Assembly: GCA_028873845.1 (NCBI GenBank) | Contig: JAPPNO010000024.1 | Coordinates: forward strand, 1 to 45,002 | Reading direction: 5' to 3' | DNA: 45,002 nucleotides | From: Gemmatimonadota bacterium | GTDB lineage: Bacteria > Gemmatimonadota > Gemmatimonadetes > Longimicrobiales > Gaopeijiaceae | Shown: piece by piece, positions 1 to 45,002 of the stretch | Layout: each line of letters opens with the position of its first letter | Position numbering within the stretch: position 1 is the stretch's first letter | Program-made: the position numbers and the translations under genes | Notes under the pieces: model-generated | Database searches by the model: none | Seen by the model: only the letters and a program-made list of their open reading frames with translations | What the model was told of the DNA's origin: nothing

Positions 1-227
1 CGGGCGCGAGCTGGGTGTCGTTCCACCACGGGGGCGGGGTGGGGATCGGGGACTCGCTGCACGCTGGCCAGGTGCTGGTGGCCGATGGCACGGCTGAGAT
101 GCGCACAAGGATCGAGCGGGTGCTCACCAACGATCCGGGGCTGGGCGTGGCCCGGCATGCGGATGCGGGCTACGAGGAGGCGCTGGCGACGGCGCGGGCG
201 AAGGGGATCAGGATTCCCGCGGGATGA
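1..227 (+). CDS. hutU: urocanate hydratase, C-terminal end (partial)
   Basis: The frame is open from base 3 and ends at a TGA at 225-227, so only about the last 75 residues are present. The stretch [16 protein letters not shown], followed by an H(S/A)G-type segment, VADGT and [19 protein letters not shown], is the conserved C-terminus of urocanase, the NAD-dependent enzyme that hydrates urocanate to imidazolone propionate in the second step of histidine breakdown. The next two steps of the pathway, hutI and hutF, lie 2-4 kb downstream, which supports the call. The gene enters from the left edge; hutH is not visible and could lie upstream. No terminator is evident in the 24 bases before the convergent gene. 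Confidence 0.93.
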
Positions 228-251
228 GTGTCGGATGGCCCCGTCCGGCGG

Positions 252-1388
252 TCATCCTGTCGGGCGGCCGATCTCCAGCGCGCCGATGTCGTACCAATCG
301 ATGGCCCGCTCGGCGATTCCGTTGGGTCCGGGTTTCCGCTCGACCAGGGCCACCAGGGTCGACCCCATCAGGTCGTAACCCATCAGCCGGTCACGAATCC
401 GGACCTTGGCGGCGTGATCGGTATCCACCCATATGTCGAAGTACGAGAAATCGTCGCGATCGAGGTTGGTTGCGACCCAAAGGCGATCCCGGTCGTCGAA
501 GACCATGGCGCTGCCGCGAAGAAACCACGGCTTCGATGTTTCCCTGAAGGTCCGTTCGGACTCCGAAGACCCGGCGTCGGGCGGAGCCATCCCCGTCCAA
601 CCCGTCATGCGCCTGTTCGATTCGAGCTCGGCCGCAACATCGCGTTCGTTCGGCAACTCCTCGACATACGTTGGAGAATCGAAGACCGCGCCGTTTTGCG
701 AATCGCGGTGATCCAGGAACACCAGTTTGCCCTCGCACTCCCACAACCCCATCAGGACCCATCCGCCTTGCGGCCTCGGGGGACCCGGCCTGAGGAGCGG
801 GCACGCGGCGACCAGGTTTTCGACCCCCCGGGTCCACAGGACATGGCCCGTCTTCGCGTCCACCTCCATCAGGTCCACGGTAACTCTCCCTGGAAACCCG
901 GGCATCAGCCCCCCTCGCCCGGAAGGTGGGGAGACGGAGAGAGGAAAATAGGAGGCAGAGTAGCCATGAATCGTGGACCCGAAATGAGCCTTGGGCAGGA
1001 AGAAGTCGGCGAGTGCCGACTCGAACAACAGGTTGCCCACCGCTTCGAACACCGACACCCGATTCAGGCCGTGGAACACCGCCAGCCGCCCCTCGCCGGC
1101 GCGCCGCAAGTCAACAAGCAACCGAAACTCACCCGGTCCTTCTCCTTCCGCCCCGAACCTTCCGACGAGTCTCCCATTGCGGTCAACGCAATGAACCTGT
1201 AGCTCGAAGGACTCGATTACGCATGCGGTGGTGTCGTCCGTCAGGGCGATCTCGTTGTTATGACTCAGCGGTGCGGAGGTCTCGGCGACCAGGGCCGGAA
1301 GGAAGAGGAGATCGTCAACGGGTTCAGGCTGGCAGGCGATCATCGAGGCCAGCGCGACGGTTGCCACCGCCCGGGAGCTGATGACCAT
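252..1388 (-). CDS. 6-bladed beta-propeller lipoprotein of unknown function
   Basis: About 378 residues. I start it at the ATG at 1388 because this gives a short signal peptide with a possible lipobox, ASMIAC, with Cys19; the longer open frame up to 1769 only shadows the small gene at 1400-1630. The body holds VHCVDRNGRLVGRFGAEGEGPGEF, whose FGAEGEGPGEF part is typical of the 6-bladed propeller/NHL-like secreted proteins that are abundant in Gemmatimonadota and Bacteroidota. The fold is therefore likely, but substrate and role are unknown. It starts 11 bases after the stop of the small secreted Cys protein, so the two probably form an operon. A related propeller gene lies at 35656-36948. The lipobox is imperfect (Met at -3), so lipidation is uncertain. 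Confidence 0.7.
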   Translation of the reverse strand: MVISSRAVATVALASMIACQPEPVDDLLFLPALVAETSAPLSHNNEIALTDDTTACVIESFELQVHCVDRNGRLVGRFGAEGEGPGEFRLLVDLRRAGEGRLAVFHGLNRVSVFEAVGNLLFESALADFFLPKAHFGSTIHGYSASYFPLSVSPPSGRGGLMPGFPGRVTVDLMEVDAKTGHVLWTRGVENLVAACPLLRPGPPRPQGGWVLMGLWECEGKLVFLDHRDSQNGAVFDSPTYVEELPNERDVAAELESNRRMTGWTGMAPPDAGSSESERTFRETSKPWFLRGSAMVFDDRDRLWVATNLDRDDFSYFDIWVDTDHAAKVRIRDRLMGYDLMGSTLVALVERKPGPNGIAERAIDWYDIGALEIGRPTG

Positions 1389-1399
1389 TCGGAAAGGGC

Positions 1400-1630
1400 C
1401 TACATTCCTCCGCAGCGTTGTCTCATGCACCACGCGAACCGTTGACGCGCGACATCCTCGGACCCCCCCAGCTCCTTGTAAATCTTGGCCCGGAAGTGGC
1501 AGTCGAGGAAACATTTGTCGTACTCGACTGTCACCGTCACCTCCTGGGCGAGGACGGGAACCACGAACAGGACTGTGGCGACAAGCGCAGTGACCATGCG
1601 GGAACGGAATCGCGACGGATGGTGATTCAT
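1400..1630 (-). CDS. small secreted protein with paired CxnC motifs
   Basis: 76 residues. A clear signal peptide (RMVTALVATVLFVVPVLA, cleavage likely after Ala28) is followed by a short mature part with exactly four cysteines: CFLDC (40 and 44) and CMRQRC (68 and 73), that is CX3C-X23-CX4C. This spacing would suit two disulfides in a helical hairpin, or a metal site. The start is well supported: GGGAGG stands about seven bases before the ATG. The stop is 11 bases before the propeller lipoprotein at 1388, suggesting co-transcription and perhaps a shared envelope role. I do not recognise a named family. The alternative is a chance ORF, but the signal peptide, Shine-Dalgarno and tight spacing argue against that. 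Confidence 0.65.
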   Translation of the reverse strand: MNHHPSRFRSRMVTALVATVLFVVPVLAQEVTVTVEYDKCFLDCHFRAKIYKELGGSEDVARQRFAWCMRQRCGGM

Positions 1631-1654
1631 TGGGTGCCTCCCATTGGCTATGGG

Positions 1655-1704
1655 GTTGCCCCCCCGGGAGGTCTGTCCCCCCGGGAGGTCTGTCCCCCCG
1701 GGAG
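1655..1704. repeat. 17-bp tandem repeat, about three copies
   Basis: The unit GTCTGTCCCCCCGGGAG occurs at 1671-1687 and 1688-1704, with a diverged copy just before (1655-1670). Each copy carries the palindrome CCCGGG. It lies directly upstream of the small secreted protein gene (start at 1630), so it is in that gene's leader or promoter on the minus strand. Confidence 0.85.
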
Positions 1705-1748
1705 GATGTCGAATTGTTGATGCCTTCGTCCCGAAATGTCAAGTGCGG

Positions 1749-1767
1749 GCTCCCGTGTGTCGGGAGC
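1749..1767. terminator. short hairpin between hutF and the small secreted gene
   Basis: GCTCCCG (1749-1755) pairs perfectly with CGGGAGC (1761-1767) around the 5-base loop TGTGT. There is no long T-tract, so it may act as a weak or Rho-assisted terminator, or as a leader structure for the genes transcribed leftwards. The remainder of 1768-1916 shows no gene I can support. Confidence 0.35.
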
Positions 1768-1916
1768 AAATGGAATGTCCGGTTTTCGGAGCACGTGAAG
1801 TTAGCATTCGCCGAAGTCGTGCACGCCGCTACCTGTCCGGTTCGCCCACTTCGTATTGCCGACAGGGGGATGAAGCGGCCGATTGGCTAGCTCACGGCCG
1901 CCACCCCGTTACCCCC

Positions 1917-3431
1917 TCACCCCCACCCCTTCACCACCTCGCCGAACGCCCCGGCCACCCCCTCCTCACGCTCGTGACGCCCCCCCCTCACCACCCAGTT
2001 CCCGCCCACCATCACGTCGCGCACCGGGTTCTCGGTCCCTGAGAACACCCACGAATCGACCACGGCCGCCCCCTCGCGCCCCACCAGCGCCGGATGCCCG
2101 GCGTCCAGGACCACCACATCGGCCCGCCTGCCGATCTCCATTCGCCCTCCTTGCCAACCCAATGCCCGACACCCGCCCTCCCACGCGTGCGCCAACAGCG
2201 CGCCCCCGGCCCCGACCAGCACGCCGTCGCGCCCACCGCCCTCGGCCCCAGCCCGCCCCTCGGCCCCGGCCTGCCGGTCCGCACCCTCGGATTCGTTCCC
2301 CACGCCGCCCCCCCACCCCCCCCGCCTCTTCGTCACCAACCGCTGCCCATACTCCAGCAACCGCAGCTCTTCCACCGGACTCCGCGAAACATGGCTGTCC
2401 GTCCCGATCGCGAACCTTCCCCCCGCCCGCGCGAATTCGCCCAGCGGAAACAGCCCGTCCCCCAGGTTCGCCTCCGTCGTGGGACACAGCCCAACCACCG
2501 GCCCACACCCCGCCACCGCCGCGATCTCCTCCCGGTTGACCTGCGTCGCATGCACCAGGCACCACCGCTCGTCCACGGGAGCATTCGCCAGCAGCCATTC
2601 CACCGGCCGGGCCCCAACCGCCGCCACACACTGTCGCACCTCACTTTCCTGTTCAGCCACATGGATGTGCACGGGGGCCGAGCCCACGGCCACGGGGGTG
2701 GTTCCGGCCAGTCCCCCATCCGCGATGTCGATACCACCCGCCCCCCCCACCAACCCCGCCACCCGCCCGAACGTCTCCTCCGACACCGCCCGCAAGCTGT
2801 GCAGCGCCCACCCGAGCCCCGCCCCCGCCGCCTCGAAATCGCCCTCCAACTCCTCCCGCATCCGCGTCGCCCCCTCCAGATCCAGCCGAAAGCGCCTCTG
2901 CCCGCCCACCAGCTCCTCCCCTCCGAATCCCCCCCTCTCATACACCACCGGCATATGCACCAGCCCGATCCCCGCGGTCCGCGCCGCCGCCAGAATCCTC
3001 CGGCTCATCTCGGCGGGATCGTCGTATTCGCCTCCACCCGGCCGATGATGCAGATAGTGAAACTCGCCCACGCAGGTGAATCCCGCCTTGAGCATCTCGA
3101 TGTAGAGCTGCGCGGTGATCGCTTCCACATCGCCCGGCGTCAGCCGCTCCAGGAATGCATACATCACCTCGCGCCAACTCCAGAACGAATCCGGCCCGCG
3201 TCCCTCGGCGAGTCCCGCGAGCGCCCGCTGGAACGAATGGCTGTGCACGTTGGGGACCCCGGGCACCGCCCATCCCGTCACCGTCTCGCACCTGTCCGGC
3301 GAACCGCCCGGCTCCAGCGACGCGATCCGCCCGCCGGCGTCCACCTCGACCCGGACATCGCGCTTCCAGCGGTCCCCCACCAGGAGCCGCTCGAAGCGGA
3401 AGGCACGACGAGGTGCGGCCGTCAGCGACAT
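1917..3431 (-). CDS. hutF: formimidoylglutamate deiminase
   Basis: 504 residues, slightly longer than usual for the family. It hydrolyses N-formimidoyl-L-glutamate to N-formyl-L-glutamate and ammonia, the branch of histidine degradation that normally needs a downstream N-formylglutamate deformylase (hutG, not in this window). It belongs to the amidohydrolase superfamily, and the metal and catalytic residues are visible: HSHSFQRALAG with the HxH at about 63-65, HIHVAEQ, LVHATQ and GTDSHVSRSPVEELR. GGGAGG sits five bases before the ATG. It is divergent from hutI across 130 bases that probably hold both promoters. A low-complexity Gly/Gln/Arg insertion (KRRGGWGGGVGNESEGADRQ and following) after the EELRLLEYGQRL segment explains the extra length. 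Confidence 0.93.
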   Translation of the reverse strand: MSLTAAPRRAFRFERLLVGDRWKRDVRVEVDAGGRIASLEPGGSPDRCETVTGWAVPGVPNVHSHSFQRALAGLAEGRGPDSFWSWREVMYAFLERLTPGDVEAITAQLYIEMLKAGFTCVGEFHYLHHRPGGGEYDDPAEMSRRILAAARTAGIGLVHMPVVYERGGFGGEELVGGQRRFRLDLEGATRMREELEGDFEAAGAGLGWALHSLRAVSEETFGRVAGLVGGAGGIDIADGGLAGTTPVAVGSAPVHIHVAEQESEVRQCVAAVGARPVEWLLANAPVDERWCLVHATQVNREEIAAVAGCGPVVGLCPTTEANLGDGLFPLGEFARAGGRFAIGTDSHVSRSPVEELRLLEYGQRLVTKRRGGWGGGVGNESEGADRQAGAEGRAGAEGGGRDGVLVGAGGALLAHAWEGGCRALGWQGGRMEIGRRADVVVLDAGHPALVGREGAAVVDSWVFSGTENPVRDVMVGGNWVVRGGRHEREEGVAGAFGEVVKGWG

Positions 3432-3561
3432 TCTTCCCTCCCGGTCATGGGTTGAGTTCCGGACCGCGCGCGGATTGTCCGACCGGCCCGAACCCCTCCA
3501 TCTTGCGACTCGGCAACACGCGCTGCATCAATCTGGCCCGGAAGGGGGCGAACGACCACAC

Positions 3562-4791
3562 ATGCCCGACACCCGATGGGACCGCCTCTGGACCGATGTC
3601 CATCTTGCGACCATGACCGACCCGTCGCTCGGCATCGTCCGGGACGGGGCTATTGCAACCAGCGGGGACCGGATCGCGTGGCTGGGAAAGGCCGCCGCGC
3701 TCCCCGCGGCACCGGAGCAGCTCGCCGCCGAGGTGATCCCCTGCGGCGGCGCCTGGCTCACCCCGGGCTTCATCGACTGCCATACCCATATCGTTTTCGG
3801 CGGCGACCGCACCGGTGACTTCCGGCGCCGCCTCCGGGGCGAATCCTACGCCGGGATCGCGCGGGCGGGCGGGGGCATCATGTCGACGGTGCGCGCCACG
3901 CGAGAGGCCTCGAACGAGGAGCTGACCGCGCCAGCCGCCGCACGGGCCCGGGAGCTGTCGGCGTGGGGGGTCACGACCATCGAGGTCAAGTCCGGCTACG
4001 GCCTCGACTTCGACACGGAGCTGCGAATGCTCGAGGTGGCCGCCGGACTCGCGCACCATGGGCCGGCCGACATCTCGCCCACCCTGCTGGCCGCGCACAC
4101 CGTCCCGCCCGAGTACGCGGGCCGCCGCGACGACTACGTCCGCCTCGTCGTCGACGAGATCATCCCCGCCGCGCTGGACCAGGGCCACGCGAGGGCCATC
4201 GACGTCTTCTGCGAGGACATCGCCTTCACCCCGGGCGAGTCCCGCGCCATCCTCGAAGCCGGGATCGCGGCCGGGCTGCACGGCCGTCTCCACGCCGATC
4301 AACTCACCGACCAGGGCGGGGGCGCGCTGGCCGCCGCCGTGGGAGCCCGCTCGGCCGACCACCTGGAGTACCTGTCCCGGGGCGGCGTCCATGCGATGGC
4401 GGAGGCGGATGTGTGCGCGGTCCTCCTGCCCGGCGCGGCCTACACCCTGGGGGCGGACCGCAGGCCGCCCGTCGGCACCCTGCGCCGTGCCGGCGTGACG
4501 ATGGCGCTCGCCACCGATGCGAACCCGGGGTCGTCGCCGATCACCAACGTGGGCATGATCCTCAACCTGGCGTGCATCCTCTTCGGCCTCACCCCCGAGG
4601 AGGCGCTGCTGGGCTTCACCGCGTCCGCGGCGAAGGTTCTGGGCCTGGAGCACGACCGCGGAAGACTGGAACCCGGAAAGCGCGCCGACCTGGCGCTGTG
4701 GCGGGTCGGAGATCTGGCCGAACTGTGCTACTGGATGGGCCCCAGCCCCCTGAAGGCGCTCGTCAGCGACGGTCTTCCCGTGGGTCTATAA
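3562..4791 (+). CDS. hutI: imidazolonepropionase
   Basis: 409 residues from the ATG at 3562; the upstream open frame belongs to the hutF antisense strand. The enzyme opens the imidazolone ring of 4-imidazolone-5-propionate to give formimidoylglutamate, the substrate of the divergent hutF. Visible features are the N-terminal amidohydrolase strand region, TPGFIDCHTHIVFGGDR with the metal HxH at about 74-76, RLRGESYAGIARAGGGI, AAHTVPPEYAG, LHADQLTD and the ATDANPGSSP segment carrying the metal-binding Asp. Length is normal. The stop codon is immediately followed by a long inverted repeat (4792-4832) that probably ends transcription. Confidence 0.95.
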   Translation: MPDTRWDRLWTDVHLATMTDPSLGIVRDGAIATSGDRIAWLGKAAALPAAPEQLAAEVIPCGGAWLTPGFIDCHTHIVFGGDRTGDFRRRLRGESYAGIARAGGGIMSTVRATREASNEELTAPAAARARELSAWGVTTIEVKSGYGLDFDTELRMLEVAAGLAHHGPADISPTLLAAHTVPPEYAGRRDDYVRLVVDEIIPAALDQGHARAIDVFCEDIAFTPGESRAILEAGIAAGLHGRLHADQLTDQGGGALAAAVGARSADHLEYLSRGGVHAMAEADVCAVLLPGAAYTLGADRRPPVGTLRRAGVTMALATDANPGSSPITNVGMILNLACILFGLTPEEALLGFTASAAKVLGLEHDRGRLEPGKRADLALWRVGDLAELCYWMGPSPLKALVSDGLPVGL

Positions 4792-4832
4792 ATGTCAAGT
4801 GGCCTTTACGTTATGTAAAGACCACTTGACAT
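4792..4832. terminator. 18-bp inverted repeat between convergent genes
   Basis: The arms 4792-4809 and 4815-4832 pair at 17 of 18 positions around a 5-base loop (GTTAT). The outer arm reads ATGTCAAGTGG and the inner arm CTTTAC/GTAAAG. It begins one base after the last base of the hutI stop and faces the 3' end of the minus-strand gene at 4878, so a bidirectional terminator is likely. The 12-mer AAATGTCAAGTG at its left edge also occurs at 1734-1745. Confidence 0.7.
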
Positions 4833-4877
4833 CTGCGGGATGCAGATGAGGTTTGGAGGAAAGATCGACCGGGTCGG

Positions 4878-6128
4878 TCAGTCCTTGCCTCCTCGCCTCG
4901 GGGGCGGCTTCGAACTGCCTGAGCGCCGCGACGGTGGCCGCGCCTTGGGCTTGGCAGGCGGCCGTTTGGGTGCCGATGCCTTGGGTTTGGAAGGTGGCCG
5001 TTTGGGTGCCGATGCCTTGGGCTTCGGCGCGGGCCGCCTGGACGGTGCCGGGCGCACCTTGGGTGGCGTCCTTCTTGACGGTGCGGGGCGCGCCTTGGGG
5101 GTGGGCCGCCTGGATGTCGCGGGTCGAGCCTTCGGTGCCGTGGGGCGGGCGCGCGTGGTGCGAGCGGTTGACGGGGGCCGGCTGGTCGTCGGCGGCCGAA
5201 CCACGGGCGTCGGTCGCCGCGTACCTGCCGGCTTTGCCCTGGGTGTTGGTCTCCGGGTGGTCGTGGGGCGCGCGCGCGTTGTGGTTTCGGGGCGCGTTCT
5301 CAGCCTTGGAGGCGTCGCGCGCGTCGACTTCGCACCGTCGCGCGGGCGGGCCCGGCGCGTTCCGTCCGAAACCGTTCGCGTGCCGTTCCGGTCCGGAGTG
5401 ACTCGCGTTGTGCGGCTGCCCCTGGGGACCGCGCGTGAGACCGGCTTCTCGGGACCGTTGTCGGTCACGTACGCCTTCCGGGGGTTCTCCTTGTAGCGGG
5501 GACCGAAGAGGGGAGAGGCGCGGACGATGCGGTCGCCGTCGCCGTGGCCGCGCGGCGTCGCCCGCCCGCCCGACCGGTATCCCCTGGGAGTCGCGTACCC
5601 GCCGCCGTCGTATGGGTCGTACGCGTACCGGGTCCGGTACCGGTCCCAGCCCCAGCCGTAGTGGTCCGGGTACCAGCTCCATCCTGCGTGCCAGAACGGC
5701 GAAGGCCAGTACCAGTGATGGTGCACCACCCGGTACGACGGCCAGCCGAGGAAGCCGAAGAACCCCCACGCCGGCCGGTGCCAGCCCCACCAGGGCCCCG
5801 GGTAGCCGACCGGATGGTACGGGTAGCAGCCGTACCACGGTTCGTACCACACGTAGTCCCAGCAGTCGTATGCGTCCCATCCGCCGTGATGGCCGTACCG
5901 ATGGTGGTAGCCCGACGAGCCGAGGCCCGCGGAAAAGCCCAGTGACAGGTAGCCTCCCGCTCGTGCCGGCTGGTGGGCCAGACCGATCCCGAACCCGGGG
6001 TGGAAGGCCGGTTGTGCCTGGGCTGCCAGACCGATCCCGATCGATACGTGGCCCGTCAACTGGGCCGACGCCGTCGCCGGGATGGCGAGCGTTGCGGCCG
6101 AAATAAGGACTCGTCTCATGTTTTTCAT
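4878..6128 (-). CDS. secreted aromatic/Gly-rich protein with long basic Pro/Lys/Arg tail
   Basis: 416 residues. GGAGG lies eight bases before the ATG at 6128, and residues 1-22 form a signal peptide ending ATASA. Residues about 60-180 are extremely rich in Tyr, Trp, His and Gly (for example WDYVWYEPWYGCYPYHPVGY), followed by RGYRSGG and RGHGDGD. From about residue 210 to the end it becomes a low-complexity basic tail of Arg, Thr, Pro, Lys and Ala, with repeats such as PKASAPKRPP. I do not recognise a family. The two halves look like an envelope-associated aromatic region and an anionic-polymer-binding, histone-H1-like tail. No neighbour indicates a role. Real coding is supported by the signal peptide, Shine-Dalgarno and uninterrupted frame. 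Confidence 0.72.
   Translation of the reverse strand: MKNMRRVLISAATLAIPATASAQLTGHVSIGIGLAAQAQPAFHPGFGIGLAHQPARAGGYLSLGFSAGLGSSGYHHRYGHHGGWDAYDCWDYVWYEPWYGCYPYHPVGYPGPWWGWHRPAWGFFGFLGWPSYRVVHHHWYWPSPFWHAGWSWYPDHYGWGWDRYRTRYAYDPYDGGGYATPRGYRSGGRATPRGHGDGDRIVRASPLFGPRYKENPRKAYVTDNGPEKPVSRAVPRGSRTTRVTPDRNGTRTVSDGTRRARPRDGAKSTRATPPRLRTRPETTTRARPTTTRRPTPRAKPAGTRRPTPVVRPPTTSRPPSTARTTRARPTAPKARPATSRRPTPKARPAPSRRTPPKVRPAPSRRPAPKPKASAPKRPPSKPKASAPKRPPAKPKARPPSRRSGSSKPPPRRGGKD
4945..5016. repeat. 36-bp tandem repeat inside a coding region
   Basis: Two adjacent 36-bp units (4945-4980 and 4981-5016) differ at only a few positions and encode the 12-residue repeat PKASAPKRPP(S/A)K in the basic tail of the gene at 4878-6128. 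Shorter, more diverged Pro/Lys/Arg units continue on the 3' side in plus coordinates. Confidence 0.8.
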
Positions 6129-6613
6129 TTCACCGCCTCCGGCAAAAGGGATTCGACGTCATCATGATGCATTCCGCGTGCCAGGACGCGACCCTCCGCT
6201 AAGCTGTTGTTCGACAATAACATGGCGTGACATGTCCCCTCGCGCGTTCGGACATGTGTCCACATCTCGGGACAGGTGCACGGCCAACCTGGGACAGCTC
6301 GGCGCGGCGCGCGCGGACCGGCCGACGGAGGATCAAGGGGGTGGGGAGCATCCCGGGAGCATCCCGGCCACTTGCCAACGGCGCCGCGGAAGTGAATCTT
6401 GATTGCATTGGCGCCGCGCTGTACCACCCTTGTGTGATGATCATGCGCGCGGCGTGCTTTTCGGACCCTCTGCCCCACCCCCGGGTGATGTCTACGTTGA
6501 CGGCTGTCACCCGTGCGTAGGGGGGCCGGCCATCACCGTCAGGGACCAGCAGGCCCGGCGGGGTCCGTACGACCGCTCTAGCTGGAAGACGTCTTCCGGA
6601 AGGTGCAACGACC
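6129..6613. promoter_or_regulatory. divergent intergenic region with a GGGACA-type motif array
   Basis: There is no gene I can support in these 485 bases between the secreted protein (leftwards) and rho (rightwards). It holds a cluster of related sites: TGTCC at 6233-6237 inside TGACATGTCCCC, then GGACA at 6250-6254 (in the near-palindrome GGACATGTGTCC), 6270-6274 and 6292-6296. The three forward copies start 20 and 22 bases apart, close to two helical turns. This looks like an operator array, but no regulator is identified. An imperfect symmetric element, TTGTTCGACAA, lies at about 6207-6217. Confidence 0.4.
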
Positions 6614-8101
6614 GTGACCGATCAACCTACATCCAGAAAATCCGCGGGCGCGGAGGGCGAAGCGACCGGGTTCCCGACCCTCGGGGCGGGTCCGCCTCCC
6701 GGGGCCGACGCGCGGGAGGCCGCCGCCGCGGCACCCGAGGTCGGCGCGACAGGTAGCACCGCCCCGGCTTCCCATGCCGGCTCGCCGGAGGGCGGGGACG
6801 CGGCTCCGGAGGCTGGCGCGGCGACGACAGCGGCCTCGGCTCATGATCCGAATCGGGACCGGCAACGGCGGGGGCCCAGGCGGGGGCGGGGCCGTCCACG
6901 CCGCCGGCGGGGCCCTTCGCAATCGCACGAAAGCGCCATGCGGGGCGGTGACCGGAACAGGGAACCGGGAGAACTCCTCGGAATCCTCGAGGTGCTGCCC
7001 AGCGGCTCCGGCTTCATTCGCCGCGCCGCCGACGGGTATGTGCCGGGGAAGAACGACATCTACGTCGGGTCCCGTCTCATCCACCGCTTCGGACTGCGCA
7101 CCGGCGACGAACTGGCGGGCATCGTCGGGCGCCGGCCGCGCAACGGAAAGAGTCCTCCGCTGCGCTTCCTGGACCAGGTCAACGGACTTGCCCCCGACAG
7201 CGCGGCCCGCAGACCGGACTTCAACCGACTGAGCGCCATGCACCCCCGCGAACAGCTGAAGTTGGAGTGCGGCCGGTTTCACGCGGGGGAGCCGGACATG
7301 ACCAACCGCGTCGTCGACCTCTTCTGTCCCATGGGGAAGGGCCAGCGGGCCATGATCGTCGCGCCGGCGAAGGCGGGGAAGACGACCATTCTGCAGGCCG
7401 TGGCCGAAGGGGTGGAGAAGAACCACCCCGAGTGCGAACTCATCATCCTCCTGGTCGACGAGCGCCCGGAGGAAGTCACCGAGATGGAGATGTGCGGCTT
7501 CGGAGAGGTGATCGCATCCACCTTCGACCTGACCCCCGAGCGCCACTGCCAGGTGGCCGAAATGACGCTGGCCCGTGCGCGGCGGCGGGTCGAGGCCGGC
7601 AAGGACGTCGTCATCATCCTCGATTCGATCACCCGGCTGGCCCGGGCCCACAACACGGTCGAGGAGGGCAGCGGACGGACCCTTTCGGGCGGACTCGACG
7701 CCAGTTCGCTCGAGAAGCCGAAGCGTTTTCTGGGGAGCGCCCGGCTGATCAAGGAGGACCAGGGGGGCGGATCGCTGACGATCATCGCCACCGCGCTGGT
7801 GGACACCGGGTCGCGCATGGACCAGGTCATCTTCGAGGAGTTCAAGGGGACCGGGAACAGCGAGCTGGTGCTGAGCCGGGAGCTGGCGGACCGGCGCATC
7901 TATCCGGCCATCGACCTGCGGGCGTCGGCGACGCGCAAGGAGGAGTTGCTGCTGGCGCCCGAAGCGCTGCGGGTGTCCCGGGCCATGCGGCGGCAACTCT
8001 CCTCGTCGCTGCCGGCCGAGGCGATGGACGAGCTGCTGCGGGTCATGCGCCAGACGGACACCAACGACGAACTGATCACGCGGGCGCTGGAAAGGCTATA
8101 G
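6614..8101 (+). CDS. rho: transcription termination factor Rho
   Basis: 495 residues, starting at a GTG with GGAAGG about eight bases upstream. Rho is the hexameric RNA-dependent ATPase/helicase that ends transcription of untranslated RNA. After an Ala/Gly/Pro-rich N-terminal 75 residues comes a very basic insertion (RQRRGPRRGRGRPRRRRG, about 82-100), then the cold-shock-type RNA-binding domain starting GILEVLPSGSGFIRR. The ATPase core shows Walker A (APAKAGKTT, about 250), VDERPEEVTEM, the Walker B-like VVIILDSITRLAR, and the secondary RNA-binding R-loop region near TALVDTGSRMDQVIFEEFKGTGN. Such N-terminal extensions are known in high-GC phyla and add RNA contacts. The gene appears to stand alone, with a palindrome after it. 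Confidence 0.96.
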   Translation: MTDQPTSRKSAGAEGEATGFPTLGAGPPPGADAREAAAAAPEVGATGSTAPASHAGSPEGGDAAPEAGAATTAASAHDPNRDRQRRGPRRGRGRPRRRRGPSQSHESAMRGGDRNREPGELLGILEVLPSGSGFIRRAADGYVPGKNDIYVGSRLIHRFGLRTGDELAGIVGRRPRNGKSPPLRFLDQVNGLAPDSAARRPDFNRLSAMHPREQLKLECGRFHAGEPDMTNRVVDLFCPMGKGQRAMIVAPAKAGKTTILQAVAEGVEKNHPECELIILLVDERPEEVTEMEMCGFGEVIASTFDLTPERHCQVAEMTLARARRRVEAGKDVVIILDSITRLARAHNTVEEGSGRTLSGGLDASSLEKPKRFLGSARLIKEDQGGGSLTIIATALVDTGSRMDQVIFEEFKGTGNSELVLSRELADRRIYPAIDLRASATRKEELLLAPEALRVSRAMRRQLSSSLPAEAMDELLRVMRQTDTNDELITRALERL

Positions 8102-8168
8102 GGAGAAGCTTCCGGCCAGCCCGGCCCCTTGCGGTCCGTCACCGGCTCGCGCGGGTCCGTCCACCGAC

Positions 8169-8190
8169 GGTGAGGGCGCGCGCCCTCACC
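8169..8190. terminator. perfect 22-bp palindrome between rho and a convergent gene
   Basis: GGTGAGGGCGC is followed directly by its exact reverse complement GCGCCCTCACC. It lies 68 bases after the rho stop and touches the stop of the minus-strand SRPBCC gene at 8190, fitting a bidirectional terminator for two convergent transcripts. There is no T-tract on either side. Confidence 0.6.
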
Positions 8191-8756
8191 TACCGTGACA
8201 CACCTCCCTCGACCCGCTCCTTCAGCCGGTCCAGGCTTTCCTGCAGCTGTCGCCCCTGCGACTCGTCCATGGTGAGGGCGGTCCATCCCAGCAGCGGGTT
8301 CCATCCCAGGTCCGCCCGCTCGGTCCAGGTGACCACGGACCCGTCGGCTGTCGCGGCGACCGAAATCGTCCCCTCGAAACGAATCGCCCCGTCCTCCACC
8401 TCGACCTCGTAGTCGACACCCGAGGGTGGCCGCGACCCCACCAGCGTCAGCGACCCCGACCCCGCCCCGGAGTCATCCCACACGCGGCGTGCCCCGGCAC
8501 CCGCCGAGCGGCCCTCGATGCGGGACTCCACCTCGCCCCACGGCGTCCACTCGGCCCATCGCTCGAGGTCGTCGAGGAGGGGAAAGACGGATTCGGGCGC
8601 GGCCTCGATCTCGACCGAGCGCGTCACCTCGACGGTTCCGGGCAGCAGGATTCCCACCACCACGAAGCCGCCCGCGAGAAGGGCCAGGATCCCCGCGACG
8701 ATGACGCCGGGGCGCGCCACTGCGGCCAGAATGCGGGGGCGGGGAGCGGTCGTCAT
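8190..8756 (-). CDS. membrane-anchored SRPBCC-superfamily protein
   Basis: 188 residues from the ATG at 8756, which overlaps the stop of the aminotransferase gene in an ATGA, indicating translational coupling. One hydrophobic helix (about 14-38: VARPGVIVAGILALLAGGFVVVGILL) is followed by an SRPBCC/polyketide-cyclase-like domain starting VEVTRSVEIEAAPESVFPLLDDLERWAEWTPWG, with the usual tryptophans and a C-terminal amphipathic helix (SLDRLKERVE). These domains bind hydrophobic ligands; many single-helix versions have no assigned role. Why it is coupled to an aminotransferase is unknown. Confidence 0.8.
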   Translation of the reverse strand: MTTAPRPRILAAVARPGVIVAGILALLAGGFVVVGILLPGTVEVTRSVEIEAAPESVFPLLDDLERWAEWTPWGEVESRIEGRSAGAGARRVWDDSGAGSGSLTLVGSRPPSGVDYEVEVEDGAIRFEGTISVAATADGSVVTWTERADLGWNPLLGWTALTMDESQGRQLQESLDRLKERVEGGVSR

Positions 8757-9913
8757 GCGAAAAACCGGCGCAGTCGCGACACCGCCCGCGCCAGCGTCCC
8801 GGTGCGCTTGCAGAACGCGAAACGCACGAGCTTGTGTCCATCCTCGGGCCGGTGGTAGAAGGAGGACCCGGGCACCGGAGCGACCCCGCACTCGCGCGCT
8901 AGAAAGGTGCTGAACGCGGTGTCGTCGAGAGAACTCAGCGCCGAGAAGTCCGCCATGATGTAGTAGGCGCCTTCCGGGGGGAGACATCGGAACCCCGCTT
9001 CGCACAGCCCCCGGTAGAGGATGTCGCGGCGCTCCCGGTAGTCGCGCGCGAGACCCTCGTAGTAGTCGGCCCCGAGCGAATCGAGGCCCGCGGCGCACGC
9101 GTCCTGGAGGGGTGCGGGGGCGCCGACCGTGAGAAAATCGTGAACCTTGCGAATGGCGGAATTCAGCGCGGCCGGGGCCACGATCGTGCCGATCCGCCAG
9201 CCGGTGACGCTGAACGTCTTGGACGCGCCCGAGATGACGACCGTTCTCTCGCGCATGCCGGGAAAGGTGGCGAGGGGAAGGTGCTCGCCGTCGTACACGA
9301 TGTGCTCGTAGATCTCGTCGGTGATCGCGAGGATGTCGTGCGCGGTGCAGATCCGGGCGACCGCGTCGAGTTCGTCGCGATCGAAGACGCGGCCCGTCGG
9401 ATTGTTCGGCGTGTTGACGACGATGGCGCGCGTCCGCTTCGTGATCGCGGCGGCCAGGCGGTCGGGGTCGAGCCTGAATCCGGGCGGAGACAGCGGTACG
9501 AAGACCGGAGCCGCGTCGCAGAGGACCGCGTCGGGGCCGTAGTTCTCGTAGAACGGTTCGAGGATGACCACCTCCTCGCCGGGGTCGATGGCCGCGAGCA
9601 TGACGGCCGCCATGGCCTCGGTGGCCCCGCACGTGACGGTGATTTCGCGCTCTGCGTCGACCTCGAGCCCGTACCACTCGGCGTATTTCGCCGCCAGCGC
9701 GGTACGCAGGCAGGGCGTGCCCCAGGTGATCGCGTACTGGTTGACGTCGTCCCGTATGGCACGGCAGGCGGCGTCCTTCAGCAGCCCGGGAGCGGGGAAG
9801 TCGGGGAAGCCCTGTGCGAGGTTGATCGCGCCGTGCCGCCTTGCCACGCGGGTCATGTCGCGGATGACCGATTCGGTAAAGGTGTGGGTGCGGACGGCCG
9901 TACGCTGGCTCAT
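8753..9913 (-). CDS. PLP-dependent class I aminotransferase (kynurenine/methionine aminotransferase-like)
   Basis: 386 residues, normal for fold-type I aminotransferases. Key residues are visible: INLAQGFPDFP near the N-terminus, NQYAITWG, CGATEAM, the cofactor-contacting NTPNNPTG (about 168-174), TDEIYEHIVYDG (Asp199, Tyr202), the Schiff-base lysine in SGASKTFSVTGWRIG (Lys232), and a C-terminal substrate-carboxylate arginine in KLVRFAFCK. The AQGFPDF...TWG pattern is nearest to the kynurenine-oxoglutarate/methionine transaminase subgroup; exact substrate specificity cannot be read from sequence. It overlaps the SRPBCC gene by 4 bases and is divergent from the sigma-4-like regulator. Confidence 0.9.
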   Translation of the reverse strand: MSQRTAVRTHTFTESVIRDMTRVARRHGAINLAQGFPDFPAPGLLKDAACRAIRDDVNQYAITWGTPCLRTALAAKYAEWYGLEVDAEREITVTCGATEAMAAVMLAAIDPGEEVVILEPFYENYGPDAVLCDAAPVFVPLSPPGFRLDPDRLAAAITKRTRAIVVNTPNNPTGRVFDRDELDAVARICTAHDILAITDEIYEHIVYDGEHLPLATFPGMRERTVVISGASKTFSVTGWRIGTIVAPAALNSAIRKVHDFLTVGAPAPLQDACAAGLDSLGADYYEGLARDYRERRDILYRGLCEAGFRCLPPEGAYYIMADFSALSSLDDTAFSTFLARECGVAPVPGSSFYHRPEDGHKLVRFAFCKRTGTLARAVSRLRRFFA

Positions 9914-9960
9914 GTCTGAAGCATAAGCGCAGCCATGCCGGACTGCCAGAAGTCTCGGAT

Positions 9961-9991
9961 TTGACCGGACACCCCCGCACTCTGATATGTT
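9961..9991 (+). promoter_or_regulatory. possible sigma-70-type promoter before the sigma-4-like regulator
   Basis: TTGACC (9961-9966) is followed by GATATG at 17-base spacing or TATGTT (9986-9991) at 19-base spacing, about 30 bases before the start codon of the gene at 10027. The -35 match is good; the -10 match is mediocre. Confidence 0.35.
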
Positions 9992-10026
9992 AGGCGCCCA
10001 TCACTCCAACTTGCGTCGACGTGCCC

Positions 10027-11523
10027 ATGAGCCCTACCCCAGACTACGACTACCACGACGCGATCGAGCGCCTGCTCGGCTGTGCAGTGCTGTTCCACGG
10101 CGCGGAGACTCTCGCGGATCTCGCGGACATCGACATCGCGACCCTCCTCGAGCAGAGCGGACTCGGCGATGCGGCCGGCAATCTCGAGTTCATTGCCGCG
10201 GCCGATGCACTGCGCGCCGAGATTCAGATCGGCCGTGAGTTCGCGAGTGTCCTGGAGGGCATGGACGAGCGGCGGCGCACCATTGCACGCCGTCGCACAT
10301 TTGCCCGCGAACCCGCCAAGCTGGCGGATCTGGGCGACCGGTTCGGGGTCAGCCGGGAGCGTGTGCGCCAGTTGGAAGTCCGGCTCCGATGGGAAGTGGA
10401 GAAGGCCGCGTCGGAAACCGTCGGCAGGGCGGCGGCCTGGCTGGAGAAGGCGGTGGGAGTGGCCGCCAGACCCGAGAAGTTCGAGAAGATTCTGGGCTTG
10501 CTCGTGGGCGACGCGCCGCCCGGGTGGAGGACCGCGGTCGAGGTCGCGATCATGAACGCGGGCGGCTACGAACACCTGGACGGCGTGGTCGGCACCGAAG
10601 TGTTCAGGGTGCTGATTCAGCGGGCCCAGAGCCTTGCCCCCGGGTTCGCGAACGACGCGGGGGTGATCGATGAAGACGCCCTGCGCGAGAGGATCGGAGC
10701 GGTGGGGGTTCCGGAGTGGGACGCCCTGGCGCACAACGCGGGGCTGGTGCGCGTCATGGGCAGGCTCGTGCTCCGCGACACGCGCCGCGCACGCGTGTAC
10801 CTGGCCTTGCGCGAGATCGGCGAATCGTCCAGACGGGACCTGATCGCGAGGGCTGCCGGGCTCAACGACAACTCGTCGCTCTCCAGCCTTCTCTCCTCCG
10901 ACCCTCTCTTCGCAAGGTTCACCAAGGACAAGTGGGGCCTGAGCGAGTGGACCGACGACCCCTACGAGGGCGTGGTCGATGCGATCATGAAGCGAATCGA
11001 AGAGGGCGGCGGCGAAACGAGCGTCACCTCGCTGGTCGAGGATATTCCGGCCCGATTCGAGGTTCTTCCCGCAACGGTCCGCAACTACCTGGGCACACGG
11101 AAATTCGAGGTCGACGGCGACGTGGTCCGGATGGTGGCGGCGCCCGTGGCACCGGTGCGCGATATCGGCGAGGCCCGTGATGTCGTGTGGGCGGCGGACG
11201 GTACACCGGTCCTTCGTTTCCTGGTCGGGATTCACCACCTCAAGGGCAACAGCCAGAAGGTGTCGGTCGCGGTGGCCCAGCACCTGGGCGTGGGCCTCGA
11301 CGGGTCCGTCAAGATTCCGTTCAGGCACCCGCGCGGCGTGGACGCCGCCTCGGTGATCTGGCGGTCCTATGACCCGAACGGGCCCGAGATGGGCCGGTTG
11401 CGCGAAGCGCTTCTGGAGTGCGGCCTGCAGCCGGGCGAAGAGGCTTTCGTGCTGCTCCGGCCGGACGGGCTGCGGCTGCTTGACGACGGGTCGGGGCTGT
11501 CGGCCGAGAAGCCGGGGGTGTGA
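10027..11523 (+). CDS. large sigma-70 region-4-like DNA-binding regulator
   Basis: About 498 residues from the ATG at 10027 (a GTG at 10021 is also possible; neither has a clear Shine-Dalgarno). Residues about 10-60 (ERLLGCAVLFHGAETLADLA and on to LLEQSGLG) resemble the helix-hairpin-helix of the RNA polymerase alpha C-terminal domain; this is weak. Residues about 90-120 (LADLGDRFGVSRERVRQLE) are a textbook sigma-70 region 4.2 helix-turn-helix, the part that reads -35 elements. Next come helical regions, two possible winged-helix units (about 258-310 and 315-372), and a C-terminal domain with GVDAASVIWRSYDPNGPEMG. There are no sigma regions 2 or 3, so it is not a sigma factor. The stop overlaps the MFS gene start (GTGA). 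Confidence 0.75.
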   Translation: MSPTPDYDYHDAIERLLGCAVLFHGAETLADLADIDIATLLEQSGLGDAAGNLEFIAAADALRAEIQIGREFASVLEGMDERRRTIARRRTFAREPAKLADLGDRFGVSRERVRQLEVRLRWEVEKAASETVGRAAAWLEKAVGVAARPEKFEKILGLLVGDAPPGWRTAVEVAIMNAGGYEHLDGVVGTEVFRVLIQRAQSLAPGFANDAGVIDEDALRERIGAVGVPEWDALAHNAGLVRVMGRLVLRDTRRARVYLALREIGESSRRDLIARAAGLNDNSSLSSLLSSDPLFARFTKDKWGLSEWTDDPYEGVVDAIMKRIEEGGGETSVTSLVEDIPARFEVLPATVRNYLGTRKFEVDGDVVRMVAAPVAPVRDIGEARDVVWAADGTPVLRFLVGIHHLKGNSQKVSVAVAQHLGVGLDGSVKIPFRHPRGVDAASVIWRSYDPNGPEMGRLREALLECGLQPGEEAFVLLRPDGLRLLDDGSGLSAEKPGV

Positions 11524-12758
11524 CGGGGGAGAACGGCGAAGCGACGGACCGCCGCGCGTCTTCGCCGCAGCCGGACGCCGATCCGCGCCGGTGGCGAATC
11601 CTCGCCCTGCTTGCGGTTGCCGAACTCCTGGGAATGTCGCTCTGGTTCACGGCCACGGCCGTGTCCGGCGAACTGGGCGGGCGCTGGGATCTCTCGCCCG
11701 GGCAGGTCGGGTGGCTGGCCACCGCGGTCAACCTGGGCTTCGTGGGGGGGACCGCGGTCGCGGCGCTGCTGAACCTGGCGGACGTCCTCCGGTCGCGTGC
11801 CTACTTCGCCGTTGCGGCCGTTCTCGCCGCGCTGGCCAACGCCGCGGTCCTGGCGGCCCCGGGCTTCGCGGTTGCCGCGGGACTGCGCTTCGCCACGGGC
11901 TTCCTGCTCGCGGGGGTCTATCCCCCCGCAATGAAGATGGCCGCGACATGGTTCCGCTCGGCGCGCGGACTGGCCATCGGCACGATCGTGGGTGCTCTGA
12001 CGGTTGGCAAGGCCATGCCGTACCTGCTGAAGGCCCTCCCGGACGCGGGGGCGGACTCGGTGGTGATCGGGTCTTCGGCCGGTGCGGTGCTGGGCGCCGT
12101 GCTGGTGGCGGTCTTCTATCGTGACGGTCCCTTCCCGTTCAGCCGGGGACGCTTCTCGTGGGGACTCGCCGCCCGGGTGGCGCGTCACCGCGAGACGCGC
12201 CTGGCCACGGCGGGCTACCTGGGCCACATGTGGGAGCTGTACGCCATGTGGGCGTGGGTGCCGGCGTTCCTCGCGGCTTCGAGCGAGGCGGCGGGACATG
12301 GACACGCCTTCGTGGAGCTGGCCGGCTTCGGGGCGCTGGCCGCGGGAGGCGCGGGGTGTGTGTGGGGCGGGTGGGCCGCGGACCGGAGCGGACGGGAGCG
12401 GGTGGTCGTGCGGGCCATGGCGGTGAGCGGGCTGTGCTGTGTGGTGATCGCGCCGCTCTTCGGCATGGCGTTCGCGCTGGTGGCGGCCGTGACGCTGGTG
12501 TGGGGCTTCTTCGTCGTGGCGGATTCGGCGCAGTTCAGCGCGCTCGTCACGGAGGTGGCGCCCGAAGGGGCGGCGGGCACGGCGCTGACGCTGCAGACGT
12601 GCGTGGGGTTCCTGCTGGCCTCCGTGACGGTTCAGGGGGTGCCGTGGCTGGCGGAGGCGGTGGGGTGGCGGTGGGCCTTCCCGGTGCTGGCGCTCGGTCC
12701 CGCGGCGGGGATCGTGGCGATCAGGCGGTTTGCGCGGCTGCGCGCCGGTGGCGGATGA
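11520..12758 (+). CDS. major facilitator superfamily transporter
   Basis: 412 residues, starting at a GTG that overlaps the upstream TGA by 4 bases, so it is coupled to the sigma-4-like regulator. About 12 hydrophobic segments follow a hydrophilic N-terminus. The first begins ILALLAVAELLGMSLWFTATAVSGEL, typical of the nitrate/cyanate-transporter-like MFS branch, and a cytoplasmic loop carries the basic WAADRSGRERV segment, matching the second MFS motif A position. The substrate is unknown. Its last 38 bases overlap the 3' end of the oppositely transcribed YkvI-type gene. Confidence 0.88.
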   Translation: MTGENGEATDRRASSPQPDADPRRWRILALLAVAELLGMSLWFTATAVSGELGGRWDLSPGQVGWLATAVNLGFVGGTAVAALLNLADVLRSRAYFAVAAVLAALANAAVLAAPGFAVAAGLRFATGFLLAGVYPPAMKMAATWFRSARGLAIGTIVGALTVGKAMPYLLKALPDAGADSVVIGSSAGAVLGAVLVAVFYRDGPFPFSRGRFSWGLAARVARHRETRLATAGYLGHMWELYAMWAWVPAFLAASSEAAGHGHAFVELAGFGALAAGGAGCVWGGWAADRSGRERVVVRAMAVSGLCCVVIAPLFGMAFALVAAVTLVWGFFVVADSAQFSALVTEVAPEGAAGTALTLQTCVGFLLASVTVQGVPWLAEAVGWRWAFPVLALGPAAGIVAIRRFARLRAGGG

Positions 12759-13815
12759 GCACGATCCCCCGGGTCAGCACCGGCAACACGAAGACCGCGA
12801 GGTAGCCGTAGGTGATCATCCCGTAGCCCTTGGCGATCAGCTGGGTCAGCCCGAACTGCGCGATCGCGGCGCCGAGCCCCAGCAACGCCACCGCCGCGGC
12901 CACGCGTGCGCGCGCCGGGAACTGCCGCTCGCGCTCGGCAAATGTCCGGGCGATGCGTTCGTTGACGGCGTGGATCAGCCCGGCACCAGTCTCGACGAGG
13001 GTGCCGAAGAGCATGACCTGGAAGACGATTTGGAAGGGGCGCGAACCCAGCAGTTCGAGCATGTGATTGACCGGCACGTCGGCGGCCAGGATGCCGGGAT
13101 ACTCGCCCGCGATGGCGCAGAAGAAGAGGAGCGCGGGCATCATCGCGACCGGACCCGTCAGGAGTCCCGCGATGAAGGTGTCCCTGCGGTTGCGGTGGTG
13201 GCGGATCGTCATGAGGACGGCGGGGAGCACGCCGAGGTTGTACCCCGCGTACTGAAGACCGCCCACGATCCAGTTTCCCTCGATGCCGCCGCCGGAAAGC
13301 GATGCCTGGATGGCCGGGCCGAAGCTTCGCACGCACATCACGAAGAAGACGAAGTACACGACATACAGCACCCCCGACCACCCCGCGAACGCCCGCTCGA
13401 TCACCCGGTTGCCCCCGAACACCAGGAACCCTACGAGCGCCAGTATGCCGACCACACCCGACAGATACGGGAGTCCGAAGGCCTCCTCGGTGATCGCCCC
13501 GGCCGCGGCGGCGATCACCGCCAGCACGATCATCATGAGCGCGACGTAGAGCACCTCGAAGGCCACCCACCAGGGACCCAGGAGCTTCTGGAAGAAACTG
13601 CGGTAGTCGTAGGCCCGGAAGACGCGTGCGAACTCGAAGCTCACGATGCACACGGCGCTCCACACGGCCGTTGCCAGAGCCATCGCCAGGAGTCCCCCGA
13701 GCGGGCCCCGCGAGAGGAAGAACTCGGCCAGCTCGCGGCCGGTTCCGTATCCGCCCGCGATCACCACCGACTGGAAGACGAAGCCGGGGAGCAGGTAGCG
13801 GCGCAGGGCGCTCAT
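12721..13815 (-). CDS. YkvI-type membrane transporter (APC-superfamily-like)
   Basis: 364 residues with about 10 hydrophobic helices. It opens LRRYLLPGFVFQSVVIAGGYGTGRELAEFF, where the GGYGTGRE helix break matches the unwound first helix of LeuT/APC-fold permeases and is characteristic of YkvI-family proteins annotated as uncharacterised membrane proteins. The start has an excellent Shine-Dalgarno (GGAGGTAA, about 6 bases before the ATG). The substrate is unknown; an amino acid is plausible from the fold, and the next gene upstream on the same strand is a threonine dehydratase-like enzyme, which would fit. The 3' end overlaps the MFS gene by 38 bases. Confidence 0.83.
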   Translation of the reverse strand: MSALRRYLLPGFVFQSVVIAGGYGTGRELAEFFLSRGPLGGLLAMALATAVWSAVCIVSFEFARVFRAYDYRSFFQKLLGPWWVAFEVLYVALMMIVLAVIAAAAGAITEEAFGLPYLSGVVGILALVGFLVFGGNRVIERAFAGWSGVLYVVYFVFFVMCVRSFGPAIQASLSGGGIEGNWIVGGLQYAGYNLGVLPAVLMTIRHHRNRRDTFIAGLLTGPVAMMPALLFFCAIAGEYPGILAADVPVNHMLELLGSRPFQIVFQVMLFGTLVETGAGLIHAVNERIARTFAERERQFPARARVAAAVALLGLGAAIAQFGLTQLIAKGYGMITYGYLAVFVLPVLTRGIVLIRHRRAAAQTA

Positions 13816-13816
13816 C

Positions 13817-13913
13817 GTGGGTTACCTCCGTGCGATCTGCGAGACGCGGACACCACGGCGGCGGACACCGGCTGGTGGCGACGTGTTGAACCGTGGGCTA
13901 CCTCCATGCAATC
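13817..13913 (-). repeat. duplicated Shine-Dalgarno leader upstream of the YkvI-type gene
   Basis: 13817-13837 and 13893-13913 are direct repeats of 21 bp with three differences, 76 bp apart. Each contains the minus-strand GGAGGTA(A/G)CCCAC. The proximal copy is the ribosome-binding site of the gene starting at 13815; the distal copy is not followed by a start codon. Confidence 0.7.
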
Positions 13914-13934
13914 AAGTTGGCAACGTATACTGGA

Positions 13935-13963
13935 GATGACATTCCGTAAACCCGGCTTTACTG
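13935..13963. repeat. dispersed palindromic intergenic element, copy A
   Basis: ATGACATTCC is followed by the near-palindrome GTAAACCCGGCTTTAC (13946-13961). The same arrangement recurs at 21461-21487, and related arms form the inverted repeat at 4792-4832. It lies between two tandem minus-strand genes. The rest of 13914-14075 shows no gene. Confidence 0.65.
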
Positions 13964-14075
13964 TTGTCCGCGAGCGCGGCAACAGAGCCACGCACTCCCC
14001 GCGCCCGACCCACAACGACACATCCGTTCAGGGCGACGGCGCCCCCATCGCGCTTCGCCGCATCCTCAATTCCGA

Positions 14076-15068
14076 TCAGGGCCACGGCACACCTTCCCGG
14101 AGTGCGCGCACCACCATCCCGTCGTCCACATTGCCCCCCGAGACGAGCGCCACCACCGTCTCGCCCGTCGCGACGGACACCCGCCCGAACATCAGCGCGG
14201 CCACCGCCGCGGCCCCGGACGGCTCGGCCACCAGCTTCGCGCGGGTCAGCAGCAGGCGCATCGCGGACAAGATCTCCTCGTCGCTTACGAGCACCACGTC
14301 TTCGGCGAACTCGGCCACGTATCGGTAGTTCAGCTCCCCTGCCATGGGCGGCGCCAGCCCGTCGGCGATGGTGCGGGTGCCGTCCAGGGTGGCGGCGCGG
14401 CCCTCGTCGAGACTCCTGCGCATGCCCGGCGCTCCCTCCGGCTCGACCCCGACGACGCGCACACGCCCCCGCCCGGTCAACCTTCCCGAGGCGGCCAGCG
14501 CCCCCGCGATCCCCGCGATCTGGCCGCCGCCCCCCACCGGCACCACCATCACGGCCTCGCCCGGAATATCCTCGGCCACCTCGAGCCCGGTCGAGCCGTG
14601 CCCGGCGATCACCGGAGCCGCGTCGAAGGGGTGCAGAAAGACGAGTTTCTCCTCGGCGGCGCGCCGGTGTGCCTCGCGGAACGCCGCGGCCGCGTCCCCG
14701 TGCAGATGGACCTCGGCTCCGTACCCGGCCGCCGCCTCCACCTTCGTCCGCGCGGCCCCCTCGGGCATCACCACGACGGCGCGCGCGCCCGCCCGCCCGG
14801 CCGCCCAGGCCACCGCCTGTGCGTGGTTTCCGGCCGAGATCGTGATCACGCCCCGGGCTCGCTCGCGGCGGCTCAGCGTCGCGATCGCGTTGAGCGCGCC
14901 CCGCACCTTGAAGGAGCCCGTCTTCTGCAGGTTCTCGCATTTCAGCCAGGGATCCGTACCGCTGGACCGGCCCAGGGTCCGGAAGGAAAGCAATGGAGTA
15001 CGGTGAACGGCACCGGCCACGCGCCGCCTGGCCACCGCGAAGTCTTCCCGGCTCAGCCAATCCGTCAT
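14076..15068 (-). CDS. threonine dehydratase/serine racemase-like PLP enzyme
   Basis: 330 residues from the ATG at 15068, chosen because GAGGAGG stands 7 bases upstream; the frame runs 12 codons further. This is a fold-type II PLP enzyme: the lysine motif ENLQKTGSFKVRGALNA (Schiff-base Lys at about 50), SAGNHAQAVA, and the phosphate-binding glycine loop VPVGGGGQIAG are all present, and the C-terminus ends ALVSGGNVDD. There is no ACT regulatory domain, as in catabolic threonine dehydratases and serine racemases, which sequence alone does not separate. A second homologue with different neighbours lies at 28403-29446. It faces away from the TonB receptor gene. Confidence 0.88.
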   Translation of the reverse strand: MTDWLSREDFAVARRRVAGAVHRTPLLSFRTLGRSSGTDPWLKCENLQKTGSFKVRGALNAIATLSRRERARGVITISAGNHAQAVAWAAGRAGARAVVVMPEGAARTKVEAAAGYGAEVHLHGDAAAAFREAHRRAAEEKLVFLHPFDAAPVIAGHGSTGLEVAEDIPGEAVMVVPVGGGGQIAGIAGALAASGRLTGRGRVRVVGVEPEGAPGMRRSLDEGRAATLDGTRTIADGLAPPMAGELNYRYVAEFAEDVVLVSDEEILSAMRLLLTRAKLVAEPSGAAAVAALMFGRVSVATGETVVALVSGGNVDDGMVVRALREGVPWP

Positions 15069-15217
15069 CCTGCGTCCTCCTCTCGGTGCCCGGGCTCCGT
15101 CCACGGACCGGGGCCGTCAACCGCAATGGAGCATCCCGCCTGATTGTGTCCACCTGTTCGATCTCATAACTTCGGCGGGCAGGACAAGCTACGCCCCCCG
15201 CGCCAAGGATGGGAATC

Positions 15218-17908
15218 ATGAGTGCTGCATTCCGGTTCGCCACGTTGTTTTCGGTCGCCCTCGCCGTCAGCCTTCCGCCGGGGTCAGCTTCCGCGCAACA
15301 GGGGACCATCAACGGCCGCGTCACCGACGCCGAAACCGGGGAGCCTCTCGAGGGGGCATCGGTGGAAGTGCTCGGAGACGCGGTCCGGCAGGCTTCCAAC
15401 GAAGATGGGCGGTTCACACTGACCGTTTCGCCCGGCACCTATTCCGTGGTCGTGAGGCTGATCGGGTACGAGACCACGCGCGTCGACGACGTGAGCGTGC
15501 CCGCGGGGGGCACGGCGGATGTCGAGATCCCGGTGCGTTCCCGGGCCGTGGTCCTCAATCCGGTGGTTGTCACCGCTTCGCGCCGCCAGGAGAAGGCCCT
15601 GGATGCGCCTGCGTCCATCTCCACCGTCTCCGCCGACGAGGTCGAGAGAACGGTGGCCGTCACCGTGGCCGATCACGTGGCCGCGCTGCCCGGGATCGAC
15701 AGGGCTCAGACCGGCCTGGCCCAGGGCCCGGTGGTGGCACGCGGCTTCAACAACGTCTTCTCCGGCACCTTGCTGACGATCATCGACAACCGCTATGCGC
15801 GGATCCCGTCGCTCCGCCTCAATGCGTACAGCATGTTTCCGACGACGGACCTCGACATCGACCGCATCGAGGTCTCGCTGGGTCCCGGCGCGGCTCTGTA
15901 CGGTCCCAACGCCACCTCGGGCGTCATGCACCTCATTACGTCGTCCCCCCTCGACAAACAGGGGTCGACGATCTCGCTGGCCGGGGGGCAACGGTCCTTC
16001 TTCCACGGCCAGTTCCGCACGGCCGCCGCTCCCACCGGGAACTTCGGGCTGAAGATCTCGGGGCAGTACATGCAGGGCGAAGACTGGGAATACGATGATC
16101 CGGCGGAAGCGGCGGCGCGCGAGGCCGGGTGCCGGCTCTGCGTACGGGACTATGAGAGCAAGCGATACTCCGTGGACGCGCGTCTCGATTTCCGCTTCGC
16201 GGGCGATGGCGACCTCGTGTTGAACGGGGGAACATCGACGCTGGCGAGCGGGGTCGAGATGACCGGAATCGGCGCCTTCCAGGTGAAGAACTGGGGGTAC
16301 AACTACCTCCAGACCCGTTTCTCCAAGGGGCGGCTCTTCACACAGTACTTCCTGAACATGACCAACTCCGGAGCGGGGGCCGGAACGCCCGTTTCGGAAG
16401 GCACCTTCGGGCTCCGGACGGGGGGGCCGGTCGTCGACCAGTCGCGAACCATGGCGGCGCAGTTCCAGTACGGCCTGGACCTCGGTTCCCGGCAGAGCTT
16501 CACCTACGGGGTCGACTGGCAGCGGACCGAGCCTCGCACCGGCGGTACGATCAACGGCCGCAACGAGGACGACGACCTCATCGGCGAGATCGGGGGCTAC
16601 CTGCACTCGGAGACCTCGCTGGGAGACAAGCTGGACCTGGTCACGGCCATCCGGGTCGACAAGCACAGCTGGCTCGACGATCTGAACATCTCGCCCCGGG
16701 CCGCCCTGGTGTTCAAGCCGGCGGAGGCCCAGACCTTCCGGCTCACCTACAACCAGGCCTTCGGCACGCCGACCGCCAACAATCTCTTCCTCGACATCAC
16801 CGCGGCCACCCTTCCTCCTCCGATCAACTTCTACGCCGTCCAGGCGAGGGGAGTGCCGTTGTCGGGCTACACCTTCAACGACAGGTGCCCTGGCGGGATC
16901 CAGTCGCTCTGCATGCGGTCTCCGCTGGCACCGGGACAGCTGCCCGCCAACGCCGTGCTCTTCTGGGACGGCCTGCTGGAACTTCTGGCGCAGCTTGCTC
17001 CCGAGCTCGCGCCGATCGCGTCGTTCCTGCAGATGCCCGGCGCCATCCCCGAGGATCCGGAGATCGGGACCGTTCTGGGGCGGCTGGACATCAATGCCCA
17101 GGAGTTCTTCGCCGACAACGGGCCGACCGCCGTCGACCCTCTCGAGCCGACCATCTACACCACCATCGAGGGGGGCTACAAGGGGTTGCTGGGGGGCCGG
17201 GTGCGTCTGTCAGCCGACTTGTACAAGGCCAACATCAAGAACTTCGTCGGGCCCCTGCGGGTGGAGACGCCGAACGTGTTCCTCGATCCCCAGTCCACCG
17301 GGGCCTTCGTCTTTCACCGCCTGGGGCCGCTCATTCAGGCGGGGGTGATCACCGAGGCGATCGCCAACGAGATCGTTGTCAACCTGGCCTCGGTCCCCAT
17401 CGGTACCGTCGTGCCGGACCAGTCCGAGGATCACAACCTCATGGTGACCTACCGCAATTTCGGTGAAGTCGACTTCTGGGGCGCGGACCTGGCCGCGGAG
17501 ATCTTCGTCACGGACCGCCTGATGATCATGGGCAACTACTCCTTTGTCAGCGAAGATTGCTTCGGCGAGAAACAGGACGGCGGGTGCGCCGGGCTGAAGG
17601 ACATTGCGCTGAATGCCCCGCGCAACAAGGGGTCGTTCGGTTTCACCTTCGACGACCGCGCCGCGGGGCTGACGCTGCAGGGCCGCGTGCGCATGACGAA
17701 CGGCTTTCCCATGAATTCGGGCGTCTACATCGGCGAGGTCGGTGCATACGAGGTCGTCGACGCGTCGATCAGCTACGAGTTGCCCTTCCGGCGCGGAACC
17801 CGGGTGTCCGTGACCGCCAACAACGTCCTGGACAATGTGCACCGCGAGTTCGTGGGAGCGCCCGAGGTGGGACGGCTCCTTCTGCTGCGGGTGCTCTACG
17901 ACTTCTGA
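15218..17908 (+). CDS. TonB-dependent outer-membrane receptor with carboxypeptidase-regulatory-like domain
   Basis: 896 residues from the ATG at 15218, with AAGGATGGGA just upstream; an ATG at 15209 is the alternative. A signal peptide ending SASA leads into GTINGRVTDAETGEPLEGASVEV, the CarboxypepD_reg-like beta-sandwich (about 25-110), then LNPVVVTASRRQEKALDAPASIS (TonB-box region), the plug domain (IDRIEVSLGPGAALYGPNATSGVMH) and a 22-strand-type barrel ending in LLRVLYDF, the usual C-terminal aromatic. A Bacteroidota/Gemmatimonadota-style receptor; the ligand is unknown. An extracellular part near residues 545-640 is long and contains an unusual Ala/Leu/Pro-rich helix. There is no SusD partner beside it. 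Confidence 0.92.
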   Translation: MSAAFRFATLFSVALAVSLPPGSASAQQGTINGRVTDAETGEPLEGASVEVLGDAVRQASNEDGRFTLTVSPGTYSVVVRLIGYETTRVDDVSVPAGGTADVEIPVRSRAVVLNPVVVTASRRQEKALDAPASISTVSADEVERTVAVTVADHVAALPGIDRAQTGLAQGPVVARGFNNVFSGTLLTIIDNRYARIPSLRLNAYSMFPTTDLDIDRIEVSLGPGAALYGPNATSGVMHLITSSPLDKQGSTISLAGGQRSFFHGQFRTAAAPTGNFGLKISGQYMQGEDWEYDDPAEAAAREAGCRLCVRDYESKRYSVDARLDFRFAGDGDLVLNGGTSTLASGVEMTGIGAFQVKNWGYNYLQTRFSKGRLFTQYFLNMTNSGAGAGTPVSEGTFGLRTGGPVVDQSRTMAAQFQYGLDLGSRQSFTYGVDWQRTEPRTGGTINGRNEDDDLIGEIGGYLHSETSLGDKLDLVTAIRVDKHSWLDDLNISPRAALVFKPAEAQTFRLTYNQAFGTPTANNLFLDITAATLPPPINFYAVQARGVPLSGYTFNDRCPGGIQSLCMRSPLAPGQLPANAVLFWDGLLELLAQLAPELAPIASFLQMPGAIPEDPEIGTVLGRLDINAQEFFADNGPTAVDPLEPTIYTTIEGGYKGLLGGRVRLSADLYKANIKNFVGPLRVETPNVFLDPQSTGAFVFHRLGPLIQAGVITEAIANEIVVNLASVPIGTVVPDQSEDHNLMVTYRNFGEVDFWGADLAAEIFVTDRLMIMGNYSFVSEDCFGEKQDGGCAGLKDIALNAPRNKGSFGFTFDDRAAGLTLQGRVRMTNGFPMNSGVYIGEVGAYEVVDASISYELPFRRGTRVSVTANNVLDNVHREFVGAPEVGRLLLLRVLYDF

Positions 17909-17939
17909 CCGGGACACGGCGCAGGCGGAGGGCGGAGGC

Positions 17940-18407
17940 GTGAAGTCGGGGGGGAAGCGGCTGAGGCAGGCCATGGTGCTGCGGATCATCCGCGAGCACC
18001 GGATCCCGCACCAGGAGGCGCTGCGTGCCCGTCTGGCCGCGGAGGGATTCCCGGTGGCGCAGGCGACGCTCTCACGCGACATCCGCGACCTGCGGCTGGT
18101 CAAGGTGGTGGGCGCGGACGGGAAGCCGCACTACACGCTGCCCGAGGAGTGGGAGAACCTTGCGCCCCTGGACTCCGTGCTGCCGGCGCTCTTCGTGTCC
18201 GCCGAGCCCGTGGGCAACCTGATCGTCGTCAGGACGCTGAGCGGGGCGGCGCAGGCGGTGGCGTCGGGAATCGACTGGGAGGAGTTCGAGGGGCTGGCCG
18301 GGACGATCGCCGGGGACGACACGGTGCTCGTGATTCTGAGGACCGGACGCGCCGCGCGGGATGTCGCGGCCGCGATCGAACAGATGGCCGCGGAGGGCTC
18401 GCGTTAG
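17940..18407 (+). CDS. argR: arginine repressor ArgR
   Basis: 155 residues from a GTG at 17940 preceded by a purine-rich GGAGGGCGGAGGC. ArgR is the hexameric, arginine-sensing repressor of arginine biosynthesis. The N-terminal winged helix shows the signature ATLSRDIRDLRLVKV (about 43-57), and the C-terminal arginine-binding/oligomerisation domain shows LPALFVSAEPVGNLIVVRTLSGAAQAVAS and GTIAGDDTVLVILRT, with the Gly-(T/D)-Asp-Asp arginine contact. Length is normal. It lies 31 bases after the TonB receptor and just before argG and argH, whose promoter carries ARG-box-like sites. Confidence 0.95.
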   Translation: MKSGGKRLRQAMVLRIIREHRIPHQEALRARLAAEGFPVAQATLSRDIRDLRLVKVVGADGKPHYTLPEEWENLAPLDSVLPALFVSAEPVGNLIVVRTLSGAAQAVASGIDWEEFEGLAGTIAGDDTVLVILRTGRAARDVAAAIEQMAAEGSR

Positions 18408-18512
18408 TTGCACCACCCGGCCCCCTGGCCGGCCGAGAACGCGTTCCGACGGCGTCCATCCAGGCGAAGCCGGGGGGGGGGCGTGCAGTCATCGCGTGTG
18501 GTGACCGCGGGG

Positions 18513-18540
18513 TTGACACGGCGGCGTACATGTATATTTT
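18513..18540 (+). promoter_or_regulatory. probable sigma-70 promoter of argGH
   Basis: A perfect -35 TTGACA (18513-18518) is followed, after 16 bases, by TATTTT (18535-18540); TATATT at 18533 is a better -10 but only 14 bases away. The A+T-rich patch stands out in an otherwise very G+C-rich window and lies 150 bases before the argG ATG. Confidence 0.65.
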
Positions 18541-18567
18541 TTCATCGAGACTGCATATTATTACCAC
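18529..18567 (+). promoter_or_regulatory. tandem ARG boxes (ArgR operator)
   Basis: CATGTATATTTTTTCATC (18529-18546) matches the Bacillus-type ARG box CATGAATAAAAATTCAAG at 11 of 18 positions, including CATG and TTCA. ACTGCATATTATTACCAC (18550-18567) is a weaker second box. The two are offset by exactly 21 bases, the spacing of paired ARG boxes (18-bp box plus 3 bp) in known operators. They overlap the -10 region, so ArgR binding would block the argGH promoter. The consensus is from established knowledge; binding itself is inferred. Confidence 0.65.
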
Positions 18568-18687
18568 GCCCCGATACCGTTCAGCGGGTCCGGAGCATGG
18601 GGATCGATAGTACCGTACGGCCTTGGCGGGAGACGTACGGCCCCCGTGTTCCGGCCCGCGTGCGGTTTCAGGGGCACGCACACAGGA

Positions 18688-20004
18688 ATGTCTCGGACCG
18701 TGAAGATCGTACTCGGATACTCGGGAGGGCTCGACACATCGGTGATCGTGCCCTGGCTGAAGGAAAACTACCAGGCGGACGTGGTCTGCATGGCCGCCGA
18801 CGTGGGGCAGCGGGGCGGGGTGGACAGGCTGGCGGGGAAGGCATTCGCCACGGGAGCGTCCGCCTTTTTCGGAGAGGACCTGCGTGAGGAGTTCCTTGCG
18901 GACTACATCCTTCCGGTTCTGCGCGCCGGCGCGGTCTACAGCCGAAAGTACCTGCTGGGCACCGCCATGGCGCGACCGGTCATCTCGCGCCGCATGGTGG
19001 AGGTCGCGCGCCGTACCGGAGCCGTCGCACTGGCGCACGGCTGCACCGGGAAGGGGAACGACCAGCTCCGCTTCGAGCTGTCCTTCGCCGCGCTGGCACC
19101 CGACCTGAAGGTGGTCGCGCCGTGGAGGGAGTGGGAGATCGCGTCGCGCGAGGACGCCTTCGCCTATGCGCGGTCCCGGGGAATCCCGCTCGACGGCATC
19201 GACGAGGAGAAGCTCTACTCCCGCGACGAGAACCTGTGGCACATCAGCCACGAGGGCGGCCCCCTCGAGGACCCGGCCAACGCGCCCGGATCCGATGTCT
19301 TCGTATGGACGCGCGACCCGGTGGACGCACCGGACACGCCCGTCGAGCTGGAACTGGGCTTCGACGCCGGCTTCCCGGTCGCGCTCGACGGCCGTCCGTT
19401 GTCGCCGCTCGCGCTCCTGACCGAGCTGAACGAGGTGGGGTCGGAGCACGGAGTGGGCCGCGCCGACATCGTCGAGGACCGCGTGGTGGGGATCAAGTCG
19501 CGGGGCGTCTACGAAACCCCGGGCGGCACGATTCTGCTCACCGCGCTCCAGGAGCTGGAGCAGCTGGTGCTGTCGCGCAGCGCGCTGGCGCTGAAGGACT
19601 CGCTCGCGCCCCGCTACGCCGACCTGGTCTACGAAGGACGCTGGTGGACGCCCGAACGGGAGGCCGTCGACGCCACCGTGGACTCGCTCATGTCGAATGT
19701 CACGGGCACGGTGCGGCTGCGCCTCTTCAAGGGACAGGCGACCGTCCTCGCGCGGCGGGCGCCCGTCTCCCTCTACGACCTGGACCTGGCGTCCTTCGGC
19801 GCTTCGGAGGGTTACGCGCACGCCGACGCTTCGGGCTTCGTGAAGCTGTTCACGCTTCCCCAGCGCGCGGTGGCCGCGCAGCGGCGCGTGGCGGCCGCCC
19901 GGATGAACGGCAACGGCCGGGGCGCGGGGAACCGCGAGCCGGGGGGCGTGCCGGGCACAGGCTGGCGGCCCGCCGCCGGGGTGGCGCACGCCCGGGGCGA
20001 ATAG
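18688..20004 (+). CDS. argG: argininosuccinate synthase
   Basis: 438 residues from the ATG at 18688. It joins citrulline and aspartate using ATP, the seventh step of arginine synthesis. The N-type ATP pyrophosphatase P-loop YSGGLDTSVI stands near the N-terminus (about 11-20), followed by GCTGKGNDQLRFE, WREWEI and the ENLWHISHEGGPLEDP block, all standard. The last 35 or so residues (NGNGRGAGNREPGGVPGTGW and on) form a disordered Gly/Arg-rich tail beyond the usual end, possibly dispensable. Only a weak Shine-Dalgarno (AGGA four bases upstream). argH follows after five bases, so they are one operon controlled by the promoter and ARG boxes upstream. Confidence 0.96.
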   Translation: MSRTVKIVLGYSGGLDTSVIVPWLKENYQADVVCMAADVGQRGGVDRLAGKAFATGASAFFGEDLREEFLADYILPVLRAGAVYSRKYLLGTAMARPVISRRMVEVARRTGAVALAHGCTGKGNDQLRFELSFAALAPDLKVVAPWREWEIASREDAFAYARSRGIPLDGIDEEKLYSRDENLWHISHEGGPLEDPANAPGSDVFVWTRDPVDAPDTPVELELGFDAGFPVALDGRPLSPLALLTELNEVGSEHGVGRADIVEDRVVGIKSRGVYETPGGTILLTALQELEQLVLSRSALALKDSLAPRYADLVYEGRWWTPEREAVDATVDSLMSNVTGTVRLRLFKGQATVLARRAPVSLYDLDLASFGASEGYAHADASGFVKLFTLPQRAVAAQRRVAAARMNGNGRGAGNREPGGVPGTGWRPAAGVAHARGE

Positions 20005-20009
20005 CACCC

Positions 20010-21428
20010 GTGGACAAGCCGCGGCCGGGTGACGGCGCGGCCCACGCCCTCTGGGGCGGCCGCTTCAAAGGCGGCCTTGCGGGCGAGATGGAGGCCCTGA
20101 ACCGGTCCCTGGACATCGACTGGCGACTGTGGCCCCATGATGTGCGGGGAAGCCGGGCCTGGGCGCGCGGACTCGAGCGGGCCGGCATCCTGACGCGGCA
20201 GGAGGCTCGCCGGATCGACGCGGGCCTGGCCAAGGTCGCCACCCGTCTGGAGGCGCTGCCCGGTCCGGCCGGACTGCCCGATGAGGACATCCACACCGTG
20301 ATCGAACGGATGCTGATCGAAGAGACCGGCTCCGTGGGCGGCAAGCTCCACACCGGACGGTCCCGCAACGACCAGGTCGCCACCGCGTTCCGGCTCTGGG
20401 GGAAGCGTGCGATCCTCGCGCTGCGAGACCGGCTGGCCGCGCTGGCGGAGTCGATCGCCCGCAAGGCGCGCGAGAGCCGGGACATCGTGATGCCGGGGTT
20501 CACCCATCTGCAGCAGGCGCAGCCCGTTCCCGCGGCCCACTGGCTGCTTTCGCGCGCCTGGCCGCTGGTGCGCGACCTGGAACACCTGGGCGCGGTGCAC
20601 CGTGAGTGCGACGTCCTGCCGCTGGGAGCGGGGGCGGTCGCGGGCTGTCCCTTCGAGATCGACCGGGAGGCGCTCGCGGCCGATCTCGGCTTCAGCCGGG
20701 TCTCCGAGAACTCCATCGATACGGTCTCCGACCGCGACTGGACCGCTCGCCTGCTCTTCGGTGCCGCGATGACCGGTGTGCACCTGTCCCAGCTGGCCGA
20801 GGACCTGGTCGTCTTCTCCAGCAGCGAGTTCGGTTTCGCGCGCCTGGGAGACGGCTACACGACGGGATCGTCGCTCATGCCGCAGAAGCGCAATCCCGAT
20901 GTCGCCGAACTGACGCGGGGGAAGTCGGGACGGCTGGTGGGCAACCTGGTGGGGATGCTGACGGTGCTGAAGGGACTGCCGACCGGCTACAACCGGGATC
21001 TGCAGGAGGACAAGGAGGCCGTCTTCGACTCGGTGGACACGCTGGCGGTCGTGCTGCCGGCCATGACCGGGGCGGTCGCGAGCCTGACCCTGGACCGCGC
21101 CCGCATCGCAGCGGCTCTCGGGACCCGGGTGCTGGCAACCGACCTGGCGGACTACCTGGTGCGGCGGGGGATCCCGTTCCGCGAGGCGCACCACATCGTC
21201 GGCGAACTGGTGCGGGTGGCGGAGGACTCGGGCAGGGAGCCGGGCCAGCTCGCCCTCGACGAGATGAACGCGGTGCATCCGGGCTTCGCCGAAGATGTCC
21301 ATGCGGTCTTCGATCCGGAGGCGTCCGTGCAGTCGCGTGCGGTTCGGGGCGGCACGGCGGCGGCGGCGCTGGAGGCGCAGTTCGAAGCGTTCACCGGGGC
21401 GCTGGAAGAGGCCGTCGCCGGTCCCTGA
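20010..21428 (+). CDS. argH: argininosuccinate lyase
   Basis: 472 residues from a GTG at 20010, five bases after the argG stop; the much longer open frame upstream lies over argG and is not coding. It cleaves argininosuccinate to arginine and fumarate. The fumarase/aspartase-superfamily signature GSSLMPQKRNPDVAEL is present with the flexible catalytic loop, along with WGGRFKGGLAGEMEALNRSLDID at the N-terminus, KLHTGRSRNDQVAT, and TVSDRDW. Near the C-terminus is FREAHHIVGELVR, as in typical ArgH. Length is normal. It is the last gene of the arginine operon; a dispersed palindromic element follows. Confidence 0.96.
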   Translation: MDKPRPGDGAAHALWGGRFKGGLAGEMEALNRSLDIDWRLWPHDVRGSRAWARGLERAGILTRQEARRIDAGLAKVATRLEALPGPAGLPDEDIHTVIERMLIEETGSVGGKLHTGRSRNDQVATAFRLWGKRAILALRDRLAALAESIARKARESRDIVMPGFTHLQQAQPVPAAHWLLSRAWPLVRDLEHLGAVHRECDVLPLGAGAVAGCPFEIDREALAADLGFSRVSENSIDTVSDRDWTARLLFGAAMTGVHLSQLAEDLVVFSSSEFGFARLGDGYTTGSSLMPQKRNPDVAELTRGKSGRLVGNLVGMLTVLKGLPTGYNRDLQEDKEAVFDSVDTLAVVLPAMTGAVASLTLDRARIAAALGTRVLATDLADYLVRRGIPFREAHHIVGELVRVAEDSGREPGQLALDEMNAVHPGFAEDVHAVFDPEASVQSRAVRGGTAAAALEAQFEAFTGALEEAVAGP

Positions 21429-21450
21429 AGGGGTGGCTCGGGAGGATTAG

Positions 21451-21487
21451 GTAAACCCAGCATGACATTTTGTAAACCCGGGTTCAC
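21451..21487. repeat. dispersed palindromic intergenic element, copy B
   Basis: GTAAACCCAGCATGACATTT (21451-21470) is followed by the near-palindrome GTAAACCCGGGTTCAC (21472-21487, one mismatched pair). ATGACATT plus GTAAACCCGG is shared with 13936-13955. It sits between the convergent 3' ends of argH and aroF, where a bidirectional terminator would be expected. Confidence 0.7.
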
Positions 21488-21514
21488 AGTGTGCCCAGGT
21501 CCGGTTCCGGCCGG

Positions 21515-22531
21515 CTACAGCGACCGCCCCGCCGCCTCCGCAAACACCTGCAGTCCGCGCATCATGTCCGCGAACTCGGCGAAGCTGAGCGACTGGTCGC
21601 CGTCGGAGGCCGCGGTCTCCGGATCGGGGTGCACCTCCACGATGAGCCCGTCCGCGCCCGCCGCCAGCGCCGCGAAGGCGAGCGGCGCCACCAGGTCGCG
21701 GCGTCCTCCCGCGTGAGACGGATCGGCAATCACCGGCAGGTGCGTCTCCAGCTTGAGCCAGGGGATCGCCGCCAGGTCGAAGGTGTTGCGCATCTCGCCC
21801 CCGAAGGTGCGGATTCCCCGTTCGCAGAGCACCACGTCCATGTTGCCGCCGCTCATCACGTACTCGGCCGCGAGCAGGAGGTCCTTGAGCGTCGCCGACA
21901 TCCCCCGCTTCAGCAGGACGGGTCGCCGCAGCCGCCCGACCTCCCTGAGCAGCGCGAAGTTCTGCATGTTGCGGGCCCCGATCTGCAGCATGTCCGCGTA
22001 TCCGGCCACCAGTTCCGCGTGACGCGGGTCGAGCACCTCGGTGACGACCGGGAGACCGGTCTCTTCCCGGACGCGCTCCAGGATCCGCAGCCCCTCCTCC
22101 TTGAGTCCGTCGAAGGAGTACGGGGATGTGCGCGGCTTGAAGGCCCCGCCCCGGAGCAGCGAAGCCCCCTCCCCGGCCACCGCCCGTCCGGTCTCGGCCA
22201 TCATTTCGGCGCCCTCCACCGAGCAGGGACCGGCCGCGACCAGGCACGCGGGCCCGCCGAAGGTACGGTTGCCCACCTGCACCCGTGAGGTCCGGTCGGC
22301 CGAGAAGTCACGCGCGGCGAGCTTGTAGGGGCGCATGACCGGGTGCACCGAGCGCACGCCCGGAATCGAGAGCAGCGAGACGCCTGCCAGCCGCGCCTCG
22401 TCTCCGATGCAGCCGATGATCGTGCGGCTGACGCCCTTCGAGATGTGGGTGCGAAGGCCCAGCGACTCGATCCGCTCCCGGATGTAGTCCAGCTGGTCAA
22501 CGGTGATGTTCTTCCTGGCGACGATGATCAC
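21515..22531 (-). CDS. aroF: 3-deoxy-7-phosphoheptulonate synthase (DAHP synthase)
   Basis: 338 residues from a GTG at 22531; a TTG at 22582 would add 17 poorly conserved residues, and 338 matches the Thermotoga-type enzyme length. It condenses phosphoenolpyruvate with erythrose 4-phosphate, the first step of the shikimate pathway. The N-terminal 65 residues ([17 protein letters not shown] and on) form the ferredoxin-like regulatory domain that binds Phe/Tyr in type I-beta enzymes. The barrel shows [33 protein letters not shown] and DPSHAGG, the metal/substrate motifs. It is divergent from rpiA, whose pathway supplies erythrose 4-phosphate. The 298-base gap to rpiA holds no gene or strong promoter match that I can see. 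Confidence 0.93.
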
Positions 22532-22829
22532 GGGTCTGTTCCCTGGAGCCCGGCGGGAATCCAATGGCGGTGGACGCGACAAGCTGCGGCGGACGCCGGA
22601 GGGCTTCGCTTTCCCGGCCCATGCCTGGCGCCACGCCGCAGCGGGTCAAGGAAGATGGCGATTTCCGCGCGGAAGCTGAACCGCCGGCGGTCCGATCGTC
22701 ATCCGGGGACCTGCCGCGGGGCGAGCGCACCTTCGGCGGCCGCCCGGATCCTCCAACTGGTGACCACCCCCGGGATCCGGTAGATTTTCGCCGCGCATCC
22801 CTCCCAGTCCCCCCCAGCCCCGCGAGGCC

Positions 22830-23531
22830 TTGGTACCCACCTCCGCAGACGCGATGAAGAGCATGGCGGGACGCGACGCCGCCCGAAGCGTCGCATCCGG
22901 CATGCGTCTGGGCCTGGGCACGGGCTCCACGGTGGCCTGTTTCCTCGAGCACCTGGGCGCGCGCATCGCGCATGGCGAGCTCTCCGGCGTCGTGGGCGTC
23001 CCGACCTCGGTGCGCACGGAGAAGCACGCCCGCGGGCTGGGCATCGCGCTGTCCACCCTGGAAGACGTCGGCTCCCTCGACCTGACCGTCGACGGGGCGG
23101 ACGAGGTGGACCCCGGGCTCGACCTCGTGAAGGGGCTGGGCGGGGCGCTCCTGCGCGAGAAGATGGTGGCCCAGGCCTCGGACCGGATGATGGTGATCGT
23201 GGACGAATCGAAGCTGGTGGGGCGTCTCGGCGAGATCGCGCCTCTGCCGGTCGAGGTGGTGCCGTTCGGCCACGGGTGCCACATGGGGTGGCTGCGGGGC
23301 CTCGGGGCCGAGCCCGGGGTGAGGGACGGAGGCAACGGCCACCCCTACCGCACCGACAACGGGAACCTGGTGGTCGATTGCCGTTTCCCCGGCGGGATCG
23401 AGGACCCTGCAGGGCTGGAACGGAGGCTGGCCGGGCGGGCGGGGGTGGTGGAATCGGGTCTGTTTCTCGGTATGGCGACGGAGGTGGTGGTGGCGGGGGC
23501 GGAGGGCGTGCGCCGCGTGGCGAGGAGTTAG
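22830..23531 (+). CDS. rpiA: ribose-5-phosphate isomerase A
   Basis: 233 residues if the TTG at 22830 is used (GAGG four bases upstream); an ATG at 22854 would cut part of the first helix, which aligns with RpiA, so I prefer TTG. It interconverts ribose 5-phosphate and ribulose 5-phosphate. The hallmarks are MRLGLGTGSTVACFLEHL (phosphate-binding loop), DLTVDGADEVDPGLDLVKG with the catalytic Asp and Glu, and GGALLREKMVA with the essential Lys, followed by VIVDESKLVGRLG. The length is typical. Six bases separate it from rpe, so the two pentose-phosphate enzymes form an operon. Confidence 0.94.
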   Translation: MVPTSADAMKSMAGRDAARSVASGMRLGLGTGSTVACFLEHLGARIAHGELSGVVGVPTSVRTEKHARGLGIALSTLEDVGSLDLTVDGADEVDPGLDLVKGLGGALLREKMVAQASDRMMVIVDESKLVGRLGEIAPLPVEVVPFGHGCHMGWLRGLGAEPGVRDGGNGHPYRTDNGNLVVDCRFPGGIEDPAGLERRLAGRAGVVESGLFLGMATEVVVAGAEGVRRVARS

Positions 23532-23537
23532 GAGCCC

Positions 23538-24230
23538 GTGGACGGCATCAAGATCGCCCCGTCGATTCTGAGCTGCGGCTTCGCGGAGCTGGGACGCGAG
23601 GTGCGCGCGGTCGACGAGGCCGGCGCGGAGTGGATCCACGTGGATGTGATGGACGGGCATTTCGTGCCGAACATCACGATCGGGCCGCTCATCGCGGACG
23701 CGGTGCGCGGGGTGACCGCCCGCACGGTGGACGTGCACCTCATGATCGAGCACCCGGACCGCTACATCGAGGACTTCGCGCGGGCGGGCGCGGACGTGAT
23801 CACGGTGCACGCCGAGGCGACGGTCCATCTGCACCGGACGCTGGGAATGATCCGGGAACTGGGGAAGCGTGCGGGGGTGGCGCTCAACCCGTCGACGCCG
23901 CTCGCGGCGGTCGAGGAGGTGCTGGACGAGATCGACCTGCTGTGCATCATGTCGGTCAATCCGGGATTCGGCGGCCAGGCCTTCATCGAACAGTCGGTGG
24001 ACAAGGTGGCGCGGGCCCGCAACATGGTCGAGGCGCGCTCGGGCGGACGGGTGGAGGTGGAGGTGGACGGCGGGGTGAGCGCGAAGACCGCGCCGGTGCT
24101 GGCGGAAGCCGGCGCGACGGTCCTGGTGGCGGGTTCGGCGGTCTTCGGCCACCCGGGTGGGCCCGGTGCGGGCGTCGAGGCCATCCGGTCCTCGGTAGCG
24201 GGGATCGGTTGGTGGGGCGGGGAAGGCTGA
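23538..24230 (+). CDS. rpe: ribulose-phosphate 3-epimerase
   Basis: 230 residues, GTG start with GGAG three bases upstream. It interconverts ribulose 5-phosphate and xylulose 5-phosphate. A TIM barrel with the family motifs: [14 protein letters not shown] at the N-terminus, [17 protein letters not shown] (metal His and catalytic Asp), [23 protein letters not shown], and [15 protein letters not shown] with the second catalytic Asp, then VAGSAVF. It follows rpiA by six bases and precedes the SRPBCC-epimerase fusion by nine, so a pentose-phosphate operon runs rightwards. Confidence 0.95.
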
Positions 24231-24239
24231 GATCGCATC

Positions 24240-25622
24240 ATGCGCGACCTGACCCACGAGAAGGAGCTGCCGTTTCCGGTCGACCGGGTCTGGGAATGGC
24301 ACATGAGTCCGGGCGCCCTCGAGCGCCTGATGCCTCCGTGGGAGGACGCGCGGGTGGTGGGGCGACGAGGAGGTATCGGCGACGGCGGAACCGTGCATGT
24401 GAAGGTCCGGCGCGGTCCGGTGAAGATGGACATCAAGGTGCGCCACACCGACTTCGAGCCCGGCAGGTTGTTTGCCGACGAACAGGTCTCGGGACCGATG
24501 GGATCGTGGGAACACCGTCACGAATTCGAGCCCAGGGGAAGCGACGCCTGCCTGCTGCGCGACCGGATCAGGTACGAGCCACCGCTGGCCGCGGCAACTG
24601 CGGCGCTCGCCGGGTCCACGATCGAGGCTGAGCTGAAGCGTCTCTTCCGCTTTCGCAATCAGCGGCTCGCGCAGGATCTCGCGCGTCATGGGGCGTACGG
24701 CGGTCCCCGTCTCAAGGTGGCGATCACCGGCGCGAGCGGTTTCGTCGGGTCGGCGCTGCGGCATTTCCTGACGACGGGCGGCCACGAGGTGTTGCCGATC
24801 GTGCGGCGCCGGCCGGACCGTGACCAGGGCGAGATCTACTGGGACCCGATGGAACGCAAGATCGAGGGGAGCCGGCTGGAGGGAGTGGACGCGCTGGTGC
24901 ACCTGGCGGGAGAGAGCCTGTCGCGCGGACGCTGGAATCCGGCCAGGAAGCGGTCGATCTGGAAGAGCCGGATCGTGGGGACGCGGGTGCTGGCCGATGC
25001 GCTGAACCGGTTGCGCGAGCCGCCGCGTGTCTTCGTGTCCTCATCGGCGATCGGGTACTACGGGAACCGCGGCAGCGAGAAGCTCGTCGAGCGGAGCAGG
25101 CCCGGGAGCGGTTTCCTCGCGGATCTGTGCCGCGAGTGGGAGAGCGAGGCGTTCAGGGCCAGGCGCTCGGGGGTGCGCGTGGTCGCGCTCAGGACGGGAC
25201 TCGTGCTCAGCCCCGGGGGCGGCGCGCTCGGCACGATGCTCCTCCCCTTCAAGTTGGGGATCGGGGGACGGCTGGGGTCGGGGCGCCAGTACGTGAGCTG
25301 GATCGACCACGACGACCTCGTCGCCCTGATCTTCCACGCCATCACAGACACCTCGGTGCGGGGACCGGTCAACGGCACCGCCCCCCACCCCGTCACCAAC
25401 GCCACCTTCACCACCAGACTCGGTCACGCGCTCCGCCGCCCCACCCTGCTGCCCGTCCCGTCGCTCGCGGTGCGCGGCATGTTCGGCGAGATGGGGAAGG
25501 CGCTGCTGCTTGATGGCCAGCGCGTGCTCCCGGAGGCGGCGCTCCGCAGCGGTTTTCGCTTCGACTTCGAGGGCATCGGCGAATCGCTGGCGTTTCAGCT
25601 GGGCCGGGCCGCCGGGTCCTAG
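24240..25622 (+). CDS. SRPBCC domain fused to TIGR01777-type NAD-dependent epimerase
   Basis: 460 residues. Residues 1-150 are an SRPBCC ligand-binding domain (FPVDRVWEWHMSPGALERLMPPWE, then a GSWEHRHEF region). From about 160 it is a short-chain dehydrogenase-like epimerase: VAITGASGFVGSAL is the Rossmann NAD(P)-binding glycine motif, LVHLAGESLSRGRWNPARK is diagnostic of the TIGR01777/YfcH (SulA-like) family, SSSAIGYYGNRG carries the active-site Tyr, and the C-terminal domain resembles DUF1731 (RFDFEGIGESLAFQLG). Fusions of this architecture are known in several phyla. No reaction has been firmly assigned to the family. It is nine bases downstream of rpe. Confidence 0.88.
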   Translation: MRDLTHEKELPFPVDRVWEWHMSPGALERLMPPWEDARVVGRRGGIGDGGTVHVKVRRGPVKMDIKVRHTDFEPGRLFADEQVSGPMGSWEHRHEFEPRGSDACLLRDRIRYEPPLAAATAALAGSTIEAELKRLFRFRNQRLAQDLARHGAYGGPRLKVAITGASGFVGSALRHFLTTGGHEVLPIVRRRPDRDQGEIYWDPMERKIEGSRLEGVDALVHLAGESLSRGRWNPARKRSIWKSRIVGTRVLADALNRLREPPRVFVSSSAIGYYGNRGSEKLVERSRPGSGFLADLCREWESEAFRARRSGVRVVALRTGLVLSPGGGALGTMLLPFKLGIGGRLGSGRQYVSWIDHDDLVALIFHAITDTSVRGPVNGTAPHPVTNATFTTRLGHALRRPTLLPVPSLAVRGMFGEMGKALLLDGQRVLPEAALRSGFRFDFEGIGESLAFQLGRAAGS

Positions 25623-25633
25623 CTGGGAGCGAG

Positions 25634-25696
25634 CGGACCGCAGTGTCGTCCACCGGCGTGCCCCGACCGCGGGAGGAACGGACCGCAGTGTCGTCC
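25634..25696 (+). repeat. 45-bp-offset duplication of the pdxH start region
   Basis: The 18-mer CGGACCGCAGTGTCGTCC occurs at 25634-25651 and 25679-25696. Each copy contains an in-frame GTG (25643 and 25688), so the duplication offers two equivalent starts 15 codons apart. GGGAGG precedes the second. Confidence 0.85.
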
Positions 25697-26308
25697 GCAG
25701 GCACCTCCCTGAAGCGCGGCGACCTCTCGCCCGACCCCGTCGAGCAATTCGGCCGCTGGTTCGCCGAGGCGGAGGCCGATCCGCGGATCGTCTTCGCGGA
25801 GGCGGTCTGCCTCTCCACGCTGGGCCCCGGCGACACCCCGGAAGGCCGGATGGTGCTGTTGAAGCACTTCGACGAGCGGGGTTTCGTCTTCTACACCAAC
25901 CTGGCGTCGGCCAAGTCGCGGTCGCTCGCGGCCCACGCCAGGGCGGGCCTGACCTTCTACTGGCAGCCGCTGGGGCGCCAGGTTCGGGTGCGGGGCGCGG
26001 TCGAGACGGTGTCGGCGGCGGAGGCGGATGCCTACTTCGCCAGCCGCCCGCGGGGCAGCCGGTTGGGCGCCTGGGCCTCGGACCAGAGCCGGGTGCTGGC
26101 AAACCGTGAGGCGCTCGAGGCCCGGCTCGCGGGGCTGGAGGCGCGCTACGCGGACCGCGAGGTTCCCAGGCCGCCCCACTGGTCCGGCTACCGCGTGGTG
26201 CCCGAAGCGGTCGAGTTCTGGCAGGAGGGGGCGGCGCGGCTTCACGACCGGTTCCGGTACCGGCGGAGGGGGGCGGGGGGATGGGAGGTTCGGCGGCTGT
26301 ATCCGTAG
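25643..26308 (+). CDS. pdxH: pyridoxamine 5'-phosphate oxidase
   Basis: 221 residues from the GTG at 25643, or 206 from the GTG at 25688, which lies in a duplicated copy of the same start context and has the better Shine-Dalgarno (GGAGG, 11 bases away). The FMN enzyme oxidises pyridoxine or pyridoxamine phosphate to PLP. Features: LSPDPVEQFGRWFAEA, GRMVLLKHFDERGFVFYTN, AKSRSL, FYWQPLGRQVRVRG (FMN-binding), SRLGAWASDQS and the C-terminal WSGYRVVP...FWQEG...LHDRFRYRR...RRLYP block that contacts substrate. PLP made here would serve the many PLP enzymes in this window. It lies 20 bases after the SRPBCC-epimerase gene, probably in the same operon. Confidence 0.94.
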   Translation: MSSTGVPRPREERTAVSSAGTSLKRGDLSPDPVEQFGRWFAEAEADPRIVFAEAVCLSTLGPGDTPEGRMVLLKHFDERGFVFYTNLASAKSRSLAAHARAGLTFYWQPLGRQVRVRGAVETVSAAEADAYFASRPRGSRLGAWASDQSRVLANREALEARLAGLEARYADREVPRPPHWSGYRVVPEAVEFWQEGAARLHDRFRYRRRGAGGWEVRRLYP

Positions 26309-26351
26309 TCGGGCGTTGCAGGGGCTGGACAGGCTCGCCATGTAGAATTAC

Positions 26352-26386
26352 GTTCAAATGAACCGGTAGTGGGGGTCATATGAACG
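26352..26386 (+). promoter_or_regulatory. putative autoregulatory operator of the toxin-antitoxin pair
   Basis: GTTCAAATGAAC (26352-26363) is a near-perfect palindrome, and a third half-site TGAACG (26381-26386) overlaps the antitoxin start codon, forming CGTTCA...TGAACG across it. A possible -10, TAGAAT (26343-26348), lies just upstream. Autorepression by the Xre-type antitoxin is the usual arrangement; binding is inferred. Confidence 0.5.
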
Positions 26387-26844
26387 AACAACAACGACGC
26401 TCCTGCGCCTACGATCCCGCGGATCTGCCGGCCCGGCTGGTGCGCGAGGCAAGGCCGGTGTACGGCGACCCGGCAAGCCTGGAGGAGTTGCGGCATGTGG
26501 TGGAAACGGGACTCCCGGTGGAGGCGGTGAAGGTTCTTCAGGCCGAGTTGAAGCGTTTCGGGGTGCGGCGCGCCTCCGAGTTCGTGAACCGGATCGTTCC
26601 CCGGGCCACCCGGAAGCGGCGCAAGCGGCTCAAGCGGGAGGAAGGGGAAGCGATACTGCGTGTGGCCGCGACGGTGGCGCTGGCCGTCTACGTCTGGGGT
26701 GAGGAAGAGGGGGCGGCGGAGTTTCTGACGCTTCCGCACCCAATGTTGGGGGGTGCCGTGCCCATCGAGTTGGCCCTTTCGGAGGTGGGAGTGCGGCAGG
26801 TGGAGGATATGCTGTGGGGAATCCACTACGGCTTGCCGATTTGA
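26380..26844 (+). CDS. Xre/MbcA/ParS-type antitoxin
   Basis: 154 residues, ATG at 26380. The N-terminal half has an Xre-like helix-turn-helix region (GLPVEAVKVLQAELKR, then ASEFVNRIVPRATRKRRKR), and the C-terminal half matches the DUF2384 toxin-binding domain: RVAATVALAVYVWGEEEGAAEFLTLPHPMLGGAVPIELA and VEDMLWGIHYGLPI, ending with the family's typical (E/H)YG(L/V) tail. Members neutralise RES-domain toxins, inserting their C-terminus into the toxin's active site. The gene for a RES toxin overlaps its last 31 bases. The operator-like palindrome upstream suggests autoregulation. Confidence 0.9.
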   Translation: MNEQQRRSCAYDPADLPARLVREARPVYGDPASLEELRHVVETGLPVEAVKVLQAELKRFGVRRASEFVNRIVPRATRKRRKRLKREEGEAILRVAATVALAVYVWGEEEGAAEFLTLPHPMLGGAVPIELALSEVGVRQVEDMLWGIHYGLPI

Positions 26845-27293
26845 AGCCCCGGGAAGTCTACAGGATCCACGACCGCCGCTTCCCTGCGCTGAGCGGTGGG
26901 GGGGCTGCAATCCGTGGCGGAAGGTGGAATCCGCCGGGGATTCCCGTGGTCTATACATCGGTGGCTTACGAAGGCACCATCCTTGAAATGTTGGCTCGGG
27001 TGGTCGCGCGAGGTGTGCCCACCGGCCAGGTCGCATCCCGGATCGTGTTGCCGGAGAACGCAGCCGTACACACCTTCGACGAAACCGGGCACCCGGACTG
27101 GCGCAGATGGCGTCGCTCCCACGATGTGGGGCGGGAGTGGGTCGACTCGGGTCGGACGTTCGCCCTGGTCGTGCCCTCGCTGGTGGCGCGGCCGTGGGGC
27201 CGCAACGTCGTGCTTAATCCGGCCCACCCCGACTTCGCCCGCGTGCGGGTGGCCGAGGTGGTGGATGTGCGCTGGGATCCGCGGTTGTATTGA
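26814..27293 (+). CDS. RES-domain toxin (NAD+-degrading or ADP-ribosylating)
   Basis: 159 residues from the GTG at 26814; GGAGG seven bases upstream decides this start over a TTG at 26841 that overlaps the antitoxin stop. The RES fold motifs are visible: VYRIHDRRFPALSG, GGRWNPPGIPVVYTS with the conserved Arg and Tyr, TILEMLARV with the conserved Glu, VPSLVA with the Ser, and VVLNPAHPDFARVRV. RES toxins deplete NAD+ or modify phosphoribosyl pyrophosphate synthetase, halting growth. With the antitoxin gene overlapping by 31 bases this is a complete, apparently intact type II toxin-antitoxin pair. Which of the two RES chemistries applies cannot be read from sequence. Confidence 0.9.
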   Translation: MGNPLRLADLKPREVYRIHDRRFPALSGGGAAIRGGRWNPPGIPVVYTSVAYEGTILEMLARVVARGVPTGQVASRIVLPENAAVHTFDETGHPDWRRWRRSHDVGREWVDSGRTFALVVPSLVARPWGRNVVLNPAHPDFARVRVAEVVDVRWDPRLY

Positions 27294-27392
27294 CGGCGGG
27301 ATGGCTACCCGGGGGTGCGCCCCAACCCCGCCCGGCGGTATCATCCACGTCCGCCCGGTCACACCCTTCCCCCAGCCTCGGAGTCACCCCCC

Positions 27393-28406
27393 TTGCAATA
27401 CGCCCGCCTCGGCGACAGCGGCATGATCGTCTCGCGCATCGCGCTCGGCTGCATGAGCTTCGGCAGCCGCGAGTGGCGCCCCTGGATCCTCGAGGAGGAC
27501 GAGGCCATGCCCTTCTTCCGGCGCGCCGTCGAACTCGGCATCAACTTCTTCGACACGGCGGACGTGTATTCGCTCGGGGTCAGCGAGGAGATCACCGGGA
27601 AGGCGGTGCGCGAGTTCGCGTCCCGCGACGAGGCGGTCGTCGCCACCAAGGTCAAGATGCGCATGGGGCCGGGGCCGAACCGCGGCGGCCTGTCGCGCAA
27701 GCACATCGTCCAGTCGTGCGAGACCTCGCTCAAGCGCCTGGGCGTGGAGCGGATCGACCTTTACCAGATCCACCGCTGGGACGCGGGCGCCCCGGTCGAG
27801 GAGACGCTGGCCGCGCTGGACCAGCTCGTCCGCCAGGGTAAGGTCCTCTACCTCGGCGCGTCGTCGATGTACGCCTGGCAGCTCATGAAGATGCTGTCGG
27901 TGTCGGAACGAAACGGCTGGGCGCGCTTTGTCTCCATGCAGAACCATTACAACCTGGTCTACCGCGAGGAGGAGCGGGAGATGATGCCGCTCTGCGCCGC
28001 GGAGGGGATCGGGGTGATTCCATGGTCGCCGCTGGCGCGGGGGCTGCTCACGGGGAAGCGGCGGCGCGCGGAACAGGCTGCCTCGCTCCGGGATGCGAAC
28101 GACGATCTGGCCGGCGAACTCTACGATCACGAGAGCGACTGGGAGGTGGTGGACGCCGCGGTGCGTGTGGCCGGGCGGCGGGGAGACGAGCCCGCGCAGG
28201 TGGCGCTGGCGTGGCTGCTGTCTCGGGCGGCCGTGGTGGCGCCGGTCGTGGGATTCACGAAGGTGGAGCAGATCGACTCGGCGTGTGCGGCTGTGGATCT
28301 GGCGCTCACCGACGAGGAGTGCGCGGAAATGGAGGCGCCCTACCGGCCGCATGCCGTACGTGGGTGGCTGGACGGGCCGGTGCAGCTGCCGGGGATCAGC
28401 TCGTGA
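27393..28406 (+). CDS. aldo/keto reductase
   Basis: 337 residues from a TTG at 27393, chosen because the family starts with (M/L)QYRRLGxSGxxVS; the open frame 26 codons upstream has no conserved part. A (beta/alpha)8 NADPH-dependent oxidoreductase with the catalytic tetrad visible: Asp in FFDTADVYS, Tyr in the same segment, Lys in VVATKVKM, and His in LYQIHRWD. VIPWSPLARGLLTGK and the C-terminal cofactor region (VVGFTKVEQIDSACAAV) are typical of the Tas/YhdN-like branch. The substrate is unknown. Its stop overlaps the start of the threonine dehydratase gene by 4 bases, so the two are translationally coupled. Confidence 0.9.
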   Translation: MQYARLGDSGMIVSRIALGCMSFGSREWRPWILEEDEAMPFFRRAVELGINFFDTADVYSLGVSEEITGKAVREFASRDEAVVATKVKMRMGPGPNRGGLSRKHIVQSCETSLKRLGVERIDLYQIHRWDAGAPVEETLAALDQLVRQGKVLYLGASSMYAWQLMKMLSVSERNGWARFVSMQNHYNLVYREEEREMMPLCAAEGIGVIPWSPLARGLLTGKRRRAEQAASLRDANDDLAGELYDHESDWEVVDAAVRVAGRRGDEPAQVALAWLLSRAAVVAPVVGFTKVEQIDSACAAVDLALTDEECAEMEAPYRPHAVRGWLDGPVQLPGISS

Positions 28407-29446
28407 GCGGGCAGGGGAGGGCTGCGGTCGCCGGCGGTGTTGGGCGCGCCGGTGCAGCCGGGGTGCAGCGGAAGGGCATCCCCGGATTGACGCTGACCCG
28501 GGCCGACTTCGAGGCGGCGCGCCGGCACGTCGCCCCCCACGTCTACCGCACCCCGATGCTGACCAGCCGGTCGCTCAGCGAAGTGTGCGGCCTGGACGTG
28601 CGGCTCAAGGCCGAGCTGTTTCAGCGCGGGGGGTCCTACAAGGTGCGGGGACCGCTCAACAAGATCGCGAAGCTGAGCGACGAGGAGCGGGCGCGGGGGG
28701 TGATCTGCTCGTCGGCGGGCAACCACGCGCAGGGCGTGGCGATCGCGGCACGGCACTACGGCGTGCGCGCGGTGGTGGTGATGGCCGAGAACGCCACTCG
28801 CTCCAAGATTGCGGCCACGAAAGGGTATGGGGCCCGGGTTGTGCTCCACGGCAGCATCTGGGACGAGGCCAACGAGAAGGCCCTCGAGCTGGTCGAGGCG
28901 GAGGGCCTCACCTACATCCACCCCTTTGACGACCCGGACCTGATCGCGGGGCAGGGCACCGTGGGCCTGGAGATCACGGACCAGTTCCCGGAGGCGGAAA
29001 TGGTGGTCGTGCCGATCGGCGGAGGGGGCCTCATCTCCGGGATCGCGATGGCGGTGAAGTCGGTGAAGCCGGGTATCCGCGTGATCGGGGTCGAGTCGTC
29101 GGGGGCTCCGGCCATGCAGCGCAGCGTGGAGTCGGGGCGGTGCATCGTCCTCGACGAGGTCGGGTGCGTCATCGACGGGCTTCGGGTGAAGCGGGTGGGG
29201 GACTACACCTGTTCGGTCGTCTCCCGCTTCGTGGACGGGATCGTGACGCTGCCGGACGAACGGATCTTCGACGCCGTGCTCTGGTTGATGACGAGGGCGA
29301 AGCTGGTGACCGAAGGGGCGGCCGCGTCGCCGGTGGGGGCGCTGCTCGAGGGCCTGGTGGACGTACCCGCGGGGACGAAGACGGTCTGTGTTCTGAGCGG
29401 AGGGAATCTGGATGTGGAACAGTTGCGCGGGCTGTCCTGGAACTGA
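28403..29446 (+). CDS. threonine dehydratase (PLP fold-type II)
   Basis: 347 residues from a GTG at 28403 whose GTGA overlaps the aldo/keto reductase stop. The lysine motif ELFQRGGSYKVRGPLNK, SSAGNHAQGVA, and the PLP-phosphate loop VPIGGGGLISG are present, and the chain ends CVLSGGNLDVEQL, without an ACT domain. It is most likely a catabolic-type threonine dehydratase (threonine to 2-oxobutyrate); serine racemase activity cannot be excluded. The first 25 or so residues are Gly/Ala-rich, so the true start might be slightly further in. A diverged homologue lies at 14076-15068. Confidence 0.9.
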   Translation: MSGQGRAAVAGGVGRAGAAGVQRKGIPGLTLTRADFEAARRHVAPHVYRTPMLTSRSLSEVCGLDVRLKAELFQRGGSYKVRGPLNKIAKLSDEERARGVICSSAGNHAQGVAIAARHYGVRAVVVMAENATRSKIAATKGYGARVVLHGSIWDEANEKALELVEAEGLTYIHPFDDPDLIAGQGTVGLEITDQFPEAEMVVVPIGGGGLISGIAMAVKSVKPGIRVIGVESSGAPAMQRSVESGRCIVLDEVGCVIDGLRVKRVGDYTCSVVSRFVDGIVTLPDERIFDAVLWLMTRAKLVTEGAAASPVGALLEGLVDVPAGTKTVCVLSGGNLDVEQLRGLSWN

Positions 29447-29479
29447 ATCGGCCCGCGCAGGCCGCCGGGGACCGAGAGC

Positions 29480-30970
29480 ATGAGCGCAACGCCGAACACC
29501 CACTTCATCGTGCGCCTGGCCGCCGAGGTCGCCAGCAAGTCGAACCGGACTCGTCGCCGCTTCCATAAACGGTTGGTGGCCAATCTGAAAGATGCGCTGA
29601 GTTCAAGTGACACTGGAAGCAGTGTGAGTGACCGCTGGAGTCGGCTGTTCGTGACGGTCCCGGATGCGGGCGCCATGTCGGCCGCCAGGCGCGTCTTCGG
29701 GATCAGCTCCTTCTCCGAGGTGGACGCCGTGGTGCCTGCCGACCTGGAGACGATCGTGCGGGCCGGGCACGAGTCGTACCGTGAAGCGGTCACCGGCCGG
29801 CGCTACGCGGTGGCCGCCCGTCGCACCGGCCGCCAGAGCTTCTCGTCGCAGGACATCCGCGTGGAGCTGGGCGCGGCGCTCAACCCGTACGGCACCGTCG
29901 ACCTGACCACCCCCGAAGTCACCGTTTCGGTCGAGGTGCGCGACGACCGGGCCTACCTCTTCGCCGGCCGCGTCGAGGGCCCGGGAGGGTTGCCGCTCGG
30001 GGTGCAGGGAAGGGCGGTGTGCCTCATCTCCGGCGGCTTCGATTCGGCGGTCGCGGCCTGGCTGCTCCTCAAGCGTGGCGTCGCCCTCGACTACGTCTTC
30101 TGCAACCTGGCCGGGCCCGCCTTCGAGCGGTCGGTGATCCAGGTCACCAGGGTGCTCGCCGACCGCTGGAGCTACGGCGACCGCCCCCGCATGCACGTGG
30201 TGGATTTCGGCGACGCGGTGCGTGACCTGCAGGACCGGGTGACGCCGCGCTACTGGCAGGTCGTCCTCAAGCGGCTGATGTACCGGGCGGCCGGGCAGGT
30301 GGCCGGTGAGATCGGCGCGGATGCGCTGGTGACCGGCGAATCGCTTGGCCAGGTGTCGTCCCAGACGCTCCGCAACCTGCGCGCCATCGAGGCGGTGGCG
30401 GCGTTGCCGGTGCTGCGCCCGCTGGTGGGCTTCGACAAGGAGGAGATCATCCGCATCGCGAAGCGAATCGGAACGGCCGCGCTCTCGGCCCGCGTCCGCG
30501 AGTATTGCGCGATCCTCGCGGGCAAGCCGGTCACGGCGGCGAAGGTGGGCGCGGTGGACCGGGAGGAGGCGCCGGTGGATCTCGCGCTGGTGGACCGGGC
30601 GGTCGCGGAGCGCAGGGTGCTTGACGTGCGGAGCGTGCAGGACGCCGACCTGAATCGCGACTACCTCTGGACGGATGTGACTTCGGACGGTTCGCGCGTG
30701 ATCGATTGTCGGCCCGCGCACCAGGACGACGGCTGGCGCCATCCCGGATCCCGCCGGATCCTCCCCTCCGAGTTCCCCGCCCTCGCGGGGAAGCTGCAAA
30801 AGACCGGCCGCTACGTCCTGTTCTGCGACAACGGCACCCAGTCCGCGCAACTTGCGAACCTGCTGCAGACGGTGGGGTATGAGGCCTATGCGCTGAAGGG
30901 TGGAACCCGGGCCCTGCGGCACGGGTCGGGTCCCGGATCAACCCGCGCGAGCACGGAGGAGCCACGCTGA
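29480..30970 (+). CDS. thiI: tRNA 4-thiouridine synthetase with rhodanese domain
   Basis: 496 residues. ThiI transfers sulfur to U8 of tRNA and, in some bacteria, to the thiazole of thiamine. The order is an N-terminal ferredoxin-like/THUMP region (about 1-170), the AANH ATP-pyrophosphatase domain with the PP-loop SGGFDSAV (184-191), and a C-terminal rhodanese domain (about 400-485). Both redox cysteines are present: Cys343 in REYCAILAGKP, equivalent to E. coli Cys344, and Cys449 in YVLFCDNGTQSAQ, the persulfide carrier. The E. coli-type full-length architecture, unlike Bacillus ThiI that lacks rhodanese. It is followed five bases later by a lipoprotein gene. Confidence 0.95.
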   Translation: MSATPNTHFIVRLAAEVASKSNRTRRRFHKRLVANLKDALSSSDTGSSVSDRWSRLFVTVPDAGAMSAARRVFGISSFSEVDAVVPADLETIVRAGHESYREAVTGRRYAVAARRTGRQSFSSQDIRVELGAALNPYGTVDLTTPEVTVSVEVRDDRAYLFAGRVEGPGGLPLGVQGRAVCLISGGFDSAVAAWLLLKRGVALDYVFCNLAGPAFERSVIQVTRVLADRWSYGDRPRMHVVDFGDAVRDLQDRVTPRYWQVVLKRLMYRAAGQVAGEIGADALVTGESLGQVSSQTLRNLRAIEAVAALPVLRPLVGFDKEEIIRIAKRIGTAALSARVREYCAILAGKPVTAAKVGAVDREEAPVDLALVDRAVAERRVLDVRSVQDADLNRDYLWTDVTSDGSRVIDCRPAHQDDGWRHPGSRRILPSEFPALAGKLQKTGRYVLFCDNGTQSAQLANLLQTVGYEAYALKGGTRALRHGSGPGSTRASTEEPR

Positions 30971-30974
30971 CCTC

Positions 30975-32360
30975 ATGAGACACCTGTTGTTCTCGGGTCC
31001 ATACTCGTCCAGGAGTCGTCGCACCCTCTTCCCTGCGATCCCGGCACTCCCCGCCGTGTTTGTGCTTTCCGCCTGCGAGGGCCTCAAGCCCCCGGTCGCG
31101 TGCGACACTCTGGAAGACCACACCATGTTTGTGCGTCAGAGCCGGCGCGTCACTCCCTGTTTCGAAGATCCGGAGATGGGCGCGGTCACGCTGGGCGTGG
31201 AATCGTCCGACACCACGATCGTCACGGCATCGATGGTCGGGCTCCACGTGAGGATCGAGGCGGTATCCGTGGGGAGCGCCACCATCACGGTGACCGCCAC
31301 GGATCCCGACCTGCTGACGACCTCGGCGGATTTCGCGGTCACGGTGCCCAACCGGCCGCCGTGGCGGCGCAGACGGATGCCGGACGTGGATCTGTTCCCT
31401 GAAGGCGTGTCCGTGCGGCCGCTCTCCCATTACTTCGCCGACCCCGAAGACCAGGAGCTGGGCTACTCGGCCACCTCGTCGGATCCGGCCTCGGTATCGG
31501 CCTCGCTGACCGGGGACGCGCTGGTGCTCCATGCCCTCGGCGAGGGGTCCGCAACCGTTACCGTGACGGCGACCGATCCCTACGGTGACATGGCCGTGGA
31601 GGAGTCCATAGCGACCGTGAGGGTTCCGGTCGGTGTGTTCAGGGACGACTTCGATGGGGCCGAGAGCCTGTCCAGCTGGGAGCTGAACGGCGATTCCCAT
31701 GCGATTGTCGCCGAGGGCAGCCTCCGGCTCTACAACGTTGTGGTCGGGCTTCCGGGCTGGGCCAGGACCGGGGTCGCGGCAAAGCCATGGAGCGCCACTG
31801 CATCGGTGGCGAATGCGACGGACAGTGTTTCCGTGTCGCTTGTTGCCGGAATCGACCACGCGCGGTACACCGCCTACCTCATCCAGATCGGACCGGACGT
31901 GGGAACCGGTCTGGAGCAGACGAACTATCGGTTTTTCGTCTACGATGCCGGCCAGCGGTCCTGGACGAACACGGATGGCTGGCACGGGCAGTCGGAGGGA
32001 ATCGCGGGCGTGGGCGAATTCACCGAGGTGACGCTTGCCGTCCAGGGCGGGAATCTCACGGTGCACGCCGGGTCGAGCGAGTTGGTCCGGGTGGACTTGG
32101 AGAGCAACGGTCTGTCGGACGAGCTGGTTTACCTGGTGGTGGCGAGTTGGCCCAGGTGTTGTGCAACGGGTCATGCCGCGGTCGTCGATTGGATCGAACT
32201 GGGCGGAATCCCGGTGGAGGGATCGTCGATGGAGGGATTCCACCCCAGCGCTGATCCGGTCATGCGGTTTTCCCGAAGCCGGCTCGAAGGCTTTTCCGGC
32301 CCCGTCCGCAAGTTCGAGCCCGTCGAGCCGCGGCCGCGTGCCGGGAACCGGAGGGAGTAG
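30975..32360 (+). CDS. lipoprotein with Ig-like repeats and a lectin-like C-terminal domain
   Basis: 461 residues from the ATG at 30975, four bases after the thiI stop. An Arg-rich n-region and hydrophobic stretch end in a good lipobox (VFVLSAC), so it should be lipidated. Residues about 45-120 and 130-210 form two cadherin/BIG-like beta-sandwich repeats, each ending in (S/A)TxTVTATDP; the second opens FPEGVSVRPLSHYFADPEDQELGY. From about 215 (VFRDDFDGAESLSSWEL) to 415 is a concanavalin-A/laminin-G-like domain ending VVDWIELGG. This suggests a surface adhesion or glycan-binding protein. Its tight spacing with thiI is probably incidental. Function unknown. Confidence 0.78.
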   Translation: MRHLLFSGPYSSRSRRTLFPAIPALPAVFVLSACEGLKPPVACDTLEDHTMFVRQSRRVTPCFEDPEMGAVTLGVESSDTTIVTASMVGLHVRIEAVSVGSATITVTATDPDLLTTSADFAVTVPNRPPWRRRRMPDVDLFPEGVSVRPLSHYFADPEDQELGYSATSSDPASVSASLTGDALVLHALGEGSATVTVTATDPYGDMAVEESIATVRVPVGVFRDDFDGAESLSSWELNGDSHAIVAEGSLRLYNVVVGLPGWARTGVAAKPWSATASVANATDSVSVSLVAGIDHARYTAYLIQIGPDVGTGLEQTNYRFFVYDAGQRSWTNTDGWHGQSEGIAGVGEFTEVTLAVQGGNLTVHAGSSELVRVDLESNGLSDELVYLVVASWPRCCATGHAAVVDWIELGGIPVEGSSMEGFHPSADPVMRFSRSRLEGFSGPVRKFEPVEPRPRAGNRRE

Positions 32361-32513
32361 GCGGGGATCCCGGGCGCCGGCCTTGGCCGGATTGGCGGGC
32401 GCGTTCGTCCTTACGGTCATCTTCCAGCTAGATTTGATCCCCCGGTCAGCCGTAGACCGTGGAGTATCAATCCCCATCACAGCAACGCACGGCCGCCTTC
32501 CACGAGGACCACC

Positions 32514-33173
32514 ATGACGCTCCGCATCAACGACATCGCCCCCGACTTCGACGCCGAGACCACCGAAGGCCGCATCAGCTTCCACGACTGGATCGGCGAC
32601 GGCTGGGCGATCCTCTTCTCCCACCCCAAGGACTTCACCCCCGTCTGCACCACCGAGCTCGGCACCATGGCCGGCCTTGCCGGTGAATTCGCGAAGCGCA
32701 ACTGCAAGGTGCTGGGGATCAGCGTGGACGGGGTCAGCGACCACAAGGAATGGTCCCGGGATATCGAACGCTCACAGGGCCATGCGCTCAACTACCCGCT
32801 GGTGGGCGATCCCACGCTCGCGGTCGTGAAGCGCTACGACATGCTCCCGGCCGGCGCCGGCGACACCAGCGAGGGCCGCACCCCGATGGACAACGCCACC
32901 GCCCGTTCGGTCTTCGTGATCGGTCCGGACAAGCGGATCAAGGCGACGCTGACCTACCCGATGAGCACCGGCCGCAACTTCGCCGAGATCCTGCGCCTGC
33001 TCGACTCGGTCCAGCTGACGGCGAAGGAGCAGGTCGCCACCCCGGCCAACTGGGAGCGGGGGGACGACGTGATCATCCTGCCGGCCGTGTCGGACCAGGA
33101 CGCGAAGGAGAAGTACCCGGAGGGCTGGGAGCAGCCGCTGCCGTACATGCGGATCGTCCCGCAGCCGGAGTAG
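32514..33173 (+). CDS. 1-Cys peroxiredoxin (Prx6 type)
   Basis: 219 residues, ATG with GAGG six bases upstream. It reduces hydrogen peroxide and organic peroxides. The active-site motif HPKDFTPVCTTELG places the peroxidatic Cys at 45 with Pro38 and Thr42; the partner Arg is in NATARSVFVIG. A long C-terminal extension (ATPANWERGDDVIILPAVSD to YMRIVPQPE) is diagnostic of the Prx6 subfamily, which uses one catalytic Cys; a second Cys (64) is not at the resolving position. It stands alone: the 153 bases upstream hold no gene. Confidence 0.94.
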   Translation: MTLRINDIAPDFDAETTEGRISFHDWIGDGWAILFSHPKDFTPVCTTELGTMAGLAGEFAKRNCKVLGISVDGVSDHKEWSRDIERSQGHALNYPLVGDPTLAVVKRYDMLPAGAGDTSEGRTPMDNATARSVFVIGPDKRIKATLTYPMSTGRNFAEILRLLDSVQLTAKEQVATPANWERGDDVIILPAVSDQDAKEKYPEGWEQPLPYMRIVPQPE

Positions 33174-33206
33174 GCGCCTTCGTACACGCGCCCGCTGGGC
33201 GCAGCC

Positions 33207-35583
33207 CTACGGAATCAGCCTCCGCGCCCGCGGCCGCACCAGGAACAGCCCCTCGCGCCGGCTCGACAGCAGCACCGTCCCGCTCTCGAAGTAGGGATAG
33301 ACGCTCCACGTGCCGTCGAACCCCGCCTCGTCGGCGCTCCACGGAGTCGTGTCGAAGTACCCGAGCTCGACGGGGTTTTCCGGATCGCTGATGTCGAGCA
33401 CGCGCAGCCCGGCCCGGTTGTTCGACATGTAGAGCCGGTCGCCCTTCACATACAGGTTGTGGTCCGTGACCTTCGTGGGGCTGAAGTACTCCTTGATCAG
33501 GACCGGGTCGTCCAGGTCCGCCAGGTCCCAGATCAGGGTGCGCGTGGCCTCCACCAGACCGGCAAGTTCGTCCGTCTCGTCATTCGAGTAGAAGTAGCGG
33601 TGGTCCTCGGTGAGCCAGCCCTGGTGAGCGTACGAAACGTTGGGATAGGCGGCCTTGGCGACCGCGATGGGGTTGTCCTTGTCGGTCACGTCCGCCACCG
33701 ACAGCGCATTCTCGTTCGAGTTGACACAGATCTCGCGGCCCCGGTAGTCCTCGTCGGGTCCGTGATAGATGACGCACTGCGTGTCATGGGAGTTGCCCGT
33801 GTTGGACCGTCCCGTGTTTTCATGCGCGAAGCACCCCGCGAAGACCGGATTGAGGGGGTCGTTGATATCCACGATGTGCGAGCCGCCGCCGCAGGTCTCG
33901 CCGCCGCCCGAAGACCCGACCAGGTAGGCGAAACCCGTATTCTCGTTGATGGCCACGTTGTGTGAGGAGGCGATCCCGGTATACATCGCCGTCGCCTCGA
34001 ACTCCCGTGGCTCGGTCACGTCGCGGAGCCCGGTGAGGTCGAAGACCTGCATGCCGTGTTCGCCGGCCCCGTCGGCAACGATGAAGGCGTGGTCCTTGAA
34101 GACCTTGATGTCGCGCCAAGTGCTGGGCGGGCTCCCATCGGTCCTGGCCAGGTTGCCCAGGTAGCGGGGGTTGTAGGCGTCCGTCACGTCGACGAACGAT
34201 GTCCCATCCATCCGGCCGACCAGCGCGTACTCCCGCCCGCTCTGCGGGTCGGTCCAGCCCCAGAATGTCGTTGAGGCGCGCGCCTCTGGCGGCCCCGATT
34301 TCCTCGCGCGGCAGGAACGAGAGCAGGTCGACGTGGTCGCAGTCGTAGTCGGCGGCCTCACCGTCGTCGCAGGCGATTTCGCCTCCGGTGATGGCTGGGA
34401 GGGGCGCGTGCTCGGCGACGAGCCGACCCGATCGCACCCATTCACCCGACTCGTTGGAATACACGAGAACCGCTCCCATGCCGAAGTCGGCGGACGGGTC
34501 GGCCGCGAGCGCGAGCTGCCCCGAGAGGGACAGCGTCGTCCTTGCGGGGGTTCCGTCCTCGTTGTACAGGGGTGAGGCGCCTGCGGACATCCACCCTCCC
34601 GCGTAGCGGCGGTACGCGAAGAACCTCAGGGCGCCGCCGACCAGCAAGGTTTCGCCGTCGGCTGCCAGCGTCTGTCCGAATCCCGCGCTCGTCTCCTCAT
34701 CGGGGGCCTCCAGCGTCCCGGCCGACTGCCAGGTCCCGTCGACTTTTTCGTAGCGGTGGACGACCCCCCCGCGCATCTGCCCGACAAGGATCTCGCCCCC
34801 TCCGACGGCGACGGAGGACCCGAAGAACGAGCGCGATCCGGTCCCGTCCGGGGGTGTGAGAACCGCGGTCGACTCCCACTGCCCGCCATCGTCCGGTCGC
34901 TCGTAGAGCTGAACGGCATCTTGGCCGGGATTGCCGATGGCCAGGAGATTGCCCGCGAGTGCGACCGGGGTGGTGGCGATCGGACCCGGTGATCGTGGCA
35001 CGATGAACTCTCCGGTCTGTGACACGTCCATCGCCTCGGCGCCGACACGGTACATGTGCATTGCCATACCGCCCACCCGCCCCGCCATGGTGACCATGAG
35101 GTCGGATCGGTAACCCGCCAATGGATCGGCGACTCCTGCGCCGTGGCTGACACCGAAGGGCCACTCCTCGACCGCTTTCCCGCTCCCGATCTCCTGCAGA
35201 CGATAGGCGTAAACCATCCCCCCACCCATGCCGTCGGCTCCGATCCAGACGAAGTCACCCGCGTGCGCCAGTGACTTGCCGAAGCGGTCGCCGGTGCTCG
35301 ACCTGTCACTTCTCAGCGCGGCCACCCGGGTCCACTCCTCGCCGTCGCGCGCGAAGACCCATACGGTACCGGGCTCCCGTTCGTGGGCCGCTTCGCCGAC
35401 GAGAATGTAGTCGCCTGCGATCAAGACGGCGCCGCCGAAGGCCTGGGAGGCGGCAGGAGTGGGCATGGCCGCGGACACCGAAGCCGCGACGACGACGGCG
35501 GTTACCGCGAAAACAGGCACCAGTCGGGTGGACCGGCTGCGATTGACGGAACAGGCGTCCGCCAGGAGTTCGAACAAGCGCAC
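33207..35583 (-). pseudogene. choice-of-anchor-B/LVIVD-type secreted protein, frameshifted
   Basis: The open frame from a GTG at 35583 (GGAGG seven bases upstream; signal peptide ending AASQA) covers about 440 residues: a propeller-like domain with FG-GAP-type repeats and the start of the choice-of-anchor-B domain (CDHVDLLSFLPREEIGAA, RLNDILG). At about 34257-34263 the frame is lost, and the remaining 351 residues (WGWTDPQSGREYALVGRMDG to LVRPRARRLIP) continue in the +1 frame. The paralogue at 36997-38262 reads straight through the same place (LNDVWGWTDPRTGGEY), so this is one gene of about 791 residues broken by a single extra base, possibly one G in a run of four. It may be a true mutation or a sequence error. 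Confidence 0.85.
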
Positions 35584-35655
35584 GGCGAGATCCTCCGCTC
35601 GGCAAGTGGGAAAGGGTTCGGTAATCTATGCCGCTTGTGGACCACGGTCGATGGG

Positions 35656-36948
35656 CTACCGAACCCCCGCCGGCAACCGCCTCACGACCACCTCCGGCAC
35701 GTCCAGCTCGTTGATCTCCAGGTAGGCGGCCAGGCCGTCCGGTCCGAAGGCCACGGGCATCACCGCGCTCGGCAGGGTGCCGATGTACGCGCCGTCGGGC
35801 GTCAGGATGTCGATCGGAGCGGACCTGCGTGGCCGCGGCCTGTCCTGTGAGGGAGCGAAGGTCCCCGACAGCATCGTTTCGAAATCCAGATCGGGGAATC
35901 CCCCGGCGGGGACGCGTCCCACCCAGATGTTCCCCTCCCAGGTGGTCTCGAGCGCCTCGATGAGCGGGATGTCCCCGGTGAACCTCGCCTCGCCGATGCG
36001 CGAGATCAGGTTGTCGATGCCGCCGACGTTCGCGGCCACCCCTTCCCCCTTGGCGGCCGCCTCCCTGAAGCCGCCCTGAAGGTACTTCGTGTATTCGTCC
36101 AGGCGCCGGTCGGTCCAGGTACGCGGTGCCAGGCGGCGAACCAGGATGCGGGTCACTTCCGGGGTCGGCCCCGTGATCCGGATGGCGTAGTCCCGCGAAT
36201 GCGAGATGGCCACGGCTCCGCCCGGTAGCGGCCCGAACAGGAACTGCGTCTGGAAGCCCGCCTCGTCATCCCTGCTCATGACGGCACTGACGGTGTCCTC
36301 CCTGCTGTCCTCTTCGCCGAGGTGCAGGCGCAGGACCTGCAGGGGACCGTCGACGATCCTGATCGCCCCCTCTCTGGTTACGGAATCGATCTGCACTTCC
36401 CACACCCGGGTGACGCGCAGGATCAGATCTCCCGACCAGCGGTCCGCCATGCGCAGCCGGGGATTCCTGGCCGGTGTCTCCGCGGGGGTGCGGTTGTGGT
36501 TCGGTCCGACGCCCGGATACCGCACCATGCGCTCGAAACTCCCGCCCGGAGCGAACACATGATAGGCGAAGTGTCCGTTGTCGGGCACCACGGTGCGGCC
36601 GTCGGGGAGCGCGAAGGCCTCGGTCGCGTCGCGGAACTCTCCCGGACCCTCGCCTTTCCGGCCGAAGCGCCTGACCAGGGTCCCCCGCGGATCGACGACG
36701 ATCACTTCCAGTTCGTCTCCCGACAGGTCGGCGACGTGGAGGTTCCCGTTCGCGTCGAAGCCCAGGGAGGTGACCGTGGTCAGCAGTTCCCAGTCGGAGC
36801 CGCCGCCGACCCGGTAGACCTCGGGGAAGTCGGCGTCCAGAAGCCTGTCTTCGACCGGCAGTTCGACGATCTGCTGTGCGTGTGCGGGCCCGGCGATCAC
36901 CAGGGCGATCGCGATCCGGGCCGGAATGCGGGAAGGGGACAGGCTCAT
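35656..36948 (-). CDS. secreted 6-bladed beta-propeller protein
   Basis: 430 residues from the ATG at 36948, which puts a signal peptide ([18 protein letters not shown]) right at the N-terminus; a GTG at 36987, ten bases after the upstream stop, would add 13 residues. Neither has a good Shine-Dalgarno. The propeller signature [18 protein letters not shown] appears at about 85-105, preceded by [19 protein letters not shown], an NHL-like blade. Further blades are visible as GxxxVVPD and [13 protein letters not shown]. It lies between two choice-of-anchor-B paralogues on the same strand, probably in one operon. Same family as the lipoprotein at 252-1388; function unknown. Confidence 0.82.
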
Positions 36949-36996
36949 TCGGAAGAGTACACGCTGCGCCCACCGCGCCGCCAGCACCTCCGCGAG

Positions 36997-38262
36997 TTAA
37001 CGGGGCCGGACGACGAACAGCCCCCCGCTCCGGCTGGACACCAGCAAGCTGCCGCTCTCGAAGAACGGATAGACGCTCCACGCGCCCACGAACCGTGTCT
37101 TGTCCGCTCCCGGGGAAGTCGTGTCGAAATAGCCCGCTTCGACGGGGTTCTCGGGGTCGCCGATGTCCAGCACGCGCAGGCCGGCCCGCTTGTCGGTGAT
37201 GTAGAGCCGGTCACCGCGCACATGGAGGTTGTGTTCGGGACCGCCGGCGGGCGCGAAGTACTCCTTGACAAGGAGGGGATCGTCCAGATCCGAGACGTCC
37301 CAGATCAGTGTCCGCTGGCGCTCCTCCGTTGCCGTCATCTCGTCCATCTCGTCGGTGGAGTAGAAGTGCCGGTGATCCTCGGTGAGCCAGCCCTGGTGGG
37401 CGTAGCCGATGCGAGGATACTGGGCGGTCGCAATGGGATCGGGGTTCTGCTTGTGGGTGAGGTCCGCAATGGAAATGGCGGTCTCGTTCGCGCTCAGGCA
37501 GATTTCGCGGCCCCGGTAGGCTTCGTCAGGGCCATGATAGACGACGCACTGGGCGTCATGGGTGGTCCCCGTGAGCTGGCGGCCCGTGCCGGGATGCGCA
37601 AAACAGCCGGCGAACACCGGATCCAGCGGTTCGCCGATGTCCACGATGTGCGCGCCCCCGCCGCACGTCTCCCCACCCGACGAACCCAGCAGGTAGGCGA
37701 ACCCGGTTTCGGCGTTGATCGCCACGTTGATCGAGGCATCGACACCGTTGTAGACAGCGGAGGGCGTGAAGTCACGGGGTTCGGTCACACCTTCGAGCTG
37801 CCGCAGGTCGAACACCTGCATTCCATGCCGTCCCGCGCCGCCGGCTACGATGAATGCGTGGTTCTTGAAGACCTTCACGTCGCGCCAGATGGTGATCCGA
37901 CTGCCGGGGGTGGCGGCCAGGCTCCCAAGGTAGCGGGGCAGGTGGGGTTCGGTGACGTCGACGAAGGCGACCCCGTCCATGCGCCCGACCAGTGCGTATT
38001 CCCCGCCGGTCCGCGGATCCGTCCACCCCCAGACGTCGTTGAGCAGGATGCTGTCGGCCGCACCCAGTTCCCGTCGCGACAGGTGGGAGAGGAGGTCGAC
38101 GCGGTCGCACGCGTAGCCGTCGGCGGTTCCGTTCTGGCAGGGGGTCACGTGAACGGGTTCCTGAGCCGTGCCGGGTGCCGGGAGGATGAGGAGCAGGATG
38201 GGGGCGGAAAGCGCGGATGGTCGGAGGAGCCGGAACTGCGGGTTGCACTTCGATTCTTCCAT
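36997..38262 (-). CDS. choice-of-anchor-B/LVIVD-type secreted protein
   Basis: 421 residues from the ATG at 38262; the signal peptide (ALSAPILLLILPAPGTA) then leads into CDRVDLLSHLSRRELGA. This is the core domain alone, lacking the propeller extension of the paralogue at 33207-35583. Shared conserved blocks include VWGWTDP, EYALVGRMDG, CVVYHGPDEAYRGREIC, YAHQGWLTEDHRHFYSTDE, RTLIWDVSDLDDP, HNLHVRGDRLY and RAGLRVLDIGDPENPVE (the LVIVD repeat), with many His and Asp residues that could bind metal. One difference: the SSHNVAIN of the paralogue is ASINVAIN here, losing a His. Envelope location is likely; function is not established. Confidence 0.85.
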   Translation of the reverse strand: MEESKCNPQFRLLRPSALSAPILLLILPAPGTAQEPVHVTPCQNGTADGYACDRVDLLSHLSRRELGAADSILLNDVWGWTDPRTGGEYALVGRMDGVAFVDVTEPHLPRYLGSLAATPGSRITIWRDVKVFKNHAFIVAGGAGRHGMQVFDLRQLEGVTEPRDFTPSAVYNGVDASINVAINAETGFAYLLGSSGGETCGGGAHIVDIGEPLDPVFAGCFAHPGTGRQLTGTTHDAQCVVYHGPDEAYRGREICLSANETAISIADLTHKQNPDPIATAQYPRIGYAHQGWLTEDHRHFYSTDEMDEMTATEERQRTLIWDVSDLDDPLLVKEYFAPAGGPEHNLHVRGDRLYITDKRAGLRVLDIGDPENPVEAGYFDTTSPGADKTRFVGAWSVYPFFESGSLLVSSRSGGLFVVRPR

Positions 38263-38654
38263 CGTTATAAGGCCCCGTGGCGTCTCTGCGACGGCAGGAC
38301 GGCCGCCTGTCTTCCGGTGACGGCCTATCGACAGCGTTCGGCACATCCTAATCCGCTGGTCCCCCGCACGCCACCAATCCGTCGTGTCCGAAGGCTCCCC
38401 GGATCCGCGTTCCTGCTAGTGGCAATGTCACACCTCACACGTCGGATATAGGCGCTTGACGCGTGCGTCGTCCGTGGTGAATCGCCAGTCGGACTCGGCT
38501 CGGGATTCGGTCTCTGGCCGCCTGCCAGGCGGAAGTCAACGCTCTGCCGCAGCGGAATCACCCAGCCGACGCGCTGGCACGGTCTAATGGCACCCGCCGC
38601 ACCGTCTCGTGCGAGACGCCGCACCTGACGCCGGCACGAATCCCGCCGGTGGCC

Positions 38655-38706
38655 TGTCCCATTCCGACATGCTCGCGTCCCGGGTTTTGCCGCGGCGGCG
38701 GGTGGG
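38655..38706 (+). repeat. left inverted repeat flanking the HNH fragment
   Basis: 38655-38706 aligns without gaps to the reverse complement of 39167-39218 at 41 of 52 positions, including a perfect 21-bp inner core (38686-38706 against 39167-39187, TTTGCCGCGGCGGCGGGTGG plus one base). The outer part repeats (T/C)GTCCC and CATGC. Arranged like terminal inverted repeats of a 564-bp element. Confidence 0.8.
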
Positions 38707-38789
38707 CGCCGGATCACGCCATCGCCTCTAGCGCCTCGAGTTCCAGCGACAGCGGGACCGCCGAGTCGACGAAGCGGGGGGCGCCGTTG

Positions 38790-38993
38790 GAGAGGCGGTT
38801 TGGGGGGCGGGGGCGGGGGCTCCGGCAGTTTCCGGATGACCTCCGGCAACGGGGGCGAGCCTCCGAGCACGGCACCCTCGCGCGTGAAGAATGCGGCCTT
38901 GCCGTCACCATGCGCGTCCCCCCCCTCGTGGACCAGGCGGTGGTGCCGGCGGCAGAGCAGGATCGTGTTGGCCAGGCTCGTCTCGCCGCCATC
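38790..38993 (-). pseudogene. HNH endonuclease (DUF222-type) C-terminal remnant
   Basis: On the minus strand about 68 residues run DGGETSLANTILLCRRHH, then RLVHEGG and a short tail FFTREGAVLGG. This matches the end of HNH nuclease domains of the DUF222 family, where the first His-rich half (typically HHxxxWxDGG) should precede it. Here that half is missing and replaced by repeat sequence, so the fragment lacks the catalytic HH pair. Downstream the reading frame becomes Pro/Arg-rich. It is a decayed gene enclosed by inverted repeats. Confidence 0.75.
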
Positions 38994-38995
38994 CG

Positions 38996-39115
38996 CCGAT
39001 TTGGGACGCTCACGCTCGCTTGGGACAGCGAACCAGCGAATCGGGACACTCACGCCCGGAGAGGCCCGGGGATCCGCGAATCGGGACACTCATGCCCGCA
39101 GGGGACTGCCGCCAG
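38996..39115. repeat. 40-bp-period repeat, three copies
   Basis: GGGAC(A/G)CTCA(C/T)GC starts at 39003, 39043 and 39083, exactly 40 bases apart. Copies two and three share GCGAATCGGGACACTCA, starting at 39036 and 39076. It begins where the HNH fragment loses its homology. Looser relatives (GGGACG, GGGACA) occur at 39192 and 39213 and, inverted, at 38655-38682. Confidence 0.8.
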
Positions 39116-39166
39116 CCGGCGATTGTGGAACCGCGATGCCGGGGAGGACCGGACCGGAGTCGGTCC

Positions 39167-39218
39167 CCCACCCGCCGCCGCGGCAAATCCAGGGACAGCC
39201 GCATGCTCGATTGGGACG
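39167..39218 (-). repeat. right inverted repeat flanking the HNH fragment
   Basis: Partner of 38655-38706 (41 of 52 positions match in inverted orientation). Its inner 21 bases, 39167-39187, are a perfect match. Confidence 0.8.
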
Positions 39219-39336
39219 CGTCGGCTCGATTGACTCCGCTCCCTGCGTGGCGTCATGTCAGTCGAGCACCCGCTCCATCCCCGCCGCGAAGTCGGCACTG
39301 CGCCGCGGCGGGATCACCCTCACGTGTGACATGACA

Positions 39337-41514
39337 CTAGTTCCCGAAGAGTTCCTTGAGCGCCAGACCCATCCGCAACCGCCGCTCGATCGTGCTTTGC
39401 CACCCCCCCGGACGGGCGTCGAAGAGGTTGTCCACGCCCGCGCTCGCCTCCACCCCACCCCCGACCCCCCACGCGACCCGCACATCGATCGCCGTCAACC
39501 GCTCCTGCCTCCCGGCCTCCTCCCTCCCCCCGCCGCGCCCCATGCTCACGATCGGGGCGCTCCCGGTCAGGTTCTCCGTCACATCGAAACGCAGCCCGGA
39601 TCCCCCGGCGATCCATGACACCCTGGCGTGCGCGGTGTGCCTGGCGCGGCGGTCCAACGGCGAATCGGAGGGAGTCGCCCTTGCATCCAGCCAGGCGTAG
39701 CCCGTGCTGAAGCGGATGCTCCCGAAACCCGCGCGCATACGGAGTTCAAAGCCCTGCGTCACCGCCTCGGCGACGTTTCGCGGCGAATAGATGAGCAATC
39801 CGCTCGGCGTGTTCCCGACAAACCCCGGCTCGATGAGGTCCTCGATCCGGTTCGCGAACACTTCGGCCTCGAAATGAAGACTCGAGCGCGGGCTCCACTC
39901 GACGCCGCCGGACGCGTTCCACGAACGTTCGGCTTCGAGCTCCGGGTAGCCCTGCAGCACGTACCCTCCGCCCAGATTGACGAACTGCCATGCCAATTCC
40001 TTGAACGAGGGGGCGCGGAACCCGCGTGCAACCGACGCACGCACTCGAAGCCGCGTCCCTACCGCGTGGGTCAGTCCGACGGCCGGCGCCACGTTGGTCC
40101 CCCAGCGGCTGTTCCACGTCAGCCGGGCACCGCCGCTCAGCACGGTGGCACCCAGCCGCCAGGCGTCCTGTGCGAAGGCGGCCAGTTGGCGGTCCGCCAC
40201 CCGCTCCTCGATGAGCTTGTCGGGCGAACGGATGGCGCGATGGGCGCCCTCGACCCCCACATCCAGATGATGCCCGCCCGCTTCGGCGGAGTAGGTACTG
40301 CCGGCCCGCCAGATCCTCTCCCACTGGGCGGCGTCCCGGCCCCCGGCGATCGGCGCGTCGCCGCGGGCGCTGCGGTACAGGTGCTCGTATTCCTGCACGA
40401 AGACGCTCCCTGTCCACGTCCCCGGGCCCGTCCGCCGCCGACCCTCCAGCCAGCCGGAGTATCCTTCGTTGTCGTTGAAGCCGGAGAAGTCTCCGCCCAC
40501 CGGCCAGCGCTGCCGCTCGCGCAGCCAGGAGAAATCCGCGCGCACATCCCAGCGGTCGCCCGCGTCCAGGTCGATTCGGGATTTCAGATCCCACACGCGG
40601 GCCAGCGGATTCGCGCTCGCTGCGTCCGCCCCTGCAACCCGGTCTTCCTGGCGCCAGCTTCCGGTAACCCGGTATCGCAGGCGTCCGCCGCCGCCGCTCG
40701 CCGTGGTTTCGGCTCCGAGGCGGCCCGCGGTGCCCGACACGGCGTGCGCGTCCACGCGAAACCCCTCGGCGGGGGCACGCGTGATCAGGTTGACGACGCC
40801 TCCCAGCGCATCCGATCCGTAGAGCGACGACAGAGGCCCCTTGACCACCTCCACCCGCTCCACGCCGGCCAGCGACACGCGGCTCAGGTCGCGGTTCTCG
40901 AGCAGCGTGCCGGCAGCGGGCCTTCCATCGATGAGCATCAGGACGCGTGCGCCGCCGATCCCCCGTATCATCAGGCTGGATCCCACCGGCGTCGCCCCGG
41001 TCACCTGCAGACCCGGCACCTGATCGAGGAGGCGATCCGCCGCGGCCGCCCCGGCCACCGCGATCTCCTCCGCCTCGATCGCCTCGAAGGGTATCGCCAG
41101 CTCCGCGCGCCGCCGCCCGCCCACCCCCGCCGTCACCACGACCTCGTCCAGCGCGAGCGGGTCGGGCGCCAATCCGATCCGCCATCCGGCCGCCACCACC
41201 TCTCCCCACTCCACCGTGCGGGTTCGGTAGCCCAGGGCCCGCACCTCGACCGCGCCACCGGGACCCCACGAGTCCGGGACCGAAAACGCCCCGTCCGTGT
41301 CCGTCACGACAGCGGCGCGGCCCCGTGACCCCGACACCCGCCCGGAAACGACATTCCCCCCGTCGACCCACCGCACCGCCGCCCCCGCGACCGCCCGGCC
41401 CGACTCCCGGTCGTGGACCAGGCCCTGTTTCTGCGCGGCCACGGACGACGGCCCCGGTGCCGCCGCCGCGAAGATGGCGGCCAGCAGCACCGGGACCCGC
41501 GCGCGCGTCCTCAT
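39337..41514 (-). CDS. TonB-dependent receptor, probable haem/metal-tetrapyrrole transporter
   Basis: 725 residues from the ATG at 41514, which overlaps the stop of the HmuY-like gene (ATGA). A signal peptide ending SSVAA precedes a short carboxypeptidase-regulatory-like domain (about 25-115: ESGRAVAGAAVRWVDGG to VEVRALGYRTRTV), then LALDEVVVTAG (TonB box region), the plug with SSLMIRGIGGARVLMLIDGR and VERVEVVKGPLSSLYGSDALGGVVNLIT, and a BtuB/HmuR-like barrel (GFRAPSFKELAW at the NPNL-like position; the chain ends LFGN instead of an aromatic). With the HmuY-like and CbiX-like lipoproteins upstream it probably imports haem or a related tetrapyrrole. The ligand is inferred from neighbours. Confidence 0.9.
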   Translation of the reverse strand: MRTRARVPVLLAAIFAAAAPGPSSVAAQKQGLVHDRESGRAVAGAAVRWVDGGNVVSGRVSGSRGRAAVVTDTDGAFSVPDSWGPGGAVEVRALGYRTRTVEWGEVVAAGWRIGLAPDPLALDEVVVTAGVGGRRRAELAIPFEAIEAEEIAVAGAAAADRLLDQVPGLQVTGATPVGSSLMIRGIGGARVLMLIDGRPAAGTLLENRDLSRVSLAGVERVEVVKGPLSSLYGSDALGGVVNLITRAPAEGFRVDAHAVSGTAGRLGAETTASGGGGRLRYRVTGSWRQEDRVAGADAASANPLARVWDLKSRIDLDAGDRWDVRADFSWLRERQRWPVGGDFSGFNDNEGYSGWLEGRRRTGPGTWTGSVFVQEYEHLYRSARGDAPIAGGRDAAQWERIWRAGSTYSAEAGGHHLDVGVEGAHRAIRSPDKLIEERVADRQLAAFAQDAWRLGATVLSGGARLTWNSRWGTNVAPAVGLTHAVGTRLRVRASVARGFRAPSFKELAWQFVNLGGGYVLQGYPELEAERSWNASGGVEWSPRSSLHFEAEVFANRIEDLIEPGFVGNTPSGLLIYSPRNVAEAVTQGFELRMRAGFGSIRFSTGYAWLDARATPSDSPLDRRARHTAHARVSWIAGGSGLRFDVTENLTGSAPIVSMGRGGGREEAGRQERLTAIDVRVAWGVGGGVEASAGVDNLFDARPGGWQSTIERRLRMGLALKELFGN

Positions 41515-42581
41515 CGCAGCCGCTGGAACCTCACCGATGCGAAGCCCGACTGGCCGGTGGCACTGTAGTAGTCGAAGATCTGCACCTTGTAGACCTCTTC
41601 GCCGGCACGCACGAGGAAGACGTTGTAGGTGGGCCACATGCGGCTGTTCTCCTGAATGTCGTACCAGAAGACCCCGGTTGCGTCACCGGTGGTGACCGGA
41701 AACGCGCCCGCGATGGCCGAAAGGAACCCGGCGTATTCGGGGGCGTCGTCGGCGCGCTGCAAAGCCGTGAAGTCGTCCGTCGCGTCCAGCGGGAAGGTGC
41801 CGGTCTGGCAGGAGGCGTTGACGTCGATGACGAGTTCGGGAGATGCGCTCAGATCCCACCCGCAGCCATCGCCCGTCCGCAGTTGATCTCCCTCCGCGAG
41901 TTCCAGGTAGACGGGACCGCGGGCGAAGCTTATCACCGCGGTGTCCGCGGACCCCAGGGTGCCGCCGGGATCGTGGCGCCGGTACTCGATGGTGAGTCCG
42001 AGCGGCCGCCTTCCGTCCATTCGGAGATCCACCACGCGAAAGACCGAGTGTCCCCGTCCGGAACTTTCGCGCACCTTCCACGCGGCTCCCGGGTTGGCCA
42101 CGATGTTCCCGGCCCGGGGGTCGAAGCGGAACCAGGTGGAACCCTCGTCGGGCACCAGCACATCTTCGGCGAAGGCGGACGCGGCCGGGATGTCGGTGTC
42201 GGCCACCACGGCGAAGGCGGCCTCGCCGTCGGCCGCCGTCAGGGCCGTGACCTCCTCGGCCATCAGATCCGCGTTGTTGCCGATGTTGAATCCGGCGACC
42301 GCACCCGGGCCCGCGACGCCGCCGTTCAGGCGCACGGTGAACCTGCGGAACGCCATGTGCCAGGCGGTCGACGCGCCGGGGTCGGAGGGAGATACCAGCG
42401 AACCGCCGTCGGCGAGGTTCAGGTAGGCGAAGTTGATGGGCGACGACGCGTCCACGACGATCTCGCCCTCCTCGAAGACCTCTTCGGGGGGTGCGACTTC
42501 GGATTCGCAGGCTTGTGAAAACAGAAAAACGGCCAGGAGGGCCCCAGGATGGGCGGGTGATACTCCATGCGTGCCGGACAT
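41511..42581 (-). CDS. HmuY-family haem-binding lipoprotein
   Basis: 356 residues from the ATG at 42581 (AAAGGA about eight bases upstream). A short signal peptide runs into FSQAC, an imperfect lipobox with Cys at about 25, then an acidic spacer. The HmuY fold signature is clear: DASSPINFAYLNLADGG, TAWHMAFRRFTVRLNGG, VVDLRMDGRRPLGLTIEYRR and the C-terminal strand YYSATGQSGFASVRFQRL. HmuY proteins are haemophores that take haem from host proteins and hand it to a TonB receptor. The gene order, with 4-base overlaps on one side and 4 bases of spacing on the other, shows it is in an operon with the receptor and the CbiX-like lipoprotein. Longer than P. gingivalis HmuY. Confidence 0.85.
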   Translation of the reverse strand: MSGTHGVSPAHPGALLAVFLFSQACESEVAPPEEVFEEGEIVVDASSPINFAYLNLADGGSLVSPSDPGASTAWHMAFRRFTVRLNGGVAGPGAVAGFNIGNNADLMAEEVTALTAADGEAAFAVVADTDIPAASAFAEDVLVPDEGSTWFRFDPRAGNIVANPGAAWKVRESSGRGHSVFRVVDLRMDGRRPLGLTIEYRRHDPGGTLGSADTAVISFARGPVYLELAEGDQLRTGDGCGWDLSASPELVIDVNASCQTGTFPLDATDDFTALQRADDAPEYAGFLSAIAGAFPVTTGDATGVFWYDIQENSRMWPTYNVFLVRAGEEVYKVQIFDYYSATGQSGFASVRFQRLR

Positions 42582-42585
42582 CAGG

Positions 42586-43617
42586 TCATCCTTTCCATGA
42601 AATAGCCGGTAGTCGCGGGTGACTACCGGATTGGCGAGAAGGGGATACAACGGGATCCGCCGGACAGGATGCGAGCGGCGATCCGGCCCCGGCGGCGCAG
42701 AAGGTGGCCGTGACGCGTCCCCTGATCCAATCCGTGACGAGGGGATGCGGGAGCAGGCTTCCTGCGGGCACGTAGTCGAGTCCGTCGAGGACTTCGCGGT
42801 AGGGACCGAATCCCGAAACGCGGTACGGAATCACGACGACCCGGCCCCAGCGCTCTGCCATCGCGGTGACGGCCGCCCGGATCTCCTGTTCCGCCTTGGC
42901 CCTCGGCGCGGCCCAGTCCTCCCGGAGCGTCGCGACACGGACCTCCGCGTATCCCTCGGAATGCAGACCCCGGGCTCCCACCTGCATCGCGGCGAGCAGA
43001 GCCCCGTTGTCCTTTTCGGAGCCCATGCCGTGCGCGATCAGCAGAATGCCGGTGTCCGAGGGGTCGGTGGCGCTCGCGCGTGCCCGGTCCGCCAGGATGC
43101 TCGTGACTTCGGCTGACCCGGAGAGCCCCTTGAGGTCCAGCAGGATGTCGCCTTTCACCTTGAGGGGTGCGAGTTCCGCGCCGTCGACCATACGGTGTCC
43201 GACCATGGCGCGAGCCGGCGCGTCCGAGCGGCGGCCGAAGAGGTACTCGGTGTGGTGCAGGAACGACCTGCCCGACACGAAGAGCCGGACCACCGCGATG
43301 GTGTGCACTCCCCGGTCGTACAGTGAATCGAGCGCCGCCTGCAAGGTGTGGGGATTCGCCATCCCCAGGGCGAGCGCGACCGGTATGCGGTCACGCAGAG
43401 GGGCGAGTGCGGTGTTTACGCTGGCATTCCAATCCGGTCCACCACCGTGGGCCATGACCAGGACGCCCGCCTTGCCGGTGGCGGGCGGGATCGCAGCTTG
43501 AACAGTGGTTTGGGAGCGGGAAACGGAGGGGAGTGGGGCAGGGGTCGTGCAGCCGGCGACCGCCCAGGACTGGACGGCGGCGACCGCGAACAAGCGGGTC
43601 CGCGCGCGGGTTTTCAT
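42586..43617 (-). CDS. exported CbiX/SirB-like chelatase lipoprotein
   Basis: 343 residues. The N-terminus is a signal peptide with a canonical lipobox (WAVAGC, Cys23), which cytoplasmic CbiX/SirB enzymes never have. Two tandem chelatase half-domains follow. The first (about 50-185) has both metal-ligand histidines of class II chelatases: AHGGGPDWN (His57) and SFLHHTEY (His121/122). The second (about 188-300) keeps IAHGMGSEKDNG (His196), but its second site is IPYRVSGFGPYREVL with no His, so it probably is structural. Cytoplasmic relatives put Co2+ or Fe2+ into sirohydrochlorin. Outside the cytoplasm, next to a haemophore and receptor, removing metal from an incoming tetrapyrrole or metal sensing is more plausible. 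First gene of the operon. Confidence 0.82.
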   Translation of the reverse strand: MKTRARTRLFAVAAVQSWAVAGCTTPAPLPSVSRSQTTVQAAIPPATGKAGVLVMAHGGGPDWNASVNTALAPLRDRIPVALALGMANPHTLQAALDSLYDRGVHTIAVVRLFVSGRSFLHHTEYLFGRRSDAPARAMVGHRMVDGAELAPLKVKGDILLDLKGLSGSAEVTSILADRARASATDPSDTGILLIAHGMGSEKDNGALLAAMQVGARGLHSEGYAEVRVATLREDWAAPRAKAEQEIRAAVTAMAERWGRVVVIPYRVSGFGPYREVLDGLDYVPAGSLLPHPLVTDWIRGRVTATFCAAGAGSPLASCPADPVVSPSRQSGSHPRLPAISWKG

Positions 43618-43664
43618 CTATGAACACCGAGAGAACTCAGGACTATCGTGGTTCAGGGCGCGCA

Positions 43665-43693
43665 TAAGCTAAACGGCAAATCGGGTTTGTCAA
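43665..43693 (-). promoter_or_regulatory. probable promoter of the CbiX-HmuY-TonB operon
   Basis: Reading leftwards, TTGACA (43693-43688) is a perfect -35 with TAGCTT after 16 bases (43671-43666), 48 bases before the ATG at 43617. No clear Fur box was found by eye in 43618-43726. Confidence 0.5.
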
Positions 43694-43726
43694 ATCGGGG
43701 TGGAACGGGCCGGGGACCTGCGCCCA

Positions 43727-45002
43727 CTAACCCCCGATCCGCCCCGCCAGAACCTCTACAAGGTGTTGAGCCCGGCGCCCCGTCCCGTCCCGGATTTGGG
43801 CGCGGCAGCTAAAGCCGTTTGCGACCACGACATCCGACGGTGGCGCGGCCCGCAGGGCGGGGAAGAGGCCGAGTTCGCCCATCCCGCGCGAGGTGCGCTG
43901 GTGCTTTGCCGTGTAGCCGAAGGATCCCGCCATGCCGCAGCAGCTCGACCGGATGGGCGTGGCGACCGTCCCGGGGAGCAGGGCGGTGAGGGCGTCGGCG
44001 GTAGAGGCTTCGGTCCCGGCGGCCTTCTGGTGGCAGTGGCCGTGGATCCTGACGGTCGAGCCGGCTCCGTCAGGTTCGGTCCGGGCGCCGGTCGAGACGG
44101 GCGGCGTTGCATGCCGCGACGCCAGGAACTCGTCCGCGAGGAATGCGTGGCCGGCCACCAGGCGGGCGTCCTCGCCGGGGCAGAGGTGGAGAGCTTCGTC
44201 CCGCAGGGTCAGCAGGCAGGAAGGCTCGAGGCCGACGATGGGGAAGCCCCGGCGGACGAGAGGGACGAGGGCATCCAGGGTGCGCCGAAGCTCCGCGCGG
44301 GCGTGGTCGAGAAGGCCGGCGGCGATCCAGGTGCGGCCGCAGCAGAGGGGTCGGCGGGGGCGGTTCGAGGCGCGCGCGGCGACCAAATCGCACCCGAGGC
44401 CCCGGAGCACGTCGCGGGCCGCCCGAGCGACGTTCGGGTCAAAATACCTGGTGAATGTGTCCACGAAGAGGGTAACAGGCCCTTCTGACCGGGGTTCCCC
44501 CCCTCCAGCAACCCCACTTGCGGACAGATTCATGGGGGAATCTGTCACGGAATCTGTCACGCCACACGAGCCTCCACCCCGCCCATCCCCCCCCTCCCCC
44601 AGCTCCCCATCCCGAAACGGCCGCCCGTGCCACTCCGGCAGCTCCCTCTCCGCCGCAATCCCGAGTGCCCTCTCTCCGGCCCACCGCAACACCCGGCTCC
44701 GGTTCCTCAGATTGCACAACCCCGGCACCCGCGCCGCCAGCGGCGCCAACCGCGGCAGGGAGGCGAAGAGACGCTCACGCAGAGGCACTCCGCACTCGCG
44801 GTTCCGCAGGTGCAGCACCTCGGCCTTCATCCGCGCCATGTCCACGCCCGCCGGGCATTCACGCTTGCAAGCCTTGCACCCCACGCACAGCTCCATCGCC
44901 TCGGCCACCTCGTCCCCCGCCAGTCCCCGGCCCCTCGACCCCCGCCGCTCCCCTCCCGGCCCATCGATCCCCCGCCCATCCCCACCACCCCCACGCCCAC
45001 CC
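43727..45002 (-). CDS. FAD-linked oxidase C-terminal part: Fe-S and two CCG domains (partial)
   Basis: The frame is open to the right edge, so the N-terminal FAD-binding part lies outside. Visible from the right: MELCVGCKACKRECPAGVDMARMKAE (a 4Fe-4S ferredoxin-type cluster motif), then two cysteine-rich CCG (DUF224) domains with PLCCGRTWIAAG and RIHGHCHQKA...SSCCGMAGSFGY. This order is that of glycolate oxidase/D-lactate dehydrogenase-type proteins where GlcD-, Fe-S- and GlcF-like parts are fused. It would pass electrons from a 2-hydroxy acid to the respiratory chain. A Gly-rich insert (about 44470-44605) containing DSVTDSP separates Fe-S and CCG parts and is unusual. ATG/GTG codons near 44908 are internal. 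Confidence 0.85.
   Translation of the reverse strand, partial: GGRGGGGDGRGIDGPGGERRGSRGRGLAGDEVAEAMELCVGCKACKRECPAGVDMARMKAEVLHLRNRECGVPLRERLFASLPRLAPLAARVPGLCNLRNRSRVLRWAGERALGIAAERELPEWHGRPFRDGELGEGGDGRGGGSCGVTDSVTDSPMNLSASGVAGGGEPRSEGPVTLFVDTFTRYFDPNVARAARDVLRGLGCDLVAARASNRPRRPLCCGRTWIAAGLLDHARAELRRTLDALVPLVRRGFPIVGLEPSCLLTLRDEALHLCPGEDARLVAGHAFLADEFLASRHATPPVSTGARTEPDGAGSTVRIHGHCHQKAAGTEASTADALTALLPGTVATPIRSSCCGMAGSFGYTAKHQRTSRGMGELGLFPALRAAPPSDVVVANGFSCRAQIRDGTGRRAQHLVEVLAGRIGG
44523..44560. repeat. inverted and tandem repeat inside the CCG gene
   Basis: GACAGATTC (44523-44531) pairs perfectly with GAATCTGTC (44538-44546), and GGAATCTGTCAC is tandemly repeated at 44537-44548 and 44549-44560. 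The whole lies in the Gly/Ser-rich linker between the Fe-S and CCG domains and stays in frame (SVTDSP). Confidence 0.75.

Follow-up and report, generated by a model that had tools for sequence, protein, structure and literature searches.

A putative haem-scavenging operon with an exported CbiX-fold lipoprotein in a Gemmatimonadota genome

The DNA analysed here (the window) is a stretch of 45,002 nucleotides, contig JAPPNO010000024.1 of the Gemmatimonadota assembly GCA_028873845.1. Three open reading frames occupy positions 39337 to 43617, all on the minus strand, and encode a CbiX-like protein, an HmuY-family protein and a TonB-dependent receptor. The features discussed below are as follows.

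42586 to 43617, minus strand: CbiX/SirB-fold (class II chelatase) lipoprotein of 343 amino acids with the lipobox Cys23, assigned by homologue matches, profile and AlphaFold2 model.
41511 to 42581, minus strand: HmuY-family haemophore-like protein of 356 amino acids, a probable lipoprotein, assigned by PF14064 and alignment.
39337 to 41514, minus strand: TonB-dependent receptor of 725 amino acids, assigned by Pfam and NCBIfam matches.
43618 to 43726, minus strand: intergenic region upstream of the CbiX-like gene, scanned for Fur-type boxes.
42606 to 42629, minus strand: terminator-like hairpin with a 9-bp stem, where the CbiX-like gene ends, from the hairpin scan.

The preliminary description of this DNA had regarded the three genes as tightly coupled, which agrees with their spacing. 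Only 4 nt separate the stop codon of the CbiX-like gene from the ATG of the HmuY gene, the stop of which in turn overlaps the ATG of the receptor gene, an arrangement pointing to translational coupling of all three. An open reading frame for an iron-sulphur GlpC-like protein lies 109 bases upstream of the CbiX-like gene in the same direction, and the genes downstream of the receptor are unrelated. The hairpin at the first junction is a perfect 9-bp stem with a terminator-like tail, located just 5' of the HmuY ribosome-binding site; four terminator-like sites were found in the hairpin scan of the region, compared to 1.9 expected. This hairpin possibly tunes the ratio of the CbiX-like and HmuY-family proteins.

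The CbiX-like protein of the window alone gave no match in Pfam, NCBIfam or PDB sequences, and its assignment required homologues. The CbiX family PF01903 was matched by 26 of 30 homologues (best 5e-14), none of which matched the CbiK family, and an alignment profile of the homologues matched the structures of CfbA, CbiX and SirB. The AlphaFold2 model of the window protein (pLDDT 86.7) superimposes on SirB 5zt7 with a Z score of 18.9 (rmsd 3.3 over 231 residues), followed by CbiX 4ccs (Z 17.2), coproporphyrin and human ferrochelatases (Z near 17), the periplasmic CbiK of Desulfovibrio vulgaris 2xvz (Z 16.6) and Porphyromonas gingivalis FetB 9b86 (Z 16.0). Sequence profiles and model together support a two-lobed class II chelatase fold, as had been proposed earlier from the letters of the DNA. 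The export predicted at the same time also found support, as the window protein carries the lipobox AVAG-C23, which is present in close relatives of its clade. More distant members possess a plain signal peptide instead, and signals for export were picked up by a crude scan in 93 of 101 unique members. A ‘CbiX’ annotation does not by itself imply sirohaem or cobalamin synthesis. Two cysteines in the C-terminal tail (CxxGxxSPLxPC, residues 307-318, about 42664-42699 in the window) are kept in most of the lipoprotein clade as well as in one truncated copy, and probably form a disulphide.

Intact metal-ligand His residues had been claimed at positions 57 and 121/122 of the window protein, of which only the first withstood comparison. 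The metal ligands of SirB and CfbA are His10, Glu43 and His76 in SirB numbering (PMC11301274). His57, the equivalent of SirB His10, is invariant in homologues and is the only one of these three ligands to be retained. There is no equivalent of Glu43; an invariant Met86 is found opposite or adjacent to this position, depending on which of two HMMER alignments, differing by one residue, is used. The position of His76 is Phe119 in the window protein and Phe or Trp in the main family, with His only in a distant clade. Position 121 is His in just 25 of 99 unique homologues (Glu in 36, Asp in 20, others in the rest), and position 122 is mostly Gln, Arg or Pro, with His rarely kept. In some 100 homologues, drawn from six or more phyla, His57, Met86 and His196 are invariant, as is Asp234, and Arg239 varies in a single row of the alignment. 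His196, in the second half of the protein, occupies the place of SirB Arg134, a place taken in CfbA by the second His9 (PMC11301274). As read from the alignment, the family retains a His on either side of the cleft without the partner ligands, an unusual and strictly kept pattern. Since SirB Glu43 and His76 are not kept, the standard chelatase reaction is doubtful, and the loss of these residues together with the retention of His57 and His196 speaks against plain metal insertion.

The two neighbours are of the kinds first suggested, a HmuY-like haemophore and a TonB receptor. The HmuY-family protein passes PF14064 with 42.3 bits (cut-off 27). Its alignment displays an invariant Cys25 and conserved Met188, Met315 and Cys240/Cys258, and no conserved His; Met-ligated HmuY proteins are known (PMC6200708). 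The receptor passes both Plug (PF07715) and TonB_dep_Rec (PF00593), and among NCBIfam models it scores 141.9 bits with the haem model and 138.7 bits with the B12 model, both below their own cut-offs.

A survey of other genomes revealed that this linkage recurs. Among 298 genomes sampled from the phylum, 64 contain a homologue of the CbiX-like gene, 120 contain HmuY and 48 contain both, such that HmuY is present in 48 of 64 genomes with the homologue and in 72 of 234 without it (p = 3.5e-10, with kinship not corrected). The two genes lie within 6 kb of each other in 26 of the 48 genomes having both. The genes run CbiX-HmuY-TBDR in the lipoprotein clade of the window, HmuY-TBDR-CbiX in a distant clade (~30% identical) with plain signal peptides, and TBDR-HmuY-CbiX in Rhodothermus, and these three HmuY-linked orders fall in three separate places of the tree. 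Scanning of named genomes with a narrower alignment (A2) yielded 79 loci in Gemmatimonadota, Rhodothermota/Bacteroidota, Acidobacteriota, Planctomycetota, Armatimonadota and Pseudomonadota. The gene often follows a receptor gene in Pseudomonadota, where all five receptors tested pass the haem/haemoglobin models TIGR01785/TIGR01786; two receptors from Gemmatimonadota/Rhodothermus favour the B12 model by a small margin without reaching its cut-off. The neighbours of 101 unique members comprise HmuY plus receptor in 24, a receptor only in 15 and neither in 62, of which 22 are cut by a contig end.

Other gene contexts came to light in the same genomes. HemP heads HemP-receptor-CbiX operons at two gammaproteobacterial loci (L141:6202-6444 and L148:6261-6500). 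DUF6607, a candidate new haem-uptake protein, follows the CbiX-like gene at two alphaproteobacterial loci (L139:9794-10954 and L146:9974-11056). A second, single-domain HmuY adjoins hemC in Palauibacter-type genomes (G046:C65, G042:C40 and G148:C137).

In most relatives in the clade of the window, a near-perfect Fur-type palindrome, TGAGAATnATTCTCA, precedes the gene. Over the whole family, a Fur-type box matching at least 12 of 14 positions was observed in 35 of 98 unique upstream regions, and for 37 of the 98 none of 60 shuffles scored as well. The window copy has no Fur-type box in its upstream region (43618-43726). No cobalamin riboswitch was found in the window, and a sigma-70 promoter scan of the window region returned none. 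Solitary exported CbiX-like genes, with no receptor nearby, occur in Planctomycetota and Acidobacteriota (e.g. L103, L113, L117 and L121), and palindromes near-matching the Fur box, TGAGACTCAGTCTCA and TGAGACTCATTCTCA, were noted at such loci.

In two genomes of the same genus (G061 and G173), and probably in a third (G064), HmuY and the receptor are kept and the CbiX-like gene is reduced to a C-terminal remnant (loci L153, L154 and L155), suggesting that this gene is dispensable for that uptake. At the last of these loci, in G064, a Fur-type box at 171-185 immediately precedes the stub, close to the start of the contig.

The gene content of the genomes indicates where a ligand could originate. 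hemC, encoding porphobilinogen deaminase, is missing in all ten genomes of the genus of the window, two of which are single-contig, and ferrochelatase is missing in the window genome and five near relatives; the genus is thus predicted to be auxotrophic for haem. No other CbiX was found in the window genome. In the absence of hemC, ferrochelatase and a second CbiX, nothing points to sirohydrochlorin being made in the cell for a CbiX to act on, and the ligand has to be acquired from the surroundings. The complete genomes G017 and G058 of the genus also lack CbiX and HmuY and must obtain haem another way. Haem oxygenase (PF01126) is absent from the window genome and from 20 of 21 operon-bearing genomes, and HemS is absent from the window genome and from 23 of 24 genomes examined. 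The suggestion that a smaller chelatase fold stands here in place of the CobN-like HmuS is in line with the absence of CobN/HmuS (PF02514) from the window genome, 19 of 21 operon-bearing genomes and 8 of 8 others. FeoB was identified in 19 of 24 genomes, with two copies in the window genome. The sole FecCD permease of the window genome is encoded directly behind a cobalamin riboswitch (L152:8574-8728, minus strand), which places B12 uptake elsewhere than in the window operon, and no haem-type FecCD permease was found in this genome. Intact haem is therefore hard to trace into the cytoplasm by known routes, favouring iron release outside it.

Combined with the gene neighbourhoods and genome contents, it is proposed that the operon scavenges haem or a similar metalloporphyrin from outside and that the CbiX-fold lipoprotein helps to remove the iron extracytoplasmically, a reading to which we assign a probability of about 0.48. 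The link to haem uptake derives from the haem receptors and HemP in Proteobacteria, the HmuY linkage and the Fur boxes of relatives. HmuY would capture haem or a similar metalloporphyrin outside the cell, and the TonB receptor would carry it across the outer membrane. The cleft of the lipoprotein may then hold the tetrapyrrole with His57 of the N-terminal half on one face and His196 of the C-terminal half on the other, Met86 being nearby. Iron would be taken out of the haem outside the cytoplasm with the help of this protein, the freed Fe2+ would be imported by FeoB, and the cell would release the porphyrin or hand it on. We infer haem as the ligand, the cleft geometry, the catalysis and the anchoring membrane. 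As its widespread family is often encoded in iron-controlled haem-uptake operons, the lipoprotein itself is likely to act on imported haem outside the cytoplasm and may serve to free its iron. De-chelation by two opposed His residues would be a chemical parallel to HmuS, for which a site of two opposed His across a cleft has been described (PMC12583661).

Several findings count against iron removal: the loss of SirB Glu43 and His76, the sister species with only a stub, the missing Fur box of the window copy, the 62 of 101 members without HmuY or a receptor nearby, the nearly equal haem and B12 scores of the window receptor, and a HmuY without conserved His. In addition, a haem auxotroph needs part of its haem to stay intact. 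This last point, the predicted auxotrophy of the genus, would suit a non-catalytic chaperone that binds haem axially by His/Met and passes it between HmuY, the receptor and the periplasm without metal removal; the loss of Glu43 and His76 while His57, Met86 and His196 stay invariant likewise fits ligation better than metal insertion, and HmuS offers a model in Met79 and His254, which hold a second, non-substrate haem between two domains that have been compared to class II chelatases (PMC12583661). However, no haem-type FecCD permease was found in the genome, which leaves intact haem with no obvious onward route, and the Met/His pair of HmuS seems to follow a different strand than Met86 and His196, leaving an analogy only. 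We consider such a chaperone less likely than iron removal. Extracytoplasmic insertion or exchange, in which another metal is loaded into a captured porphyrin, draws on the resemblance of the model to FetB and the periplasmic CbiK and on the Mn insertion reported for FetB in P. gingivalis (PMC13402209), but the usual class II metal-ligand set is not kept and this activity is improbable.

Two further explanations move away from haem. An exported binder of iron, siderophore or another small ligand, built on a chelatase/periplasmic-binding-like fold and no longer acting on tetrapyrroles, would account for the many solitary homologues, some of which have a Fur box without a receptor; the invariant His on both cleft halves and the haem-receptor, HemP and HmuY neighbours make it quite improbable. 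Import of cobalamin by the operon, with the CbiX-like protein acting on it, has behind it the CbiX ancestry, the near-equal B12 and haem scores of the window receptor and the slight, sub-threshold preference of the two Gemmatimonadota/Rhodothermus receptors for the B12 model. It is nevertheless disfavoured, and given very little credence, owing to the lack of a riboswitch in the window, the separate riboswitch-controlled cobalamin-type permease of the genome, and the iron boxes and HemP of relatives.

Returning to iron removal from haem as the preferred reading, the wider proposal is more tentative and we would sooner doubt than accept it: that these proteins constitute a widespread and so far undescribed family of haem de-chelatases, small, exported and class II in fold, marked by His57, Met86 and His196, often iron-controlled and located in haem-uptake operons of at least six phyla. 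If true, about 320 residues would do what the 1,460-residue HmuS does in Bacteroidota. The question bears on the way in which iron is freed from haem in bacteria that have no haem oxygenase, and the small size of these proteins makes the family suitable for testing haem demetallation outside the cytoplasm.

Compared to SirB and CbiX of sirohaem and cobalamin synthesis (PF01903), the window protein shares the two-lobed fold and the equivalent of His10, but it is exported, has lost Glu43, and has Phe119 for His76 and His196 for Arg134. Unlike those cytoplasmic biosynthetic enzymes, it belongs to a family with lipoboxes or signal peptides and to a genus that, without hemC, would provide no endogenous substrate. 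The hmuYRSTUV system of Bacteroidota likewise combines HmuY, a TonB receptor and an exported chelatase-like partner with opposed His on two lobes, whereas HmuS, at 1463 amino acids, is large and belongs to the CobN type (class I), and the window operon has no HmuTUV. Homology of Met86/His196 to HmuS Met79/His254 was considered and rejected, as the HmuS sequence suggests that His254 follows a later neck-domain strand than the one bearing His196 in the window protein. The D. vulgaris CbiK (2xvz), a cobaltochelatase with a CbiK metal site, is also an exported class II chelatase fold, of CbiK type there and of CbiX type here. The demonstration that HmuS itself is a de-chelatase dates only from 2025 (PMC12583661). 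In P. gingivalis, IhtAB consists of a TonB receptor and a CbiK-like haem-binding lipoprotein proposed to remove iron from haem (PMC10913741), and the likeness of IhtAB/FetB to the window operon lies in an exported class II chelatase-fold lipoprotein beside a TonB receptor; by sequence, the window family is CbiX-type while IhtB/FetB are CbiK-type, and iht has no HmuY. With IhtAB/FetB and the Desulfovibrio periplasmic CbiK as precedents, the initial impression that no such arrangement had been described is not supported. What appears to be new in the open literature searched is the CbiX-type family itself, together with its iron boxes, the non-standard site that it strictly keeps, and its association with HmuY and haem receptors across many phyla.
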